From Candidatus Gastranaerophilales bacterium (GTDB lineage Bacteria > Cyanobacteriota > Vampirovibrionia > Gastranaerophilales > Gastranaerophilaceae): a stretch of 64,000 nt of DNA. The DNA lies in assembly GCA_944326545.1 (NCBI GenBank), contig CALVEH010000007.1, forward strand, positions 1-64,000, read 5' to 3'. This document shows positions 1 through 64,000 of the stretch, in pieces (position 1 is the stretch's first letter; every line of letters begins with the position of its first letter). A program made the translations under genes and the position numbers. The notes below the pieces were generated by a model. That model was not told where the DNA came from. It saw only the letters and a list, made by a program, of their open reading frames with translations, and ran no database searches.

Positions 1-69
1 AACGAAATTGAGCAGAATAAGAAAAAATTAACAGAATCTAGCGAGATTATAGGAATTTTGTCCGGGTGA
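1..69 (+). CDS. C-terminal fragment of an unidentified gene
   Basis: Frame 1 is open from the first base to a TGA at 67-69 and encodes 22 residues rich in Glu, Lys and Ile. A strong hairpin terminator follows 11 bases later, as expected for a gene end. The gene faces rightward, convergent with the leftward late operon of the prophage. The fragment is too short to identify or to assign to host or phage. Confidence 0.45.
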   Translation, partial: NEIEQNKKKLTESSEIIGILSG

Positions 70-80
70 GAAGAAACAAT

Positions 81-122
81 AAAAAAAGCCGGTCCCTAAA
101 AACAGGAAACCGGCTTTTTGTT
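81..122. terminator. Bidirectional intrinsic terminator
   Basis: Inverted repeat AAAAAGCCGGT / ACCGGCTTTTT with T runs on both sides. It closes the rightward fragment ending at 69 and could also stop leftward phage transcripts. Confidence 0.75.
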
Positions 123-136
123 AAAATAAAAATAGA

Positions 137-156
137 GTCGGCAATTTCTTGCCGAC
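137..156 (-). terminator. Hairpin with perfect 8-bp stem
   Basis: GTCGGCAA-TTTC-TTGCCGAC. On the minus strand it is followed by a T-rich tract, so it is a plausible stop for leftward transcription. From here to about 425 the DNA is AT-rich and I see no gene. Confidence 0.5.
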
Positions 157-425
157 ACAAAAAAACCTTACTAATAGCATACTTTTTATGCACAAAAATG
201 TCAAGGTGTGTTAATCCTTTTCATAAACAAATAACTTTTAAACGCCCTAAAATCCATTTTAAGCTATGTTTATATAAAAAATATCAAAAACCCCTCTTAT
301 TTTTTATCCTAACCCCCTAGGATTTAATTTTTTGATTAACTTTATAACTGAAAATATTCCTTAAAAATATTCCTTAAGGTTGGACACTTGTCGGACACTT
401 TGGACACCGTTCCCCTCAAATTCGG

Positions 426-800
426 TTAAAAATCAATAAGTAGCGGATTTTGCGTAGAGTGAGGGCGTAAGCCCGAAACTCGAAGTAACAAAAATAAAAG
501 CAAACGACAGCGAAAGCGAAGTTTGCGGCTTATTTTTGTGAAGCAATAATCCAAGACGGATCTTTTCATGCCGGTTTTTAAATCCCGGACACGGCGGGAC
601 AGATCCCGGAGCAGGTTCAAAACGGCATAAAAAAAGCGGCTCAATAAAAATTGAGTCGCTTTTCTCCCTGTTTTCTCCTCCACGCTAATAAAAAACGGGG
701 CTTCGGAGAAACTCCGAACACCCCTAACAGATATTAGATGAGAGACTGTAAAAAATATGCAACGGGGACAAAACGCCCCGTTTTGCGGCATTGGCTTAAT
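426..800. other. Non-coding, hairpin-rich end of the late region
   Basis: This interval holds at least four inverted repeats: a long imperfect one at about 487-539, GCGGCTCAAT/ATTGAGTCGC at 631-664, a TTCGGAG/CTCCGAA hairpin near 696-725, and ACGGGG/CCCCGT at 761-784. A 121-residue minus-strand open frame covers it, but its composition and the hairpins inside it argue against a gene. It probably contains the terminators of the lysis operon and perhaps the left end of the prophage. Confidence 0.5.
761..784 (-). terminator. Terminator of the lysis operon
   Basis: AACGGGG/CCCCGTT hairpin about 30 bases past the amidase stop. On the minus strand it is followed by GCATATTTTTT. Confidence 0.6.
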
Positions 801-814
801 AAGCCTTTGCGGGT

Positions 815-1345
815 CTACAATAAGCCTTCTTTGTTATAAATTTTGATTGCTTCCCATATTGCGTCGGCAAATAACTCCGGAGCTGTCGCAAGCATTGTTT
901 CTTCGTTTGAATTACTCAAAAAAGCCGTTTCAACCAAAACCGCCGGAGCGTTTGTTCTGTTCAAAACGTGTAAATCCGAGCGGGCTTTTGTCCCACGATC
1001 TTCAAGCCCGGTAATATCAACGAGTTGTTTTTGCATAATTTCGGCAAGCTTTTCGCCTTTTTGCGAGCCTTCGCAATACAAAACTTCAATTCCGTGTGCT
1101 GCCGGATCGCTTACGCCGTTACAATGAATTGAGATAAACAATGTCGCCCCGGATTTGTTTTCTTCTTTTGATATTTCAAAATAAGTTTCTTTTTGTTGGT
1201 AAAGCTCAACGGGATAACCGTTTAATTTTAACCTGTTGAACAACTGCAAACCGATCGCAAGTGCAACGTCGGATTCTTTTATGCCGTGTTTTGAACACAC
1301 TCCGGGATCTGTCCCGCCGTGTCCGGGATTTAAAAATATTTTCAT
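815..1345 (-). CDS. N-acetylmuramoyl-L-alanine amidase (endolysin)
   Basis: Cleaves the bond between N-acetylmuramic acid and the first L-alanine of peptidoglycan to release phage. The 176 residues form one Amidase_3 domain with no signal peptide. The zinc ligands and catalytic residues of the family are visible: H9 in NPGHGG, E24, H74 in SIHCN, and E139 in VETAFLSN. The start overlaps the stop of the upstream membrane-protein gene by 4 bases (ATGA), so the two are translationally coupled. With no secretion signal it needs a holin to cross the membrane, and the upstream gene is the candidate. It is the last gene of the late operon. Confidence 0.9.
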   Translation of the reverse strand: MKIFLNPGHGGTDPGVCSKHGIKESDVALAIGLQLFNRLKLNGYPVELYQQKETYFEISKEENKSGATLFISIHCNGVSDPAAHGIEVLYCEGSQKGEKLAEIMQKQLVDITGLEDRGTKARSDLHVLNRTNAPAVLVETAFLSNSNEETMLATAPELFADAIWEAIKIYNKEGLL

Positions 1346-1710
1346 TTACCCCCCTTTATTAAAAAAGTCTTAATTTCGTTTATTCCTCGAAAAATTTCTT
1401 TAAAATTTTGGTTTCCCTCATCAAATCGCTTAAAAACAGTCTCAAACTGTTTATCAATACCGGCTTTAAATTCATTGAAAACCGCAAGCGTTAAAAATCT
1501 GTCCTCGACTTCTTTTTTTATTTTGTCAGAAGCATTTGAAAGTTCTTCGTGTGTAACAAAAGTTTTATCTTTTTTAAGCTGTTGAATAACCTCGTCTTGA
1601 GCTTTTTTGACGTCAAACGGGGTCGTCAAAACGTGATTTTTGATAAGATAAACGATAAAAAAAATCGCCAAAATAACAAAGACCGGATATGAGGTGATTA
1701 TTTCAAGCAT
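1342..1710 (-). CDS. Membrane-anchored coiled-coil protein, possible holin
   Basis: 122 residues. Residues 4-24 are a single hydrophobic segment (ITSYPVFVILAIFFIVYLI), followed by a long charged helical region likely to form a coiled coil. It has no family signature I recognise. Its place directly before the endolysin, with a 4-base overlap, suggests a holin or other lysis protein. One transmembrane segment at the N-terminus would fit a class III type holin or a spanin-like helper. The role is inferred from position only. Confidence 0.5.
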   Translation of the reverse strand: MLEIITSYPVFVILAIFFIVYLIKNHVLTTPFDVKKAQDEVIQQLKKDKTFVTHEELSNASDKIKKEVEDRFLTLAVFNEFKAGIDKQFETVFKRFDEGNQNFKEIFRGINEIKTFLIKGGK

Positions 1711-2177
1711 TTTATTCCCTCCTCCCAGTTTTGTGTTTTTTGGAAGTTATCGACGGTGTGTTTCATAAACCAACGCTTCCACGCCGGAACTTGTGAGACA
1801 TAAAGCAACCGTTCAAAAACGCAGGTTGAAAAATAGCGATCACCGTTTACAAAATGATGATTTTCACACAAAAGATCGTGTATTAAAGACGGTATTAAAA
1901 ACGCCGGATCTGTTTTTGCTCCGACGATACTCCACACAAAACGGGGGATTGTTGCCCCGTCCCACGTGTAATCTTTTGGAGCCGTAAAGCCGTAACGTTT
2001 ACTTTTGTTGAGATCAAATAACGCAATTTTAAATTCTTGCGTATTTAAAAACGGTTTTTCCTCAATCTCTTCGAGCTTACTGTCTTTAATATTCGGGTAC
2101 GGATAGCGAATAATCGGCTTTGGAGTGTCCGAGAAAAAAATCGCCATATTTTCGTCGCTATACCATTTAACTTTCAT
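1698..2177 (-). CDS. DUF1353 family phage protein
   Basis: 159 residues from an ATG at 2177 that has a good ribosome site (GGAGGTT) 4-10 bases upstream. A longer frame to 2267 lacks such a site. The core carries DGATIPRFVWSIVG and then SLIHDLLCE, the pattern of DUF1353 proteins. These are common near the lysis or tail genes of phages and have no firmly established biochemical role. The gene overlaps the preceding one by 11 bases and the following one by 13, within one tight operon. Confidence 0.7.
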   Translation of the reverse strand: MKVKWYSDENMAIFFSDTPKPIIRYPYPNIKDSKLEEIEEKPFLNTQEFKIALFDLNKSKRYGFTAPKDYTWDGATIPRFVWSIVGAKTDPAFLIPSLIHDLLCENHHFVNGDRYFSTCVFERLLYVSQVPAWKRWFMKHTVDNFQKTQNWEEGIKCLK

Positions 2178-2523
2178 CTTCAACCTCCAAAATACCGCCG
2201 CCGAGCTTTTTGTATTTTTCTTCAGCTTCGAGAACCGCCGCATTGTAATCAGCCAAAACGCCGTCAAGAACGGAATTCATTTTTTCAAAGAACGCAAGTC
2301 CGAGTTTGCAACATTTAAGCCTTTTTTCAAGCTTTTTTAAATCGTTTGTTTCAAAACATTTTTCAAGTGCCTCTTCGAAACTCTCCAAAGCCTTCGTAAA
2401 TCGGGAATACAATTTCTCATAAGCCGATTTTCCGATATTTGAAATCAGCGATTTTGCAATTTTTTTTATGTACGGCAAAACATAATCCACACAAAGCTTA
2501 GCCGCAAGCCCCTTAATATCCAT
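2167..2523 (-). CDS. Hypothetical phage protein, helical
   Basis: 118 residues, Lys/Glu-rich and predicted mostly helical, with Cys at 11, 56, 71 and 72. I do not recognise a family. It lies between a zinc-ribbon gene and the DUF1353 gene with almost no spacing, so it belongs to the late operon. Confidence 0.6.
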   Translation of the reverse strand: MDIKGLAAKLCVDYVLPYIKKIAKSLISNIGKSAYEKLYSRFTKALESFEEALEKCFETNDLKKLEKRLKCCKLGLAFFEKMNSVLDGVLADYNAAVLEAEEKYKKLGGGILEVEDES

Positions 2524-2525
2524 AA

Positions 2526-2879
2526 TTAACCTCCCTTTAATTTATCCTCAAAATACTTGATTTTGTTTTTGTTATAGTCAATTTCGGCTTTTGCGTTTTC
2601 TATACCACGCCTGCAAGAATTGACAAGATCTTCGAGCAAAACAAACTCGCAACCGCATGCAACACATTTAACTTGAAAAAATACTCTCTCCGAGTCCCCT
2701 TCAGCGGTTTCGATAATTTTTAATGTGTCGCTTTGACACATAGGACAATGTAAATTTTCAACATCGAAACAGGCGTTTAAACGTTCTTCGCCCGATAGAA
2801 TTAAATTGACAAGCCCTTCATCTTCACGATCAATAAATTGCCGGACCTCTTCAGCTTTTGAAATCTCTATTGAACCCAT
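2526..2879 (-). CDS. Small zinc-ribbon protein
   Basis: 117 residues. A CPMC pair near residues 45-48 and a CVACGC group near 75-80 form a four-Cys zinc ribbon of the kind found in many small phage proteins. The C-terminal third is a charged helix. The start follows a GGGGGG purine run. Function unknown. Confidence 0.6.
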   Translation of the reverse strand: MGSIEISKAEEVRQFIDREDEGLVNLILSGEERLNACFDVENLHCPMCQSDTLKIIETAEGDSERVFFQVKCVACGCEFVLLEDLVNSCRRGIENAKAEIDYNKNKIKYFEDKLKGG

Positions 2880-3064
2880 AAATCCCCCCTTTTTTCTTTT
2901 ATCCTCAATAAATTACGGCAGAAGCCGTTCCCTCCATCGAAAACGTTTTCCGGTTTGTACCCGTCAAGCCGTTTTCGCTCCCTATCGAATCGCCGCCGGC
3001 AGTCCCGACAAGTCAACTCCCCTCATTCATAGGAGGATAGAAGAAAGAATTTTTTAACTAAATA
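2880..3064 (-). other. Structured non-coding leader, no gene
   Basis: I see no gene in this 185-base gap. Read on the minus strand it holds nested inverted repeats, including CGAAAACG/CGTTTTCG enclosing CGG-GTACAAA-CCG, and ACGGC/GCCGT just before the downstream start. It could be a folded 5' leader for the gene starting at 2879 or a processing site. It does not match the three-copy RNA element found elsewhere in this phage. Confidence 0.35.
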
Positions 3065-3580
3065 CTAACCGTTTGAAGCCTCGAAAAGACTTTGTTGTTT
3101 TTCTTTGGTCTCGCCGCTCAAATATAAAACCGCTTGCCTTTTGAGTTCTTCAAGCTGTTTTTTTGCGTAATCCGGCAGAGAATAGCCGCCGTGTCCGTCG
3201 TCCTCGATTAAAATATGAGGAGTGTTGACGCATAGGGGCTGAGGAATTCCGTTTTCGGTAAGCTCAACTTGACCGGATATAATAACCCCGCCTTTTGCTG
3301 AAAAATTAACGGTTGTAATTATAACGCCCTCTTTTTTATCCTCATCAAACTCGCAAATTTCGCAAAAAATATCGCTTAGAGCTTGCATTGCACGGAGGAA
3401 ATCATCAAGCGGCTTTGCTGTTCCGTTTTCGATAATTATACCCTCCGAAACACTCGACGTTCTTTTAAAATGTATCTCCGGAATGTCGCTTTTCTTGTCA
3501 ATTCTGATTTTTGTAATAAATCCGTCAAAATCAATTTTTTGTTTCTTTTTGTCGTCCATTTTGACAACTTTATTCGCCAT
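3065..3580 (-). CDS. Hypothetical phage protein
   Basis: 171 residues with a Lys-rich N-terminus, a beta-rich middle and a charged helical tail. I recognise no family. A GGAGGTT ribosome site precedes the ATG at 3580. It sits between a secreted protein and the lysis-side genes. The repeated beta strands around residues 85-115 might suit a virion or tail accessory protein, but this is weak. Confidence 0.55.
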   Translation of the reverse strand: MANKVVKMDDKKKQKIDFDGFITKIRIDKKSDIPEIHFKRTSSVSEGIIIENGTAKPLDDFLRAMQALSDIFCEICEFDEDKKEGVIITTVNFSAKGGVIISGQVELTENGIPQPLCVNTPHILIEDDGHGGYSLPDYAKKQLEELKRQAVLYLSGETKEKQQSLFEASNG

Positions 3581-3627
3581 ATTTAACCTCCTATAAATTG
3601 AACCTTATGTAAAAAATAATCCCGCCG

Positions 3628-3915
3628 CTATTCTGTAATCTGTACGGAAGAATTATCATTCTTAAATTGATTTTCCGTTGCCCAAAATGATTTGATTCTT
3701 AATGCTCCCGCTTTAAAATTCCACTTAAACGGCAATTTGTCCGGGGAAACGGTTATTTCCGTAAGATTGCCTTCGATATTTGCATATACATCTGCTCCGA
3801 CAATTTCAACAGGCTTTTCGCCTTGTTTAACATTAAGTTCAATTTCCAATGGATCAGCAAGTACACTTTCGCCGCAAAAAAGCAGCAAAGCGAGTAAAAT
3901 TGATAATTTTTTCAT
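3628..3915 (-). CDS. Small secreted protein with signal peptide
   Basis: 95 residues from the ATG at 3915, chosen because GGAGGT lies about 9 bases upstream; an upstream in-frame start at 3936 would cover the ribosome site. The N-terminus is a classic signal peptide: MKKL, a Leu-rich core, then a VLA-like cleavage site near residue 20. The mature part is a small beta-rich domain with no recognised family. It is preceded by RNA element copy A. A secreted protein next to the adhesion module could be periplasmic or act at the cell surface. Confidence 0.6.
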   Translation of the reverse strand: MKKLSILLALLLFCGESVLADPLEIELNVKQGEKPVEIVGADVYANIEGNLTEITVSPDKLPFKWNFKAGALRIKSFWATENQFKNDNSSVQITE

Positions 3916-3935
3916 AATAAAAACCTCCATTTTCA

Positions 3936-4060
3936 AGTGTGTGAAAGGTCAAACGGTCAAGGCGTTGAGCCTTGCCGTCTTGACCTATAACCGTTCTAAG
4001 CCGCCGTTGTTCCCAAAGCGTAAGCGGCGGGAACGAACAAATCTTTGATTTGACAGGCGG
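3936..4060 (-). ncRNA. Structured RNA element, copy A
   Basis: On the minus strand CCGCC (4060-4056) pairs with GGCGG (4005-4001) around two hairpins. P2 is CAAATC-AAA-GATTTG (4052-4038). P3 is GTTCCC/GGGAAC (4034-4009). A spacer, CTTAGAACGGTTA, is followed by a long third hairpin, P4 (3986-3946), with AGGTCAA/TTGACCT and CAAGGC/GCCTTG around a TCAAC loop. TTCACACACT and the ribosome site of the next gene follow. Copies B and C share every loop and joining segment but have different paired bases in P3 and P4, which is compensatory variation. Confidence 0.7.
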
Positions 4061-4087
4061 TTATTTTTAAATGTTGAAATTAACAAA

Positions 4088-4744
4088 CTACAGAGCAAGC
4101 GGCGTGCCGTTTACAAAATCCGCCGATAATTGCAAAGCACATTCTTGTATAAACGCTGTTGTTGCGTTTTTTGCCTCCTGTAGGGAAATGATATACTCCG
4201 GCGTTACTTCTTGAGTAAAATCGGGTGTATTATACACAAGAATCGGAACAGTCTGCCCCATTTGAACACCCATAGAAATAGCCGGCAATAAATCACTCAA
4301 GAAATCTTTTGTTTCTCCTGTCGACATACTGACTTTACGGCGGATATAACCTAAAGAAGTTAAGAAAAATTCATTTTCGAAAATTTCCTGCCTTGCTGCA
4401 GCAATTTCATCGTTTGTTTTTTCAACGACATTTCCGTCTTGAATTTTGTATTTGTACGGCGTTAATTCAATATTTTCAGCGGTTTCATTTGTTACAAGAT
4501 AAAAACCGTCCTCAATATCGCCAAGATTTTCAATATCATAAATATTGAGTTCGGAATCAACTTTTTTGTGAGAAAACCTGTAATCATTAACGAGCGACCA
4601 AGTTTGAGATTCCGCATTATATACGGCGGCTTTGCCCTCCGGTATTTCGGGCGGGGCGACTGCTGTTTTCCCGTCCCCTGTTTCGGTTTCGTATGGCATT
4701 GTTGCTGAATATTCGCCCGTTTCTGTATTATATGAATATATCAC
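4088..4744 (-). CDS. Probable tail-fibre accessory protein
   Basis: 218 residues from a GTG start at 4744 with GGAGGTTTTAA just upstream; ATG alternatives would lose conserved-looking sequence. The N-terminus has repeated short beta segments (Tyr/Thr/Glu-rich) like those of tail-fibre assembly proteins. The C-terminal half is helical. It overlaps the end of the reverse transcriptase gene by 17 bases and so is co-transcribed with the retroelement. I do not recognise a precise family; the role rests on context. Confidence 0.5.
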   Translation of the reverse strand: MIYSYNTETGEYSATMPYETETGDGKTAVAPPEIPEGKAAVYNAESQTWSLVNDYRFSHKKVDSELNIYDIENLGDIEDGFYLVTNETAENIELTPYKYKIQDGNVVEKTNDEIAAARQEIFENEFFLTSLGYIRRKVSMSTGETKDFLSDLLPAISMGVQMGQTVPILVYNTPDFTQEVTPEYIISLQEAKNATTAFIQECALQLSADFVNGTPLAL

Positions 4745-5804
4745 TTAAAACCTCCTTTTCTAATTTGTACATGCTACGCCGTGCGTTACGGCGTTTCATC
4801 GAGCCTTTTGTGCTGACAAAAGACCTCGATATTTCATCTTTTGACATTACGCCCTTTTTATAAAGTTTTATCATCCCTTTATAACGTCGTCTTGCCCGTG
4901 TTATGCTTGACCTGCAAGGCTTTTTAATAATCTTTTTGCCGTCTATTTTGTAACGGGTTTTTAAAAAGGTGAAATATTGTGTCAAAGGAACGATTCTCGT
5001 TTTCTTGAAATTTAAAACGATGCCCATTTCTTCATATTTTTTAAATAAAACTTTTGTAAATTCCTGTAATTTTTCTTTGTTTTCGCTGATTATATAAGAG
5101 TCATCCATATAGCGACCGTAATATTTGTAATGATTTTTGACAAAATGATCGATTTTGTTAATATAAATTATTGCGTTAAATTGACTTACCTCGCTTCCTA
5201 AACCGAGTCCCTTTTCGTAAGCCGTAATTGCTTTTATAAGCAGACTTTTTAATCTTTCATCCTGAAAATTATCGTTATAGAATTGAATTAACGGTTCGTG
5301 CTTTATATTTTCAAAATATTTTGAGAAATCAACGGTTAAAATATAACCTGTATTGTGTTTTATTAAAAATTCTCTTAAATGTTTTTCAAGTGTTTTACTT
5401 GCAAAGGTTGTTCCTTTGCCTTTTTGGCTTGCGGAATTTTCTTTTATTAAAGTATTTCCGAATTTCGGCAATAAAACATATTTGCAAAGCCATTTTTGTA
5501 TAAATCTTTCATAAAAATGCAGGCTTTGAATTTCTCTCTTCTTACCTCTTTCAAAAATTCTGAAACAAATAAAACCCTGCCTTATATCTTTTCCGTTTAA
5601 AATATCTTTTCGAGCCTGATGTATTCTAAAAAGCAATGATAATCTAAACCGCTGAATACTTTGTTTCCAAAACACGAGCCTAAAAGACTGTAAAGCCGCA
5701 TTATATAAATTTTGAAGGCTTGCAAGTTTTGACAGATTTTCAATTTCTTTTTGCTGCTTTAATTCTTTACGCTTGCGGCGTTTGCCTCTTCTTGTATTGT
5801 TCAA
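4728..5804 (-). CDS. Reverse transcriptase of a diversity-generating retroelement
   Basis: Copies the template-repeat RNA into cDNA with errors at adenines; the cDNA then replaces the variable repeat of the target gene. In 358 residues the retroviral-type polymerase motifs are in order: catalytic D159 in TVDFSKYF, a GLGSEVSQ motif at 201-208, and YMDD at 232-235. The SQ in motif 4 is typical of DGR enzymes; group II intron and many retron enzymes usually have QG there. The N-terminus is very basic (RRGKRRKRK), suited to RNA binding. There is no maturase or endonuclease domain. Template repeat, accessory gene and target gene lie directly upstream in the usual DGR set. Confidence 0.95.
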   Translation of the reverse strand: MNNTRRGKRRKRKELKQQKEIENLSKLASLQNLYNAALQSFRLVFWKQSIQRFRLSLLFRIHQARKDILNGKDIRQGFICFRIFERGKKREIQSLHFYERFIQKWLCKYVLLPKFGNTLIKENSASQKGKGTTFASKTLEKHLREFLIKHNTGYILTVDFSKYFENIKHEPLIQFYNDNFQDERLKSLLIKAITAYEKGLGLGSEVSQFNAIIYINKIDHFVKNHYKYYGRYMDDSYIISENKEKLQEFTKVLFKKYEEMGIVLNFKKTRIVPLTQYFTFLKTRYKIDGKKIIKKPCRSSITRARRRYKGMIKLYKKGVMSKDEISRSFVSTKGSMKRRNARRSMYKLEKEVLSDIFI

Positions 5805-6092
5805 ATTTATAACTTTCTGTTTGTAAGTATTGAAGTTATGCTATGCCGGGAAAATATAAACTTGTTTCAAGACAAGTTTAGCCTTTTTATTTTCTATTCC
5901 GAAAAACCGCAAATATTAAACAGACTATAATCGGCGAATTTACCTGTAATGCAACTCTAATATTTCAAGGGCGGAACATTTGCGGCTTGCATAGCACCAA
6001 TTTATGAGGGGGTTAGCCTCAAAGGTCTTTCGTTCCTTTCAAGTTTTGCGTTGGTTTCGCTTTAAATTTCTTCAAAGTTACTCCGTCAAGCG
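5805..6092 (-). ncRNA. Spacer RNA between template repeat and reverse transcriptase
   Basis: This 288-base stretch has no gene. In studied DGRs the RNA between the template repeat and the RT gene is essential: it binds the RT-Avd complex and primes cDNA synthesis. The position here is the same, and the segment contains several short inverted repeats. The function is inferred from position. Confidence 0.5.
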
Positions 6093-6200
6093 TTTTGAAA
6101 TCCGAAGCACGCCGATATATTCGTATTCGTGGCATTGTTCTGGTTGACATTACCGTTGCCGTTCACATTGCAGACGTTAGTCGCTGTATTACCGGAAGGA
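6093..6200 (-). repeat. DGR template repeat (TR)
   Basis: 108 bp that align without gaps to 6763-6870. Fifteen positions differ (6093, 6096, 6101, 6120, 6135, 6136, 6139, 6144, 6150, 6151, 6157, 6162, 6163, 6168, 6178). At every one the TR has T on the plus strand, which is A on the coding strand. Read in the frame of the target gene, the variable sites are mostly AAC or AAT codons, the codons best suited to adenine mutagenesis. TR lies 15 bases past the avd stop. Confidence 0.97.
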
Positions 6201-6215
6201 TGTGTAACGAAAAAC

Positions 6216-6665
6216 CTATTCAAAAACGGGCTTTTGCCAAGTCTTTGAATTTTGTTTTACAGGCTTTATTTTTTCGGATTTTTTCCACGCAACAAGCAAG
6301 ATTAACTCATTACACAATAAATCGATAATTTCATTAAGACTGTCGATTGTTACGGAATCAACCGTCATTTCGAGTTTTATTATCAGATTTTGGAGTTGAT
6401 AACAATTTGCAATCGCTTTTGTTTGGTAATTTTTTCTTAATCTTAACTCCTCATCATTCGTTACATAGATTGAATTTGCAAAAGAGATATTATCAACAAG
6501 CTCGTCGGCTTTATTTATCAATGGTACACCAATTAAAAGTCGATATTTTTTCGGAACATATTTTTCCTTGACACAATATTTTGTAATCAACATTTGTAAC
6601 TGCAAAGCGTTAATTTCAAATTGCGTTGTTGTTTTTCCTCTTAATCTTTTATAAACATTACTCAT
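6216..6665 (-). CDS. avd: Avd-like accessory protein of the DGR
   Basis: 149 residues, nearly all predicted helix with a basic surface, matching the size and four-helix-bundle nature of accessory variability determinant (Avd) proteins. Avd forms a pentamer that binds the RT and the template RNA and is needed for mutagenic homing. It lies between the target gene and the TR, the usual place. The identity rests on size, helical content and position, as Avd sequences are divergent. The Arg/Lys-rich N-terminus (YKRLRGKTTT) suits nucleic-acid binding. Confidence 0.75.
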   Translation of the reverse strand: MSNVYKRLRGKTTTQFEINALQLQMLITKYCVKEKYVPKKYRLLIGVPLINKADELVDNISFANSIYVTNDEELRLRKNYQTKAIANCYQLQNLIIKLEMTVDSVTIDSLNEIIDLLCNELILLVAWKKSEKIKPVKQNSKTWQKPVFE

Positions 6666-6677
6666 AAGATACCTATA

Positions 6678-6700
6678 CCGCCCGCACTTCCGGCGGGCGG
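6678..6700 (-). other. GC-rich hairpin downstream of the variable repeat
   Basis: CCGCCCGC / GCGGGCGG, an 8-bp perfect stem with a 7-base loop, lies 63-85 bases past the end of the variable repeat and before avd. It is strikingly GC-rich for this DNA, and no T run follows on the minus strand, so it is a poor terminator. Studied DGRs need a hairpin or cruciform with an 8-bp stem in this position for target recognition. Confidence 0.65.
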
Positions 6701-6755
6701 ATTAAAGATTGCGGAAATAAGTTTATAGCAGAACCGACACTCCCGCTCTGTAAGA

Positions 6756-7847
6756 TTAACCTATTCGAAAGCCGAAGCACGCCGATATAGTCGTATTCGT
6801 GGCACCGTACTGGGTGACAAGACCGTAGCCGGCCACAATGCAGACGTGAGTCGCTGTATTACCGGAAGGACAACAAAGCCAGTAATTCGAACGGGCGTTT
6901 GTATTTGCTCCGACTTTTGCTCTTGAATTATACATAAAATACGGGTATTGTCGGGTCATATTACGGGTTAAGTTATCAATATTTGCGGTTGAATCGTTCG
7001 ACCTGTTGTATGAGTTTGGCTGATAGCCGCAAACTTCGACTTCGTGCGGAACCCACAATTTCCCCATATCAACCCAATCATAACCGCTCGGATAATTTAC
7101 TTGTTTTGAAGCGTTGTATTGTTTTTCCATCCAGTTTCTTTTTTGGATTAAAACATTTTGACACGCTTGCGGTAACATTTGCAAAACTCCGCCGGATGAA
7201 CAATTCATCCCGTGAGCGAGATTACCCTGTGCGGCTGTTGAATAGTTATTTACCCCGTTTAAAATAGCATAAATTTTAGAGGATAACCACGGGTTCTGCT
7301 GTGCTGCAGTACCATTGTTTGTATTGCCGTCATTCCAAGTAAAATTAGTTTCAAGTGTTTTTTCTGATATGAAGTCAATATGATGAGGGATAACCGTATC
7401 ACCCCAGCCGCAATATGTGTCGATACCCACAACAACCATTTTATGCTGTTGATTTGCGGCGATTTGATATGTTCCGCCGATTGTTCCGCCTGTTAAAGTT
7501 ACAGGGATATAATCGCCTATATGAATACCGGAATAATTTGCGGCTTGAATCCTTGCTTTAATCCACGCCCATACATCCCCGTCATAATCCGTATTGATTT
7601 CATCAGCATGCTTGACCGATAAATCGACAGGTGTATATAAACCGTCCGTTACGGCTCTTATATAATCAATCGCCTCGTCGCCTAAGTTTGAAAAATCCGG
7701 TTTTACGAAGCCGCTTTGTATTTCACCGATAGCCTCGTCAATTTTTTCAAAATTTTCGTTTAAATCTCTGTCAAAATCGTAAAAATCATTTCCATCATTT
7801 TCCATATCTGTAAGATATAAATCAAGATTTTCAGTATATTTAGGCAT
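6756..7847 (-). CDS. DGR variable protein, tail tip receptor-binding protein
   Basis: 363 residues. The N-terminal ~60 residues look like a virion-attachment segment (many Asp/Glu, short helices). The rest resembles the DUF6273-type, C-type-lectin-like fold often found as a DGR target, with Trp/Gly/Asn-rich strands and an ACFGFRIG ending. The variable repeat covers the last ~37 codons. TR-directed changes have turned template Asn codons into T, G, Y, T, L, Y, A, I and H here. It overlaps the baseplate gp48-like gene by 8 bases, so it belongs to the tail operon. It probably sets host-surface specificity. The start has a GGAGGGGAG ribosome site. Confidence 0.9.
   Translation of the reverse strand: MPKYTENLDLYLTDMENDGNDFYDFDRDLNENFEKIDEAIGEIQSGFVKPDFSNLGDEAIDYIRAVTDGLYTPVDLSVKHADEINTDYDGDVWAWIKARIQAANYSGIHIGDYIPVTLTGGTIGGTYQIAANQQHKMVVVGIDTYCGWGDTVIPHHIDFISEKTLETNFTWNDGNTNNGTAAQQNPWLSSKIYAILNGVNNYSTAAQGNLAHGMNCSSGGVLQMLPQACQNVLIQKRNWMEKQYNASKQVNYPSGYDWVDMGKLWVPHEVEVCGYQPNSYNRSNDSTANIDNLTRNMTRQYPYFMYNSRAKVGANTNARSNYWLCCPSGNTATHVCIVAGYGLVTQYGATNTTISACFGFRIG
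6763..6870 (-). repeat. DGR variable repeat (VR)
   Basis: The gapless partner of the template repeat at 6093-6200. All 15 differences fall on template adenines, and none of the template G, C or T positions has changed. The last 22 coding bases before the GFRIG ending are nearly invariant and are the likely initiation-of-homing region. Similarity ends abruptly at 6871. Confidence 0.97.
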
Positions 7848-8505
7848 CTCCCCTCCTACAATCGCAATATTTATATTTTTGGATCTGCTGCATTTGTGAT
7901 TTAGTTAAAACGTGATGAATTTCTTTTTTGCGTAAAAAACGTGGTATGAATAAACCTACGTTTTGAGCAGGTTTTATTTTTACAAGAGCATTTATGATAT
8001 TTTTAAAAGTCTGTTCGTCAAAAAAATCACTGCTTTGAACAATAAAAGAATGTTTTCCGTTTGTTAATACAACAGGATCTTTAATGTTATTCTTGTAATG
8101 CAAAATTCCGTTTCCGATAGCTCTTGCCCCGTAGGTATTATAATTTTGAGGAATGTTTTCTATTACCCGAACCGGAAACCCTTTTTGCTGTAAAATTTGC
8201 TCGATTTGTTTATAAGTTTGAGAACCGGCAAGAGCCGTCCATTGCCCTTCAATATTTGCCGCCCGCTCCTCAAGGGTTTTTCCTGCTGTATCTTTTATTC
8301 CGAATAATTCTTCCCCGTTTTTTATGTTGTTTTCGTCGACAAGATAAGTCGGAAAATGAATAAATTTAAAACTTATAAACCTTGTTTTTAAATCAGCAAA
8401 AGGAGAGGCAATTAAATCGAATAGCTCCGAAGTAAATCCCCTCGGCGTCAACCATGCACGCCCCCTGCCTAAAAGTTTTTTAAGAGTTACTTTGATAACG
8501 TTCAT
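7840..8505 (-). CDS. Mu gp48 / YmfQ-like tail protein (DUF2313)
   Basis: 221 residues. The N-terminal LLGRGRAWLTPRGFTSELFDLIASPFADL matches the start of DUF2313 tail proteins (LLPPGRAW.. pattern). These sit between the baseplate J protein and the fibre gene in Mu-like phages and help attach fibres to the baseplate. The start overlaps the J-like gene by 4 bases and the end overlaps the variable-protein gene by 8. The order gp46-gp47-gp48-fibre is the Mu order. Confidence 0.8.
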   Translation of the reverse strand: MNVIKVTLKKLLGRGRAWLTPRGFTSELFDLIASPFADLKTRFISFKFIHFPTYLVDENNIKNGEELFGIKDTAGKTLEERAANIEGQWTALAGSQTYKQIEQILQQKGFPVRVIENIPQNYNTYGARAIGNGILHYKNNIKDPVVLTNGKHSFIVQSSDFFDEQTFKNIINALVKIKPAQNVGLFIPRFLRKKEIHHVLTKSQMQQIQKYKYCDCRRGDA

Positions 8506-9731
8506 TGTTCTTCCTCATCTGGGTTGTTATATACGGTTGTTCCGTTTATAATAAGCGTTTTTAAATAAGCCAAGCAGCCTATTCCGAGAGTTTCTTCGCT
8601 GGTTTCTTGTCCTTCGCCGTCTTTTAAAGTAAATTTTGTAAACGTTTCATCACCAATAATATTACTTACTGCGGCGGATAACTGCCCGCTGTTTATTTTG
8701 GCGTTTGCCTCTGAATAATTAAGAACGACTAATTCCGGACGTTTTTCATCTAACACACTGATCAAGACCTCTCTTATAGAGTCGCTGTAACTTGTATCTG
8801 TTAAGCCTGTAATTTCAATTATAAATGGTGTGTAATTAGGCGTTTTAATATCCACCGTTACAGTGACGGGGCGGCGGTCGTGAACACCCGGTTCGCTTCC
8901 TTCGATTGAATTTGCTATTGCTAACATTTGACCGGACCCGCTTAATTCCGTAAATTGCCCCTTATCCCATACCGGAAACGGGTTAGGTGTTAATGTCCCG
9001 CCCGGCGTCCTTCTTTTTCCGGACCCTTCGGCAACGGGATATATTGTAACCGTTCCTTCCTCTAGCACGTATGGTAAAGCGTCAACTATGCCCGAAACTT
9101 CCATTGTCCAAGAGTAATAGTCAAGCGGGCTTCCGGATTGAGACTTGTTGCGGAATTTATACAAAACTCTTTTTCTGTATTCTTCGAGTTCCTCATCCGC
9201 TGTCCCTTCGATTGTTACGGCGGTAACGATCGCCGTTGAAGGTATGCCGTCTATGGGGTTAGCAATATTTAAGACCGTTCCTGCCGGTAAATTCCCGACC
9301 GATCCCGGCGACGTACAAATTACGGTTGCCGTAATTTCACCCTCAACCGTTGCAACTTGTGAGGCTGTTTTAAAAATCAAGCCCGAATTTAATTCTTTGT
9401 AGACTACACCGGCGGGCAAATATTGAGCATTTACATCTGTTAATTTGACGGATAAATTCGCCGTTTCGCCGTTTTTGTAATCAACCCCGATCAAGTTTCC
9501 CCAAAATTTAAGAGCTGCCAAACCGCAAGTTTGCGGAAAACATTGTTTGTAAACCCAAACTGAAAGTTGCCAAAGTTCGCCGCACACCCCTGCTATTGCG
9601 TAACCTAAACTTTTTATTGCCGCTTTACTCAATATCGGGCTGTTATCGCCGTTTTTGGTTCTTAAAATAGTATATTTTGCAATAAAGCCGTCGTATATTT
9701 CTTTGATTGTTTTTGTTGTAAAATTTGCCAT
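8502..9731 (-). CDS. Baseplate J-like protein (Mu gp47)
   Basis: 409 residues from the ATG at 9731, which has GGAGGAG 3-10 bases upstream; the longer frame to 9776 reads through RNA element copy B and is not used. Family hallmarks include an N-terminal helical part, a central beta region with GT.G.GNLPAGTVL, and TADEELEEYRKRVLYKFRN followed by a G.P.DYY.W segment. It builds the wedge of a contractile-tail baseplate. Confidence 0.9.
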   Translation of the reverse strand: MANFTTKTIKEIYDGFIAKYTILRTKNGDNSPILSKAAIKSLGYAIAGVCGELWQLSVWVYKQCFPQTCGLAALKFWGNLIGVDYKNGETANLSVKLTDVNAQYLPAGVVYKELNSGLIFKTASQVATVEGEITATVICTSPGSVGNLPAGTVLNIANPIDGIPSTAIVTAVTIEGTADEELEEYRKRVLYKFRNKSQSGSPLDYYSWTMEVSGIVDALPYVLEEGTVTIYPVAEGSGKRRTPGGTLTPNPFPVWDKGQFTELSGSGQMLAIANSIEGSEPGVHDRRPVTVTVDIKTPNYTPFIIEITGLTDTSYSDSIREVLISVLDEKRPELVVLNYSEANAKINSGQLSAAVSNIIGDETFTKFTLKDGEGQETSEETLGIGCLAYLKTLIINGTTVYNNPDEEEQ

Positions 9732-9740
9732 TTCTCCTCC

Positions 9741-9862
9741 AGTGTGTGAAGGCTCGCTTCGGCTTGCGTTGAGCAAGACGAAAGAGCCGTAACCGTTCTA
9801 TGCCGCCGTTAGGGTTGAAGCGTGAGCGAAAACCCTGCACAAATCTTTGATTTGGCAGGCGG
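9741..9862 (-). ncRNA. Structured RNA element, copy B
   Basis: Same plan as copy A. Outer stem CCGCC (9862-9858) pairs with GGCGG. P2 is CAAATC-AAA-GATTTG. P3 is AGGGTT/AACCCT (9836-9811). The linker is CATAGAACGGTTA. P4 is GGCTC/GAGCC plus TTTCG/CGAAG and CTTGC/GCAAG (9788-9751) around the same TCAAC loop. TTCACACACTGGAGG leads into the baseplate J start. Compared with copy A, both arms of P3 and P4 have changed together while the loops have not. Confidence 0.7.
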
Positions 9863-9874
9863 TTTTTATTGATT

Positions 9875-10273
9875 TTATATAGCCTTTAAAACATATTTTT
9901 CATTTTGCCAAATCACGGCATAAGACGAACTTGTCTCGTCCGGTTCCGTAATTGTTATTTGAACATTTATTTTCTCACTTATGTCGCCGGAGGCTTTAAC
10001 CGTAATATCGCTTGCGAGTCCTTCTTGCAAAAACCAGTCAAGAAGTTTTTTAGCCGTTCTTTCAACATTTTGAAGATTTAAGGCGGTTATCGGTTGATTG
10101 AGAGCTTCCTCAAAAGAGTTGTCGCTTTGGTACTCTTCAAAAACATTGTAATAATTATCCCCGCCAAAAAGTGAAACATACAGGGCGGTCGAAAAAGTGC
10201 CGTCCTCTTTGACGTCGCCGCCTTCAAGGACAAATTCACCTCCGTCGCCGTTATCAGTCAATAATAAATCCAT
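9875..10273 (-). CDS. Mu gp46-like baseplate protein
   Basis: 132 residues. It opens with MDLLLTDNGDGGEFVLEGGDV and continues with ALYVSLFGG, the pattern of the GP46 family (small baseplate proteins related to P2 gpW). The position between the spike-like gp45 and the J-like gp47 agrees. Only 3 bases separate it from the upstream gene. RNA element copy B follows its stop. Confidence 0.85.
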   Translation of the reverse strand: MDLLLTDNGDGGEFVLEGGDVKEDGTFSTALYVSLFGGDNYYNVFEEYQSDNSFEEALNQPITALNLQNVERTAKKLLDWFLQEGLASDITVKASGDISEKINVQITITEPDETSSSYAVIWQNEKYVLKAI

Positions 10274-10276
10274 TGT

Positions 10277-10840
10277 TTAACTGCCTCCTGTTACAATACC
10301 CGCTGAAGCCTGTACGCTGTTTGTATAAGTTCCGCTTGCTCCGTCGCCGGCTTCAATATGAGACGCCGTGAAATTACCGGAATGTTGCCAGTTGCCGGAG
10401 CTTTGGATCGTGTCGGCTGTTAAAGATAGCGACGCCGCATCAACTTCCGCCGAGCCGGTAATATCAAAAACCGCATTGCCGAGAACGGTTATTTGTAAAT
10501 CTTTCCCGCCTGAAATAATAATTGAACCGTCTTTTTTTAAATGTATTTCGGCGGCAACAAGAATTTCTTGCGTGTCCTCGTCTTTTTTAACGGAATATAA
10601 TCTTTTTTCTCCCGGCTCGCTTTTACGGGTAACATCATCACGCCACCCGCAAACAAACCCGTTTGCGGGATTGTCTCCGATTGTTCCGCCCAACCCCTCA
10701 AATTCCAATAAGGGCGAATAATCATCACCCCCGGAGTGAAATTGAACAACGTTCGTTGTTTTTCTTGCTAGAAAATTCGTTTTAAAATATCGCAAATTCA
10801 AATTTGTAAATATTTCGAGAATTTTTGTTTTGAAAAACAT
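10277..10840 (-). CDS. Baseplate spike/assembly protein (Mu gp45, P2 gpV-like)
   Basis: 187 residues from the ATG at 10840, with GGAGGT just upstream; the longer frame would extend into RNA element copy C. The N-terminal half is an OB-like domain (VVQFHSGGDDYSP.. EFEGLGGTIG). The C-terminal third is a Gly/Ser/Thr-rich beta repeat such as forms the trimeric membrane-piercing needle. It forms the tip of the tail tube. Confidence 0.85.
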   Translation of the reverse strand: MFFKTKILEIFTNLNLRYFKTNFLARKTTNVVQFHSGGDDYSPLLEFEGLGGTIGDNPANGFVCGWRDDVTRKSEPGEKRLYSVKKDEDTQEILVAAEIHLKKDGSIIISGGKDLQITVLGNAVFDITGSAEVDAASLSLTADTIQSSGNWQHSGNFTASHIEAGDGASGTYTNSVQASAGIVTGGS

Positions 10841-10849
10841 TTTACCTCC

Positions 10850-10971
10850 AGTGTGTGAAGGCTCGCTTCGGCTTGCGTTGAGCAAGACGAAAGAGCCGTA
10901 ACCGTTCTAAGCCGCCGTTAGGGTTGAAGCATAAGCGTAAACCCTGAACAAATCTTTGATTCGACAGGCGG
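10850..10971 (-). ncRNA. Structured RNA element, copy C
   Basis: Nearly the same as copy B in P4, with a P3 apical region intermediate between A and B (conserved CGCT-YAYGCTT). P2 has one A-to-G change that converts an A-U pair to G-U and so keeps the stem. Unlike A and B it is flanked by a 16-bp direct repeat, CCTCCAGTGTGTGAAG, at 10845-10860 and 10976-10991. It ends at the ribosome site of the gp45-like gene. Confidence 0.7.
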
Positions 10972-11002
10972 ATAGCCTCCAGTGTGTGAAGTGTAGTTTT
11001 TA

Positions 11003-12154
11003 TTAACATAACGGAAGTTGTTCCGGGATCTCGTATGTATAAGCACAAGGAAGCGTCATTGTTAATATTGTTCGATCCGGGTGTTTTCTCCATACCTCTT
11101 TAATTACAAAATCCGTTTCCTCTTTAATCCCGACATCGGGGTTTTTTACAACCGCAAAAGAGCCGCTTTTTATATATTTGTTTTCACTTAAAACCGCAAC
11201 AAGTTCGTAATGCTTGCCTATATCCTCGCATGCAAGCCGAACGCCGATACTCTCTAAATCCCGAGAATTGTAATCGTTTGAATTAAAACGTTTAATAATC
11301 GGGGCGGGATAAGGAATTTGTATCGTTGAACTTGCACTTGCCGGGTATTGAGAATTTATTTCGTAATATCTGCCTAAACCGTCGCCGGTTGCGTTAAAAA
11401 ACATCTCTTCAAGTCCGACACATTCCCCGTAAATAAGATTGAGCTTTTCTTCCGTATTTGCTTTGTACCTTCCGACAAAAAGCCCGTCCCCCGTATCGGT
11501 TAGCAATAGACCTCTTGATCTGCAAATCCTGTTCATAAAATCAAAAACGGTTTCGTTATCGTTAGAAGTGAACGACGTTCCGATTTCATTTGAAAAAACC
11601 TCCTCAAGTTCCAATTCGTCGGAAAAAGTGATTTTTTGATTATAAATCTCAGCGTTAAGCGTTAATACATCTTTTATTGATAATGACGTAAACTCGTGCG
11701 GGTAAGGCATAACAGATTCAAGCAGCACGCCGGCGTGTGATTTAATTTCAACTTGAGAAGATCTTGCTCTTTTTCTGACCGCATTTTTTATATTTGCGAC
11801 CCTGCCTTTTAAAAAGATGCCCTCCTCGTCAAATATAGTAACATCATCGCCGATTTTGTAATTATAATCGGTGTCCGTGTTGTTAAATATAAAAACCGCC
11901 CCTTTAACGGCATTTAAACCGTCAATCAAGGAATATTCGCTAAAATCCGTATAATTATCATCACCGGAAACAAGAGCAACTTCTTTTTCTTCCGGTTCTT
12001 TTGTTGACTCGTCCTCTATAAAAGCAAGAACTTTTCCGGATTCAATATTGTTATTGGACTTTGCAATATTGCCCGCCTTTTCCGGCGTTCCGTAAGCCTG
12101 CCGGGCAATATCGTCATAAGTGTTTGATTCTGTTTTTTCAAATTCTTTATACAT
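11003..12154 (-). CDS. Baseplate hub protein (Mu gp44-like, P2 gpD family)
   Basis: 383 residues. An N-terminal LysM-like segment (TYDDIARQAYGTPEKAGNIAKSNN) is followed by beta-rich domains and the SIKDVLTLNAEIY...FDFMNRICRSRG pattern of tail hub proteins. It caps the tube and holds the spike. It overlaps the upstream DNA-circulation gene by 8 bases. Together with the neighbouring genes it gives the full Mu-type order circulation protein, gp44, gp45, gp46, gp47, gp48. Confidence 0.85.
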   Translation of the reverse strand: MYKEFEKTESNTYDDIARQAYGTPEKAGNIAKSNNNIESGKVLAFIEDESTKEPEEKEVALVSGDDNYTDFSEYSLIDGLNAVKGAVFIFNNTDTDYNYKIGDDVTIFDEEGIFLKGRVANIKNAVRKRARSSQVEIKSHAGVLLESVMPYPHEFTSLSIKDVLTLNAEIYNQKITFSDELELEEVFSNEIGTSFTSNDNETVFDFMNRICRSRGLLLTDTGDGLFVGRYKANTEEKLNLIYGECVGLEEMFFNATGDGLGRYYEINSQYPASASSTIQIPYPAPIIKRFNSNDYNSRDLESIGVRLACEDIGKHYELVAVLSENKYIKSGSFAVVKNPDVGIKEETDFVIKEVWRKHPDRTILTMTLPCAYTYEIPEQLPLC

Positions 12155-13478
12155 AGATTTTTACGCCCGTTCCTCTTTTTAATAAAAAGAATTCATCGTC
12201 GCCGAAGTTGTTTGTTGTTATCAACCTTTTTATTGTTTCGTCCGGATTTTCGGCGAATTCTTCCGAGTAATATTTATAAGCAAAATCAATAACCGTCATA
12301 TCCTCGCTTAATACGATTGTTTTTTCAACCTTTAATTTGTATGATTGTTCAAGAATTTCACTCGCCGCCGAGTCGACAATATCAGTCAAGCCCGGATCCC
12401 GAATAAATACATCTTCAAGATCTGTTATTTTTTCGCACTCGCTTTCGACAAATTCCGTCCATTGTTGTTCAAGGTCTTTGAGGTTATTTGCCGCATCGAC
12501 CGCTTCTTGACGTGTTTCGTAATCTTTTTCAATTAACGCTTCACCGAGCGAAATTATTGCCTCGGTTGCCGCCGAATCGTTTATTAAAAGATTGTCGATT
12601 TCTTCACGTGTTAAGCTCGTTTTTTGTGATGAAGTCTCAGAACTCGATATAAACCCGGAAATCAAGCCTTGCCATTGCCCGAATACTGATTCAACGCCGG
12701 ACGTAAGCGAGAAGTCCGAAGCTTCACTTTTAATCCTGTTTGCAAGTGTCGCCGCTTGGTACATTACGATCCCGAGTTGAGACGCTATTGTAAACATATT
12801 CGTCCCGATATTTTGCGAAAGAATATCGGTCATTATAGATTTAAGCGAAACAGAACTTGCCGTTGATAACCCCTCCGAAACCTTGTTGAGCATTGATGAA
12901 AAATTGCTTGTAAAACTTTGCAGACGGGTAGGCGTTGTTATACTTTTAACCGTTTCGTCTAAATTTTGTGCAACGCTTGTTTTGGCGGCTTCCGCCTTGT
13001 TTTTTATTTGTTTTTGTTTACTTTTCGAGCTTGTCGGATATGTTGTTTTTGAAGTCTCGTGAAAATTAACGGTTACAACCGTTGAGTTTATTCTTTCAAC
13101 AAGCGAGTTTTTGACCGTAAAATTAAGAACATTTACGGTCATTTCATCACCATAAGCGAGTTGTAAGCGTGATTTCCCTGTTTGACACAAAGCCGCAATA
13201 AAATTTTCTGCCTCTGTGTAATGGTTTTCGCCGACAAAATAACAGTTTAGAGGAATATCCCTTCCGCCAATACCTAAATCGCTGAATGTGTCGTTTGAAT
13301 CTTGAATACGCTTCTTGCTCGGAGCAGTCGAACCCTTTTTTCTCGGAGCTTTCGGATTTTCTTTAACTTCGCCGATATGTTTCCGGGTGTACTCATTTTC
13401 AAGGGTTTTAATATTGAAAACTTTACCGTCCGGAGCTGTCCACGTTATTCCTTGATTACCTTTCAAAAAATCAACCAT
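12147..13478 (-). CDS. DNA circularisation protein, N-terminal domain (Mu gpN-like)
   Basis: 443 residues. The N-terminal ~120 residues match the DNA_circ_N tail/DNA circulation family (WTAPDGKVFNIKTLENEYTRK.., then D.P..CYF.G..HY..A..F). A long helical, Ser/Thr/Lys-rich middle and a C-terminal LysM-like part (DFAYKYY..) follow. It lies next to the tape measure gene as in Mu and is thought to belong to the tail tip. The gene starts 28 bases after the tape measure stop. Confidence 0.8.
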   Translation of the reverse strand: MVDFLKGNQGITWTAPDGKVFNIKTLENEYTRKHIGEVKENPKAPRKKGSTAPSKKRIQDSNDTFSDLGIGGRDIPLNCYFVGENHYTEAENFIAALCQTGKSRLQLAYGDEMTVNVLNFTVKNSLVERINSTVVTVNFHETSKTTYPTSSKSKQKQIKNKAEAAKTSVAQNLDETVKSITTPTRLQSFTSNFSSMLNKVSEGLSTASSVSLKSIMTDILSQNIGTNMFTIASQLGIVMYQAATLANRIKSEASDFSLTSGVESVFGQWQGLISGFISSSETSSQKTSLTREEIDNLLINDSAATEAIISLGEALIEKDYETRQEAVDAANNLKDLEQQWTEFVESECEKITDLEDVFIRDPGLTDIVDSAASEILEQSYKLKVEKTIVLSEDMTVIDFAYKYYSEEFAENPDETIKRLITTNNFGDDEFFLLKRGTGVKIYV

Positions 13479-13506
13479 TTATCTGTTTTCCTTTATTGTT
13501 TCGGAG

Positions 13507-15324
13507 TTATGCCGGTTGTAATTTAAGCCCGTTTTTACCCTCCAACTCAAGAGAGCTTGAGGCTTCATAACCGGTTTTATTGTCGACCGTAACCCCGACA
13601 TCAATCCGCCCGTTTTTCGTATCGTTATTGATGCGGGGTTTATTATTAACAGGTTGTCCGTCGCTTTCGTTTTTTATCTCAATTCCTCCGGAATCGTTTT
13701 TAATTGAACGGATTTTTTGACTTATTTTAATTATCCCGTTCAAAATAAGCCCGACCGGTCCCAAAGCGGATAAAAGAATATTGATAAAATTATTTTTGAT
13801 AAAAGTTCCAATAGACGAAAAGACACCCTTGCACTTTTCCCAAAACGACGCAAGCAAAGAACTCGCCGTATTCCACCAACTTACAAGGGTTGCCGTTACC
13901 TTGTCCCAGTTTTTCCACAAAAGAATAACAACTCCGACAAGAGCCATAATTCCTATTGTTATTAAACCGACAGGACTAACCGCAAACGCCGCCGCCTGAG
14001 CAAGTAAAGCTGTAACGCTTTTCCATACTCCGGCGGTAAATGAAGTTAAGGCGGTCATAAGTTTTGTATTCATTACAACAGAGAGCAAACCGCCTTCCAT
14101 ACGTAATAAAGCCATTTTAAGCCTTAGCGTATCGATTGCGAATTGAACCCCGACTATTGCCGCCGGCAAAGCCAAAAGAATCGGAAGCCAATTATCTTTT
14201 ATAAAGCTAAACAATCCTTTTAAAACGTTATATCCTGTATTTATAACAACGAACAGACCTTGAACCCCTTTTAACACAAGGGTTATTGCCGGAACAACCG
14301 CCGTTTCAAGAATTGTTTTAATCATCGGGAGCATACTTATAACCTCCGGCAATAAGTTCGCCCGCAAATAATTAAACATATTGTTAAATTCTTGAAAAAT
14401 CGGTTTGCAAATCGTAAGCCCTTCTTGAAATGCTTTGAACATATTTTCAAAACCTTTAACGATTGCCGGCGTGTATTTCCCCAACATTTTATTCATTGTA
14501 ACCATAATATTGTTATACTGCGGCAATAATACATTCCCGAGCCTTGTTTGCAGCTCTTTTTGTTGTTGCTCAAATATTCTGCTTTGGTTTGCGTAATTGC
14601 CGCCCGTTTTTAAAAAATCTCCTTGAGCATTCATCGTAGGAGAACCCATAATGTATTGATAACGCAATTCAATTTTCTCGGTCTGTGTCATATCGGAAAA
14701 CTTTTTATGCAGTCCGATTGCTTTTGCGTAATTTTCCAAAACATCTTGAGTCATAATAATACCGAGATTTTTTAATGATTCGGTTTCGCCTGTAAATACC
14801 CCTTTTAACGCCGTCATTGTCATATCTTGCGACATATTCTTAAAAGAAGCTAAGTCGGCGGATAATTGAACGAGCGTTGTTGCCATTTCAGCCGCACGAG
14901 CCGTAGTTAAGCCCATACCTGTACCCATATCACCGAACAGAGCGGCAGAATCGAGGGCGGTTTGTTGAGCTAAGCCCATTGAGCTTATACTTGTTTTTGA
15001 CCATTCAATAACAGCTTGAGCGTTACTTTTGAATGTTTGCTCTGTTTTGCCCATTGTCTCTTGAAGATCTGACGCAAAATCAACCCAACTATCAAGCTGT
15101 TGTTTTACGGTATTTGCCGCAAAGAGCGTAACCGTTGCCGTAACCGCCATATTAACCTTATCAAACGAACCCTTAATTTTATTCCCGAAATTTTGAGTTG
15201 TTACGGTTAATCGGTTTAACTGGTTCGAAAAACTTGTCGCTCCGTTTTTCATATTTTTAAAAACTTGAGAAACATTGTCTTTCGCTTGAAATTTTGTATA
15301 TACGCTAAAGTTTGTCGCTCCCAT
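13507..15324 (-). CDS. Tape measure protein
   Basis: 605 residues from the ATG at 15324, with GGAGGTTC upstream. The N-terminal ~300 residues are long amphipathic helices with the DSAALFGDMGTGMGLT pattern of phage tail length proteins. Residues ~345-520 hold several hydrophobic segments, as usual for the part that enters the host membrane. The C-terminus is polar. It sets tail length and channels DNA. It follows the tail chaperone gene and its -1 frame extension, the standard order. Confidence 0.9.
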   Translation of the reverse strand: MGATNFSVYTKFQAKDNVSQVFKNMKNGATSFSNQLNRLTVTTQNFGNKIKGSFDKVNMAVTATVTLFAANTVKQQLDSWVDFASDLQETMGKTEQTFKSNAQAVIEWSKTSISSMGLAQQTALDSAALFGDMGTGMGLTTARAAEMATTLVQLSADLASFKNMSQDMTMTALKGVFTGETESLKNLGIIMTQDVLENYAKAIGLHKKFSDMTQTEKIELRYQYIMGSPTMNAQGDFLKTGGNYANQSRIFEQQQKELQTRLGNVLLPQYNNIMVTMNKMLGKYTPAIVKGFENMFKAFQEGLTICKPIFQEFNNMFNYLRANLLPEVISMLPMIKTILETAVVPAITLVLKGVQGLFVVINTGYNVLKGLFSFIKDNWLPILLALPAAIVGVQFAIDTLRLKMALLRMEGGLLSVVMNTKLMTALTSFTAGVWKSVTALLAQAAAFAVSPVGLITIGIMALVGVVILLWKNWDKVTATLVSWWNTASSLLASFWEKCKGVFSSIGTFIKNNFINILLSALGPVGLILNGIIKISQKIRSIKNDSGGIEIKNESDGQPVNNKPRINNDTKNGRIDVGVTVDNKTGYEASSSLELEGKNGLKLQPA

Positions 15325-15349
15325 TGAACCTCCGTAGATCAAACCTCAA

Positions 15350-15377
15350 AATAACCGCTCAATTTTGAGCGGTTATT
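15350..15377 (-). terminator. Perfect 13-bp hairpin after the chaperone -1 frame
   Basis: AATAACCGCTCAA / TTGAGCGGTTATT with a 2-base loop. It overlaps the stop of the frameshift product and is followed on the minus strand by a short T tract. It may reduce read-through into the tape measure gene, or act as a processing hairpin. Confidence 0.5.
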
Positions 15378-15527
15378 GATTTTTTACTTTATTGATTTTT
15401 TTACAACGTTTTCCAAAGAAAATAAGTTGTTCGATTGTGAGGTCGCAAGCCCCGCTCACGGTCTCCCAGCCGCATTGAATTAAAATATCGGCATAGTATG
15501 TCCCGACGATTGAAACTACCTGTCGAA
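15373..15527 (-). CDS. Tail chaperone -1 frameshift extension
   Basis: The zero-frame chaperone codes CGT TTT TTC GAC AGG TAG. The heptamer T TTT TTC (15531-15525) is a canonical -1 slippery site. After a -1 slip the frame stays open for 50 codons (from 15525, stop TAA at 15375-15373), adding a segment with YYADILIQCGW and IEQLIFFG. The joined product would be 192 residues. P2 E/E' and lambda G/GT use the same arrangement between the tail tube and tape measure genes. Confidence 0.8.
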
Positions 15528-15950
15528 AAAACGAATACACCCCGTCGCAATAGTCATATCCTGTCCCCTTATTTCGCCTATTAACTGAATCGGACGGGCT
15601 GTGATTAAAGCAAGAGACTCTTTAATAAGCCCTGCTTGATTGCTTGCTTTAAAACCGTTTGCGTCTGATAGTGTTACGTTGTTTTTGTAATACAATTCTT
15701 TTGCCTCGGTTTCGCCGGATTTAATCGGGTGAATAAGTCTTTGAACCATGCAACCCTTTTCATCGTCCCAGTAAACAAGCCCGCACATTACGGCTTGTAT
15801 AATTTTTTTTGAAACCTCATCGTCTTTTGCGTCAATTCTTGTATTTTCGCCGCAAAGATCATCGAGGTCGGTATCGCAAATCTTGTTTTTAATTTCTTCA
15901 AGAACTTTGATTGCGGAATCTTTTTCCATAATTTTTCTAATATCTGACAT
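15516..15950 (-). CDS. Tail assembly chaperone (P2 gpE / Mu gp41-like)
   Basis: 144 residues. The position between tail tube and tape measure defines the family, and the sequence (QAVMCGLVYWDDEKGCMVQRLIHPI) fits the P2 gpE type. It coats the tape measure protein during tail assembly. The gene ends in a slippery heptamer 7 bases before its stop, giving a minor longer product. An AGGAG ribosome site precedes the start. Confidence 0.75.
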   Translation of the reverse strand: MSDIRKIMEKDSAIKVLEEIKNKICDTDLDDLCGENTRIDAKDDEVSKKIIQAVMCGLVYWDDEKGCMVQRLIHPIKSGETEAKELYYKNNVTLSDANGFKASNQAGLIKESLALITARPIQLIGEIRGQDMTIATGCIRFFDR

Positions 15951-15983
15951 TTTGTTTTCTCCTATAAATTTAACTTCTTTTAA

Positions 15984-16013
15984 AAAATCCCCCCAATATA
16001 AGGAGGGATTTTG
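15984..16013 (-). terminator. Intrinsic terminator after the tail tube gene
   Basis: AAATCCCTCC / GGGGGGATTT hairpin followed on the minus strand by a TTTTTT run. It lies between the abundant tube protein and the low-level chaperone, so it probably lowers downstream expression. Confidence 0.65.
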
Positions 16014-16034
16014 ACAAATAAAAAATTTTGAATA

Positions 16035-16415
16035 TTAAGTTTCTCTTATACCGGTTCCGTCCGTTGCGTGAACCTCAAATTCTCCGGTCATTCCTCTTGT
16101 CGCTGAAATTTCAATTTCTCCGACAACACTTCCGGTCAACTCGTAAGATTTTTGAACACAAGTTAAAATAATCGGAATATCCGGCGTTCCGCATGCTTGC
16201 TCAAAAGCGTCGGAGTTATCTTTTGAAATTTTGACCCTTAATCCTGTTATTTTCGGGATAACTTTTGAAACATAACTGTCTGCTGTTCCGTCGCCGTATT
16301 CTTGCGTCTCTGTTATTTTATCGCCACCCTTGATTACATTCGGTTCGGTATCTTTTGGGATAGCATAACGAACCCCGTTAATCGTAAGCGAAATTGCGTC
16401 GCCTATTGCTGTCAT
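16035..16415 (-). CDS. Tail tube protein
   Basis: 126 residues from the ATG at 16415, which has AAAGGAG upstream, the same ribosome site used by sheath, capsid and decoration genes. The longer frame to 16598 crosses a hairpin-rich non-coding region. The sequence (ISLTINGVRYAIPKDTEPNV.. and a beta-rich body ending GTGIRET) suits a Mu/P2-type tube monomer. Its place directly after the sheath gene agrees. Confidence 0.8.
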   Translation of the reverse strand: MTAIGDAISLTINGVRYAIPKDTEPNVIKGGDKITETQEYGDGTADSYVSKVIPKITGLRVKISKDNSDAFEQACGTPDIPIILTCVQKSYELTGSVVGEIEISATRGMTGEFEVHATDGTGIRET

Positions 16416-16600
16416 TTTGTTTTCTCCTTTTTGGTTTTTGCGTAGGCTGGAGCGTAGCGAAACGCCGAAGTAACGCCGCAATAGTGAGCGTCCGTTTTGC
16501 GTTAGCAAAACAGAGCGAACGGCTTGAAGGCGTAAAGCAATAAACCAACCTACTATATAACTCTTTGCACGAGCCGTTTTAAGCCGCCTTAAAACCACCC
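16416..16600 (-). other. Structured leader before the tail tube gene
   Basis: 185 non-coding bases with many GC-containing inverted repeats, for example GTTTTGC-TAAC-GCAAAAC. On the minus strand it contains GGCGGCTTAAAACGG, close to the GGCGGCTTAGAACGG core of the three-copy RNA element, but the rest differs. It may be a divergent relative or a separate leader for a highly expressed gene. Confidence 0.4.
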
Positions 16601-16628
16601 TTGCTTATATTTGTACCTATTTTAAAAA

Positions 16629-16652
16629 TAAGAGGCTTTAAAAAGCCTCTTA
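16629..16652 (-). terminator. Terminator after the sheath gene
   Basis: TAAGAGGCTTT / AAAGCCTCTTA, 11-bp perfect stem, followed by TTTTT on the minus strand. Confidence 0.7.
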
Positions 16653-16700
16653 CGATTTATATTTTTTAAGCTATTACTAGCTTTTAGCCCTTTGATAAAA

Positions 16701-18233
16701 TCAACCCTTGAAATTAAAACCGACAAAGTTTGTAATATCAAAAATTCGCCCTACCCCTGTAATATCGAATTTTGGATTTATATTTACTCTGTTCGGGTTA
16801 CTTGAATCGATTTCAACCTCGGTTTCTTTTTGAGCGTCGGCGTAGTTAGCGATCAAGCCGGCTTGCCCCTGCAAGCTGATTCTTGTATTAACCGCCGCTT
16901 TTACGTCGTCAAGTGTTCTTGCCGCCGGGTTGGTCGTTATGTCGTTTGCTCCGATGAGAATTACCGACTTCCATTCTTCCGAATCCCGGAAAGTAGTCAT
17001 AAAATCATAAGCGGAATTTCCGATTACTGTTACATCACGGTCAAAACGGAACAACGGGTTTGAGTTGCCTTGCGGGTGATAGAAAGTTATTAAATCCATC
17101 AGCCTGTAAGAGCCGTCGGATTTTTGGACAAGGTTCGAATAACCCGCTTTTGCAAGACGATCTCTTTCGGCATATTTAAGTTTTCTTAATTTCCCAAAAT
17201 CCCCGACTATTTGAACATTGACGGAATCGTCCCGTCTGTCGTTGCCGGTTGTAATTAACGACTGAACGTCCCACGTTCCCTCAACGGTTTCACTCTCCGG
17301 AGCTTCGATTGCGGAATAACAAATTACGTATTGAGCAATCAAACCATCGTGAAACGCTTCGAAATATTCTTGCAAAGCGTCAAGAACGGTTGAATTTGCG
17401 TACTGTGAAATAACACGGGTAACGCCGAACTCCTCGTCTAATTGCTCCAATGCCTCGTCCGGTATTATTCCGACGCCTGCGGCTTCTGTTGCACGGGTAA
17501 TTGTAAAGGTTACACCGTAAACCGTAGCGTCGATCGGCTGTTTATCCTCGTCGAGAATTACTAATTCAAAATAAGAGTCTGAACCCTTCCATTTTGCCGT
17601 TAAGGTCAATTCGCCCGTTTTTTCTGCTGTTTTGACTGCCGTAAAAGGAAGTTCTAAATATTCATCAAGAACCTCTTTTATTGCGTCTGCCGCCTCATCT
17701 GCCGTCATTCCTTTTGTTAAAGTAAACGGAATAGCGGTTTTTTCAAAAGCATTTAAATCTGTACCCCTCGGGGCTTTTGCCGGGTTGTTATGAGCGTTTG
17801 TTGCCACCTTGCCGCATACGTCTGCCGCCGCCTCAAATACAAGATCGTTTAAAACAATATAGCCGTTAAGTGATTTTTTTATTCCGCTTGTTGCGGCAAT
17901 TGCTAAGGTTTGAACCTCGGCACTTGCGGTCGAAGGGGCATCAACGCCCATAAAATAAGTATCGACTTTGGAACCGTTTCCGTTTTTAGGGAAAAGTTTT
18001 ATCGCCATTCTGTGCAAAGGCGAGCCAAAACCATAAATGACGCCTATATCGTCGGAGTTCCCGGAGGCGAGAACGGGTTTATTTTTTTCGATAGTTTTGC
18101 CATCTTGAGCCTGTCCGATACAAACAATTTTTTCGGGGCGTAAATTTGCCGCCGTTTGTTGATTTCGTTGCTTGACCGTTACGCTCGTTGCGGAAGCTAT
18201 CGCACTGACATCAAGCGATTTTGTAATTGCCAT
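16701..18233 (-). CDS. Tail sheath protein
   Basis: 510 residues, a normal length for a contractile sheath. The C-terminal half carries the conserved sheath core (EWKSVILIGANDIT..., then NTRISLQGQAGLIANYAD.. and VGRIFDITNFVGFNFKG). The N-terminal half contains an inserted beta-rich domain (~residues 120-250). It contracts to drive the tube into the cell. AAAGGAG ribosome site. It follows the tail-terminator-like gene by 18 bases. Confidence 0.9.
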   Translation of the reverse strand: MAITKSLDVSAIASATSVTVKQRNQQTAANLRPEKIVCIGQAQDGKTIEKNKPVLASGNSDDIGVIYGFGSPLHRMAIKLFPKNGNGSKVDTYFMGVDAPSTASAEVQTLAIAATSGIKKSLNGYIVLNDLVFEAAADVCGKVATNAHNNPAKAPRGTDLNAFEKTAIPFTLTKGMTADEAADAIKEVLDEYLELPFTAVKTAEKTGELTLTAKWKGSDSYFELVILDEDKQPIDATVYGVTFTITRATEAAGVGIIPDEALEQLDEEFGVTRVISQYANSTVLDALQEYFEAFHDGLIAQYVICYSAIEAPESETVEGTWDVQSLITTGNDRRDDSVNVQIVGDFGKLRKLKYAERDRLAKAGYSNLVQKSDGSYRLMDLITFYHPQGNSNPLFRFDRDVTVIGNSAYDFMTTFRDSEEWKSVILIGANDITTNPAARTLDDVKAAVNTRISLQGQAGLIANYADAQKETEVEIDSSNPNRVNINPKFDITGVGRIFDITNFVGFNFKG

Positions 18234-18251
18234 TTTATTTTCTCCTTTTGT

Positions 18252-18935
18252 TTACAAAGTTTCCCATATTCTTCTTATAAGCGGGTCGATAAACTCCTCT
18301 CTTATTTGAAGTTTTGTATAGAATTCTTTAATGTTTATCGTGTTTGTGTAATAAGTTTTTTCGTTGATTCCCAACTCAAAACTAAATCGGGCGGCAAGTA
18401 CACCTTCCGCCGCCCCGAGAGTATCTCTCGGGGTTAAAATTCTTTCCCAGTCCTTCAGCTTTACGGAATGAACAATATTGTCCGTTGCCCTGTATAAGTT
18501 TGTAGGCTCTGAAAAAAGAATTTTATAAATTTGAGCGGTCAAATAATTAAGTCTGTCCTCTGCGTTTGCTTCGGCTTCGTTTATAAGTTTTAAAACCTCA
18601 TCTTCCGTTTTGTCCGTTAAATCTTCATTCAAGCCGCAAGCGTAATATTCAACTTGCATATTGCCGACAAATTCGTTTTCGTAAAGATCTTGTCTATCTT
18701 CCGGAAAACTCCCACGGTTAAAATAAACAAACACGCACGGCATTTCGGAGACATCGGGGTAACGAAACCTTTTAGGAAAAACCGTAAAATCCATTGTTTG
18801 ATGAATCCACCCTTCCGTCGCCCCACCCTCTTTTGCCAATTCGATTTGTTTATCTCTCTCGGTTGCCAAAAGTTGGCAAATTGCGTCCCTTGCGAGACTG
18901 AAACTCATCGGCGTAATGATTGAATTTATAGACAT
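18252..18935 (-). CDS. Hypothetical connector / tail terminator-like protein
   Basis: 227 residues with no clear family. It includes a DVSEMPCVFVYFNRG segment and a helical C-terminus. In contractile-tailed phages this slot, between capsid-side genes and the sheath, usually holds the tail terminator or a head-tail connector. The role is inferred from order only. Confidence 0.5.
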   Translation of the reverse strand: MSINSIITPMSFSLARDAICQLLATERDKQIELAKEGGATEGWIHQTMDFTVFPKRFRYPDVSEMPCVFVYFNRGSFPEDRQDLYENEFVGNMQVEYYACGLNEDLTDKTEDEVLKLINEAEANAEDRLNYLTAQIYKILFSEPTNLYRATDNIVHSVKLKDWERILTPRDTLGAAEGVLAARFSFELGINEKTYYTNTINIKEFYTKLQIREEFIDPLIRRIWETL

Positions 18936-18968
18936 ATACTCTCCTTTTGAATTTGAGGTTTTAAAAAA

Positions 18969-19382
18969 TTAAATTCCGCCGGACCGTGTCCGATCGACTC
19001 TCTTGCCTTCTCCCTTTTTGACGGTTGCCGTACATTTTAAAAGGGCGATACCGATCGTCCTGTCGATAGCCGCCTCCTCAATCGCAAAAAGAACTTTTTG
19101 AAAATTTAATTGAGGGAACTCAACAACAACTCCCCAGTTTCTCGCCGGCAATAACGTTGTTTTTTCAAAAACATCGTCAAGATTAACAGTGAGTTCAAAG
19201 GAATCGCCGAAAAAGCCCGCCCCGTTTTCATCAAAGGTTAAACCGATAAACGTTGAAAAACCTTTTATATGAAATCCTTCTTGCGACAAATCAGGCTTTA
19301 ACCAACAGTTCACGGAGAAACCGTTCCCGCTAACGAGAACGGTTTTCCGATGGACTTTAAGAGTTTTATGTAAATCAAACAT
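18969..19382 (-). CDS. Hypothetical head-completion protein
   Basis: 137 residues from the ATG at 19382, which shares one base with the capsid stop (TAATG), so it is translationally coupled. The start at 19433 suggested by the longest frame lies inside the capsid gene and is rejected. The protein is beta-rich with no family I know. The slot after the capsid suggests a head-tail joining role. Confidence 0.5.
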   Translation of the reverse strand: MFDLHKTLKVHRKTVLVSGNGFSVNCWLKPDLSQEGFHIKGFSTFIGLTFDENGAGFFGDSFELTVNLDDVFEKTTLLPARNWGVVVEFPQLNFQKVLFAIEEAAIDRTIGIALLKCTATVKKGEGKRVDRTRSGGI

Positions 19383-20449
19383 TACACAAGATCCTTGAAT
19401 GTTGCGAAACAATCTACATCGACAGGAACGCAAAGCGGACGGGATTTTACACCGGCTTTTGTAATTGCACTGCCGTCAACTAACTCATCGTAAGCATAAG
19501 GAAGTTGTTCAGTTTCAACGAGTTGCAATTTACTTCCGCCAATGCCGGACGGAGCGTTTACATTATTGATTGCGGCATAATACTTAGTAAAATTCGGATT
19601 TACCGGAACAAGTAACGCACAACCTGCCGGAATATAACTTACGGTTGTTCCTTCGCCCGCAAAATCATAACCGGTCGGAATTGTGTATTTTTCATTGTAA
19701 GTCCATATATTTACAAGGCTCGAACCTACCGAAATTCTACCGTGATATACACCTCCCGGAACCTGCTCTTCCGGAATACCTATATCACTTCTTTTAATTC
19801 CTTTGTTTGCGTCGGAATTTTCTCTAAATTTTTCATTTTTCAATAATGCATTTAAAACATCATCGCCGGCAAAGAAATTAAATACGGTTGCGGTTAATAA
19901 GCCGTCCTCAATACATAACTTGCAGGCGTCTCCAATATCCTTAATAGGATCGCCGCTTGTACCGTTCCATTTTGCGGTGCTTTTAGATATTGTATGAGTA
20001 TCTTTTTTGTTGAATTTGATTTCCGTTCCGCCCGTCAACACGATTTTTCCTTGAAACAGAGCGTCGGACGCTTGTTTTTCAACGGCTCTTTTTTGCATAT
20101 CTGAAATAGGGATTTGTTTATCATTTATCAGATTTGCGATATTTGCAATCTGTTGGTTGCACTCGGTTTCGCCAAGTTGAACCTTGAAAATATCCTCTTC
20201 GGAAATAATATCAAAGTTATTATATTCCGGAATTGTAAATTCTTTTTTATCATAAGAGGATAGCTCAACCCTGCGACCGCCAGTTCCAAGTTTTACATCA
20301 ACCGAGTAAATACTTTTTACAACACGCCCTTGAACTTCAACCTTTGTAGTTCTTAAAAGTTTAGTTTTAAACATATTAGAAAGAAGCATTGAGGGTTTTT
20401 GTCTTTTGTCAAAACCGACTTCCATTGCTTTTTTAAGTAAATCTGCCAT
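19382..20449 (-). CDS. Major capsid protein (lambda gpE family)
   Basis: 355 residues. The N-terminal MLLSNMFKTKLLRTTKVEV.., the middle FAGDDVLNALLKNEKFRE and the C-terminal SRPLCVPVDVDCFATF match the phage_cap_E family, an HK97-fold shell protein that pairs with a gpD-type decoration protein. The decoration gene is directly upstream. AAAGGAG ribosome site, as for the other abundant virion genes. Confidence 0.9.
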   Translation of the reverse strand: MADLLKKAMEVGFDKRQKPSMLLSNMFKTKLLRTTKVEVQGRVVKSIYSVDVKLGTGGRRVELSSYDKKEFTIPEYNNFDIISEEDIFKVQLGETECNQQIANIANLINDKQIPISDMQKRAVEKQASDALFQGKIVLTGGTEIKFNKKDTHTISKSTAKWNGTSGDPIKDIGDACKLCIEDGLLTATVFNFFAGDDVLNALLKNEKFRENSDANKGIKRSDIGIPEEQVPGGVYHGRISVGSSLVNIWTYNEKYTIPTGYDFAGEGTTVSYIPAGCALLVPVNPNFTKYYAAINNVNAPSGIGGSKLQLVETEQLPYAYDELVDGSAITKAGVKSRPLCVPVDVDCFATFKDLV

Positions 20450-20520
20450 TATTTTCTCCTTTTGCTTTAATTAAATACACTGTTTTAACTTCAATCGGGT
20501 TACCGGATATGCCGGGACAT

Positions 20521-20931
20521 TTATTCGCTAAGGCTTGTTTTTACCGTCAATTCCTCAACATTTCTCAGTCTGAAGCCGTTTGCCTTTAAAGCGTCAAGAA
20601 CCTTGACGTCGGTTGCATCGGCTGTTTTAACAAAGATTAGCTTTGCGGCATTAACGACACCGGTTTCAAAAACACGGACAAGATCGAACTCCTCTTCGTT
20701 TGAGGCGTCTGTATTTTGTAAAGTTTGAGCTAATATATAAAGCGGTGAGGTGTTAAATTCCGGTCCCGGTTCAGCGGCGACGTTGTTGTCTGTTGAAAAA
20801 GCAACAAGTTCGCCGTCCTTGTTGCGTCCTAAAACTGTTCCCGCTTGATAAGTTGTGTTTGCCGGGACTGTTACGCTTACATCTGAATATGTCCCTTCGT
20901 GGAAAATTTTTGAATTGTCTACTGTTGCCAT
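20521..20931 (-). CDS. Head decoration protein (lambda gpD-like)
   Basis: 136 residues from the ATG at 20931 (AAAGGAG upstream). It has the typical D-protein pattern: a flexible N-terminus, then VTVPANTTYQAGTVLGRNKDGELVAF, and LAQTLQNTDA near the middle. It forms trimers that staple the expanded capsid. A terminator separates it from the protease-scaffold gene. Confidence 0.85.
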   Translation of the reverse strand: MATVDNSKIFHEGTYSDVSVTVPANTTYQAGTVLGRNKDGELVAFSTDNNVAAEPGPEFNTSPLYILAQTLQNTDASNEEEFDLVRVFETGVVNAAKLIFVKTADATDVKVLDALKANGFRLRNVEELTVKTSLSE

Positions 20932-20965
20932 TTTATTTTCTCCTTTTGTTTTTCGTGTACTCAAT

Positions 20966-20996
20966 AAAAGGCGGTGTAAATAACACCGCCTTTTTT
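20966..20996 (-). terminator. Terminator between scaffold and decoration genes
   Basis: AAAAGGCGGTGT / ACACCGCCTTT hairpin with T tracts on both sides, 25 bases after the protease stop. Confidence 0.7.
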
Positions 20997-21020
20997 AATA
21001 TATGAATATGTCTAAAAGTG

Positions 21021-21419
21021 TTAATTTATCTCGTCTAAATTCATTTTTGCGACAATATCCTCAAGCTGTTTTGTTTCGGCTTCCTGTTTTTCTTTTTCTT
21101 CCTCTTGTTTTTCCGTATTTCCCGGCTTGTCGCCCTCCGGAGCGTGTGTTTCTTCTTTTGGGTCAATGTCGTCCGGATTTTCATCTTCCATAGCTCGGAT
21201 TGTATCGGCTTTTACTCTTGCGGCTAATATAGCGGCTTGAAAATCATCGTCCCCGATTCTTGTCCCGTTTGCTACGGCGTCGATTACGGCTTGTTTGTCA
21301 ACATCGATAAATTTCATTAAAGCGGAAACCCTTTTTCTTTCCGCTTCAATACCTTCATTTTTTGCCTCGGTGTAAATAGCCGGTTTTTCTGCTTTTAATT
21401 CTGATAATGTTGCAACCAT
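21021..21419 (-). CDS. Nested scaffold protein (internal start in the protease gene)
   Basis: Within the protease gene an in-frame ATG at 21419 follows AAGGAGAAAAACAA, almost the same ribosome site as the phage structural genes. It would yield 132 residues, highly charged and helical, matching the C-terminal part of the larger protein. Lambda makes its Nu3 scaffold in the same way from within gene C. The independent product is inferred. Confidence 0.6.
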   Translation of the reverse strand: MVATLSELKAEKPAIYTEAKNEGIEAERKRVSALMKFIDVDKQAVIDAVANGTRIGDDDFQAAILAARVKADTIRAMEDENPDDIDPKEETHAPEGDKPGNTEKQEEEKEKQEAETKQLEDIVAKMNLDEIN

Positions 21420-22139
21420 TTGTTTTTCTCCTTCTTTTGTTTTAACTGCTGTTATTTCCGTTTTTTTACCTGTCTGCAAATTTATTAACGGCGATATACC
21501 CGGAATATTCGTTTGAGACATTAACGCCGCTATTTGTGAAGATGATTCTTCAGGAAGTTCAAGTTGTTTAATTTTTGCTTGAGCTTCTTTCATTCTTAAC
21601 CTTGCGGCTTCAATAGCGATCGTTTTGTCCTCTTCCTGCCCGTTATTGTCTTTTTTGTCATCATCGCCGACAACTTTTCCGAGTTTTTTAAGCTCGTTTT
21701 TGCCGATGAACCACGTTTCGGCGTCCATAATTTGCCGAATTTCTTTTTCATCGAACAAACCTTTTTCAACAAAGGCTTTAGCGTACAAAGCCGCAAGCCG
21801 TTCTAAAATGTCGGCTTGTTTTTTAAACTCGTTGTAATCGCCGGCGGCGATAGTCCACGGGTTATGAATAACACTAACCGCATTCGGTTCGAATATAACC
21901 GGACCGTCGCCGGCTAACATTATATAAGCCGCCATTGATGAGGCGTCTCCGACAACGTGCATTGTACATTTACCTTTGTTGTAATTTTTTATTGCGTTAT
22001 AAATGGATATTCCGTGAAAAACAGAGCCTCCCGGCGAATCGATTTCGAACTCAATATCACCGTCAAGCCTTGAAATTCTGTCGGCAAATTCCCCTCCTAA
22101 AACGTCATATCCGATTACGCCTTTTATTTTTATAGACAT
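21021..22139 (-). CDS. ClpP-like/S49 capsid maturation protease with scaffold tail
   Basis: 372 residues from the ATG at 22139 (GGAGG upstream). The N-terminal ~190 residues are a ClpP-fold serine protease: FEIDSPGGSVFHG gives the oxyanion loop, GDASSMAAYIM holds the nucleophile Ser, and VIHNPWT supplies the His. The C-terminal half is charged and helical, as for a scaffold. It trims the scaffold and itself during head maturation. Confidence 0.85.
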   Translation of the reverse strand: MSIKIKGVIGYDVLGGEFADRISRLDGDIEFEIDSPGGSVFHGISIYNAIKNYNKGKCTMHVVGDASSMAAYIMLAGDGPVIFEPNAVSVIHNPWTIAAGDYNEFKKQADILERLAALYAKAFVEKGLFDEKEIRQIMDAETWFIGKNELKKLGKVVGDDDKKDNNGQEEDKTIAIEAARLRMKEAQAKIKQLELPEESSSQIAALMSQTNIPGISPLINLQTGKKTEITAVKTKEGEKQMVATLSELKAEKPAIYTEAKNEGIEAERKRVSALMKFIDVDKQAVIDAVANGTRIGDDDFQAAILAARVKADTIRAMEDENPDDIDPKEETHAPEGDKPGNTEKQEEEKEKQEAETKQLEDIVAKMNLDEIN

Positions 22140-22261
22140 AAATCCTCCGTATTCTTGAATTTGCTCCACGCTCACAGAGCCTCAACTTTTTGAGCATTGC
22201 TCAAGTCGTTTCGGTCTGTTCGCAATCCGGCTTCACTTTGTTTCAGCCGTCCGCAAATCCG
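22140..22261 (-). other. Hairpin-rich leader before the protease gene
   Basis: No gene is visible. On the minus strand there are two clear hairpins: CGGCT-GAAACAAAGTGA-AGCCG and TTGAGCA-TGCTCAA. It is probably a folded leader for the protease gene starting at 22139, and does not match the three-copy RNA element. Confidence 0.35.
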
Positions 22262-22777
22262 CTATTTAATAAACTCAAAGCCGCAACCGGTACATTTGCC
22301 GTTAATAACTTTACTCCTGCAAATATGGCATATTTGAGATTTTTTATTTTCGACCTTTTTGTTTTCAACCGGCGGAAGTTTAGGTTCACTCTCATTAACG
22401 GGAGCGGGAGCGTCGGTTGTTTGCAACTGTTCAGCCTCCTTGTCCGTTATCTCTTCGGCGTCGGACGGCAATTCGTCGCTTTCTCCGTTCAAAAAGGCTT
22501 TTGCCTCATCGGACACACCTTCAGGGATTGAATTTTCTTCCGGTTGGGTTTCTTGTTCCGCTTCTTGATTTTCTGTATTTTCTGCCGGAACTTCGGCGAT
22601 TGTTGACTCACCGCTTTGCTCTGCCCCTGTTTGAGCGTTTTTTAATTCTTCAATTTTTGCTTTGAGTGTTTCAACTCCCCACGTCGTCAAAACACCTCTA
22701 AGCCCGAGGGCGTTTGCCTCGCTGATAAGAGCTTGTTGCTCTTCTTTTGGTAATTCAGAAACTTTCATTTTTGCCAT
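22262..22777 (-). CDS. Hypothetical acidic protein with C-terminal zinc ribbon
   Basis: 171 residues. A short N-terminal helical domain is followed by a long disordered stretch rich in Glu, Pro, Thr and Ser. The C-terminus has a compact four-Cys zinc ribbon (CHIC..CTGCGF). AAAGGAG ribosome site. It lies between portal and protease. No family recognised; a role in head assembly is only suggested by place. Confidence 0.55.
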   Translation of the reverse strand: MAKMKVSELPKEEQQALISEANALGLRGVLTTWGVETLKAKIEELKNAQTGAEQSGESTIAEVPAENTENQEAEQETQPEENSIPEGVSDEAKAFLNGESDELPSDAEEITDKEAEQLQTTDAPAPVNESEPKLPPVENKKVENKKSQICHICRSKVINGKCTGCGFEFIK

Positions 22778-22805
22778 TGCTTTTTCTCCTTTGTTTTAAA
22801 ACTGC

Positions 22806-24407
22806 TTATTTTTTTAAATCCGCTTCGGTGTCCTCATCATTGGACGCCCCGTTATCCGGAGCGAATAAGGTTTCGAATGTCAATCCCGCTTCTTTTATTT
22901 TTGCCTCTTCATATTTGCGGCGTTCAATCAACGAATCAAAATCGGTCGCAATTCCGAGGGTTTCAAGACCTTGTTCAAAAGTTGACAAGCCGCCTTTTAT
23001 TTTGGATAAAACGGCGTTAACCTCCTTAACCTCGTCAATATGAGGAATTTTGTTTCCGATAAATCTTGCTTTTGTGTAGGCATTATCAAGATACCCATCG
23101 TCATTTTTTAAAGCAAGGTATTTTTCGGCTTTAATATTGCCTTTCAAACATTCGAGTTCAAAAGATTGTTTATATACGATTTGATAAAAATGATCCTCAA
23201 TCGTGTATTTTCTTATTACCTCGAGTATAAATTCAAACATCTTGAGCGAAGCTCTTGAAGCTGAAAAGTTGTTTGAAAATACCATAAGAGCAACTTCAAA
23301 CGGAACACCGCCGGAGGCGTAAGCGTATTTCATCGAACCGTCAACAAAAGCCGTATGGTTTACATTCGGACGCTTTGTGTCAAACGAGTTTAATTTTTGA
23401 CCTTTGGGCATGTGTATAAACAATCCGGAAGCGATTCGCTTTAGAGCCTTTTTAAACTTTTCGGTTTCCGTGTTTGACGGAGTTGAAGGCTCTGTTGTCC
23501 CGGACATAACATCGTGAATTGTACGTCCTAGTCCCGGAATTGATTTAATAGGATTAACCCCCGTCGAATCCTTGTCTTGCTCAATCCAAGCGGCGAATTT
23601 TGCGTTTGTTTCTGCCGCCATAACTTCGGAATTTGAATATTGCCCGATTTTATGTAATTTTTGCATTATTGCACCGAGCTGAGTGTAAGCTCTCGGCTGT
23701 CCGAGCCGTTTTTTACCGACCGGAACAAGCCACGCAATCAAACGTCCTTTTGAATCTCTCGCCGGAACTCTTGTTTCTTTTCCGTCCTTTTCTGCTATAT
23801 AATAAGCAACAGGGACTTCGTTTTCGTCAATTTCTACACCGTCAACAATTCTGTTTCCGTTTACATCATTTTGAGACCTTCCTGTCATAACAGACAAGCC
23901 GTTAATAACTTGATATTCAAGAGATTTGTTTTTTACCCTTTTAATAACAAGAACGTCTCCGGCGATAAAACCGTTGTAAAAAATTATTTGTGCTAGACCG
24001 TGAAGCGTTAATTCTTTTGTGCTTGAAATATTCGGATCATCTTCAATCAAGCTCCATAACTCTTTAAGGTCTTTTGCAAAATCTTCCGGAAGTTCAATTT
24101 TAAAAAGTCTTTTTAAAAGCCTTCTCATTGGTTGAGGGTGTAGGCGAAGCCCGGTCCCGACAACAAATTGAGTTAATCTTCCCGCCAAAATTTCGGCGTA
24201 TTCATTTATTGTAACGAGTGTATAAGCTCTTTTTGCGAGTTCGTAATAATCGACATCATATAAATAAACATCATTTAACGCCCCCGGTTCCTGCTCTCCG
24301 TCGAAAGAATATCCGAATAAATACCCCGGCGGATAAGTTCCCCCGGAGTATTCTTTTTTCGGTATAAATAACTTGTAAAGAGGATTTATAAAAGATTTTA
24401 AACCCAT
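22806..24407 (-). CDS. Portal protein (lambda type)
   Basis: 533 residues, the usual length. Lambda-family portal features are visible: INEYAEILAGRLTQFVVGTGLRLHP near the start, a central RQ/GQPRAYTQLGAIMQKLHKIGQYSNSEV block, and GGVPFEVALMVFSNNFSASRASL toward the end. It forms the dodecameric ring for DNA entry and exit. It overlaps nothing and starts one base after the gpW-like gene ends. Confidence 0.9.
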   Translation of the reverse strand: MGLKSFINPLYKLFIPKKEYSGGTYPPGYLFGYSFDGEQEPGALNDVYLYDVDYYELAKRAYTLVTINEYAEILAGRLTQFVVGTGLRLHPQPMRRLLKRLFKIELPEDFAKDLKELWSLIEDDPNISSTKELTLHGLAQIIFYNGFIAGDVLVIKRVKNKSLEYQVINGLSVMTGRSQNDVNGNRIVDGVEIDENEVPVAYYIAEKDGKETRVPARDSKGRLIAWLVPVGKKRLGQPRAYTQLGAIMQKLHKIGQYSNSEVMAAETNAKFAAWIEQDKDSTGVNPIKSIPGLGRTIHDVMSGTTEPSTPSNTETEKFKKALKRIASGLFIHMPKGQKLNSFDTKRPNVNHTAFVDGSMKYAYASGGVPFEVALMVFSNNFSASRASLKMFEFILEVIRKYTIEDHFYQIVYKQSFELECLKGNIKAEKYLALKNDDGYLDNAYTKARFIGNKIPHIDEVKEVNAVLSKIKGGLSTFEQGLETLGIATDFDSLIERRKYEEAKIKEAGLTFETLFAPDNGASNDEDTEADLKK

Positions 24408-24408
24408 A

Positions 24409-24657
24409 TTACAACCCTCCCATATCTCTTACGTACACACAATGAGAACCGCGTTCGTATTCGATAGCCTCATTTAATAAGCCGGTCCAATAATCAAGTT
24501 CTGCTCTTATTGAAGCAAGCGAGCCTTGTGTTACGCTTGTTGAACCCTGTCCGGAGTTTAAAGAATAGGACGTAACCCCTCCGGATTCCGCCGCCCTTTT
24601 ATAAGCTTCTTTTAAAATTGAAATATTTTCTTTTAGTTCTTTAATTGAATAAGACAT
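24409..24657 (-). CDS. gpW-like head-tail joining protein
   Basis: 82 residues: a helical N-terminal half, a Ser/Thr/Gly loop, and a final helix. Size and location between large terminase and portal match lambda gpW and similar small joining proteins. The exact family assignment is by length and order. Confidence 0.6.
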   Translation of the reverse strand: MSYSIKELKENISILKEAYKRAAESGGVTSYSLNSGQGSTSVTQGSLASIRAELDYWTGLLNEAIEYERGSHCVYVRDMGGL

Positions 24658-24672
24658 TAAGCCTCCTTTTTA

Positions 24673-26649
24673 TCACGCATCGACGGGAGTTTTCTCGCCG
24701 CTTTCCGTCTCCGATTTGTAATTTCGGATCATTTTAAAATAATCAAAAACCGCTTTCGGGGTCGGATATTCAAGTCCTAAAACATAAAGCGAGGTTTGAA
24801 GAATAATCAAATCAATAGCCGCAAGATTATAAACGTTTAAGTCAAACGCTTCGTTTCTTCCGTGTGCTTCCCATACGGTCTTGATAACGCCGGAGGGAAG
24901 TTTTTTTCTTATTCTTTTTTCGTTTGTAAGTTGCCGGAAATATTTATCCGAATAACCGTTTGCGAAAGTAAACCACCCGTCCGGGTAAGAATCGTCAATT
25001 CTCTCTTCTTGCGACAAATATCTTGATAAAAGATTTTTGTATTTATCAACATAAATTTCAACAAGCGAGAGACTTTCCCTCTCTTTTATAGGTACTATTT
25101 TAAATTTCTCGGTTGCTCTTGCCGGTGCGACAAAACCTTTAAGCGGCAAAATTAATCCTTCGCCGAAAGTTTCGCAAAAATCGTAAACAACATCGGTCAA
25201 CTCACCGTCTCCGGAGTCAACGAGCATAATATCAACAAGCTTCCCGCTTGTGAATATTTCGTCCTTTATGTCTTTAAACTTTTGCCAACAAGGATCGTAA
25301 ATATCGCTAGTATTGCCCTCAAAAACCCGGTGATCTATCCCCCAACACCTGAACCGCTCGCCCCACGCCTTAACCTCGCATTCAATTCTATCTCTTTGAA
25401 CGTCGGCACAACAGGTCAAAATAAGAGCTTCGTCCGGGACAAAGTTGTTATCCATATTCTCGTCTTTTAACCGGTGTACTTGTTGATATTCAACGCCGCC
25501 GAAATTCTCGACAAAAGGTTCTCCCAAATCAAGGTTAAAAAACGCTTGCAATTTTTTCGGGTCTTTCCCCGCTTCGAGAAAATCAAGAACAATGTTCTCC
25601 CACGGCTTTGTTAGAGAATAAAGAGCTGATATATGGTAAGACCTGTAAAACGGCTTTTTCGATTTTTCTGTTGTTCGCCATTCTCCACGCTGTTCGATAG
25701 ATAATTTATGATAGTCTTTAAAATCGCCGCCGCAATGCTGACATCTGTAACGGACGGACGAAAGGTCGCCTTCTTTGCATGCATTGGCGTCAAATAATAA
25801 ACCGAACGGCTTTGTTTTTGTTTTATCTTTTACAACCGCCTTTTCGTCGGGATATAAGCCGCCATCTGATTTGTAAAAAACAAGTTCTTGCATTTCGCCG
25901 CAAATCGGACAAGGAACAAAGAATTTCCGGCAATCCCCCTTTTTATACAATTCGTATATTTTAGATTTATGGGCTAAAAGAGGGGTTGAGTTATAGCAAA
26001 TCTTGCGTCCTAATTGAATATAAGAGTCGGTTCTTTTTGTTGCAATATCAACCGGAGAGCCTTCACCCTTTAAAATATCCGGATAGCCGTCCAATTCGTC
26101 CAAAAACAGTTTTTTAATATGTGTTGAACGAAGCTGTTTCGGGTTTCCTGCGGAAGCCAGTTTTAAAAAACCGCCTTGAAACTCAACCATTAAAGCGGTG
26201 TCGCCCGTTCTTCTCGTGTTTCTGTTGTCCGTTTCGGCGGCGATTTTGTTTCGAAGTCCGGAATTATCGATTAAGTTATCGATTTTAACTTTTTTATAAG
26301 ATTTACATTCGCCCTCGTTCGGAAAAACAAACATCATCGGAGAGGGGTCAACGTCCATTGTATAACCGATTACGTTTTCAATTACGGAAGTCGTCAATCC
26401 GAGTTGAACACCCTTCATAATTGCGACTTCCTGAACCGAGCTGTTTTTTGAAAAACAATCGACAATTTCTTTACAATATGGAGCGTTTCGGAAACTGAAA
26501 TTCCCGCTACGTCCGGAGGCTTTGGAGTTCATATATCGATTTTCTTCCGCCCACTGCGAACAAGGGATCAAAGTATCTGACGGAATTAAACTTTCAATAT
26601 AATCAAAAACCGTGTCGACTTGTTTTTCTCTTGTTAAAATATCAACCAT
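24673..26649 (-). CDS. Terminase large subunit (GpA family)
   Basis: 658 residues from the ATG at 26649; the longest frame begins at a TTG. Packaging ATPase and nuclease. The adenine-binding and Walker-A-like region is VQEVAIMKGVQLGLTTSVIEN, with Walker B KKLFLDELDGYP. A CPICGEMQ..CQHCGG zinc site lies in the middle, and the nuclease part carries ADVQRDRIECEVKAWG and a D at LVDSGDGEL. These mark the GpA branch. The start overlaps the small-subunit stop. Confidence 0.92.
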   Translation of the reverse strand: MVDILTREKQVDTVFDYIESLIPSDTLIPCSQWAEENRYMNSKASGRSGNFSFRNAPYCKEIVDCFSKNSSVQEVAIMKGVQLGLTTSVIENVIGYTMDVDPSPMMFVFPNEGECKSYKKVKIDNLIDNSGLRNKIAAETDNRNTRRTGDTALMVEFQGGFLKLASAGNPKQLRSTHIKKLFLDELDGYPDILKGEGSPVDIATKRTDSYIQLGRKICYNSTPLLAHKSKIYELYKKGDCRKFFVPCPICGEMQELVFYKSDGGLYPDEKAVVKDKTKTKPFGLLFDANACKEGDLSSVRYRCQHCGGDFKDYHKLSIEQRGEWRTTEKSKKPFYRSYHISALYSLTKPWENIVLDFLEAGKDPKKLQAFFNLDLGEPFVENFGGVEYQQVHRLKDENMDNNFVPDEALILTCCADVQRDRIECEVKAWGERFRCWGIDHRVFEGNTSDIYDPCWQKFKDIKDEIFTSGKLVDIMLVDSGDGELTDVVYDFCETFGEGLILPLKGFVAPARATEKFKIVPIKERESLSLVEIYVDKYKNLLSRYLSQEERIDDSYPDGWFTFANGYSDKYFRQLTNEKRIRKKLPSGVIKTVWEAHGRNEAFDLNVYNLAAIDLIILQTSLYVLGLEYPTPKAVFDYFKMIRNYKSETESGEKTPVDA

Positions 26650-26651
26650 AA

Positions 26652-27215
26652 TCAACCTTTATAATATTTCTTTGCCGCTTGTCGGGCGTTTTCAAGTCCC
26701 ATTTTTATACTGGAAGTAACTTTTTGAGTTAAATATTCAACAAGGATTTCTTTCGGATTTTCTTCCGCTTTTACAATCCCGATTATTTCGCTTGCATATA
26801 TGTTAGGAAATTCCGTCAAAGATTTAATCATATCGTCAAAAGCCGTTCTTATACATCGATTCAATACATCGGTTTCAATAAGCTGCCCTTTTTCTTTTGC
26901 GATTTTTATATTAAGCAGCTCAACCCTGCTCGTTCTTTCTTCGAGTTTTGAGTTTAAAATATCAATTTCAAGCGATAGTTGATCTGCTGATTTTATATTT
27001 GCGGTTTTGGTTTCTGTTTTTTTTGCCGGCTTAACGGCGTTTTTTTTATCAATTTTTAATTTTCGTTTTTGACAAAATTCTTGATTTTCGCTGTCCTCCG
27101 TGTCAATCATTCCGTCGGAACGGGCTTTGATTTTCCCTTCTCTTATAAGTCTATGAACCGCCGGAAGAGAATTATATTCGAATTGTTTTTGAAACTCTTC
27201 TTTTGTTAATATCAT
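26652..27215 (-). CDS. Terminase small subunit (Nu1-like)
   Basis: 187 residues. The N-terminus (EEFQKQFEYNSLPAVHRLIREGKI) is a winged-helix DNA-binding domain of the Nu1 type. A Lys-rich linker and a long helix for large-subunit contact follow. It directly precedes GpA and overlaps it. A hairpin sits just upstream of the start. Confidence 0.75.
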   Translation of the reverse strand: MILTKEEFQKQFEYNSLPAVHRLIREGKIKARSDGMIDTEDSENQEFCQKRKLKIDKKNAVKPAKKTETKTANIKSADQLSLEIDILNSKLEERTSRVELLNIKIAKEKGQLIETDVLNRCIRTAFDDMIKSLTEFPNIYASEIIGIVKAEENPKEILVEYLTQKVTSSIKMGLENARQAAKKYYKG

Positions 27216-27219
27216 TTTT

Positions 27220-27250
27220 AATCCCCAAAAGAGCGAGAGCGTCGGGGATT
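27220..27250 (-). promoter_or_regulatory. Hairpin covering the terminase small subunit ribosome site
   Basis: AATCCCC / GGGGATT stem, 17-base loop, ending 5 bases before the ATG at 27215. The only purine-rich ribosome-site candidate, GGGGAT, lies inside the stem, so folding could limit translation. Confidence 0.4.
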
Positions 27251-27266
27251 ATGACGCTCAAGCCCT

Positions 27267-28061
27267 TTAAGCTTTTAATCCTTTTGTCATTTCTTTTGAT
27301 AACCTTCTCTCGGCTTCATATTCAAAATATTTGCCGCATTTTGGAGCAATCTTGTCCGATGCCGGCTTTAACATCGGGCGGGCGTGCAACGGTTGGGTTT
27401 TATCCTTAAAAGAATAGAGTAATTTTGCCGACTTGCCTTTTGCGTGAGGTTTGCCGTCTCTTATTACCGTTCCGGAATCTTTAAGCTCAAAGATCCCGAA
27501 TTTGTGTCTTGTTGTCTCTTTGTCCGGGATAAAATTTATCGTTTTATGTGTACGATGAACGATTGCGATTGCCTGTCTGAATTGTGCTGTTGTATCGCCT
27601 TTGACCGGGTTTTTTGCTATGTCGTCAATACGTTTTGCGTTTGTTCTGCTCATCAAGCGGGCTTTTGGAACAAATCTTTTAAAATTGCCGCCCCTTGTGT
27701 ATTTTGTCGCCTTAGCAATATGACTTGTTTTAGACGTTATGGTTTCGCCGAATTCCTGTATTCTTAATTGCTCGGTTTTTTTGCCGTAAGTCTCGCTTTG
27801 TTGTCCGACATAGGAAACCATTTTGTCAACGTCTTTTTCGTTGTATTGAGCTTTTTCGTAATGAACGGAATTTAAAACAATGTTTGATTTGCCGCCCCTT
27901 ATTGTTAATTCCTGCCGGATATTTTTCTTATATTCTTTGCTCGTTTCGAACGCTTCTTTTGTTAATGTCGCTCTGCAAGTATCCGGAAAAGCGTATTTCC
28001 CGGCGTTATCAAGGTTCTTTTTGTATTGTTCAAGATCTTTATCGTCAATGTTAAACAACAT
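27267..28061 (-). CDS. Hypothetical phage protein
   Basis: 264 residues, basic. The middle part has a stretch with RGGNFKRFVPKARLMSRTNAKRIDDIAKNPVKG. No family I can name with confidence. It lies between the methyltransferases and the terminase genes, so it could be a packaging-linked or virion morphogenesis protein. Spacing to the upstream methylase is 1 base. Confidence 0.5.
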   Translation of the reverse strand: MLFNIDDKDLEQYKKNLDNAGKYAFPDTCRATLTKEAFETSKEYKKNIRQELTIRGGKSNIVLNSVHYEKAQYNEKDVDKMVSYVGQQSETYGKKTEQLRIQEFGETITSKTSHIAKATKYTRGGNFKRFVPKARLMSRTNAKRIDDIAKNPVKGDTTAQFRQAIAIVHRTHKTINFIPDKETTRHKFGIFELKDSGTVIRDGKPHAKGKSAKLLYSFKDKTQPLHARPMLKPASDKIAPKCGKYFEYEAERRLSKEMTKGLKA

Positions 28062-28062
28062 A

Positions 28063-28743
28063 TTAAATCCCCCGAAATAACTTCATTTGTGCTTGAGCTT
28101 CTTTCAAACGTTCGACGCTTGCTTGATAATATTGAAACTTTTTCTCTGTACAAATAAAGGGTATTCCTAAATTATGACAGGCGATCGCCGTTGTTCCGGA
28201 CCCGGAGAAAAAATCAGCGACAATGCCCCGACATTCTTTGTTTTTGTAATAATCTCGCAAAATCATCTCAAATAAACGGACGGGCTTTTGTGTCGGGTGA
28301 ATCCTATATTCTTTGTTTTTCATATCCTGCTGGATCATTCCGTTCCACCGCCAAACATATTTTTTAACCGCTGAAGAAAACGAAGTCCACGCAAGCTCGC
28401 AATCGGCATAATTCCCTGTATTGTCTTTGTCCCAAACAATCCAACACGGAGAATTTTTTCTTATACTCTCCGTCATAAAATTTCCGCCGAAAATTATTTG
28501 ATTTTTTGAAACTCGAAACATCTCATCAAAATAAACTTGCTCCGGCGTTGCGTCGTCCCAGTTATCTTTCCCGTAATTTGTAACCGCAACCCCCGCACGT
28601 CCCGGAGAACCAAGAACACCCCGGCGGGCGATTTTTAAACCGTAAGGCGGATCAGTTAATATCAAATCAATACACTTGTCCGGGAGTTGTCTCATAACCT
28701 CTAAACAATCGGCGTGCGTGATTTTGTTTAAATATCTCTCCAT
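28063..28743 (-). CDS. DNA methyltransferase, DPPY type (intact copy)
   Basis: 226 residues. The order is catalytic motif IV first (LTDPPYGLK, ~residues 30-38), then SAM-binding motif I near the C-terminus (VADFFSGSGTTAIACHNLG), a beta-class N6-adenine or N4-cytosine layout. IHPTQKP precedes motif I. It has no specificity domain or partner nuclease here, so it is a solitary phage methylase, probably protecting phage DNA from host restriction. It is a close paralogue of the next gene upstream and arose by tandem duplication. Confidence 0.9.
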   Translation of the reverse strand: MERYLNKITHADCLEVMRQLPDKCIDLILTDPPYGLKIARRGVLGSPGRAGVAVTNYGKDNWDDATPEQVYFDEMFRVSKNQIIFGGNFMTESIRKNSPCWIVWDKDNTGNYADCELAWTSFSSAVKKYVWRWNGMIQQDMKNKEYRIHPTQKPVRLFEMILRDYYKNKECRGIVADFFSGSGTTAIACHNLGIPFICTEKKFQYYQASVERLKEAQAQMKLFRGI

Positions 28744-28745
28744 TG

Positions 28746-29421
28746 TTAAAATAACCTTAATTGAGCTTGAACATCTTTTAACCTCTGAACGCTCAACTCG
28801 TAATATTCGGGATCTTTTTCAACACAAATAAACGGTAAGCCGAGATTATGACAAGCGATCGCCGTTGTTCCCGAACCTGAGAAAAAATCAGCAACTAGCC
28901 CCCCCCCCCGCAAGGTTCGGAACATAATCCCGCAAAATCATTTCAAACAACTTGAGCGGTTTTTGCGTCGGGTGAAAACGAAATTTGTTTTCCTCTTTGT
29001 CGTCGTTAATAAAACCTTGTTGTATGAATGTTATTTTCTTTGTTACGGATTTAAAGCTCGTCCATATCAATTCACACTCGGAAAAATTATTTTTTAATTT
29101 CAACCCGCCGATCTTGTCCCAAATTAACCACGCTTTTGTAGGCGGCAAATATTTTGTAAAATAATTTCCGCCGAAAATTATTTGATTTTTCGAAACTCGG
29201 AACATTTCGTCAAAATATGTTTTTTCGGGAATATTCTTATCCCACGATTTTTTCTTTAAATCTTTGGGTTTAACCCCTAAGCCATAAGAACCGCCGTCGC
29301 AAGATATACCGTAAGGCGGATCGGTTAATATCAAATCAATACATTTGTCCGGGAGCTGTTTCATAACCTCTAAACAGTCGCCGAGGGTTATTTTATTTAA
29401 AAGCTCTTTAATCAAAACCAA
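28746..29421 (-). pseudogene. DNA methyltransferase out of frame at a G11 tract (phase-variable?)
   Basis: The frame from 29421 encodes DPPYG (motif IV) and HPTQKP. It then meets a run of 11 G (plus-strand C at 28899-28909), which leads to a stop at 28888. Removing one G continues the frame to a TAA at 28746, adding FFSGSGTTAIACHNLG (motif I) and giving 224 residues like its 226-residue neighbour. In this state the enzyme lacks its SAM-binding motif and must be inactive. A slipping G tract is typical of phase-variable genes; a sequencing error is the alternative. Confidence 0.8.
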
Positions 29422-29429
29422 TTCTCCAA

Positions 29430-30044
29430 CTATGCCGCACGCTGTAATCGGAAGGTAAATACTACTAAGGTATTACCCCCCCCCCCGAGATAACTCTCTT
29501 GTTTTGGAGTCAAATATTCAAAAATCAATTTGTCCGGTAATACATCTTTGCAAAAATAACCGGACGCAAAATGATTTCCGAATTTTATCTTTTCAAAATC
29601 GCCGTTTGTATAAAAACACGCCCTGCGATCAAACCCGAGATATTCAAGCCCGTTTTCAATAAAAAGCTTTGTTCTTTTTTCTGATTGCAAGGAATTTTGC
29701 GGCAAAAGAACCGCAAAAGGTTTTCCGATTTTATATAAACGCTCTAAAATTTTGTCTTTAATACTAAACGGCGGGTTCGAAACAATGCAATCAAAATCAA
29801 AACTTGCCGGATCGATAACAAAAAAGTCGCCGCCGGTTTGTATATGTGTGTTTATAACTTGAAAGCCCGCTTCTTTTAATAATCTTGTATAAAAGCTGTT
29901 TTCAAGATCAAACGGACACCATATCTTTTTAAATCCTTTGTTTTTTAGATATTTAATAATCGGCACTACAACATAACGGGGAGTTAAATACTCATCGGAT
30001 TCGGCGGTGCGTCCCGCTGTCAAATAACCTTTATTTAAACCCAT
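29430..30044 (-). CDS. Adenine-methylase-like protein with G11 tract near its end
   Basis: 204 residues. It has YLTPRYVVVPIIKYL, a VSNPPFSIKD catalytic motif and LLPQNSLQ, the pattern of phage N6-adenine methyltransferases with NPPF. A run of 11 G at 29486-29476 encodes four Gly near the end. With 11 G the frame gives the longest product (GGGGNTLVVFTF..); with 10 or 12 G it stops within 4 codons. The gene starts 7 bases after the DUF736-like gene. Confidence 0.7.
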   Translation of the reverse strand: MGLNKGYLTAGRTAESDEYLTPRYVVVPIIKYLKNKGFKKIWCPFDLENSFYTRLLKEAGFQVINTHIQTGGDFFVIDPASFDFDCIVSNPPFSIKDKILERLYKIGKPFAVLLPQNSLQSEKRTKLFIENGLEYLGFDRRACFYTNGDFEKIKFGNHFASGYFCKDVLPDKLIFEYLTPKQESYLGGGGNTLVVFTFRLQRAA

Positions 30045-30051
30045 ATTCCCC

Positions 30052-30264
30052 CTAAGTCTTTTTATTTTGTTGAGCTGATTTTGTCAACATAATGTCATAA
30101 TTCGGGGCTTTTTCGCTTTTTCTTCTATCTTCGGGGATTTCCCAAAGGGTAACAATACTTGATTCCCGGATAGCAAGCGGCAATAATTCTTCATCAAATT
30201 TTAATGATAAATATTGCTCGCCTTTATCTGTAAATTTCCACCACGCCGCTCCGATTTTTGTCAT
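30052..30264 (-). CDS. DUF736-like small protein
   Basis: 70 residues. It begins MTKIGAAWWKFTDKGEQYLSL, the shared start of DUF736 proteins (small beta-barrel proteins of phages and conjugative elements, role unclear). One base separates it from the upstream gene. It belongs to the same leftward transcript as the methylases. Confidence 0.65.
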   Translation of the reverse strand: MTKIGAAWWKFTDKGEQYLSLKFDEELLPLAIRESSIVTLWEIPEDRRKSEKAPNYDIMLTKSAQQNKKT

Positions 30265-30747
30265 TTATAACCTCTCTGTTTTGACAGGGCAAACTATTTT
30301 TAAGCCTGCGTCCTCTGATTCATCTATATAACGGGGAATTTGCGAAATTCCGTCTTTCAAAGATTTTCCGTAAACCCAAGGGATTTTTTTTGATTGTTTC
30401 CCTTCCGCTTTTGGTTTAAACGGGTTCGGCGTGTCAATTAAAATATAATCAGGGGAACGCCTGTAAAATATTTCATCTGCCTTTTTGCCCCGGACGATTT
30501 TTGATTCGTCCCAGTCTTGAAAACGGGTTGCCGAAGTTGCGTACCATAAAAATTTTAAAACATAGTGTCTGCAATTCGGACAAACAGTCGCAAGGATAAT
30601 TTCTTTTTTTATTGCCCTGCCGTCCTTTAATTTTTTTTTGAAAAATTTTTTGCCGGGTTTTAACTTAAAACATTCAATGTATTCATAAGTCTTTGTTCCC
30701 GTTTTTGCTTCGTAACTGCAACAATCGAGAATGATCTCTCCTCTCAT
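30265..30747 (-). CDS. Hypothetical protein with Cys pair
   Basis: 160 residues from the second ATG (30747), which has GGGAG upstream. It contains ATVCPNCRHYV and several basic stretches. No family recognised. It is the first gene after the terminator at 30948-30986, hence probably the first gene of the late transcript. Confidence 0.5.
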   Translation of the reverse strand: MRGEIILDCCSYEAKTGTKTYEYIECFKLKPGKKFFKKKLKDGRAIKKEIILATVCPNCRHYVLKFLWYATSATRFQDWDESKIVRGKKADEIFYRRSPDYILIDTPNPFKPKAEGKQSKKIPWVYGKSLKDGISQIPRYIDESEDAGLKIVCPVKTERL

Positions 30748-30759
30748 TTTTTCTCCCAT

Positions 30760-30986
30760 CTATCGCAAAGCCGGAGGGGGATTTAAAAAGGTTTTAAACA
30801 GACATTTTTTACAGTTTACACATAGTCCCCCGACCCTGCGATTATCTCGGTAAATCTTCCCGATTGAAGTAACCTGATAACAAAATCAGATTACAAGATT
30901 TTTTTTTGTCGCATAATGGTAAAATTGCGATATTTTTTAAAACAAACTAAAAAGCGTGCCGAATATGCGTTCGACACACTTTTTTA
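30760..30986 (-). promoter_or_regulatory. Gap with terminator, probable late promoter region
   Basis: 227 bases without a gene. At 30948-30986 a hairpin, AAAAAGYGTG.CGAA/TTCG.CACACTTTTT, ends the early transcript. The DNA between 30,760 and 30,945 is AT-rich with T tracts and precedes the long packaging-head-tail operon, so the late promoter is expected here. I cannot point to a certain -35/-10 pair. Confidence 0.5.
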
Positions 30987-31003
30987 TTAAAAATTTTTTA
31001 ATT

Positions 31004-31309
31004 TTATTTTTTACGTTGATTTCGTTTCTTTCGCATGCGGTGTATGCTTTTTGTCCCGGTCGCAATTTGACCATTATCGAGGATATTTAAAACCTCCTCG
31101 ACGTGTTCTTGCAATCCGACAAGCTCGTCTCTCAGATAAGCCGCCGCAATTCCGGGCTTTGAATTAACCCCGTATTCTTCCCGGAGTTCCTCAAATACTT
31201 TTCTTATCGTCCCGACTGAATAATTCATTCTTTTGGCGATTTCGTCCGTCGGAATATCTTGTAACATCAATTTAACAATTTCGTCTTTTGCCTCTTTTCT
31301 TACACCCAT
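31004..31309 (-). CDS. Helix-turn-helix regulator, candidate late activator
   Basis: 101 residues. Residues ~18-40 (IPTDEIAKRMNYSVGTIRKVFEEL) form a helix-turn-helix. The C-terminus is very basic. It is the last early gene, directly before the terminator and the late operon. That is where many phages keep their late-gene activator, so this role is plausible but not shown. Confidence 0.6.
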   Translation of the reverse strand: MGVRKEAKDEIVKLMLQDIPTDEIAKRMNYSVGTIRKVFEELREEYGVNSKPGIAAAYLRDELVGLQEHVEEVLNILDNGQIATGTKSIHRMRKKRNQRKK

Positions 31310-31800
31310 TACCCCTCCTTTACGTCAATTAAAAAAACTTCACCCACGGAATCGCAATACTTATCAATATTTTCTTGATTCATTTTGCGAATAGACGTAA
31401 AGGGGATTCCTTTATCGCCGAGAAAAACTAAAATCATAAAAACTTGATCGTTTTCAATATGATAATATTTGCCGTCGCCTCTTAATGTGTCGTATTTCGT
31501 AACACGCTCGCAAATAGTATTCAACATCGCCCCGGACACGTCGTTTATTACAAGCAATAATTCGGCGGCAGTTTGATTATGTAATTTCGGGTAATTGTTG
31601 TCAAAACTTATTTTTTTTAAATTTTTTAAAGACCTCCATTCGCTTTCAGTAATACAATAACCGCACTTAGAACAATTATGAGCGTAAAGCCACCAAGGAG
31701 CTGTATGTTTGACGGTTGCGTTTTCGACAGACCCGCACTCCGGACATATTATTTTTTCGGTATGTTCTTTTGCTTTTGCGATTTTATCTAATTCAGACAT
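31309..31800 (-). CDS. Hypothetical zinc-ribbon protein
   Basis: 163 residues. N-terminal CPECGS and CSKCGY pairs form a zinc ribbon. The rest is an alpha/beta domain without a recognised family. It overlaps the next gene by one base and the previous one by 13. Confidence 0.6.
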   Translation of the reverse strand: MSELDKIAKAKEHTEKIICPECGSVENATVKHTAPWWLYAHNCSKCGYCITESEWRSLKNLKKISFDNNYPKLHNQTAAELLLVINDVSGAMLNTICERVTKYDTLRGDGKYYHIENDQVFMILVFLGDKGIPFTSIRKMNQENIDKYCDSVGEVFLIDVKEG

Positions 31801-32348
31801 TTGACCTCCATTCCGAACAATCCATTCAACTGCTCTCCGAATTCCCGTACTATCTCAAGCGGTAAAAAACCGCTTATCCATTTAATTGTCTTAATACCCC
31901 GCTTTTGGTACATTTTTAAAATTTCGTCCTCGTCGTCTATTGCAAGTAAAATTTCTTTTTTATCCGCAATCATAGCGTCAAGCCTTCTTGCTTTACTATC
32001 CGCAGGGCTTGAGAGGTCGTTTGCGGGACGAAAACTTATTGTAAATTCCTTGCCATATATAAGCCCCGTTTTTTGTTGAATGAAATTTATTGTTTCAACG
32101 CTTATAACCTCGCTCCGGGCTGTTAGAAAATGCAAGCGAAAACCGCCCGACGCCTTGAAACAAAGATATTTGTATAAAGAAACGTCAATTTCGCATGCGT
32201 CGCAACAAGCGGAACGGTTAAAAAAATCAAACGCAACATCTTTTGAAAATCCCTTTTCTTTTGCAACGTCCCAAATCCAACCGGATTTTATTAAGCAACC
32301 GTCAAGATCGCAAATTATAAATTTTGTTTTTATTGCCTCTTTGCTCAT
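31788..32348 (-). CDS. HAD-family phosphatase
   Basis: 186 residues. Motif I is FIICDLDGCLI (nucleophile Asp in DxDG). Motif II is HFLTARS. A later LLAIDDEDEI supplies motif IV acidic residues. This layout is like polynucleotide 3'-phosphatase domains and phage nucleotidases. The substrate is unknown; end repair or nucleotide salvage would fit a phage. Confidence 0.7.
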   Translation of the reverse strand: MSKEAIKTKFIICDLDGCLIKSGWIWDVAKEKGFSKDVAFDFFNRSACCDACEIDVSLYKYLCFKASGGFRLHFLTARSEVISVETINFIQQKTGLIYGKEFTISFRPANDLSSPADSKARRLDAMIADKKEILLAIDDEDEILKMYQKRGIKTIKWISGFLPLEIVREFGEQLNGLFGMEVKCLN

Positions 32349-32359
32349 TTTTTCTCCTC

Positions 32360-32584
32360 TTATTTGACCTCTATCTCATCAAGTTTAATAATTCCGGATT
32401 TTAACGCTTCGACAAGCATGCCGATTCTTGTTGAAACGGCGAGTTTATAACGGATATTTTGTAAGTGTGTGCTAACTGTCGCCGGGGAAATTACAAGCCG
32501 TTTTGCAATATCCTTGTTATTAAGAAAAACCAGTTTTAAAACCTGTTTTTCCCTGTTTGTCAAAGCTCCGTCTTTTAAGTACAT
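32360..32584 (-). CDS. LuxR-type DNA-binding protein, single domain
   Basis: 74 residues that are just the LuxR/GerE helix-turn-helix: LTNREKQVLKLVFLNNKDIAKRL...ATVSTHLQNIRYKL. No receiver or ligand domain is present. A small phage regulator, possibly acting on the late genes. The start overlaps the upstream gene by 10 bases. Confidence 0.8.
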   Translation of the reverse strand: MYLKDGALTNREKQVLKLVFLNNKDIAKRLVISPATVSTHLQNIRYKLAVSTRIGMLVEALKSGIIKLDEIEVK

Positions 32585-33045
32585 GGGTTTTCCTCTCTTA
32601 GAATTTCTGCCAGTTCTTCAGCGTTATTAAAGCCCGTTTCTTCAGTTTCGAAATATCCGTCTTTTTCCAACTCTTTAAGTTGACGGAACATTCCCCGGGG
32701 CGAAGATGAACGGGAATAATCCATTCCGTAACTCAAAGCCAAACCTTGAACTTTTCTCAAAAATTCATCGATATATATTTCCGGAATTGCTACGCCCTTT
32801 TTGTTATCAAACCAAACAATTAAATCAATATCCGGAGAATACAATTCGTTGAGTTCCGCTTGCTCTTCCGGTTCCAGTTTTTGAATATCCTCGGTGTAAT
32901 TACCGTTTGAGTCCCAAAACCCGACATCAACATTTTGTTTTGCCGCTTTGCGGCGGTTCATCTCAGCGACAACGAAATGAAATATTTTATCCAACATTTC
33001 ATCACCCGCCCGCTTTATATAGCTTGTAAGAGTTTGTCTCGGCAT
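32575..33045 (-). CDS. Hypothetical phage protein
   Basis: 156 residues, acidic, mixed helix and strand, with a helical C-terminal third. It is coupled to the LuxR-type gene by overlap. No family recognised. AAGGAGG ribosome site. Confidence 0.55.
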   Translation of the reverse strand: MPRQTLTSYIKRAGDEMLDKIFHFVVAEMNRRKAAKQNVDVGFWDSNGNYTEDIQKLEPEEQAELNELYSPDIDLIVWFDNKKGVAIPEIYIDEFLRKVQGLALSYGMDYSRSSSPRGMFRQLKELEKDGYFETEETGFNNAEELAEILREENPCT

Positions 33046-33068
33046 TATTGACCTCCTTAATTTTTACT

Positions 33069-33194
33069 TTAATCAATATTGTTTTTTATATAAAAAATTG
33101 TGTGCAAAATAAGAACAACGCTAAGACTTAAAATAAAAATTCCTAGAGAAATTCTCGGGAATAGTACGCACAAATCAATTAAAAAATCAGACAT
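33069..33194 (-). CDS. 41-residue single-span membrane protein
   Basis: ATG at 33194 shares a base with the upstream stop (TAATG) and has a near-perfect AAAGGAGG ribosome site. The product has one hydrophobic segment (ISLGIFILSLSVVLILHTI) and a short polar tail. Small early membrane proteins are common in phages and often act on the host envelope or block superinfection; the function here is unknown. Confidence 0.65.
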   Translation of the reverse strand: MSDFLIDLCVLFPRISLGIFILSLSVVLILHTIFYIKNNID

Positions 33195-33493
33195 TATTTT
33201 TCCTCCTTTGCTTTGTTAATGATGTCGAGAATTTTGTTTTTCGTACATCTCAAGCATTCTTCAAAATCATCACACCCGCATTCTTGACTCTCACAGTAAA
33301 TATCTTTTTTTAATTCTTGCTCAATCTCCTCCAGAGCCTCGCGGTAGCGGTCTGCTTTTTGAATGTTATCTCGTTCATCGATTTCTTTTTCAACTTCATT
33401 TATTAAATTGCCTACCGCTTCTTCGCAAGTACAATAATCTTTAAAATCTTCAAGCATAGACTTTATTGCCCATAAATCTTGTGTACAAATCAT
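33194..33493 (-). CDS. Hypothetical Cys-rich helical protein
   Basis: 99 residues, mostly Glu/Lys-rich helix. It has a CTC pair near residue 21 and a cluster C..CGCDDFEECLRC near 67-84 that could bind zinc. The gene overlaps its neighbours by one base on each side. Confidence 0.5.
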   Translation of the reverse strand: MICTQDLWAIKSMLEDFKDYCTCEEAVGNLINEVEKEIDERDNIQKADRYREALEEIEQELKKDIYCESQECGCDDFEECLRCTKNKILDIINKAKEEK

Positions 33494-34365
33494 TATTTTT
33501 CCTCCTTTTGTAAAATTTTCGGGAATTCTTTGTATTCTGTATAATCAAGAACCGCTCCGGAATTCACTTTTCCAACTTTAAAAACAATAACGCCTCGTCT
33601 ACCATCAATCGAGTCTTTTGTCTGCTCTGCCCATTTTTTAACCTCGGAAGGATATGTTTTATAGGACAAAGAGCCGTCTTTTGACAAAATCCCCATTCTT
33701 TTAAAAGTCGAGAGCCTTAGAGCTTGTTCCGAGGGAATCCACTCGCCCCATTGTTTGAAGAAAAACGGGACGTTTTGTTCTTGACATTGTTTTTGAATAT
33801 TGCGAACCCAGTCCGGGTGCATAGGTCTTGCCCCCGGTCCGGATTCTCCTCCCGCTATCACCCAATCAATCCCCGTCAAGTCCAGTTCGCCCAGATCTCC
33901 GAGAAGCGGTTCGCAACTTAAAAATTTAATTTTGGCGTCCGTATGACGTAAAAATTCAATCCGGTTTTTGTAGTTTTCTTTTTCAACGGTTACACCGAGC
34001 CAAACATTCGGCGGATACGAAAATTCTTCAACCCTTGCGGCTCTTTTGGTTAAAATCTGAAAAATATGTTGCTTGTTAAAAGAACAGTATTCGAGCATTT
34101 TTGAGATTTGAAATTTTGAAATATCAGTGTGAAACGTGTCCGACATTGAGTTTACGAAAATCATTTTTGATTTTCCGCCAAAATCCCGATTCAGCTCTTC
34201 CGGGTGAAAAACAACTTTATTAAACCCGTTTTTATACTTCTCTTGCCCCATAGCGGCAAGGCGTTTTGTCATTTTTTCGGCGTAACAGTTTTGACACCCT
34301 TCCGAGTATTTTGAACACCCTGTAACAGGATTCCACGTTTCGTTTGTCCATTCTATTTTTGACAC
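33493..34365 (-). CDS. DUF5131 (phage Gp37/Gp68) family protein, radical-SAM-like
   Basis: 290 residues from a GTG at 34365 with GGGAGG 8 bases upstream, which gives the family's usual start (SKIEWTNETWNPVTGC). The CxxxSEGCxxCYAE motif near residues 16-28 resembles a radical-SAM iron-sulfur site. FVNSMSDTFH, QILTKRA, WLGVTVE and VIAGGESGPGARP are the conserved blocks. The family is frequent in phages; its chemistry is not established. Confidence 0.85.
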   Translation of the reverse strand: MSKIEWTNETWNPVTGCSKYSEGCQNCYAEKMTKRLAAMGQEKYKNGFNKVVFHPEELNRDFGGKSKMIFVNSMSDTFHTDISKFQISKMLEYCSFNKQHIFQILTKRAARVEEFSYPPNVWLGVTVEKENYKNRIEFLRHTDAKIKFLSCEPLLGDLGELDLTGIDWVIAGGESGPGARPMHPDWVRNIQKQCQEQNVPFFFKQWGEWIPSEQALRLSTFKRMGILSKDGSLSYKTYPSEVKKWAEQTKDSIDGRRGVIVFKVGKVNSGAVLDYTEYKEFPKILQKEEK

Positions 34366-34622
34366 AATTCTTCCTCCCATTGCCTTTTAAGTTCATTCCG
34401 AATTACCTTGTCGGGATCGGGAATATAGGTTAAAGCCTTGTAATACAATTCCGCAAACCGAGAAAAATTATTAACGGCAAGAATGGCGGTTTTAATCTTA
34501 TACAAAGACAGTATTGCATCCGACATCATATTACATGCGGCTTTTAAGCCAAAAACAACAATAACGGTTGAACCGACACCCATAACAAAAATATGCGTTA
34601 AAAATAAAAGTTTAAAAATCAT
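34353..34622 (-). CDS. Hypothetical small membrane protein
   Basis: 89 residues. An N-terminal hydrophobic stretch to about residue 27 (LLFLTHIFVMGVGSTVIVVFGL) is followed by a soluble helical tail. It overlaps the DUF5131 gene. No family recognised. Confidence 0.5.
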   Translation of the reverse strand: MIFKLLFLTHIFVMGVGSTVIVVFGLKAACNMMSDAILSLYKIKTAILAVNNFSRFAELYYKALTYIPDPDKVIRNELKRQWEEELCQK

Positions 34623-34987
34623 TACTTACCCTCCTTTACCAACCAATCAACAAAACCTTGTCTTGAAACAAAATCGGCTTTTACATCTTCAATGCTATGT
34701 TTTAAAACAGGATTAACGGATTCCGTAATATGTTCTTCAATCAGTTTTAAAACAAAGGCATATAACGCCCCGACTTTGTGTCCGGCGTAATCGTTGCTTA
34801 AAATATTCCAAGAATTAACCCTTACTTGATTAAAATAAGCATAGGCAACTTCGTCGATTTGCAACGGTTTCGGCTCGCTGTTCTTCTCGAATAAATCTTG
34901 AAGCCTGCTTTTGTAATCTTGTGTCGATTCGCCTTTGTTTCTCTCAACCGTCATTGTTTCATTGTCAATTTTTGTTTCTTCTGTCAT
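34622..34987 (-). CDS. Hypothetical phage protein
   Basis: 121 residues with an acidic N-terminus and a helical body. No family. Good GGAGG ribosome site. It overlaps the next gene by one base, so both are translated together. Confidence 0.5.
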   Translation of the reverse strand: MTEETKIDNETMTVERNKGESTQDYKSRLQDLFEKNSEPKPLQIDEVAYAYFNQVRVNSWNILSNDYAGHKVGALYAFVLKLIEEHITESVNPVLKHSIEDVKADFVSRQGFVDWLVKEGK

Positions 34988-34996
34988 TTTTCCTCC

Positions 34997-35221
34997 TTAT
35001 TTAAAAATTTTTGAATTTTTAAACATATAATCTACGTTATTTAATAAAACCCGCCCGAGATCTCTCAAATTTTGCTTTTTAGACATCAAAAGTTTGTTTA
35101 CAATCATTTCACGGGTAACGTCATAAATTTCGAAATATTCTTGGAGCTGTTTTTCTTTTTGCAACTTATCGCCGAGTAAAAGCTCTTCGAAAAAGATTTC
35201 AAATATTTTTTTAATACTCAT
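34997..35221 (-). CDS. Hypothetical small helical protein
   Basis: 74 residues, Leu/Lys/Glu-rich and predicted all-helical. AGGAG ribosome site. It sits just after the HNH endonuclease gene. No family. Confidence 0.5.
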   Translation of the reverse strand: MSIKKIFEIFFEELLLGDKLQKEKQLQEYFEIYDVTREMIVNKLLMSKKQNLRDLGRVLLNNVDYMFKNSKIFK

Positions 35222-35260
35222 TATTTCTCCTCTACAAAACTTAAAATGTAAACAATACTT

Positions 35261-35878
35261 CTAAGTTAAATCCTTTATCCTCTCCTTTATTGCTGTTTTT
35301 AATTTAGCAACCGCAACGCTAGTTTTTGTTAATTCCGGTATTTCGCTTATTTGCTCTGTTCTGTTTAAATAAAGAAGTTCACTTGATTTTACACATGCTA
35401 GATTTTCTATTTTTATATTTAATTTATTGCCGTCTAAAAATATAATTTTGTCGCCCCTTTTTATTTTTCCGTTGTATTTTTCCCAAAGTAACCGATGCGT
35501 TAATTCCCATTTGTTAGGCTCTTGTGTTTTTGTATAATGATAACCCTCTGTGTCAATTCTTGTTGAACCAACAGGTTTGTGGTTATGGGGGGTATGTCCT
35601 TTTTTAAACATTGTTTTTGAACAACGCTCGTAAACTTCTCTTGATATTTTTTGCCCTTTATTCGAGGGAATATGCCCCTTTTGGAACCGAGTAACTAGAC
35701 CGCTTGTAATATGATTATTCTTTTTAAATGTTCGAACTTGAGAAGTTTTAAAATTTGTTTTAAATTTTTTATTTAAAAGATCTGTCAACTCTTGCGTTGT
35801 TTTCCCTTTGCTGTTTCCTTTGATAAAATCAACCATTTCATCACTAAAAATAAGGCTTTTATATTTTTTATTAGTCAT
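35261..35878 (-). CDS. HNH endonuclease, homing type
   Basis: 205 residues. The C-terminal half has the HNH pattern of phage homing nucleases: ELTHRLLWEKYNGKIKRGDKIIFLDGNKLNIKIENL. The N-terminal half contains a helix-turn-helix-like part (TTQELTDLLNKKFKTNFKTSQVRTF) suited to site recognition. Such genes spread as intergenic selfish elements in phages. It is coupled to the small upstream gene by an 8-base overlap. Confidence 0.8.
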   Translation of the reverse strand: MTNKKYKSLIFSDEMVDFIKGNSKGKTTQELTDLLNKKFKTNFKTSQVRTFKKNNHITSGLVTRFQKGHIPSNKGQKISREVYERCSKTMFKKGHTPHNHKPVGSTRIDTEGYHYTKTQEPNKWELTHRLLWEKYNGKIKRGDKIIFLDGNKLNIKIENLACVKSSELLYLNRTEQISEIPELTKTSVAVAKLKTAIKERIKDLT

Positions 35879-36119
35879 TTTTAATAACCTCGCTTAAAAG
35901 AAATTTTGTCTGATCACTTTTTAAATAGCCACAATCAGCAAGTTTAATGGCTGCTTTTAATTGTATTTCTTGATTTTTAATAATCGTTTCGGAAATATTT
36001 GTTATTGCTTCTGCTTTTTTTAATTGAGTCTCCAACTCTTGAGAACTTAAAGAATCGTCATTAATTCGCTCTATTTGCTCAAATAAATAATTGTTTAAAT
36101 CTGATAATTTGTTTTTCAT
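35871..36119 (-). CDS. Hypothetical coiled-coil protein
   Basis: 82 residues, strongly helical with heptad spacing. No family. Located between a zinc-ribbon gene and the HNH gene. Confidence 0.5.
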   Translation of the reverse strand: MKNKLSDLNNYLFEQIERINDDSLSSQELETQLKKAEAITNISETIIKNQEIQLKAAIKLADCGYLKSDQTKFLLSEVIKND

Positions 36120-36120
36120 A

Positions 36121-36363
36121 TTAAAATAACCTCATTTGTAGCCGTCCCGGTCCTATTTCGATCGCCTCCGGCTGTTTTTCTTTTTGTCTTTTTTCGTACT
36201 CTTTGCGGGCAAGTTCAACCATTCCGTAATAACCGCCCTTCCACTCTGTATGCGGAGGGAGTAAAGGCTCATCAGCTAAAGAACCGCAACCTTGCGTGCA
36301 AAAATTCGGAATACCATTTGTCGAAATAATTCTGCCGCAACGGGGACACCACTTAGAACCCAT
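36121..36363 (-). CDS. Small zinc-ribbon protein
   Basis: 80 residues. CPRCGRII and FCTQGCGS form a four-Cys zinc site at the N-terminus. The rest is basic and Pro/Gly-rich, ending GPGRLQMRLF. It overlaps the upstream gene by 11 bases. Confidence 0.5.
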   Translation of the reverse strand: MGSKWCPRCGRIISTNGIPNFCTQGCGSLADEPLLPPHTEWKGGYYGMVELARKEYEKRQKEKQPEAIEIGPGRLQMRLF

Positions 36364-36835
36364 CGCCGCTATCCTTTATTTTTTGCCCGAAACTTGCTAT
36401 CTCTAAGACTGATTTTTTAAACCCTTCCGCCGTCGCTATCGGGTTTGTAATCCCAACATAAAGAACACGGCGTTTTTGTGCCTTATATTCAACCTCAACA
36501 ATTCCGATCTGTTGTAAAGTGTTTAAAAAACTGAACCACGCATGCGAAATTAGTATAAATTCGCCAAAGTCCAACCCGTCGCCCGAATTCATCGGGAACG
36601 GGAAAAACGGTTTATTTTTTAGCTCGTTAAGTTCCTTTTTTGTGTTGTTAAGCTCGCTTTGCAGATCCCGATTTTGTTTAACCGTTTCATCGTGATTTGT
36701 CAAAGCGTGTCTTAATGTTTGAAATCTTTTTTCAACAACCTCGTCCGGTAATTCCTCAATCGGTGTCGGATCTCCCGCCTCCAACAAGCCGAGCAAGTAA
36801 GATTTAATTGTTTTCATAGTTTCTTTTGTTGCCAT
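36353..36835 (-). CDS. Hypothetical phage protein with coiled coil
   Basis: 160 residues. The helical N-terminal half contains a coiled coil (around NRDLQSELNNTKKELNELKN). The C-terminal half is alpha/beta. No family. GGAG ribosome site. Confidence 0.5.
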   Translation of the reverse strand: MATKETMKTIKSYLLGLLEAGDPTPIEELPDEVVEKRFQTLRHALTNHDETVKQNRDLQSELNNTKKELNELKNKPFFPFPMNSGDGLDFGEFILISHAWFSFLNTLQQIGIVEVEYKAQKRRVLYVGITNPIATAEGFKKSVLEIASFGQKIKDSGDGF

Positions 36836-36880
36836 ATTTTTCTCCTATAATTCTTGAGCGAGCTAAAAACATTAACCCGC

Positions 36881-37495
36881 TTATTTTTTACCTTTTTTCT
36901 TTCGCTTTTCTTTATACTCGCCGAGTTCGGTTCGTTTAAAATCTGCTTTTGGAATAAAAAATTGAGTTCCCCAGCCTTTGAAATGCAAAAAGCGACCGTT
37001 CCGGACGGCTTTTAATTTTGAGATTGCGTAAAGAACTCTTATTTTTTTTCTTACAGGGCGTTCAATCGTGTAAATATGTATTAAATCGCTATCCCGTAAA
37101 TATTTAAAAATTTCGTATTGAACCCCGAAACAATCGTCCATTTGCCTTTTTTCGTCTTTGTGGAATTCGTGTTTTTCGGGTTCAACATTCGTTTTTCTTA
37201 ATGTTATTCGGTTTGTGTCAATATCAAATAATAAAACCCCGATACATTTTTTTTCATCGTACTTTGTAGATGAAAACCACCCGCCTTTTGACAAAATACG
37301 CTCAAGATAAATTGTCGCTGACAAAAAGTGATATTCGCAAGTTAAGCGAAATTCCTCATACTCTTTTTTACAGATATGCCCCGCCAGTTGATGGGCTAAA
37401 CTTTGAAAATATTGTTTCCCGTCCTTCTCAACGTCCGTTGTAAAAGCAATTTCGTCTTTTTCTAAAATTTGCTCGTTTTTTTGCTCTTCAATCAC
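36881..37495 (-). CDS. Hypothetical early phage protein
   Basis: 204 residues with a very basic C-terminus (GEYKEKRKKKGKK) and an alpha/beta body. Its start overlaps the helicase loader stop by 4 bases, so the two are coupled. A replication or nucleic-acid role is possible from position and charge. No family recognised. Confidence 0.5.
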   Translation of the reverse strand: MIEEQKNEQILEKDEIAFTTDVEKDGKQYFQSLAHQLAGHICKKEYEEFRLTCEYHFLSATIYLERILSKGGWFSSTKYDEKKCIGVLLFDIDTNRITLRKTNVEPEKHEFHKDEKRQMDDCFGVQYEIFKYLRDSDLIHIYTIERPVRKKIRVLYAISKLKAVRNGRFLHFKGWGTQFFIPKADFKRTELGEYKEKRKKKGKK

Positions 37496-38292
37496 TGCTC
37501 AAACCTCCTATTTTGATGACTAAAAACTATAACAGGCGAATTGTTAATCAATCGGGAAACTATTACCTCGTTATAAAATTTTGAGTCCAATTCCTCCAAG
37601 GTGTGATTTGCGGAAGTAATTATCGGTAGTTGATTAACAATCCGATAATTAACAAGTGAATAAATAAATTCTTTTACAAACTCCGTCGGGGCAAGTTTGT
37701 CTATATCATCTAAAAATAAAAAATCTGCCTTTTTGTAGCGATTAACTATCTCATCAACTGTTTTGTCGCTTTTGGCATTAAAACATTTTGTTATTTCACC
37801 TTTGAGATCGACGGCGTTTATAAATTTACAACTAAACAACCAACGGGAAATTAAGCTATTACATAAAATCGTTTGTAACATAGTCTTTCCGGTCCCGGAG
37901 TTCCCAATTAAAACAAGATTTTTTCCGTAAATATAATTTTGAATGGCGTTGTCAAAATAATTTAAAACTGTCGCTTTTGCGTTTTTCTCGGAGTCGCATT
38001 CAACTTTGTAATCATCAAAAGAAACTCCGTCAAATAGCTTCGGGGTGTTGCTTGTTGCTTTTAATGCTTTTCTTGCGTCTTTGAGTGAAGTGCTTAAAAC
38101 TAAACGATCATTGATATTTGCAATAAATTTAGATGTCTTTTTAAAATATTTATTTAATTTTTCAGCTTGAGGACAATCGCAATATTCATTTTCCGAAAGT
38201 TGCTCACCGCAAAAAGCACAATAACCGTCTTTTGTCCTATTGCCTATGATTCTCAAAATTTCATTATTAAAATCTTTTTTTAATTGATCCAT
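37492..38292 (-). CDS. DnaC-like replicative helicase loader
   Basis: 266 residues. N-terminal Cys pairs (CAFC at 25-28, CDC at 38-40) suggest a zinc finger. Then an AAA+ core: Walker A GNSGTGKT at 130-137, Walker B FLFLDDID near 190, and a sensor-1 region PIITSANHT. It loads host DnaB on the phage origin. It follows the initiator-like gene by 10 bases. Confidence 0.85.
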   Translation of the reverse strand: MDQLKKDFNNEILRIIGNRTKDGYCAFCGEQLSENEYCDCPQAEKLNKYFKKTSKFIANINDRLVLSTSLKDARKALKATSNTPKLFDGVSFDDYKVECDSEKNAKATVLNYFDNAIQNYIYGKNLVLIGNSGTGKTMLQTILCNSLISRWLFSCKFINAVDLKGEITKCFNAKSDKTVDEIVNRYKKADFLFLDDIDKLAPTEFVKEFIYSLVNYRIVNQLPIITSANHTLEELDSKFYNEVIVSRLINNSPVIVFSHQNRRFEQ

Positions 38293-38302
38293 TTAAAGCC
38301 TC

Positions 38303-39157
38303 TTATTTATAACATTTTGCGTATTTACCGATCGACAAAACTTTGTTTTCCATGCCTTCATTTTCGGAAATTTCTTCATTGTTGTAATTTCCTTCGCTAA
38401 CTTTCAAAGCGTTTTGATCATTTTTTAAAATCCAGTCAAAACAGAAAAAAGCACTTGATCTGATGAATTTTGATTTTTCGGCTTTGCGGAAAATATCCTC
38501 CCAAAATTCTTTTTGCGGATATTTTTCTAATCTTAATTTTGCTTTTTTGCGTCGCTCGTCTGTGATTGTTTTCGGTTGCGGAAAATGAATACATATTTTT
38601 TTGTAAAGATTAAGTAAATCTTCACAAGTAAAAACGGTTTCCGTTTTTACAAGAAAAAGTTGATTACTTAGTTCTTTAGTATTTAGTCCATTATTTATTA
38701 GTTCTTTATTATTCGGCTGATTTTCTATCGCTTGAAGTTCTGCAGATTGAATGTCTGCATGTTGAAAATCTGCAGTTTGATTTTCAAGAGGTTGAAAATC
38801 GACCTCTTGTTTTTGAGGGATTTGTTTTGATTCATAGATATGATATACATATTCAAAACGCCCCGATTCGCTTTTATGAGGGGAAATTTTTTCAATAATC
38901 AAATATCCTCTCTCTTTTAATTCTTTTAAAGTTGTCTTAACCGCATGCCGCCCTTCTTTACAAACGGAAACCAATCCGTCGATTGAATAATTCCAGTCGT
39001 CCGGCAAAGCCAACATAAAACACAATAAACCTTTTGCAGACATACTTAACGGCGGTTTTTCAAATAAAGCCTCATTGTTAATAATAGTAAAGTTTTTAGT
39101 TTTATGAACCCGAATAACTGAAGCATTACCCGTGTTATTGTTTTTTTGTTCTCTCAT
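38303..39157 (-). CDS. Phage replication initiator-like protein
   Basis: 284 residues. The N-terminal ~90 residues are a winged-helix domain (LSMSAKGLLCFMLALPDDWNYSIDGLVSVCKEGRHAVKTTLKELKERG) typical of phage initiators that pair with a DnaC-like loader. The middle part is a low-complexity repeat rich in Gln, Asn and Ala, encoded by 15-base DNA repeats. The C-terminal third is a DnaD-like helical domain. Confidence 0.75.
   Translation of the reverse strand: MREQKNNNTGNASVIRVHKTKNFTIINNEALFEKPPLSMSAKGLLCFMLALPDDWNYSIDGLVSVCKEGRHAVKTTLKELKERGYLIIEKISPHKSESGRFEYVYHIYESKQIPQKQEVDFQPLENQTADFQHADIQSAELQAIENQPNNKELINNGLNTKELSNQLFLVKTETVFTCEDLLNLYKKICIHFPQPKTITDERRKKAKLRLEKYPQKEFWEDIFRKAEKSKFIRSSAFFCFDWILKNDQNALKVSEGNYNNEEISENEGMENKVLSIGKYAKCYK
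38724..38798. repeat. Five 15-bp iterons, candidate phage origin
   Basis: Degenerate direct repeats in phase: TCTATCGCTTGAAGT, TCTGCAGATTGAATG, TCTGCATGTTGAAAA, TCTGCAGTTTGATTT, TCAAGAGGTTGAAAA. They lie inside the initiator gene. Several phages have their origin as iterons within the initiator gene. Confidence 0.55.
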
Positions 39158-39174
39158 CTTTTAAAATCCTTGTA

Positions 39175-39489
39175 TTATAGAGCTTGCTTTAAGCAGGCTT
39201 TGAAACATTTTTCAATGTGTGTTTTTCCCAAACGCTCAGCGTCTGAAATCGCAATTCTTGTTAAATTCAGAGCCTCGCTATTAACCGCAAGCCCCGACGT
39301 ATAAATAAACAAAGGGAAGTCAACCTTATCTTTTAAAACTTGTCTTAAATAATAAAAATAAGTTTGCTGTGTTAAGAAATTTAACTTATTCTCATAATCT
39401 CTTTTGCGTTTAGTTTTCAAATCTTGAATCCGCTTTACAAAAAAGTTAAGCGGGGATTTTGCGTTTTTGTTCGCTTGTTTGTTTTGCAT
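39175..39489 (-). CDS. Hypothetical early phage protein
   Basis: 104 residues from the ATG at 39489, which has AAGGAG 8 bases upstream. Basic, helical. No family. The start lies inside the 3' end of the small gene at 39446-39622. Confidence 0.5.
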   Translation of the reverse strand: MQNKQANKNAKSPLNFFVKRIQDLKTKRKRDYENKLNFLTQQTYFYYLRQVLKDKVDFPLFIYTSGLAVNSEALNLTRIAISDAERLGKTHIEKCFKACLKQAL

Positions 39490-39622
39490 TTTCAATCTCC
39501 TTTTTAGGTTTTTGGGACAGCTTCAGTAAGGCATGGAAGAACCGCCCCCATAGCAAATCTCGTTCCTCGTCGGAATATTCGACATCATCGAAAACAACAA
39601 TAACTCCGACCTCTTTTCTCAT
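39446..39622 (-). CDS. Hypothetical 58-residue early protein
   Basis: ATG at 39622 overlaps the stop of the Cro-like gene (ATGA), and the gene overlaps the next by 44 bases in another frame. The acidic N-terminal half (VIVVFDDVEYSDEERDLLWG) and basic C-terminal half look protein-like, and it fills an otherwise empty gap. No family. Confidence 0.5.
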   Translation of the reverse strand: MRKEVGVIVVFDDVEYSDEERDLLWGRFFHALLKLSQKPKKEIENAKQTSEQKRKIPA

Positions 39623-39822
39623 TTTGTAGCCTCCTTACTGAACAGATATTCAATCGAATGTCCGCCGAGTAATTCGGACAGTTTAAACGCTTCGTCAATA
39701 AAAAAGCGTTTCTCGCCGGATAATTTCATTCTTAAAGCAGATGGGCTTATATTTAATTTTGCCGCAATCTCTTTTTTTAACAGTCCTTTTCTGCCTATTT
39801 CAGCATTTAAATTGTCGTACAT
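39619..39822 (-). CDS. Cro-like helix-turn-helix regulator
   Basis: 67 residues from the ATG at 39822. A single helix-turn-helix (KKEIAAKLNISPSALRMKLSGEKRF). It is the first gene of the leftward early transcript and faces the repressor across a 210-base operator region, so it is the likely Cro equivalent of the lysis-lysogeny switch. Confidence 0.75.
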   Translation of the reverse strand: MYDNLNAEIGRKGLLKKEIAAKLNISPSALRMKLSGEKRFFIDEAFKLSELLGGHSIEYLFSKEATK

Positions 39823-39834
39823 AATAAAACTCAC

Positions 39835-40032
39835 TTTCCGAAATTAGAATTTATACTTTGCCTAATTCCAAATTTGGAATACGAGTATTACTTTAAATCC
39901 ATATTCGGAATTTGTCAAGCAATTTTTTCTTGATTTAGAACTTTTTTTTAATATTTACTCAAAAAAGTTGCTAAATAAGGAATTTTTTTGTTTTATATTC
40001 AATATAAAGAAACTTAACAAAAGGAAATATAT
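39835..40032. promoter_or_regulatory. Divergent lysis-lysogeny switch region with operators
   Basis: Between the Cro-like and CI-like genes. A perfect 16-bp palindrome, ATTCCAAATTTGGAAT, lies at 39865-39880. Two related sites, TTCCGAAATTAGAAT at 39836-39850 and ATATTCGGAATTT at 39901-39913, share the half-site ATTCCRAATT. A leftward promoter is likely: TTGACA (39918-39913), 17-base spacer, TAAAGT (39895-39890), with the third operator inside the spacer. The rightward promoter is unclear. Confidence 0.6.
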
Positions 40033-40407
40033 ATGCCTAAATTTAGTATTGAAAAGTTAAACGAAATTAGAAATTCAAAGGGGTACACCTTAAAAGAATT
40101 AGCGGAAATGACAGATATTCCGCATAGTACAATTTCAAAAATATTTGCGGGATTCAACAAAAATCCGTCAATAGAAGCCGTGCAAAAAATTGCAAACGCT
40201 TTAGAATGCGGGATTGATGATTTTATTGAGTACGAAGTCGAACCTAAATCTCCGTATTACACTGATCGTCAAACAGGTAAGATCGCACAAGAGATTTACG
40301 AAAATAAAGATTTGCGAATATTGTTTGACGCAAGTAAAGATTTATCCCCGGAGGATATAAAAGCAGTTGTCGAAATTGCAAAAAGAATAAAATCAACTAA
40401 AAAATAA
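40033..40407 (+). CDS. CI-like phage repressor
   Basis: 124 residues. N-terminal Xre-type helix-turn-helix (IRNSKGYTLKELAEMTDIPHSTISKIFAG) followed by a helical dimerisation tail, with no LexA-type peptidase part. It would keep lysis genes off. Without a self-cleaving domain, induction may depend on the neighbouring metallopeptidase-like protein. AAAGGAAAT ribosome site. Confidence 0.8.
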   Translation: MPKFSIEKLNEIRNSKGYTLKELAEMTDIPHSTISKIFAGFNKNPSIEAVQKIANALECGIDDFIEYEVEPKSPYYTDRQTGKIAQEIYENKDLRILFDASKDLSPEDIKAVVEIAKRIKSTKK

Positions 40408-40440
40408 GTTACAACTATCAAACCATAAGGATGCATTAAA

Positions 40441-40659
40441 ATGGTCGAAAATAATATAACAATTTTTGCAAATTTACCATATAAAGTAAGCGGCTTTATT
40501 ATGTACGATTCGGCAGATGATTATTACACGATCGTACTTAATAGCCGCTTGAGCTATGAAGAAAACAGGAAAACTTTTGAACACGAACTGCAACACATAA
40601 TAAATAACGATTTTTCAAAATGTCATAATGTCGGGATTTTGGAAGCGTCAATGCATTAA
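40441..40659 (+). CDS. Short ImmA/IrrE-like metallopeptidase
   Basis: 72 residues. FEHELQHIINNDF is a zinc-peptidase HExxH-type motif with Leu-Gln between. ImmA-type proteases cut the phage repressor encoded next to them to trigger induction. It is shorter than the usual ~130-170 residues and lacks the downstream Glu ligand segment, so it may be a minimal or decayed version. It lies 33 bases after the repressor. Confidence 0.65.
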   Translation: MVENNITIFANLPYKVSGFIMYDSADDYYTIVLNSRLSYEENRKTFEHELQHIINNDFSKCHNVGILEASMH

Positions 40660-40671
40660 TAAGGAGGAAAA

Positions 40672-41163
40672 ATGAAAAAACATCTTTTTACATTATTTTT
40701 AGTAGGTTTAGTTACCTTTGCGGCATGCGGTTGTACAAATAATTCAACAACACAAACAAAGCCGGTCCCGGAACAAAAAGCAGAAATAAAAGAAAATCCG
40801 GTTATTTCAGCGAATATGGATTTTGCGAATAAACTTGAATCAATATTTAATAAAGGCTATACGATAGTAGACAAAACGAAAGTATATTATACAAAATCTG
40901 CAGATTTTCAAAATGTTTATTTTGTAGGTACTATGACACAAAAAGGCTCTCAATATTATAACGCCGTATGGGCAACAAACTGCATCTCAGACAATACGCT
41001 TGATTTTTCCAAGGGCTTAATATTTTCAATAAACGATTACGCTTATCAAGTTTCCGGAATGGGAGACGGAAGAACCAACGCCGAACCGATTACAGAACAC
41101 GAGGATGGATATTCTCGAATAAATCAAAAATTACTTAACGATTTTGATAATTTAATAAAGTAG
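40672..41163 (+). CDS. Lipoprotein in the lysogeny module
   Basis: 163 residues. Signal peptide MKKHLFTLFLVGLVTFAA and a lipobox-like Cys pair (ACGCT), then a Thr/Pro/Lys linker and an alpha/beta domain. Expressed with the repressor and integrase, it would be made in the lysogen. Phage lipoproteins in this slot often block superinfection. The function is inferred; the domain is not one I recognise. Confidence 0.65.
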   Translation: MKKHLFTLFLVGLVTFAACGCTNNSTTQTKPVPEQKAEIKENPVISANMDFANKLESIFNKGYTIVDKTKVYYTKSADFQNVYFVGTMTQKGSQYYNAVWATNCISDNTLDFSKGLIFSINDYAYQVSGMGDGRTNAEPITEHEDGYSRINQKLLNDFDNLIK

Positions 41164-41170
41164 GTAAAAA

Positions 41171-42706
<1,536 letters not shown>

Positions 42707-42799
42707 ATAGCTTTTCAGCCAGTAAGTATATTAGACCATGGACAAAATTTGAAATCAAGTATTTTCTTTATTTTTTAAAAATATTTTTTCAATTAAATA

Positions 42800-42825
42800 G
42801 CGATGCCAAAACAAAATGGCATCGC
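42800..42825 (-). terminator. Terminator of the pil-side operon
   Basis: GCGATGCCA / TGGCATCGC hairpin after the small gene at 42862, T-rich beyond on the minus strand. Confidence 0.65.
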
Positions 42826-42861
42826 TAGTATTTACAATATTATAAACCTAATTAAACTCTA

Positions 42862-43173
42862 TTATTCTTCAGCCCCTGTTGGACGCAAAATTATAATAGA
42901 ATTTATATTCAGCTGTACAAAGTCATGAAACTCTGTACGACGGTTTGGAAGTTGTCTGTATGCAACTTCGCAATCTTTAATCGCAACAAAACGTTTTTTA
43001 CCGTTCAAGATATCTGAAAGCACACGGCTTCTTTTACCAATCTTAGGCATAAAAACATAGCCCTTAATTTCGTAATCCTGTGTAATTACAAGGACTCGTT
43101 CGGACCATACGCCGTTTGTAAAATCGTCGTTTCCCAATTCTTCTATTTCAAATGGTTCAAATTCTTCTGACAT
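42862..43173 (-). CDS. Hypothetical protein at the end of the pil operon
   Basis: 103 residues, acidic N-terminus (MSEEFEPFEIEELGND), then a compact beta-rich domain (LVITQDYEIKGYVFMPKIGKRSR.. FVAIKDCEV). It ends with VQLNINSIIILRP. It follows pilC by 36 bases and is probably co-transcribed. I do not recognise the family; it could be a pilus-linked regulatory or assembly factor. Confidence 0.6.
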   Translation of the reverse strand: MSEEFEPFEIEELGNDDFTNGVWSERVLVITQDYEIKGYVFMPKIGKRSRVLSDILNGKKRFVAIKDCEVAYRQLPNRRTEFHDFVQLNINSIIILRPTGAEE

Positions 43174-43209
43174 TTCTTCTCCTTGTAATTATGCTAATTT
43201 GATTATTTC

Positions 43210-44412
43210 TTATGACAATTGGTATGATTGGAACAATGGTAAGTACAAAGCTAATGCCAAGAACATTACGATACTACCAATTACGATAAGCATTAACGGT
43301 TCAATCATCTTTGTTAAAGCATCAATAATATCATCCAATTTTTTATCCAAGAACTTAACACTCTGGTCAAGCAATTCACCCAACTTACCTGTTTGTTCAC
43401 CTGTTGCAATCATAAACAATACCATTGAAGGCATAATATTTGCTGCTCTTAATGCTGTAGAAAGGTGAACACCCTGTTGAACCTTACCGATAGCATCAGT
43501 GATTTTATTCTTGATAGTTTTGTTATCGATTGTAAGATTTCCTAAGTGCAGACAATCTACAATAGGAATACCTGCTTCATAAGCAACGAACATTACGGTA
43601 ATAAAGTTAGAGAAGTTTGCATACTTTAACATATCACCGATTAAAGGAACCTTTAAGAAGAAATCATCCAAAATTCTTCTTGATGTTGGGTTCTTAAATG
43701 CAACATATATAAGACCACCAATTGCAAAAGGAGCCATTAGTGTCAAATACCAAAATTCTTTCAAAAACTCACCTAAATCAATACAAATTTGTGTAAAGAT
43801 TGGCAACTTTGCACCTGACTGGTCAAACATTTCTTTAAAGGCAGGGAATACAAACATTAACATTACGGTAACTACAATCGCAGCCAACACGATAACGAAA
43901 CAAGGATAAATCAAAGTACCAATTACACGACCTCTAATATTAGCCTGTTTCTTAAGTAATTCAGCAAGACGATCAAGGGTTTTTTCCATTTCCCCAGAAT
44001 CTTCGCCGGCCTTTGTCAAACCAACATATATGCTACCAAATATTTCTGAATACTTTGCAACGGTGTCTGCAAATGTGGCCCCAGCAATTACCTGTTTTCT
44101 GATTTCTCTCGCTAACAATCTTATACGAGAAGAAACAGCGTCTTTTTCCAAAAACACAAGACCTTCAATAATAGGTACACCTGTTTGGATCAAAGTTCTA
44201 AATGTTCCTGTAAAGTCAATCAACTCTTGCAACGACAAAGGACTTAGCCTAACCTTTGGAGCAGAAGCTTTCTTTTTTTCATCAAAAACTTTAGTCGGAA
44301 CCAAGCCCAACTGCCTAATTGCTTCACGGGCCGTTTTTATATCTTCGGCTTCTATTTTACCGTTAACAATTTCTGATCCATTTCTTAATGCTATATAGTT
44401 AAATATTGTCAT
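43210..44412 (-). CDS. pilC: Type IV pilus inner-membrane platform protein PilC
   Basis: 400 residues, normal length. Two repeated GspF-type cytoplasmic helical domains (LIDFTGTFRTLIQTGVPIIEG and NFITVMFVAYEAGIPIVDCL) each followed by membrane segments, with GEDSGEMEKTLDRLAELLK and TGEQTGKLGELLDQ at the domain ends and a final hydrophobic helix. It anchors the PilB motor and guides pilin insertion. Operon with pilB 18 bases upstream. Confidence 0.93.
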   Translation of the reverse strand: MTIFNYIALRNGSEIVNGKIEAEDIKTAREAIRQLGLVPTKVFDEKKKASAPKVRLSPLSLQELIDFTGTFRTLIQTGVPIIEGLVFLEKDAVSSRIRLLAREIRKQVIAGATFADTVAKYSEIFGSIYVGLTKAGEDSGEMEKTLDRLAELLKKQANIRGRVIGTLIYPCFVIVLAAIVVTVMLMFVFPAFKEMFDQSGAKLPIFTQICIDLGEFLKEFWYLTLMAPFAIGGLIYVAFKNPTSRRILDDFFLKVPLIGDMLKYANFSNFITVMFVAYEAGIPIVDCLHLGNLTIDNKTIKNKITDAIGKVQQGVHLSTALRAANIMPSMVLFMIATGEQTGKLGELLDQSVKFLDKKLDDIIDALTKMIEPLMLIVIGSIVMFLALALYLPLFQSYQLS

Positions 44413-44430
44413 GTTACTTACTACCTGTTA

Positions 44431-46647
44431 TTATTCATTAACCGGACCAAGTACACGCAAGTACTCGGATATTGTTGTTTCACCTCTTAAAATGTGACCT
44501 AAACAAGAAGTCTGCAGTGTCTTCATTCCCATTCCGACAGCAGCCTCTTCAATTTCTACGTCATGCGCAGAATGGGCAATCATCTTTTTAATTTCTTTGT
44601 TAATTAACATTACTTCGTAACAACCGATACGACCTTTAAAACCTTCGTTGTTACAATCAAAACAACCTTTTGGTCTATAAATCGTACGTTTCATAAACTC
44701 TTGTTGTTCCTCAGGTGTAGCAACAACCAATTTTGCTTCTTCTAAAGATGCATGATATGCTTCTTTGCATTTTGGACAAAGACGTCTAACAAGACGTTGT
44801 GCAACAATACCAGTCAAAGTAGAAGAAATTAAATAATCAGCAGCACCCATCTGAATCAAACGGGTAATCGTTGCAGCAGCAGAGTTGGTGTGGAGAGTAC
44901 TTAACACAAGGTGACCTGTTAACGCAGCAGCGATAGCAGTTTCTAAAGTTTCAAAGTCACGAATCTCACCGATAAGGATGATGTCAGGGTCTTGTCTTAA
45001 GATAGCTCTCATACATGATGCAAACGTGATACCTGCTTTAGGGTTAACCTGAGATTGGTTCAAACCATCAATTTTAATTTCGACAGGGTCTTCCAATGTT
45101 GTAATGTTAACACCTTCATTATTCAAACTTTTCAAAATTGAATAAAGAGTAGTTGTTTTACCTGAACCTGTAGGACCTACAGCAAGGATAATACCGTTAG
45201 GCGCTGCAACCATCTTGTTAATACGCGCCAAGTCATCCTCTGTACCACCTGACAACTTGATAATTTTATCTTCAGTCTTGATACTTGCAGCAGGCGCCAA
45301 GATACGGATAACCATCTTTTCTTTACCAGATACAGGCAAAGTGTTAATACGGAAATCGTAAGAAATACCTTTATACTTAACAGTAAAAGTACCGTCTTGC
45401 ATCCTTCTGTGTTCAGCAATGTTCATTCTTGCCAAAACTTTGAAACGAGCAATCAATGAAGTTTCAACCTTACTTGGCAAGTCTAAAACCCTTCTTAAGA
45501 TACCGTCAATACGATATCTAACCGTATAACAATCTAATCTGGGCTCAATGTGAATATCGGAAGCCTTCATATCAATACCGTCGGTAATAATTTTTGTTGC
45601 AAAGTTAGCAACAGCACCAGAGGTATCTTCCAACTCTCTTTCAACTTGTTCCCAAAGAGATTCTTCAACTTCAAATTCGAGGTTTTCTTCCTCGATTTTT
45701 CTCATAATCTCTTTAGTTTCTTTTCTTGCACGACCAAAATATTTAGTAATACAAGACTTATATTCCATATAGCTCATCAAATAAGGACGAGCTCTCATAC
45801 CGGTAAGGTAAACTATTTCTGTTAATGCTTTTTTGTTGTTTGGATTAACCATACCAACATCAATAAACTTTCCATCAGAGGCAAGCGGCATTAACAGGTT
45901 ATCTTTAATAAAATCTTCAGGAATAAGTCTGATTGTTGACTCTAAAATATTCAACTGTTGAGCAGTAACAGGTTTAAAGCCTTGTTGATATGCTAATGCA
46001 TCTTTAAGTTGATCGACAGTGATAAAACCTAAAGAAACCAATGTAGAGCCAATCGGCGTACCTGTTTTTTTAGAAGCTGTTAACGCTTCAACTAATTGAT
46101 CATTGTTTAACAAACCTTGCTCAATTAAGATTTCACCAATACGTTTTTTATGAGGCCCCTCTTCATATGTAACAGAAGTCTTAGCCTCAGGATTAGTGCT
46201 GGGGGAGGAAGAATCTTGTTTATTCTCAGCTACTTGAGACTCAACAGGTGACTCAGATGTTACATCATTTGTTTTTATTTCTGAGTTTTCAACTTGTTCC
46301 TCTTGAACAGAATTATTAACAGCAGAATCAGAACTTTCATCTAAATCGCCATTATCAGAAGACATATCATCTGATGGAGAAGTATAATAAGTATTCAAAT
46401 AGTCATCCATAAAATCTTCAAAACTCTTTGCGTCAAAAGAAATGAATTTTACAGTATCAGAATCTTTTGCAGAAATAGCACGAGATATAACAGACTTATC
46501 TGCACCTTCTTTTACAACAACAAAGAAAAAACCTGCCTGTTTATTTATCGGAACAAACTGAAATTCCAGCAAATCATCTCTAGTAAACAACTCGGCAAAT
46601 TTTGGGTTTATATTAGATTTTATTTTATTTATAGTCTCAATATTCAT
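44431..46647 (-). CDS. pilB: Type IV pilus extension ATPase PilB
   Basis: 738 residues, longer than usual. Residues 1-~75 are a small domain of unknown type and ~75-155 an acidic, Ser/Thr-rich linker. An MshE N-terminal domain follows (KRIGEILIEQGLLNNDQLVEAL). The C-terminal ATPase has Walker A GPTGSGKTT near 490, an Asp box, Walker B ILIGEIRD, and a tetra-Cys zinc site (CPKC and CFDC). It powers pilus extension. The acidic linker is unusual for PilB. Confidence 0.93.
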   Translation of the reverse strand: MNIETINKIKSNINPKFAELFTRDDLLEFQFVPINKQAGFFFVVVKEGADKSVISRAISAKDSDTVKFISFDAKSFEDFMDDYLNTYYTSPSDDMSSDNGDLDESSDSAVNNSVQEEQVENSEIKTNDVTSESPVESQVAENKQDSSSPSTNPEAKTSVTYEEGPHKKRIGEILIEQGLLNNDQLVEALTASKKTGTPIGSTLVSLGFITVDQLKDALAYQQGFKPVTAQQLNILESTIRLIPEDFIKDNLLMPLASDGKFIDVGMVNPNNKKALTEIVYLTGMRARPYLMSYMEYKSCITKYFGRARKETKEIMRKIEEENLEFEVEESLWEQVERELEDTSGAVANFATKIITDGIDMKASDIHIEPRLDCYTVRYRIDGILRRVLDLPSKVETSLIARFKVLARMNIAEHRRMQDGTFTVKYKGISYDFRINTLPVSGKEKMVIRILAPAASIKTEDKIIKLSGGTEDDLARINKMVAAPNGIILAVGPTGSGKTTTLYSILKSLNNEGVNITTLEDPVEIKIDGLNQSQVNPKAGITFASCMRAILRQDPDIILIGEIRDFETLETAIAAALTGHLVLSTLHTNSAAATITRLIQMGAADYLISSTLTGIVAQRLVRRLCPKCKEAYHASLEEAKLVVATPEEQQEFMKRTIYRPKGCFDCNNEGFKGRIGCYEVMLINKEIKKMIAHSAHDVEIEEAAVGMGMKTLQTSCLGHILRGETTISEYLRVLGPVNE

Positions 46648-46703
46648 TCGGTTGAAAATCTCATTATACTAATTACAGAATTCATCTGTCTTGTTTTATT
46701 ATA

Positions 46704-46731
46704 CCTGCCGGTTTGTATCCAAACCGGCAGG
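46704..46731 (-). other. 12-bp perfect hairpin between pilQ and pilB
   Basis: CCTGCCGGTTTG-TATC-CAAACCGGCAGG. There is no T run on the minus strand, so it is more likely an attenuating or mRNA-processing hairpin than a full terminator. Confidence 0.5.
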
Positions 46732-46753
46732 GAAAAACCATCAAATAATCAGC

Positions 46754-48718
46754 TTATAAATTTTCACTGTTAGAAGCTACATCCTCTGTATCTTTAATAA
46801 TATGAGGTGTAATCATAATCACAAGCTCATTTTTAGTATTTGAAGTTGTTGTGCTTCTAAAGATAGAGCCTATAACAGGAATATCACCTAATAGAGGAAG
46901 CTTTGCAACAGTTTTACGTTCTTCTTCCTGAATCAAACCACCAAGAACCAAAGTTTCTCCATCTTTAATTCTTATGTTAGAAAGATCCAAGTTACGTCTT
47001 TGAAGCAAAGTAGCTGCAATAATCTGACCTTGACCAGTAGAACTTGGTGCCATAATTTGCTCTTTAATAGTTGCATAGTTAGGCATTAAGTTCAAAGTAA
47101 CATATCCGTCTGGACTGATGAATGGAACCATCTGTACACTGATACCATTGTCTTCACCAATTTCATATGTTCTTGAAACACCTGCTGTACCAACTGTACC
47201 TGATGTCATGATTTCTTCTTCTGTTGTTTTTACATAGTCAGAAGTCAAGTCGATTGTTGATTTTTTACCGTTTGTAACCATAACCTTAGGGTTAGCAAGC
47301 ATTCTTGCCTTACCATTTTCAATCAAATAGTTAAGAGTCCAAGCAACGGTCTTCTTACCGTGATATCTAAAGTAGTCGGTAATAACGTCTTGACTTTCTC
47401 CGCTATCAGTAGTTGTAGAAGATTTAATTGGGAATGGTCCACCAGTAAAGTATATAGCAGACGTATTTTGACCATTATTGTAAGGACGTAACCCTTTATC
47501 ACCATCAAATGTTGTTGAGATAAATGGAGTTAACAAAGTCCAAGTATTTTGGAACTCTTTAGATCCTGTTTCTGACAATTCAACAATCTGCATTTCAACA
47601 TATGCTTGAGGTTGCTTTTTATCATTATCTCTAATAAATTTGCTTACCATAGCAGCCTGAGCGTCAGAACCACCTGTTATACTTACTGTACCTTTTTGAG
47701 GGAAATAAGTAACTGTCAAAGCAGTTCCATCCATAGAAACCAAACCGCTTGCTGAAACGTTAGATTTTATAGAACAAGCAACTTGGCCTTCACCTAATGA
47801 AATAGAGTCGCCCAAAGATGCTCCACCGCTACCGCCAGAAGAGCCGCCAGAAGAGCCACCAGAAGAGCCACCGCCTAATTCAGCAGCACCACCAAGGAAT
47901 CTGCCGCCTAAACCACCTTTGGAACCACCTAATGAAGATCCAGAAGAGCCTGAAGACTTACTTGAAGAACCTGAATCAGGGAACAATGAACTACATATCA
48001 ATGAAGCCATTTCCTTTGGTGTTGTATGGTTAACTCTAAATGTAACAGTCTTTGGAGGAGTGTCTAATTTAGCAACAATCTTTTGAGCCATATTATAGTC
48101 ATTAGATGTACCAAATATTATTAACTCGTTCTTTTGCGGATTTGTCACAACAATTTGTCCGTTAGACAAGCCCGGTCTGTTTCTTGTAAAAATATTGCTG
48201 TTCAAGAAATTAGCAACTTTTGCAGCATCAGCATACTTAACCGGTATTGTCATCATGTTCTGTTTGTTGAAATCTGAACTAACACTGGCACTTCTTGACA
48301 TAACAACCAATGTTCCTTTATCAAGAAAATAAGTCAAATCATTAGCCTGCAATATCATTTTAAACGCATCATTTAAAGAAACGTTAACAAGATCTAGTGT
48401 TACAGTTCCAGCAACTGTGTTGTGGAATATAATATTCAAGCCGGCTTTATCCGCTATCATTCTCAACGTTTGTTTCAAATCAGAGTCTCTAAGAGATACG
48501 TTGATTTTTCTTTCCCCGTTTGTAAGAGAAACTGCACCGTCGAGAGGGATATTGCCAGACATTTTATAGCCTGTTCTTAAAGCAGGTCTTGATACCGATG
48601 CTTGCAACTGAGCGTCAGCAGTTGCACAATAACCTAAAGTCACTGCCAAGATAAGTGCAAAAGCACCGACTGGTCCGTAGTAACTTTTTGTCTTTTTTTG
48701 TTTTTTGTCAATAAACAT
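46754..48718 (-). CDS. pilQ: Type IV pilus secretin PilQ
   Basis: 654 residues. An N-terminal membrane/signal segment (~15-36) is followed by a secretin/TonB short N-terminal domain (VSLRDSDLKQTLRMIADKAGLNI), an N1-type domain and a Gly/Ser linker around 255-310 with SSGG repeats. The C-terminal secretin domain ends LPLLGDIPVIGSIFRSTTTS. It forms the outer-membrane gate, so the cell has an outer membrane. Downstream of the pilP-like gene by 53 bases. Confidence 0.93.
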   Translation of the reverse strand: MFIDKKQKKTKSYYGPVGAFALILAVTLGYCATADAQLQASVSRPALRTGYKMSGNIPLDGAVSLTNGERKINVSLRDSDLKQTLRMIADKAGLNIIFHNTVAGTVTLDLVNVSLNDAFKMILQANDLTYFLDKGTLVVMSRSASVSSDFNKQNMMTIPVKYADAAKVANFLNSNIFTRNRPGLSNGQIVVTNPQKNELIIFGTSNDYNMAQKIVAKLDTPPKTVTFRVNHTTPKEMASLICSSLFPDSGSSSKSSGSSGSSLGGSKGGLGGRFLGGAAELGGGSSGGSSGGSSGGSGGASLGDSISLGEGQVACSIKSNVSASGLVSMDGTALTVTYFPQKGTVSITGGSDAQAAMVSKFIRDNDKKQPQAYVEMQIVELSETGSKEFQNTWTLLTPFISTTFDGDKGLRPYNNGQNTSAIYFTGGPFPIKSSTTTDSGESQDVITDYFRYHGKKTVAWTLNYLIENGKARMLANPKVMVTNGKKSTIDLTSDYVKTTEEEIMTSGTVGTAGVSRTYEIGEDNGISVQMVPFISPDGYVTLNLMPNYATIKEQIMAPSSTGQGQIIAATLLQRRNLDLSNIRIKDGETLVLGGLIQEEERKTVAKLPLLGDIPVIGSIFRSTTTSNTKNELVIMITPHIIKDTEDVASNSENL

Positions 48719-48771
48719 TTATTGATGACTCCTATTAATTATTTGTATTTATAAATCTTGTAACCACACCA

Positions 48772-49902
48772 TTAAAACTGTATCGCGTTCTTTGGTGGCT
48801 TTTTATACGCTCCGCCAAACTGATTTGCAATATTAGAAACTGGGTTCAACTGAACATTGCTTCCAACTTCTTCTCCGACAGTAGCTTGGTATATATTTGC
48901 GTTATATTTTATTGTTACTGAGTTTTTAGTGATATTTAATATTTGGAATCCGTTAACATTATCACCTTTATGTACGAGGTAGTCAGTTCCACCAATGTTA
49001 ACTATTGCGGATGGTCTTGACGAATCGTACATGATACCTGAAATTTTGGTTTGTGTTACCTGATCTACTACAGGATCTTCAAGTGGAACTTCAGGAGGAG
49101 GAGCGATTAAATCAAATTTAGGTGCCTTATCAATAGCAAGTTTTTCGTTGAATGGCAAGAAAGGATCGACTCTTCCACCTGCTGCTACAGGAATTGTAAC
49201 TTTTTTAGATCCAAAACCAAACTGATTTTCTCTTTTTAAATCCAATTTCTTTTTAAGCTCAGCTCTTTCTTGAGGAGACAAAGACTTATCATTAGCAAGT
49301 TTTTCTTCCTCTGCCGCAATCTGAGCAGCTTCATCTTTAGGAGACTCTTTACCTGCTGCTTGTTCAGGATTTTCTGCATTTGCCTGTGTTTGTTCATCCA
49401 AATTAACATCGACAGTAGCAGTATTAGCATCCTGTTCTTGTGTTGTTGGAGCAGCTCCTTGTTGAGCAGCCTGATCATAGAAATAATCACCTGCTGCATT
49501 ATCTTGAGAAGGCGCAGGTGTCATGAATTTCTTATAATAGAATAATCCGCCAGCAGCAACGGCAACCAATAACAGTAAGATCACAAAAAAGCCGCCTCCG
49601 CCTTTTTTAGCAGGTTGCATTTGTGGCTGAGGAGCCTGTTGTTCATAACCTTGTTGACCGTCCAACTGAGGAGCACCCATAACAGGTTGCTCAAAAAGCT
49701 CCTGATCAGGCATTTGTTGCTGATCTTGTGCTGATGGCTCAGCATATGAACTCATATCCAAAAAGTCTTCATTCATGCCATCATTCTGGGCATCTGAACT
49801 GTCACCAAATGAAAATTCCGCTCCGGCATTATTACCGTCATTGTTTTCAGAAAACGCATCGAAACTTTCATATATATTTGAGTCGTCTAATTCTCCAAAC
49901 AT
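48772..49902 (-). CDS. PilP-like pilus assembly protein
   Basis: 376 residues. An acidic, Gln-rich cytoplasmic N-terminus (1-~100) is followed by a single membrane span (FFVILLLLVAVAAGGLFYY), a Gln/Ala/Asn linker and a charged helix. The C-terminal ~100-residue beta domain resembles PilP (ISGIMYDSSRPSAIVNIGGTDYLVHKGDNV.GFQI..I). PilP links the inner-membrane PilNO ring to PilQ, encoded next. The long acidic N-terminus and membrane span replace the lipoprotein signal of typical PilP. Confidence 0.7.
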   Translation of the reverse strand: MFGELDDSNIYESFDAFSENNDGNNAGAEFSFGDSSDAQNDGMNEDFLDMSSYAEPSAQDQQQMPDQELFEQPVMGAPQLDGQQGYEQQAPQPQMQPAKKGGGGFFVILLLLVAVAAGGLFYYKKFMTPAPSQDNAAGDYFYDQAAQQGAAPTTQEQDANTATVDVNLDEQTQANAENPEQAAGKESPKDEAAQIAAEEEKLANDKSLSPQERAELKKKLDLKRENQFGFGSKKVTIPVAAGGRVDPFLPFNEKLAIDKAPKFDLIAPPPEVPLEDPVVDQVTQTKISGIMYDSSRPSAIVNIGGTDYLVHKGDNVNGFQILNITKNSVTIKYNANIYQATVGEEVGSNVQLNPVSNIANQFGGAYKKPPKNAIQF

Positions 49903-50101
49903 TTACACTCTCTTTTTTATACTTCTTCTTCGTAACCTTAATTCTATTGCTTTTGCATGTTATTGGTAACATACAAACAGCCTATTTTAATATAATTCTA
50001 TTACAGTATTGAAAATTAGGCAAATTTTTCGTTGATAAAGTTTTTTGCTTTACATTCATTTACATTATTCCTCTTTCAAAATTAACACTTATAATTAGGT
50101 A

Positions 50102-51808
50102 ATGAGCGAAATTATATTAATATCACCAATAAAAAAACCTCAAGACATAAAAGATTTCATTGAGCACGTCAAATGCAGAAGTTTTTATGTGTATCATCAT
50201 AAATTCCTTAATAATAATTTTGAATATGTAAATGAATTTATTAAGATTGCACATGCTAATAACTGCAAAATTTACGTTAATTTTAAACACAATATTACAG
50301 AAGAAGACTTGATAGAAATCAAAAAGTTTATAACTTTTCTTAAACACACTAAGATTGATGGTATTTTTATTAATAGCTACGCTATTTTAGAAGCAATAAA
50401 GACGCAAAATCTCCCATACAAAGTCATTGCAGATTCTTATTTTGACATTCACAACCTATCGGGCATTGATTTTGTAAACATGTTCCACAAAGCTGATCAG
50501 GTTATAATTACTGAAGAAATTTATATGAAAAATATTGCAAAAATAAAGCAATATAAAAATATTTCATTGGCAATTGATTCAGACAACCTACCATGGTGTG
50601 CAGAAGATATTAAGAAGCTTAATGCAATTGATTCTGTAGTCATTAAAGGAAAATTTGCAAACTCTCAAGAGATTTTAGAAGGAATTCAACTTGTTGAAAA
50701 AATTCTTGAAAAACCCAAAATGTTTAAAAACCAAAATTTGCCTTTTAAACATGTAAGAAAAAGTATTTATCAAACAAACCATTTTTCCGGTGAAATGATT
50801 TGCGCAGAAGGTTCGAATTTTAAATTTTCACGAAATATTCAAAAATTTGAATGGGAAAATAAACGACCACGTTTAAAAAAGGATTTTGACTATTCATCAT
50901 TGGAACTTCCTCTCATCAATTTAAGACTTAGCTCATACGCCCAACTTGATGATTTGAAAAAATTTATCGCAAAAATTGGTTTTAATCCAGTTAATTCAAT
51001 TGAATACGGAGAAATTTTAAGCACAAGTGACCTTGCCAAAAGTAGCTTTCATCAAATAATTACTAAAGTAAAAAAATTCTGTTTTAACCACGGAATAAAA
51101 TTACAATTAAGTACACCTAGAATCCTTATAGAAAGAGATTTTGACAGAGTATATGAATATGTAAAAAACCTATGTCTTACAGAACCCATTCCTTCATCAA
51201 TAATAATTAATAACATTGGCTATCTGTGGACTTTTATTAATGATGACGAACTGCACAGAATACCTGTTGAAATAGGTCAAGGAATCAACCTATTAAACAG
51301 CATGTCAATCAAATGTCTTAATAACTTGCACCCAATTGATACAGTAGATTTTAGCTCCTTTGAGCAAATTACAAATATAAAAAACTGCATAAAAAAGATA
51401 AAAAATATTATTCCTAATAAAAAATTGACAATTGCAGGAAACGTAAGAGTACCATCATTAGGACTATGTCCACTAAACAATGACACAGCAATAGTATCTC
51501 GCTTGTCTTGTAAAGCACCATGTCATAACGGCAATTACGCACTTAAAGACCCGTCTTTAAAAAAGATATTCCCCTTTGTTGTTGATGGTTTTTGTAGAAT
51601 GCACATGTTTAAAGACTACATATTACATTTGTATGAATATGTGCCTAAACTGGAAAAAATTGGTATAAACGAGTTTGTTATAGACCTATCAGATTTGCCA
51701 CCAAAATACGTAAGCATAATGCTCACTCATTTTTTAAACAGTCTTGCTGGATTTGAACAACCAAGCAATGAAATCGCAGAAGAATATTCTATAAAAGATT
51801 TAAAATAA
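50102..51808 (+). CDS. U32-type peptidase-like protein
   Basis: 568 residues. The C-terminal part has the U32 Cys pattern GLCPLNNDT..SCKAPCHNGNYALKD....FP..VDGFCRMHMF. Several U32 proteins are iron-sulfur hydroxylases for tRNA or ubiquinone rather than peptidases. The N-terminal half is a TIM-barrel-like repeat of short strands and helices. It is divergently transcribed from the pilP-like gene and breaks the pil cluster. Substrate unknown. Confidence 0.7.
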   Translation: MSEIILISPIKKPQDIKDFIEHVKCRSFYVYHHKFLNNNFEYVNEFIKIAHANNCKIYVNFKHNITEEDLIEIKKFITFLKHTKIDGIFINSYAILEAIKTQNLPYKVIADSYFDIHNLSGIDFVNMFHKADQVIITEEIYMKNIAKIKQYKNISLAIDSDNLPWCAEDIKKLNAIDSVVIKGKFANSQEILEGIQLVEKILEKPKMFKNQNLPFKHVRKSIYQTNHFSGEMICAEGSNFKFSRNIQKFEWENKRPRLKKDFDYSSLELPLINLRLSSYAQLDDLKKFIAKIGFNPVNSIEYGEILSTSDLAKSSFHQIITKVKKFCFNHGIKLQLSTPRILIERDFDRVYEYVKNLCLTEPIPSSIIINNIGYLWTFINDDELHRIPVEIGQGINLLNSMSIKCLNNLHPIDTVDFSSFEQITNIKNCIKKIKNIIPNKKLTIAGNVRVPSLGLCPLNNDTAIVSRLSCKAPCHNGNYALKDPSLKKIFPFVVDGFCRMHMFKDYILHLYEYVPKLEKIGINEFVIDLSDLPPKYVSIMLTHFLNSLAGFEQPSNEIAEEYSIKDLK

Positions 51809-51823
51809 TAATATTCTTATGGC

Positions 51824-52669
51824 CTACAAGATCATGAGAACGTCTCTTACAATTTTAGAAACAATCGCAGTAGAAACTTCGCTCTTGTCATAATCCGGCG
51901 CAAGCTCAACTATATCAGCACCAACTATATCAAAATCCATCAAAAACTTAATCCATTCAGCAAGTTCTCTGTACATCAAGCCGTCCGGTTCTGGAGTGCC
52001 TGTTCCTGGCAATACTGATGGGTCAAGTACATCAACATCTATTGTTAAAAATATTTTTTTATTACGTAAAACATCCAAATCAGAAGAATTTTTTACTAGT
52101 GTATTATACTTTTTCATTAACTCAAATTCTTCTTTAAGTCCTGAACGAATACCAATTTGCTTGATATTATCAAAACCAACAATCTCACCAATTCTTCTCA
52201 TTACAGAAGCATGGGAAAGTTTTTCACCTAAATAATCTTCCCTTAAATCAGTATGCGCATCAAAATGAATAATAGCAAGATTATCAAACTTTTCTTTACA
52301 AGCTTTAACAGCGGGCAAAGTAACCAAATGTTCTCCGCCAATACCCAAAAACTTTTTATCATCTTGAAAAATTACACGCGCATTTTTTTCAATAACATCT
52401 AAAGTTTTAGCTGTATTACCCAGTGGGAATTCTAACTCGCCTGCATCGTAGAACTTAACGTCATCAAGATGTTTATCATACACAGGTGAGTAGTCCTCAA
52501 GACCCCAACTTGCAAGTCTTAGCCTTTCAGGAGCAAATCTGCTGCCCGGGCGGTACGAACATGTCCCATCAAAAGGAAGACCAACCATAACAATTTGTGA
52601 ATTATCATAATCGTCTGTCGCACCAATCCAATTACGCTCTAAAAAAGGACCCAGTTGATTTATAGACAT
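51824..52669 (-). CDS. speB: Agmatinase / ureohydrolase
   Basis: 281 residues. The manganese motifs of the ureohydrolase family are complete: GGEHLVT, HFDAHTD, and TIDVDVLDPSVLPGTGTPEPDG. It most likely splits agmatine into putrescine and urea; the TPEPDGL segment fits agmatinase more than arginase. The start is 12 bases after the pilO stop and the gene faces the same way as the pil genes, so it may share their transcript. Confidence 0.88.
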   Translation of the reverse strand: MSINQLGPFLERNWIGATDDYDNSQIVMVGLPFDGTCSYRPGSRFAPERLRLASWGLEDYSPVYDKHLDDVKFYDAGELEFPLGNTAKTLDVIEKNARVIFQDDKKFLGIGGEHLVTLPAVKACKEKFDNLAIIHFDAHTDLREDYLGEKLSHASVMRRIGEIVGFDNIKQIGIRSGLKEEFELMKKYNTLVKNSSDLDVLRNKKIFLTIDVDVLDPSVLPGTGTPEPDGLMYRELAEWIKFLMDFDIVGADIVELAPDYDKSEVSTAIVSKIVRDVLMIL

Positions 52670-52681
52670 ATCAACACCTGT

Positions 52682-53347
52682 CTATTGAGCACCTTGGATT
52701 GCTGAAGCAGCAGCTGAGCCTTCAACAGCTTCATCACCTTGGTTTTCTGCATTCTTAGCATCTATATAAGCTTGCTTTTGAGCATCATTTTTCTCTGCAT
52801 ACAAGTTAACAGATATATCAGCAATAAGAACTTTTTTATTATTCTCATATGGAAAAATGCTAATCTTATCAATATTAATAAGATATGGATAATTAGCGAT
52901 ATCTTCAAAATATGAACGGAACTGTGCGTAATTACCTATTAATTGCATTTTTACTGCACAAACGTTATATGAGTCTAAAATATTTTGCACAACCATGTCA
53001 TCAGGTGGATTCTGCGCATACTCAATAGAACGCAATCTTAAACCATTGTATTTTGCAGCCTGAATAACATCCTCAAACATAATACCAAAAGAAGCCATCG
53101 CATCTAACGTTGCAATGTCTGTTTTATATACGGGCTTAGTTGAGCTTTTTTCTTCTCTTTCATAAGCAGCTTTTTGCGCTTTTATATCATCTATTTGTTT
53201 TTGTGTGCTTTGAACCTTTGCAGTTTTTTCCTGAATAGATTTGTAAGTATTATATGACTCCTGTACTTTAGGTATTATAAGATACAATCCCAAAGCCACA
53301 CAAAGAAGCATCACTGCCACATACATTATTTTTTGATTTTCATTCAC
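52682..53347 (-). CDS. pilO: Type IV pilus alignment protein PilO
   Basis: 221 residues. A short cytoplasmic N-terminus, one membrane span (~9-26), a coiled coil (YKSIQEKTAKVQSTQKQIDDIKAQK) and a ferredoxin-like periplasmic domain with GNYAQFRSYFEDIANYPYLI, the conserved PilO block. It pairs with PilN. Ends in an Ala-rich tail. Confidence 0.85.
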   Translation of the reverse strand: MNENQKIMYVAVMLLCVALGLYLIIPKVQESYNTYKSIQEKTAKVQSTQKQIDDIKAQKAAYEREEKSSTKPVYKTDIATLDAMASFGIMFEDVIQAAKYNGLRLRSIEYAQNPPDDMVVQNILDSYNVCAVKMQLIGNYAQFRSYFEDIANYPYLINIDKISIFPYENNKKVLIADISVNLYAEKNDAQKQAYIDAKNAENQGDEAVEGSAAASAIQGAQ

Positions 53348-53406
53348 TTTTTAAAAGCCCTTTCATAAATTGATTAGGTTATAGACATTAAATCAGACTA
53401 TGTCTG

Positions 53407-55062
53407 TTAGGTTGAAGGTAAATTAGCCGGTAATGCAGGAACTTTTTTATCCTCGATAATCGGTTTACCATCTTTATCTAATTTTGGTTTAGCTGCCTCA
53501 TTAGGATCAACTTGTTTTACGCCTTTGTAACTATTATTTGTCAATTCAAAAGAATAAACCAAATCCTTAGCAACTTCTATATCCAACATACCGTCATTGT
53601 CATCAACACTTAAACTAGAAAGTATCAAATCAGACTCAGGTACTTGAGACTTAATATTTCTAAAGAATAAATAAACATCATCAACAGCAGTAGTTGCACC
53701 TTTTATACCCAATGCACCACGTGAATCAGCATAGAATGAAGTTAACCAAACTTTTGCAGGAATATCAGCACCAATTGCTAAATAATACTTAACCTTATTT
53801 TGCAATCCTGCATCAATATTCTTTGCAGCAGCATAAATATCCATACCGGTCTTTTTCTTCTGCAACTCTGCCAACTCAGCATCTAAAGACTGTTGCTGAG
53901 AATCAAGCTCTGAATTTTTGGCCTGCAAGCTTCCCAAATAAGACTCAACAGCTTTGCTTGTTCCAAAACAAACTAACAAAATTGCCGCACAGATAACCAC
54001 CAAATAAGTAACAATCTGAGATTGAGTAAGATCAAAGCCACCGATTCTTATAACATCAGGAGCCTTATAATCTGTTTTTTGCAAGAAGTTAAGCTTAATG
54101 CCAAAGTCTTTGTAATTATATATTGCAGCACCAATAGCCTCAGGAGTAATAGCTTTAACATAGTGAGGAAGAATGTTAAAATCAACATTCATTATCGGTT
54201 CTTTAGAATATTGGTTACATTCAAGGAATATAACATCTCCCGGCTGTTTAAGCTGCATAGCCAAAAGCTCTGCGCTAACATCGTTAGACTCAGACAATAT
54301 CAAAAGTTTGTCTGTCGGGAATTTATCAAGCACTACACTTGCAGCTTGGCTAATCGCAACATAAACCTCGTCATTATTAAAAGATTTAATAGCAAGAGGT
54401 TCTTCAAAATATTCTATTACACTATATCCCAGCATTGAAAATACTGCGTAACTGTTCTGAGAAACAAGAAGTATATTCCAACTTCCGTGAGACATCGCAA
54501 AATCTTTTGTTACTTCAGTATACTCAAGTGTTTTAATTAAAGATGAATAAGTGTTTTCAACAGCTATTAAAGTTACGCCTAAATCTGTAAAAATTTGCTG
54601 AATAAGATTAAGAACTTCTTCTTGCAACGCAGCATAAAGAACGTATCTTTTCTCTGTTGAATTATTTTCCTTAACATCAACCCAACTAACGACAGGCGTT
54701 TCTTTTTTGAAAAGATATGTTTCTTCGACCTTAGAAGTCAAAGCTGTCGTAACACCTTCATCGTCCAATACAGTCGGCAAAAAGTCATGTCCAAACAGAA
54801 CACTTGGCATGTTTAAAACAGCCTTCGCGTTTTGAGGAAGAATCTTCACTTCATTAAACAAATCTTGAAGATTTTGTTTAAATTCTGTGTAGTCTTCAAT
54901 TTCTCTTTTAGGGAAATTATATGGCAAGTCTCTTCTTGCATACTTCATGATTTTGTGTGTTGACGGATCAATTTGAATCAACTCCAAGCCAACATTAGGT
55001 GACACTGAGATACCTACTGTAACTTTAGTATCGGGTTTAAGTTTTGCTAAAAAATTATTCAT
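53407..55062 (-). CDS. Fused PilM-PilN pilus assembly protein
   Basis: 551 residues. Residues 1-~330 resemble PilM, an actin-like protein (VGISVSPNVGLELIQI.. , GVTLIAVENTYSSLIK, then a second actin-type half). A single membrane span at ~353-373 is followed by a coiled coil and a PilN-type periplasmic domain (VWLTSFYADSRGALGIKG..). PilM and PilN are usually separate proteins that bind through the PilN N-terminus; the fusion makes that contact permanent. pilO follows. Confidence 0.75.
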   Translation of the reverse strand: MNNFLAKLKPDTKVTVGISVSPNVGLELIQIDPSTHKIMKYARRDLPYNFPKREIEDYTEFKQNLQDLFNEVKILPQNAKAVLNMPSVLFGHDFLPTVLDDEGVTTALTSKVEETYLFKKETPVVSWVDVKENNSTEKRYVLYAALQEEVLNLIQQIFTDLGVTLIAVENTYSSLIKTLEYTEVTKDFAMSHGSWNILLVSQNSYAVFSMLGYSVIEYFEEPLAIKSFNNDEVYVAISQAASVVLDKFPTDKLLILSESNDVSAELLAMQLKQPGDVIFLECNQYSKEPIMNVDFNILPHYVKAITPEAIGAAIYNYKDFGIKLNFLQKTDYKAPDVIRIGGFDLTQSQIVTYLVVICAAILLVCFGTSKAVESYLGSLQAKNSELDSQQQSLDAELAELQKKKTGMDIYAAAKNIDAGLQNKVKYYLAIGADIPAKVWLTSFYADSRGALGIKGATTAVDDVYLFFRNIKSQVPESDLILSSLSVDDNDGMLDIEVAKDLVYSFELTNNSYKGVKQVDPNEAAKPKLDKDGKPIIEDKKVPALPANLPST

Positions 55063-55178
55063 CTACTAATTCCAATATTCCAAATTCTTAACACTATATT
55101 TTTAATAAACCTATACAATTATAGTATAGTATAATTATTAAGGCAACAAGAAATCAAAAACCCTACAGAAGGTGTAGT

Positions 55179-55946
55179 ATGCAAAAGAAAAATAATACGT
55201 CAAATTTAAATTTCATATATGGCCGAAACTCAGTGTTTGAGGCAGTTTCCAAATCTTTTAACAGAATAAACAAAATCATAATTTCAAAAAATACAACAAA
55301 CGATGTAAAAATTAATGAAATTATAGATTTAGCAAAATCTAACGGGATAGTCTTTCAAATAGTCCCTAAAGAAAGATTTGTAACATACTCTGATGTAAAC
55401 CATCAAGGAGTAATAGCCTTTGTTTCCCCGGTAGAATATACAGATTTTTATGAATTTTTGGAACAGAAAAAACAAGGATTTTCAAGAGTAGTTGTTTTAG
55501 ACGGTATAGAGGATCCTCACAATCTCGGAGCAATCATCAGAACTTCAGCTTGTGCAGGTTTTGATGCTGTCATCATCCCATCAAGAAGAAATGCTCAAGT
55601 TAATGCAACTGTAGAAAAAACATCAGCAGGAGCTATTAACCACATACCATTAATTCAGGTTAATAGCCTTTCTAACGCAATAGACAAACTTAAAGATAAC
55701 GACTATTGGATAATTGCAGCAGATGCACATGGAACACATAATTATTTTGATGTTGATTACACAAACATGAACTTTGCACTTATTATGGGCGGAGAAGAAA
55801 CAGGGGTTTCGAAAAACAACATGAAAAAATCAGACTTTGTTGTTAAAATCCCAATGTTAAGAAATTTTAACTCTCTTAATGTTTCGAACGCAGCATGCGC
55901 AATTATATATGAGTCTGTAAGACAAGATTTAAAACATAGTGTATAA
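55179..55946 (+). CDS. rlmB: TrmH/RlmB-family 23S rRNA 2'-O-methyltransferase
   Basis: 255 residues. N-terminal substrate-binding domain (YGRNSVFEAV) and C-terminal SPOUT domain with the three family motifs: DPHNLGAIIRTSACAGFDAVI, IMGGEETGVS, and FNSLNVSNAACAIIYE. It probably 2'-O-methylates G2251 of 23S rRNA, as RlmB does, though other TrmH substrates are possible. A TATAAT box lies at 55130-55135. Confidence 0.85.
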   Translation: MQKKNNTSNLNFIYGRNSVFEAVSKSFNRINKIIISKNTTNDVKINEIIDLAKSNGIVFQIVPKERFVTYSDVNHQGVIAFVSPVEYTDFYEFLEQKKQGFSRVVVLDGIEDPHNLGAIIRTSACAGFDAVIIPSRRNAQVNATVEKTSAGAINHIPLIQVNSLSNAIDKLKDNDYWIIAADAHGTHNYFDVDYTNMNFALIMGGEETGVSKNNMKKSDFVVKIPMLRNFNSLNVSNAACAIIYESVRQDLKHSV

Positions 55947-55976
55947 TATTTAATAAATTTCAAGTAAAGGTGACAA

Positions 55977-56984
55977 ATGACTAATAAAATTGAAAAATTC
56001 TCTCCGGAAGATATGGATTCAACCGAAGAAAATGAGGAAATTTCAATAGATAAATTAAATGAAGAGTCAGCTGACGACGAAGACCTTATTATGTCTGTGG
56101 AAGAACCCAAAACTTCAGAAAACGTCTCAAGCATAAACGCTGATGACTCTGTAAAAATATATTTGCAACAAATTGGCAAAATTCCTTTGTTAACTGCGGA
56201 ACAAGAACTCGAAGTTGCAAAAAAAATAAAAGAATCTAATGATGATAAATCTAAAGAAATTCTTGTTAACGCCAATTTGCGTCTTGTTGTAAGCATCGCA
56301 AAAAAATATATTGGCAGAGGGCTTTCCTTCCTTGACCTTATACAAGAAGGCAATATGGGCCTTATGAAAGCTGCCGAAAAGTTTGATTATGCAAAAGGTT
56401 ACAAGTTTTCAACTTACGCAACTTGGTGGATTCAGCAATCTATTACACGTGCAATTGCAGACAAATCAAGAATCATAAGACTACCTGTTCATATGATAGA
56501 AACTTTGAGCAAAATCAAAAAAGTAACAATAGATTTAACAACAGAATCAGGAAAAGCACCATCTAAAGAAGAAATCGCATACCGTGTCGGTATTCCTGTC
56601 AGCAAATTAACAAGCTTAATAAAAGCGGCACAGTCTACAATAAGTATTGAAACACCGGCAACAGCTAAAGACGAGTCTTCTAAACTTGGAGATTTTATCG
56701 TAGATGAATCAACCGTTTCTCCTGACACAAGAGTTTCTCAAGAAAATCTTTTTGAAGACATTCAAAAAATGCTTAACCAACTCAGCCCAAAAGAACGTGA
56801 TGTTTTAATTATGCGTTACGGATTAAATGACGACGGCAACAGAAAAACTCTTGAAGAAATCGGTTCCAGATACGGAGTTTCGAGAGAGCGTATCAGACAG
56901 ATAGAAAATCGAGCCATCAGTAAACTAAAAAAACTTTGTAAAAACCATAATCTAACTATTGGCTTAAAAAACTACTTTAATTAA
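55977..56984 (+). CDS. RNA polymerase sigma factor, sigma-70 RpoD/SigA group
   Basis: 335 residues. An acidic N-terminus; region 1.2 ([26 protein letters not shown]); region 2 ([57 protein letters not shown]), nearly invariant; region 3; and region 4 (VLIMRYGL....[30 protein letters not shown]). Short region 1.1, as in many SigA. Either the main sigma factor or a group 2 relative. Starts 30 bases after rlmB. Confidence 0.85.
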
Positions 56985-57015
56985 CTAAACCGATTTAAAC
57001 AATTTAAACACCGAA

Positions 57016-57044
57016 GGGTCTGCACATCAAATGAGTGCAGACCC
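57016..57044 (+). terminator. Terminator after the sigma factor
   Basis: GGGTCTGCAC / GTGCAGACCC, 10-bp perfect stem, followed by AAACTTTTGTTTT. Confidence 0.75.
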
Positions 57045-57131
57045 AAACTTTTGTTTTGCAAAACAATTAAATTAACCTAATCAAAGATGTTTTGTATTTT
57101 AAGTCCTTTTAAAACCAAAACAAGTTCAAGA

Positions 57132-57308
57132 CTAAAACATTTCAAGCCCTGTATATTGAGTTCTTGCTACGTTAGCAGTACTTTCCATTGCCATTTTCAA
57201 AAATTTTTCAACAGTAGCACGGACTTTTTTTACATCGTTTTGCAGCTCTTCATGTCTTTCTTCTTCAGCTTTTTTCAATGCGTTTTTAAATTTTTCAAAA
57301 CCTGCCAT
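57132..57308 (-). CDS. 58-residue helical protein
   Basis: ATG at 57308 with GGGAG upstream and a TAG at 57132. The product is Lys/Glu-rich and helical (FKNALKKAEEERHEELQNDVKKV) and ends ARTQYTGLEMF. It is a better gene than the 80-residue plus-strand frame covering it, which is Phe/Ser-rich and shadow-like. Function unknown; likely conserved in the host group. Confidence 0.6.
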   Translation of the reverse strand: MAGFEKFKNALKKAEEERHEELQNDVKKVRATVEKFLKMAMESTANVARTQYTGLEMF

Positions 57309-57472
57309 TTTGCTATACTCCCTTTTTAGATAACTTACTTACAATATACTTATCGGTTTTTTTAAATCAAACCTTTAGAGATAAAGAACTGTATATTAAC
57401 AAATGTTTACATAATATTTCATAAACTAAAAAGTTTGCACATACCCTAAATAATGATTTATAATAATCAATT

Positions 57473-58162
57473 ATGGATATAATTTCGCAAATAAAACATA
57501 AAGTAATAGTATCAGTTCAGGCAATGCCATCAGAACCTTTGTATAAAGAAGAATGTATGGCAGCAATGATGCAATCCGTTGTAAAAGGCGGTGCCGCTGC
57601 ACTTAGAGTAGCTGGTGTAAGAGATGTAATTAACGCAAAAAAACTTTTTAAAATACCTGTCATAGGTATAACAAAACCTGAGGTTATCCCTCCAAACTGG
57701 AGAGAGATTGTTTATATAACACCTACAATCAAAGACGCAAAAGACTTGATTCAAGCAGGTGCCGATGTCATTGCTTTTGACGGAACATCACGTCCAAGAG
57801 GCGAAAACAACCTCACTCAACTTATAAGATTTATAAAAATAAATAAAAAACTTGCAATGGCAGACGTTGCAACACTTCAAGAAGGCGTCTCTGCAAGAAT
57901 TTTAGGTGCGGACATAGTTTCTACAACTCTTTCAGGCTATACGTTGGAATCTCCAGAAACCTCTGATCAACCCGATTTCAAACTTTTAAAAGGCTTGGTT
58001 GAAGCTGTTGATTGTCCTGTAATCCTTGAAGGCAGAATCTGGACACCAGAACAAGTTGACAAAGCATTTGAACTCGGTGCTCACGCTGTCGTTATAGGTT
58101 CGGCAATCACAAGACCTCAACTTATCACAAAGAGATTTGTTAACAGAGAGAAGGCACAATAG
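57473..58162 (+). CDS. nanE: N-acetylmannosamine-6-phosphate 2-epimerase
   Basis: 229 residues, a TIM barrel: VIVSVQAMPSEPLY, GGAAALRVAGVRDV, GITKPEV, DVIAFDGTSRPRG, MADVATLQEG, DIVSTTLSGYT, VILEGRIWTPEQVDKAFELGAHAVVIGSAITRP are the NanE signatures. Converts ManNAc-6-P to GlcNAc-6-P in sialic acid use. The kinase gene begins at the next base after its stop. Confidence 0.93.
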   Translation: MDIISQIKHKVIVSVQAMPSEPLYKEECMAAMMQSVVKGGAAALRVAGVRDVINAKKLFKIPVIGITKPEVIPPNWREIVYITPTIKDAKDLIQAGADVIAFDGTSRPRGENNLTQLIRFIKINKKLAMADVATLQEGVSARILGADIVSTTLSGYTLESPETSDQPDFKLLKGLVEAVDCPVILEGRIWTPEQVDKAFELGAHAVVIGSAITRPQLITKRFVNREKAQ

Positions 58163-59086
58163 ATGAAAAAAGCGCTGGGGATTGATATAGGTGGAACAAA
58201 AATCCTTTACGGAATCGTAAACGAAAAAGGAGAAATTCTCTCTGAACTAAAAAAAACTCCAACACCTAAAACAGCTGACGAAATCTATTTAACACTTAAA
58301 AAAATTATTGAAGAAAATTACAATGACATTGACGCAGTAGGACTTTCTTCAGCAGGAGCAGTCAATCTAGAAAACACAAGAGTTTTAAGCTCAACCCCAA
58401 ACCTGCCTGACGGGTACAATCAAATAGATTTTTCTACGCTTTCTGATAAAAAAATCTATGTAGAAAATGATGCCAACTGCGCTTGTGCTGCAGAATATCA
58501 AAACGGAGCAGGCAAAGGGTTTCGAACAGTGCTTATGATAACAATAGGCACAGGTATTGGCGGCGGAATGATTTCAGAAGGCAAACTCTTTAGAGGTTCA
58601 ACAGGCAACGCTCTTGAAGTAGGCAGTTTAAAGATTTTTGCAGACAAAAGACAAAAATGCACTTGCGGAAGGTACGACTGCTGGGAGTCTTACGCATCAG
58701 GAACAGGCTTAAAAAACTGTGCAAAAACAGGAGCACAAACTTATCCCGAATTTAAAACAAGTATCTACAAAGACAAATTACCTCAAGACATTACAACTTA
58801 CGATATTACAGACGGCGTTGAGAAAAATGATGCATTCTGTGTAAAAGTATTTAACCAATGGATAGATTATATGTTTGTCGGGCTTGTGTCTCTAACTGAT
58901 ATTTTTAACCCCGATTGTATAGTTATATCAGGTGGAATGTGCTCTTTTATTGATGTAGAAGATTTAGAAAAAAGAATAAACGAAGAATCCGTTGTTTCAA
59001 ATACTAAGGTAAAAACAGCACTTACCGGTAACAACGCTGGAATGATTGGCGCAGGTGTGCTTGCACTTTCGGCAAGCAGCAGATAA
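58163..59086 (+). CDS. ROK-family sugar kinase, probably N-acetylmannosamine kinase
   Basis: 307 residues. N-terminal ATP motif IDIGGTKILYGI; catalytic Asp in ENDANCACAAEY; ROK zinc motif CTCGRYDCWESYASG. Together with NanE directly upstream, ManNAc is the likely substrate, but a glucokinase or other ROK sugar kinase role cannot be excluded. Same transcript as nanE, no spacing. Confidence 0.85.
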   Translation: MKKALGIDIGGTKILYGIVNEKGEILSELKKTPTPKTADEIYLTLKKIIEENYNDIDAVGLSSAGAVNLENTRVLSSTPNLPDGYNQIDFSTLSDKKIYVENDANCACAAEYQNGAGKGFRTVLMITIGTGIGGGMISEGKLFRGSTGNALEVGSLKIFADKRQKCTCGRYDCWESYASGTGLKNCAKTGAQTYPEFKTSIYKDKLPQDITTYDITDGVEKNDAFCVKVFNQWIDYMFVGLVSLTDIFNPDCIVISGGMCSFIDVEDLEKRINEESVVSNTKVKTALTGNNAGMIGAGVLALSASSR

Positions 59087-59121
59087 GTTTGTCTGACTAG
59101 TAAACTGACCTACAGGTCTGT

Positions 59122-59347
59122 CGTCATATTGAGGCGTGAGCCAAGAACTCTGTTCAAGAGGTGACTAAATGTCACGTTTTGAATAGAGGAAAGCTAAGTC
59201 AAAAACGTAGTTTTTGCGTGCTGCATAGAGATATAAAAACTTGGCGTGATACCAAAAGATTGTGAGATTCTTGCTTGAGATGTAGGCGAGTTTACGAGCC
59301 GTACATATCAGGATACCCGTGAGGGTACGCTAACGCTCAGAATGACG
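59122..59347 (-). repeat. Dispersed ~226-bp repeat, inverted copy
   Basis: On the minus strand it matches the two units at 60868-61093 and 61200-61425 closely, from CGTCATTCTGAGCGTTAGCG to CTCAACATGACG. It fills most of the gap between the ROK kinase and the flagellin. No gene is visible in 59,087-59,588. Such CGTCATTCTGAG-type units resemble REP-like intergenic elements. Confidence 0.8.
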
Positions 59348-59481
59348 AAGTATGATTTATCACAGTCAGCGCAGATACAGGAGCCTTATAAAAAAAACAA
59401 TTTTGAATGGACTTGTTGTTTGCAAATGAGGTGCTTAATATTCATAGCTAGCCAAGATACTGAAGCCTCATAAAAAACAAG

Positions 59482-59516
59482 AAAAAAAGCCCGAAGATTT
59501 TTAAAACCCTCGGGCA
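59482..59516 (-). terminator. Flagellin terminator
   Basis: GCCCGA / TCGGGC hairpin followed on the minus strand by TTTTTTT, about 70 bases past the flagellin stop. Confidence 0.75.
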
Positions 59517-59588
59517 AGTTGCCATCACCTATTATAGTAAATTTGTCTATTAATTTTATGATGTCATTCAACAATACTATCCCTGACT

Positions 59589-60437
59589 CTATTGAATCAA
59601 GCTCAACGCAATTGATGGGAGCTGATTTGCTTGAACCAAAAGTGAAGAAGCAGTTTGTTGAAGAATTTGATACTGCGTAAAGTTTGCAGCTTCTTCTGCA
59701 ATATCTGCGTCCATAATGGTTGATTTTGCAGCGGTAGAGTTTTCAATAGTAGTTGTTAATGAGTCAGTAGCTGCATCAAGTCTGTTACCTGCAGCACCGA
59801 TTGCAGCTTTTGCAGTGTTGATATTATCGATTGCAGTATCGATTGTATCAAGATAAGCAGCAGCAGCAGTTGCATTTGCGTAGTTTGTTGTAATCTGACC
59901 TACATCCAAACCTAAAGTTGCTGAATCTTTAGCAGCAAATATAGTTTGATCGATTTTTACACAGTTTGCAGCTTCGTCTGCATTAGCACCAACTTGCAAT
60001 CTAACATCGCCCATAGAACCGTCTAACAATTTTTTACCATTGAAGTTAGAAGATTCAGCAATACGGTCAATTTCTTCCATACGTTTAGTGATTTCGTCTG
60101 TAAGAGCATCCATAGATTGTTGGTCATAGATACCGTTTGCTGCTTGAACTGTCAAGTCTCTGATACGAGTAACGTTATCAAGAATTACATCAAGGTCACC
60201 TTCAGCAATGCTTAACATGTTAGCTGCAGTAGAAATGTTGCTTTTTGCAACTTTTGAACCACTGATTTGTACATCCAAGTTAGTTGCGATATACATGTTA
60301 GCTGCGTCATCTTTAGCACCGTTGATTTTATAACCAGTTGACATTCTTTCTAACGCTTTGTTCATACCATTTGTAGCGTCAGTTAGGTTTCTTTGTGTCT
60401 TTAAAGCAGACATGTTTGTGTTAACAATAATTGGCAT
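59589..60437 (-). CDS. Flagellin A (short)
   Basis: 282 residues containing only the conserved D0/D1 parts: N-terminal NTNMSALKTQRNLTDATNGMNKALERMSTGYKINGAKDDAA, RIRDLTVQAANGIY, and C-terminal AEEAANFTQYQILQQTASSLLVQANQLP. The variable D2/D3 domain is almost absent. AAAGGAG ribosome site. A second flagellin lies 1.1 kb to the right on the same strand, with no other flagellar gene here. Confidence 0.95.
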   Translation of the reverse strand: MPIIVNTNMSALKTQRNLTDATNGMNKALERMSTGYKINGAKDDAANMYIATNLDVQISGSKVAKSNISTAANMLSIAEGDLDVILDNVTRIRDLTVQAANGIYDQQSMDALTDEITKRMEEIDRIAESSNFNGKKLLDGSMGDVRLQVGANADEAANCVKIDQTIFAAKDSATLGLDVGQITTNYANATAAAAYLDTIDTAIDNINTAKAAIGAAGNRLDAATDSLTTTIENSTAAKSTIMDADIAEEAANFTQYQILQQTASSLLVQANQLPSIALSLIQ

Positions 60438-60483
60438 TTTGATCTCCTTTCGCCAAACTGCTCACGTCCGTGCAAGCAGCTTT

Positions 60484-60634
60484 GTTTAGACTGTAATAAC
60501 GTAAATTTTTAATATTTCTTATCTGTGAATTCGAATGGGGATAGAATTCACAACATATTTGTATGTATTTTCCTGTGTTTAGACTTTCTTAGACTGTATT
60601 TCTCAACGAAAAATCATCTACCTGTTTAGACTGT
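60484..60634 (-). promoter_or_regulatory. Four GTTTAGACTGT-type repeats upstream of flagellin A
   Basis: GTTTAGACTGT at 60484-60494, GTTTAGACTTT at 60577-60587, CTTAGACTGT at 60588-60597 and GTTTAGACTGT at 60624-60634, all in the same direction. A related TTTAGACAG lies at about 62390 before the second flagellin. They look like binding sites for a regulator of flagellin expression or an RNA-level signal in the leader. Confidence 0.5.
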
Positions 60635-60661
60635 GAACTGTTACACGTTGTCCACACTCAT

Positions 60662-60690
60662 ATAATATCGTTCCGTGGGCTAAAACTTAA
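60662..60690 (-). promoter_or_regulatory. Candidate sigma-28 promoter for flagellin A
   Basis: On the minus strand TTAAGTTT (-35 side, 60690-60683) and CGATATT (-10 side, 60670-60664) resemble the flagellar consensus TAAAGTTT-N11-GCCGATAA, with a spacing about one base short. It would give a long leader of about 220 bases. Confidence 0.4.
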
Positions 60691-60765
60691 TTCTTAAAAA
60701 GTTAGAAAAAAGCCAAACTAAAGTATGGTTTTTAATCAATAAGAAAATACCCCAAAAATACCAAT

Positions 60766-61425
60766 CGTCATTTTGAGGGAGTGAAACGACCGAAGAATCT
60801 CATAAGTTTTTGGGTTTCAAATCAAGCTGGTGAGATGTTTCGCCAAAGGCTCAACATGACGCCCCCTCGTCATTCTGAGCGTTAGCGTACCCTCACGGGT
60901 ATCCTGATATGTACGGCTCGTAAACTCGCCTACATCTCAAGCAAGAATCTCACAATCTTTGTTTACCACGCCAAGCTTTTATATTTCTATATAGCACGCA
61001 GAAACTGCGTTTCTGACTTAGCTTCCCTCTATTCAAAACGTGACATTTAGTCACCTTTTGAACAGAGTTCTTGGCAAAGCCTCAACATGACGGCTAACGT
61101 CATTCTGAGGAAGTGTAGCGACCGAAGAATCTCATAAGTTTTTGGGTTTCAAATCAAGCTGGTGAGATGTTTCGCCAAAGGCTCAACATGACGCCCCCTC
61201 GTCATTCTGAGCGTTAGCGTACCCTCACGGGTATCCTGATATGTACGGCTCGTAAACTCGCCTACATCTCAAGCAAGAATCGCACAATCTTTGTTTACCA
61301 CGCCAAGCTTTTATATTTCTATACAGCACGCAGAAACTGCGTTTCTGACTTAGCTTCCCTCTATTCAAAACGTGACATTTAGTCACCTTTTGAACAGAGT
61401 TCTTGGCTTCGCCTCAACATGACAA
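60766..61425. repeat. Tandem compound repeat between the flagellin genes
   Basis: Two copies of a ~332-bp unit (60766-61097 and 61098-61425). Each is a ~102-bp part starting GTCATT.TGAGG and then a ~226-bp part starting CGTCATTCTGAGCG, the same as the inverted copy at 59122-59347. The two copies are nearly identical. There is no open frame of note. Confidence 0.85.
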
Positions 61426-61502
61426 CATTCAAGCCCAACAAAACTAGGCTCAGGCAAGTAACACTAAAAAAATATTTTCGCTCAAATCAAACAAACAGCA
61501 AA

Positions 61503-62372
61503 TTAGATACCGCTTATCATACTTAAAATAGAGTTCTTTTGAATATTATTCGCTTGTGTAATCATAGCTATAGAAGTTTGGATAAGAAGCTGTTGTTTTA
61601 TCACATTGGCAGTTTCTTCGGCAATATCCGCATCCATTATTGTTGAATATGCACTTGTTAAGTTCTCTGTTTTAACATTAATTGAATCAACAACAGAATC
61701 AAGCCTTGAGCTATATGCCCCAGCAGAAGCAATACGTCCGACAACATCTTTTGATGCTGTATCTATCACATCTATAAACTGAGCCGCACTGCTAGCGTTA
61801 GCGAGCGCTTCATCCAAGCTCGAAAATTTACTGGAGCCGCCTATTAAATTAATACCTTCAGAATCTGCATTTTCAAAAACTCCGCTAATAGTTATGGAAT
61901 TTGCTGCAGCGTCAGCATCTGCACCGACTTGCAATTTCAAATCCTTAGATGTTCCATCCAAAAGATTTAGACCGTTAAAACTTGAACCGCCTGCAATTCT
62001 ATCTATTTCATCTATACGTTGTTGAATCTCGGCTTTAATTGCATTCTTCTCTTTTTCACCATAAACAGAGTTGGAATATTGAACAGTCAAATCACGAATT
62101 CTACCCAACTGGTCATTTATCGAAGTTAAATCACCAGTTGCTATATTCAAAGCATTACCTGCAATTTGGGTATTTTGTTTGGCAATATTCAATCCTCGTA
62201 TCTGAGAATTGATATTTGTTGCAATATAGTAACCTGCAGCGTCATCCTTTGCGCTGTTAATTTTGTACCCTGTTGAAAGTCTTTTTAAACTGTTATTAAG
62301 ACTGTTGATGGCTTTGTTCATAGAATTTTGGGCAGACAACACACCCATGTTGGTATTAATGACGATAGACAT
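61503..62372 (-). CDS. Flagellin B (short)
   Basis: 289 residues, paralogous to flagellin A: NTNMGVLSAQNSMNKAINSLNNSLKRLSTGYKINSAKDDAA at the start, IRDLTVQYSNSVYGEKE, and a C-terminal AEETANVIKQQLLIQTSIAMITQANNI. It diverges in the middle (a VFENADSEGINLIGG loop). The ribosome site is weaker than that of flagellin A, so it may be a minor filament or junction-type flagellin. Confidence 0.93.
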   Translation of the reverse strand: MSIVINTNMGVLSAQNSMNKAINSLNNSLKRLSTGYKINSAKDDAAGYYIATNINSQIRGLNIAKQNTQIAGNALNIATGDLTSINDQLGRIRDLTVQYSNSVYGEKEKNAIKAEIQQRIDEIDRIAGGSSFNGLNLLDGTSKDLKLQVGADADAAANSITISGVFENADSEGINLIGGSSKFSSLDEALANASSAAQFIDVIDTASKDVVGRIASAGAYSSRLDSVVDSINVKTENLTSAYSTIMDADIAEETANVIKQQLLIQTSIAMITQANNIQKNSILSMISGI

Positions 62373-62430
62373 AATTACATAACCCTTTTTTAGACAGAAA
62401 TAATAGGAAATAGACGACAGCGAAAATCCT

Positions 62431-62501
62431 TATACTAAAGTTTAATAGCGAGGACAACCTGTTTGGCAAGATAAAAACCTTTTGCCTACAACTTTAGTAT
62501 A
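62431..62501. promoter_or_regulatory. 12-bp inverted repeat between flagellin B and adk
   Basis: TATACTAAAGTT at 62431-62442 and its perfect complement AACTTTAGTATA at 62490-62501, with 47 bases between. It sits in the divergent promoter region. A related ACTAAAGTATGG is found near 60720 upstream of flagellin A. It may be an operator or paired promoter elements. Confidence 0.4.
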
Positions 62502-62675
62502 GTTATATTTTTATTCTTATTAAACCCTAATTGCAGAGAACTTTTACAAAACTACATATATTTTTTATATACTCAAGTCATCAAACTGGCATTTGTATTG
62601 CTCAAATTAACTTGTGTATGTATCATTCACGTGATAGAATCGAGTTACATTGTTAAGAATATAGAGGTAATACTA

Positions 62676-63332
62676 ATGAAAAAAGAATTGATTTTTATGG
62701 GACCTCCTGCAAGCGGAAAAGGTACACAAACAAAAAAACTTTCTGCTGAAACAGGTTTTGTTCACGTTGACACAGGCTCTTTGCTTAGAGAAGCTATGGC
62801 AAACGGAACAGAAGCAGGCAAAATAGCTAAAGATTACGTAGAAAAAGGCGCTCTTGTTCCTGTTGAAGTTGTAGCCCAAATAATCAAAGACAGATTGTCT
62901 CAAGACGATGTTCAAGAAGGTTTTATCCTTGATGGTTTTCCAAGAAGCACTGAACAAGCAAATATGCTTGATGATATGTTAAAAGAAATCGATGCAGACA
63001 AAGAAGTTACAACAAAAGTTATCTACTTCGACGTTCCTATCGAAAACCTTATGGAAAGAATCATCTACAGACGTTCTTGCCCTAAATGCGGTGCTATATA
63101 CAACTTAAAAACTATGCCTATCAAACAAGAAGGTATTTGTGACGCTTGTGGCGCTGAACTTGTTCAAAGAAAAGACGATACTGAAGAAATCGCTAAAAAC
63201 AGATTTGATACTTACTTTAAACAAACAGCTCCGTTAATCGATTTTTACGCTAAAAGAGGCAACCTTGTAAAAATTGATGCAACAGGTTCTGTTGATGAAA
63301 TTTACGCTAAATTGAAAGAAGTTATAAAATAA
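62676..63332 (+). CDS. adk: Adenylate kinase with zinc-binding lid
   Basis: 218 residues from the ATG at 62676 (GAGGT upstream; the longer frame begins in non-coding leader). P-loop GPPASGKGT at 9-17, AMP-binding DTGSLLREA, GFILDGFPRS, and a LID with CPKCGA..CDACGAE, four Cys for zinc. Balances ATP, ADP and AMP. The typical secY-adk-map order holds with map 20 bases downstream. Confidence 0.95.
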   Translation: MKKELIFMGPPASGKGTQTKKLSAETGFVHVDTGSLLREAMANGTEAGKIAKDYVEKGALVPVEVVAQIIKDRLSQDDVQEGFILDGFPRSTEQANMLDDMLKEIDADKEVTTKVIYFDVPIENLMERIIYRRSCPKCGAIYNLKTMPIKQEGICDACGAELVQRKDDTEEIAKNRFDTYFKQTAPLIDFYAKRGNLVKIDATGSVDEIYAKLKEVIK

Positions 63333-63351
63333 ACTTCTTTAGGAAGAAAAT

Positions 63352-64000
63352 ATGTCAGTACACAAAAAATCAAGAGAAGAACTCAAACTGATGAGAGAAG
63401 CAGGCAACATTGTTGCTCTTGTCCATCAGGAGATGAAAAGAATCATAGAACCCGGCATCAGCACAATGGAACTTGATGACGCAGCTATGAGAATAATTAA
63501 AGCAAACAAAGCAATCCCGACATTTTTAGGATACCATGGTTTCCCCGCATCAATTTGTGCATCTGTAAACAGCCAAGTTGTTCACGGAATCCCAAGCGAA
63601 AAATGTATCTTAAAAGAAGGCGACATAGTATCTATAGATGTTGGAGCAACATACAGAGGGCTTGTCGGTGACGGAGCTTGGACCTACCCTGTAGGTAATA
63701 TCTCTGACGATTGCAAAATGCTATTAGAAACAACTGAAAGAGCTTTAATGGCAGCAATTTCCGTTATGAAGGACAATGTTTTGCTAGACGATGTATCAGG
63801 CGCAGTTGAAGACGTTGCTAACGAAAAAGGTCTTGGCATTGTTCGTCAATACGGCGGTCACGGCGTTGGAAGACAAATGCATGAAGAACCTTTTGTCTTC
63901 AACTACAGAGTCGGCAACAAGTTTGTTATCAAAGACGGTATGACTATTGCCATTGAGCCTATGCTTAACTTAGGCGGTGACGATGTTCATACGTTAGAAG
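63352..64000 (+). CDS. map: Methionine aminopeptidase type I (partial, runs off the window)
   Basis: The open frame from ATG 63352 (AGGAAG upstream) continues to the window end, 216 codons. Family blocks: MREAGNIVALVHQEMK, ASVNSQVVHGIP, DIVSIDVGATYRGLVGDGAWTYPVG, YGGHGVGRQMHEEPF (metal His), and GMTIAIEPM (metal Glu). Removes the initiator Met. Only about 35 residues are missing. Confidence 0.93.
   Translation, partial: MSVHKKSREELKLMREAGNIVALVHQEMKRIIEPGISTMELDDAAMRIIKANKAIPTFLGYHGFPASICASVNSQVVHGIPSEKCILKEGDIVSIDVGATYRGLVGDGAWTYPVGNISDDCKMLLETTERALMAAISVMKDNVLLDDVSGAVEDVANEKGLGIVRQYGGHGVGRQMHEEPFVFNYRVGNKFVIKDGMTIAIEPMLNLGGDDVHTLE

Follow-up and report, generated by a model that had tools for sequence, protein, structure and literature searches.

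Three structured elements in the 64,000-nucleotide stretch of Gastranaerophilales DNA that we analyzed (the window) are copies of a hairpin repeat of about 120 bases, which is dispersed in the chromosomes of gut Gastranaerophilales and in their phages. The repeat has a multi-hairpin fold with covariation, forms a family with scattered members, is present in one prophage and absent from the matching junctions of its sibling, and lies for the most part directly behind stop codons. The best explanation, to which we assign a probability of about two in three, is that it is a mobile hairpin repeat of the MITE, REP, or ERIC kind whose transcripts form intercistronic mRNA structure. The Gastranaerophilales are a mostly uncultured gut lineage of non-photosynthetic relatives of cyanobacteria.

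The first-pass annotation described three look-alike elements on the minus strand, and both these and their fold were confirmed by direct reading and by alignment. The copies and the features next to them are:

3628 to 3915, minus strand: small ORF downstream of copy A, with a signal-like N-terminus and no family match
3937 to 4060, minus strand: copy A, 124 nt, arranged as P1(P2,P3)-linker-P4-TTCACACAC, upstream of the small secreted-protein ORF at 3628-3915; 94.5 bits, E 2.8e-19
8502 to 9731, minus strand: gp47-like baseplate J protein downstream of copy B; Pfam PF04865 at E 2e-35, PHROG 6 baseplate wedge
9742 to 9862, minus strand: copy B, 121 nt, at the junction of a gp46-like gene and the gp47-like baseplate gene; 102.5 bits
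10277 to 10840, minus strand: gp45-like gene downstream of copy C; PHROG 5226, function unknown
10845 to 10860, minus strand: downstream 16-bp direct repeat CTTCACACACTGGAGG beside copy C, made up of the tail end and the ribosome site
10851 to 10971, minus strand: copy C, 121 nt, at the junction of a gp44-like hub gene and the gp45-like gene; 105 bits
10976 to 10991, minus strand: upstream 16-bp direct repeat CTTCACACACTGGAGG beside copy C, matching at 16 of 16 positions

The outer stem P1 is CCGCC/GGCGG in all three copies, in direct reading as in the alignment, and P2 reads CAAATC-AAA-GATTTG throughout, with one G:T pair in C. P3 varies, being GTTCCC/GGGAAC in A and AGGGTT/AACCCT in B and C. 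The linker contains GAACGGTTA, P4 encloses the loop TCAAC as GGC-TCAAC-GCC in A and as TTGC-TCAAC-GCAA in B and C, and the constant tail is TTCACACACT; the invariant loop and tail that had been noted at first pass, and the changes affecting both arms of P3 and of P4, were all found in the alignment. The statement that the elements end at a ribosome site applies directly to B and C, whose tails abut the TGGAGG of gp47 (start 9731) and gp45 (start 10840), but to A only after about 10 nt, where a GGAGG follows the tail.

Copies B and C share 93% identity across 134 nt and thus represent one duplication rather than two independent witnesses, so that the comparison within the window is one of A with a single other sequence. 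Folding z-scores of the single sequences relative to shuffles are -4.96 for A, -2.81 for B, and -1.48 for C; the fold beats chance in A and B, and does not clearly do so in C on its own. The family model gives the three copies 94-105 bits (E about 1e-19 to 1e-21), but since all three are among its 15 seed sequences these scores are not independent, and the independent evidence comes from copies in other genomes.

A DNA search of the same genome found relatives on other contigs, including one between rpsJ and rplC, and many more were present in related genomes. The covariance model built from 15 copies, A, B, and C included, matched 7 sites in this genome, 22 of the 23 genomes of the host genus (with a maximum of 20 matches per genome), and 90 of 192 sampled genomes of the order, belonging to 20 of 45 genera. 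These further homologues, with the strong covariation among them, bear out the claim of a structured element. The INPHARED phage database yielded no match, while a pattern search of IMG/VR returned 3 contigs, 2 of which share the same degenerate copy and represent one kind of phage; the third has no model match. Rfam, as anticipated for an undescribed element, had no match to it in the window at gathering score (only a tRNA elsewhere was recognized), and at six chromosomal loci its sole gathering-score matches were tmRNA genes beside the element. Searches of an open-access library turned up no published repeat of this kind for Treponema, Gastranaerophilales, or Melainabacteria. The element appears to be an abundant, hitherto undescribed repeat of Gastranaerophilales and, as far as searched, is specific to this lineage.

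Covariation was assessed in 63 model-aligned matches, 58 of them distinct. In this set 94.4% of stem cells are paired, 24 of the 30 stem pairs have double-sided changes, and the cells with such changes number 270, as compared with 82 for shuffled and no more than 65 for slid controls. These figures lean towards the model, to which the alignment was fitted; even so, the effect is large. The outer stem, for example, occurs as CCGCC/GGCGG, GCTCC/GGAGC, and CCGGC/GCCGG. The first-pass annotation had taken compensatory change as a strong sign of selection for RNA structure, and this proved too strong a reading. Among about 1580 cells, G:T (36) and A:C (17) are rare, each at or below 2-3%, and functional RNAs in general are often richer in G:U than these stems. 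Since the stems are almost purely Watson-Crick, compensatory change alone is no proof of selection at the RNA level. A constraint on hairpins at the DNA level, such as hairpin-dependent copying, or the correction of palindromes would yield the same pattern and is a serious alternative.

Orthologous copies offer a second view of the stems. At rpsJ, stem change is 2.1% versus 8.6% in loops, and at rplN it is 1.9% versus 4.0%. The difference points to some influence on the fold of copies already inserted, for which a purely selfish element would have no use. We regard the slower change of stems as mild evidence that structure is kept up, at either the RNA or the DNA level. Compensated and broken pairs at these loci number 3 and 2 for rpsJ and 15 and 3 for groES. 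Two of the loci in the groES count resemble a different subfamily. On the reverse strand, P3 is often closed by GNRA-type loops (GAAA, GCAA, GUAA, GUGA) or GNA triloops, and its hairpins contain purine 3x3 internal loops; these features are compatible with either RNA or DNA mini-hairpins. An RNA function of the element is plausible.

The position of the copies relative to genes was analyzed in 138 copies forming 113 clusters, with tandem copies counted once. We scored the stop codon of any reverse-strand ORF of at least 60 aa that fell in a zone reaching from 12 nt ahead of the GTGTGTGAA end to 8 nt within it. Such a stop was found in 78 of the 113 clusters (77 once a spurious 71-aa antisense phage ORF was removed), most commonly 1 nt before the GTGTGTGAA end, as against 2.2% for control positions shifted by 30-800 nt. 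The other, P1, end was near a stop codon in only 5 of 113 clusters. The chromosomal sense of the element is accordingly the reverse strand, 5'-GTGTGTGAA-P4-linker-P1(P3,P2)-A-rich-3'. Host genes, read from the sequence ends, include rplN, rpsJ, rplE, nusG, groES, atpD, and tpiA, and one subfamily is preceded by AAAGCGTAAGCC and thereby provides the host gene with a '...Lys-Ala-stop' ending. Among the clusters without a qualifying stop are those in phages, copies located where the tmRNA gene begins, incomplete copies close to tRNA genes, two copies in the leader of an apparent thrS, and a cluster behind rpmJ, a gene shorter than the ORF filter.

Two other accounts were rejected. Intrinsic termination is not indicated, as the GC stem is not followed by a T-run and copies sit between genes of operons; terminator-like sites number 10 versus 9.3 expected, and the only such site that overlaps a copy (10862-10844) does not coincide with a conserved stem. 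Replication strand does not seem to account for the orientation either, as the groES and rpsJ copies of this genome point the same way relative to their genes although third-position GC skew indicates opposite leading strands; the evidence here is weak because the skew is noisy.

The main rival to a mobile repeat is a cis-acting RNA, in which the reverse-strand fold behind the stop codon controls mRNA decay, termination, or ribosome release, with mobility being secondary and the phage copies borrowed. Its appeal lies in the near-constant spacing of 1-3 nt after the stops of highly expressed operon genes and in a constant orientation that in this genome tracks the gene rather than the GC-skew leading strand, a weak indication from groES versus rpsJ. 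The P3 loops and internal loops on the reverse strand and the lower change of stems than of loops at rpsJ and rplN would also fit. Against this, the rplN-rplX spacers of about 30 genomes carry other hairpins or nothing, and the orthologous copies found at rplN/rplX show 5 broken pairs versus 0 compensated. The host genes are moreover unrelated, the phage copies are inverted, and neither strand tolerates more than a few G:T pairs. We consider a primarily cis-acting RNA possible but unlikely. More far-reaching, and rather improbable in our estimation, is the idea of order-wide mobile RNA hairpins that have specialized on stop codons, giving the mRNAs of essential host genes a folded module immediately after the coding sequence and tuning termination or decay; phages would carry them inverted, as near-complements of host mRNA ends that could interfere with these or be shielded.

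The phage copies allow a different proposal to be evaluated, namely that the element is a phage-specific cis-acting leader of tail and adhesion genes, as was suggested at first pass. The window prophage has a Mu-like tail according to PHROG and Pfam matches, and 9 of 9 phage copies (from one viral contig and three prophages, of which two are related) have the tail facing the ribosome site of the gene that follows, as such a leader would. However, most copies are chromosomal, beside ribosomal, chaperonin, and metabolic genes, where they lie behind stop codons and in the opposite orientation, the phage copies being inverted relative to them. A sibling prophage in another genome (G103) has homologous genes, its gp47-like protein being 61% identical, yet B and C are missing from its gp46-gp47 and gp44-gp45 junctions, both of which are short, and its own three copies lie at other genes. 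Two more copies are found in an unrelated prophage (genome G096) and one among the IMG/VR contigs. Neither restriction to phages nor a leader role for tail and adhesion genes agrees with this distribution, and we regard the latter as very unlikely. The accompanying suggestion that the element is mobile fared better, since it fits both the insertion polymorphism between sibling prophages and the dispersed copies.

Direct repeats and arrays are in keeping with mobility but do not define its mechanism. Copy C has the 16-bp repeat CTTCACACACTGGAGG on either side, a feature that the first-pass annotation had not mentioned. Two of the G103 copies are flanked by the direct repeats TTTTCACACACTGGAATAT and TTCACACACTTAAAAATA, of about 19 and 18 bp, and the insert at the tmRNA gene is flanked by 16 bp (in the window's genome) or 28 bp (in another genus) of the gene's 5' region. 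Tandem arrangement or flanking direct repeats are seen for many copies; chromosomal arrays have a unit of about 131 nt that repeats the end of the host gene, and some tandem units are truncated at hairpin bases. The rpsJ locus showed no clear direct repeats. A target-site duplication of fixed length was not found, and because their length varies and the element's tail is often part of them, we read the direct repeats as insertion combined with tandem duplication and claim no transposase signature; they may stem from tandem duplication rather than insertion. Two further observations speak against a mobile repeat. Terminal inverted repeats are absent, as there is no match between the ends CCGCCTGTC and GTGTGTGAA (the tail in reverse complement). 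There was also no autonomous partner in a search confined to Y1 transposases (PF01797), the genes for which occur in 8 of 23 genomes of the genus, none flanked by an element within 1.5 kb, and are lacking in the window's own genome. An attC-like integron site was rejected, by eye only, because core sites of the kind expected are missing at the outer ends.

Near-perfect palindromes, tandem arrays, truncated units, and direct repeats of variable length could also be produced if the elements were non-functional hairpin debris, generated by palindrome correction or template switching and spread solely by tandem duplication and recombination. This fails to explain dozens of unlinked sites in 20 genera and a placement at stop codons far above the 2.2% control, and we find it highly improbable.

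Under the preferred reading of a mobile hairpin repeat, a unit of about 120 bp would be a small mobile element that passes between the chromosome and prophages. Its hairpins would be needed for copying or moving the element as DNA, a step suggested by palindromes nearly free of G:T and A:C, by the variable direct repeats, and by truncations at hairpin bases. Insertion in the gap that separates a stop codon from the following ribosome site would probably be tolerated or even favored, because the reading frame and the start signal stay intact there. Once transcribed behind host genes, the hairpins may act as intercistronic structure, with 3' protection or an effect on the termination side, and in phage genes they may act as a spacer ahead of the start site.

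The element resembles MITEs, ERIC of enterobacteria, Correia elements of Neisseria, and QMITE2 of Coxiella in being of the order of 100-200 bp, non-coding, and intergenic, with stem-loop transcripts, and it shares with MITE-type repeats a variable copy number and direct repeats (PMC10969869). Being small, non-coding, intergenic, multi-copy, and polymorphic in insertion, it has several MITE-like traits. It differs in its ends (CCGCC and TTCACACAC), which are not terminal inverted repeats, in the unfixed length of its repeats, in the absence of a related insertion sequence (Y1 search only), in forming a three-hairpin junction rather than one long hairpin, and in the opposite orientations of phage and chromosomal copies. 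Since it has neither terminal inverted repeats nor a target duplication of fixed length, we do not file it as a MITE. The 3' untranslated regions are the main location of QMITE2, and ERIC copies at the 3' ends of genes alter transcript levels (PMC10969869).

Like the REPs of enterobacteria, the element is a palindromic extragenic repeat behind genes; unlike them it is about 120 bp long, has three hairpins, and shows no link to Y1 transposases here. REPs are single hairpins of 20-40 bp, many with a GTAG or CGTC tag (PMC3733652), and those within 15 nt of a stop codon are described as stalling ribosomes (PMC12306157, citing Liang 2015). A REP/BIME-RAYT system was rejected on the basis of unit length (about 120 bp versus 20-40), Y1 loci without elements, and the window's own genome without Y1. 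With the cis-regulatory RNAs of Rfam the element has in common a conserved multi-hairpin fold with covariation, but it is mobile and occurs in both orientations relative to genes that are unrelated to one another.

Compensatory changes inside one window, as this case illustrates, need not imply a phage regulatory RNA. The covariance model can now be used to annotate this repeat. Its close placement behind the stop codons of essential genes, together with its reversal in phages, provides a natural test of whether such hairpins are tolerated debris, mRNA stabilizers, or translation-termination modules.

The window prophage carries a complete diversity-generating retroelement on the minus strand (4728-7847), whose parts are as follows.

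4728-5804, minus strand, reverse transcriptase
6094-6200, minus strand, template repeat
6764-6870, minus strand, variable repeat, at the 3' end of the target ORF
6756-7847, minus strand, target ORF

All 14 of the 14 differences between the window's template and variable repeats fall at template adenines. The target protein is nearly identical in the sibling prophage of a related genome, G103, while its variable-region residues differ between the two prophages. This combination suggests that the retroelement is an active system.

Several other repeats were observed in the window. A 49-nt inverted repeat has arms at 575-623 and 1288-1336 that are 94% complementary. In one arm a lysin gene resembling N-acetylmuramoyl-L-alanine amidases begins, with the motif KIFLNPGHGGTDPG, and the other carries a second copy of this motif on the opposite strand at a distance of 664 nt; the lysin end may thus have been duplicated or be able to invert. 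At 28075-29401, two paralogous stretches lie side by side, with direct repeats 74-89% identical at a spacing of about 670-685 nt, and these are apparently tandem duplicated genes. In the region 59139-61408, a 300-nt unit is repeated in tandem (98%), and a 210-nt copy in inverted orientation lies at a distance of 1.5-1.9 kb.

At three chromosomal loci (L074, L293, and L328), element copies precede the tmRNA gene. The order in each is a duplicated piece of the tmRNA-gene 5' end (GGGGACGTTTTG), the element copy, and then the tmRNA gene itself, and given this placement the element may be part of the leader of the tmRNA precursor.

Other hairpin-rich inserts, unrelated in sequence, directly follow the rplN stop codon in the own genome (L246) and at loci L258, L260, L261, L264, and L270. 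Certain species from other families have an rplN-rplX spacer of about 15-20 nt (L254, L272, and L275). It seems that in the Gastranaerophilales lineage this spacer has been colonised repeatedly by different repeats.
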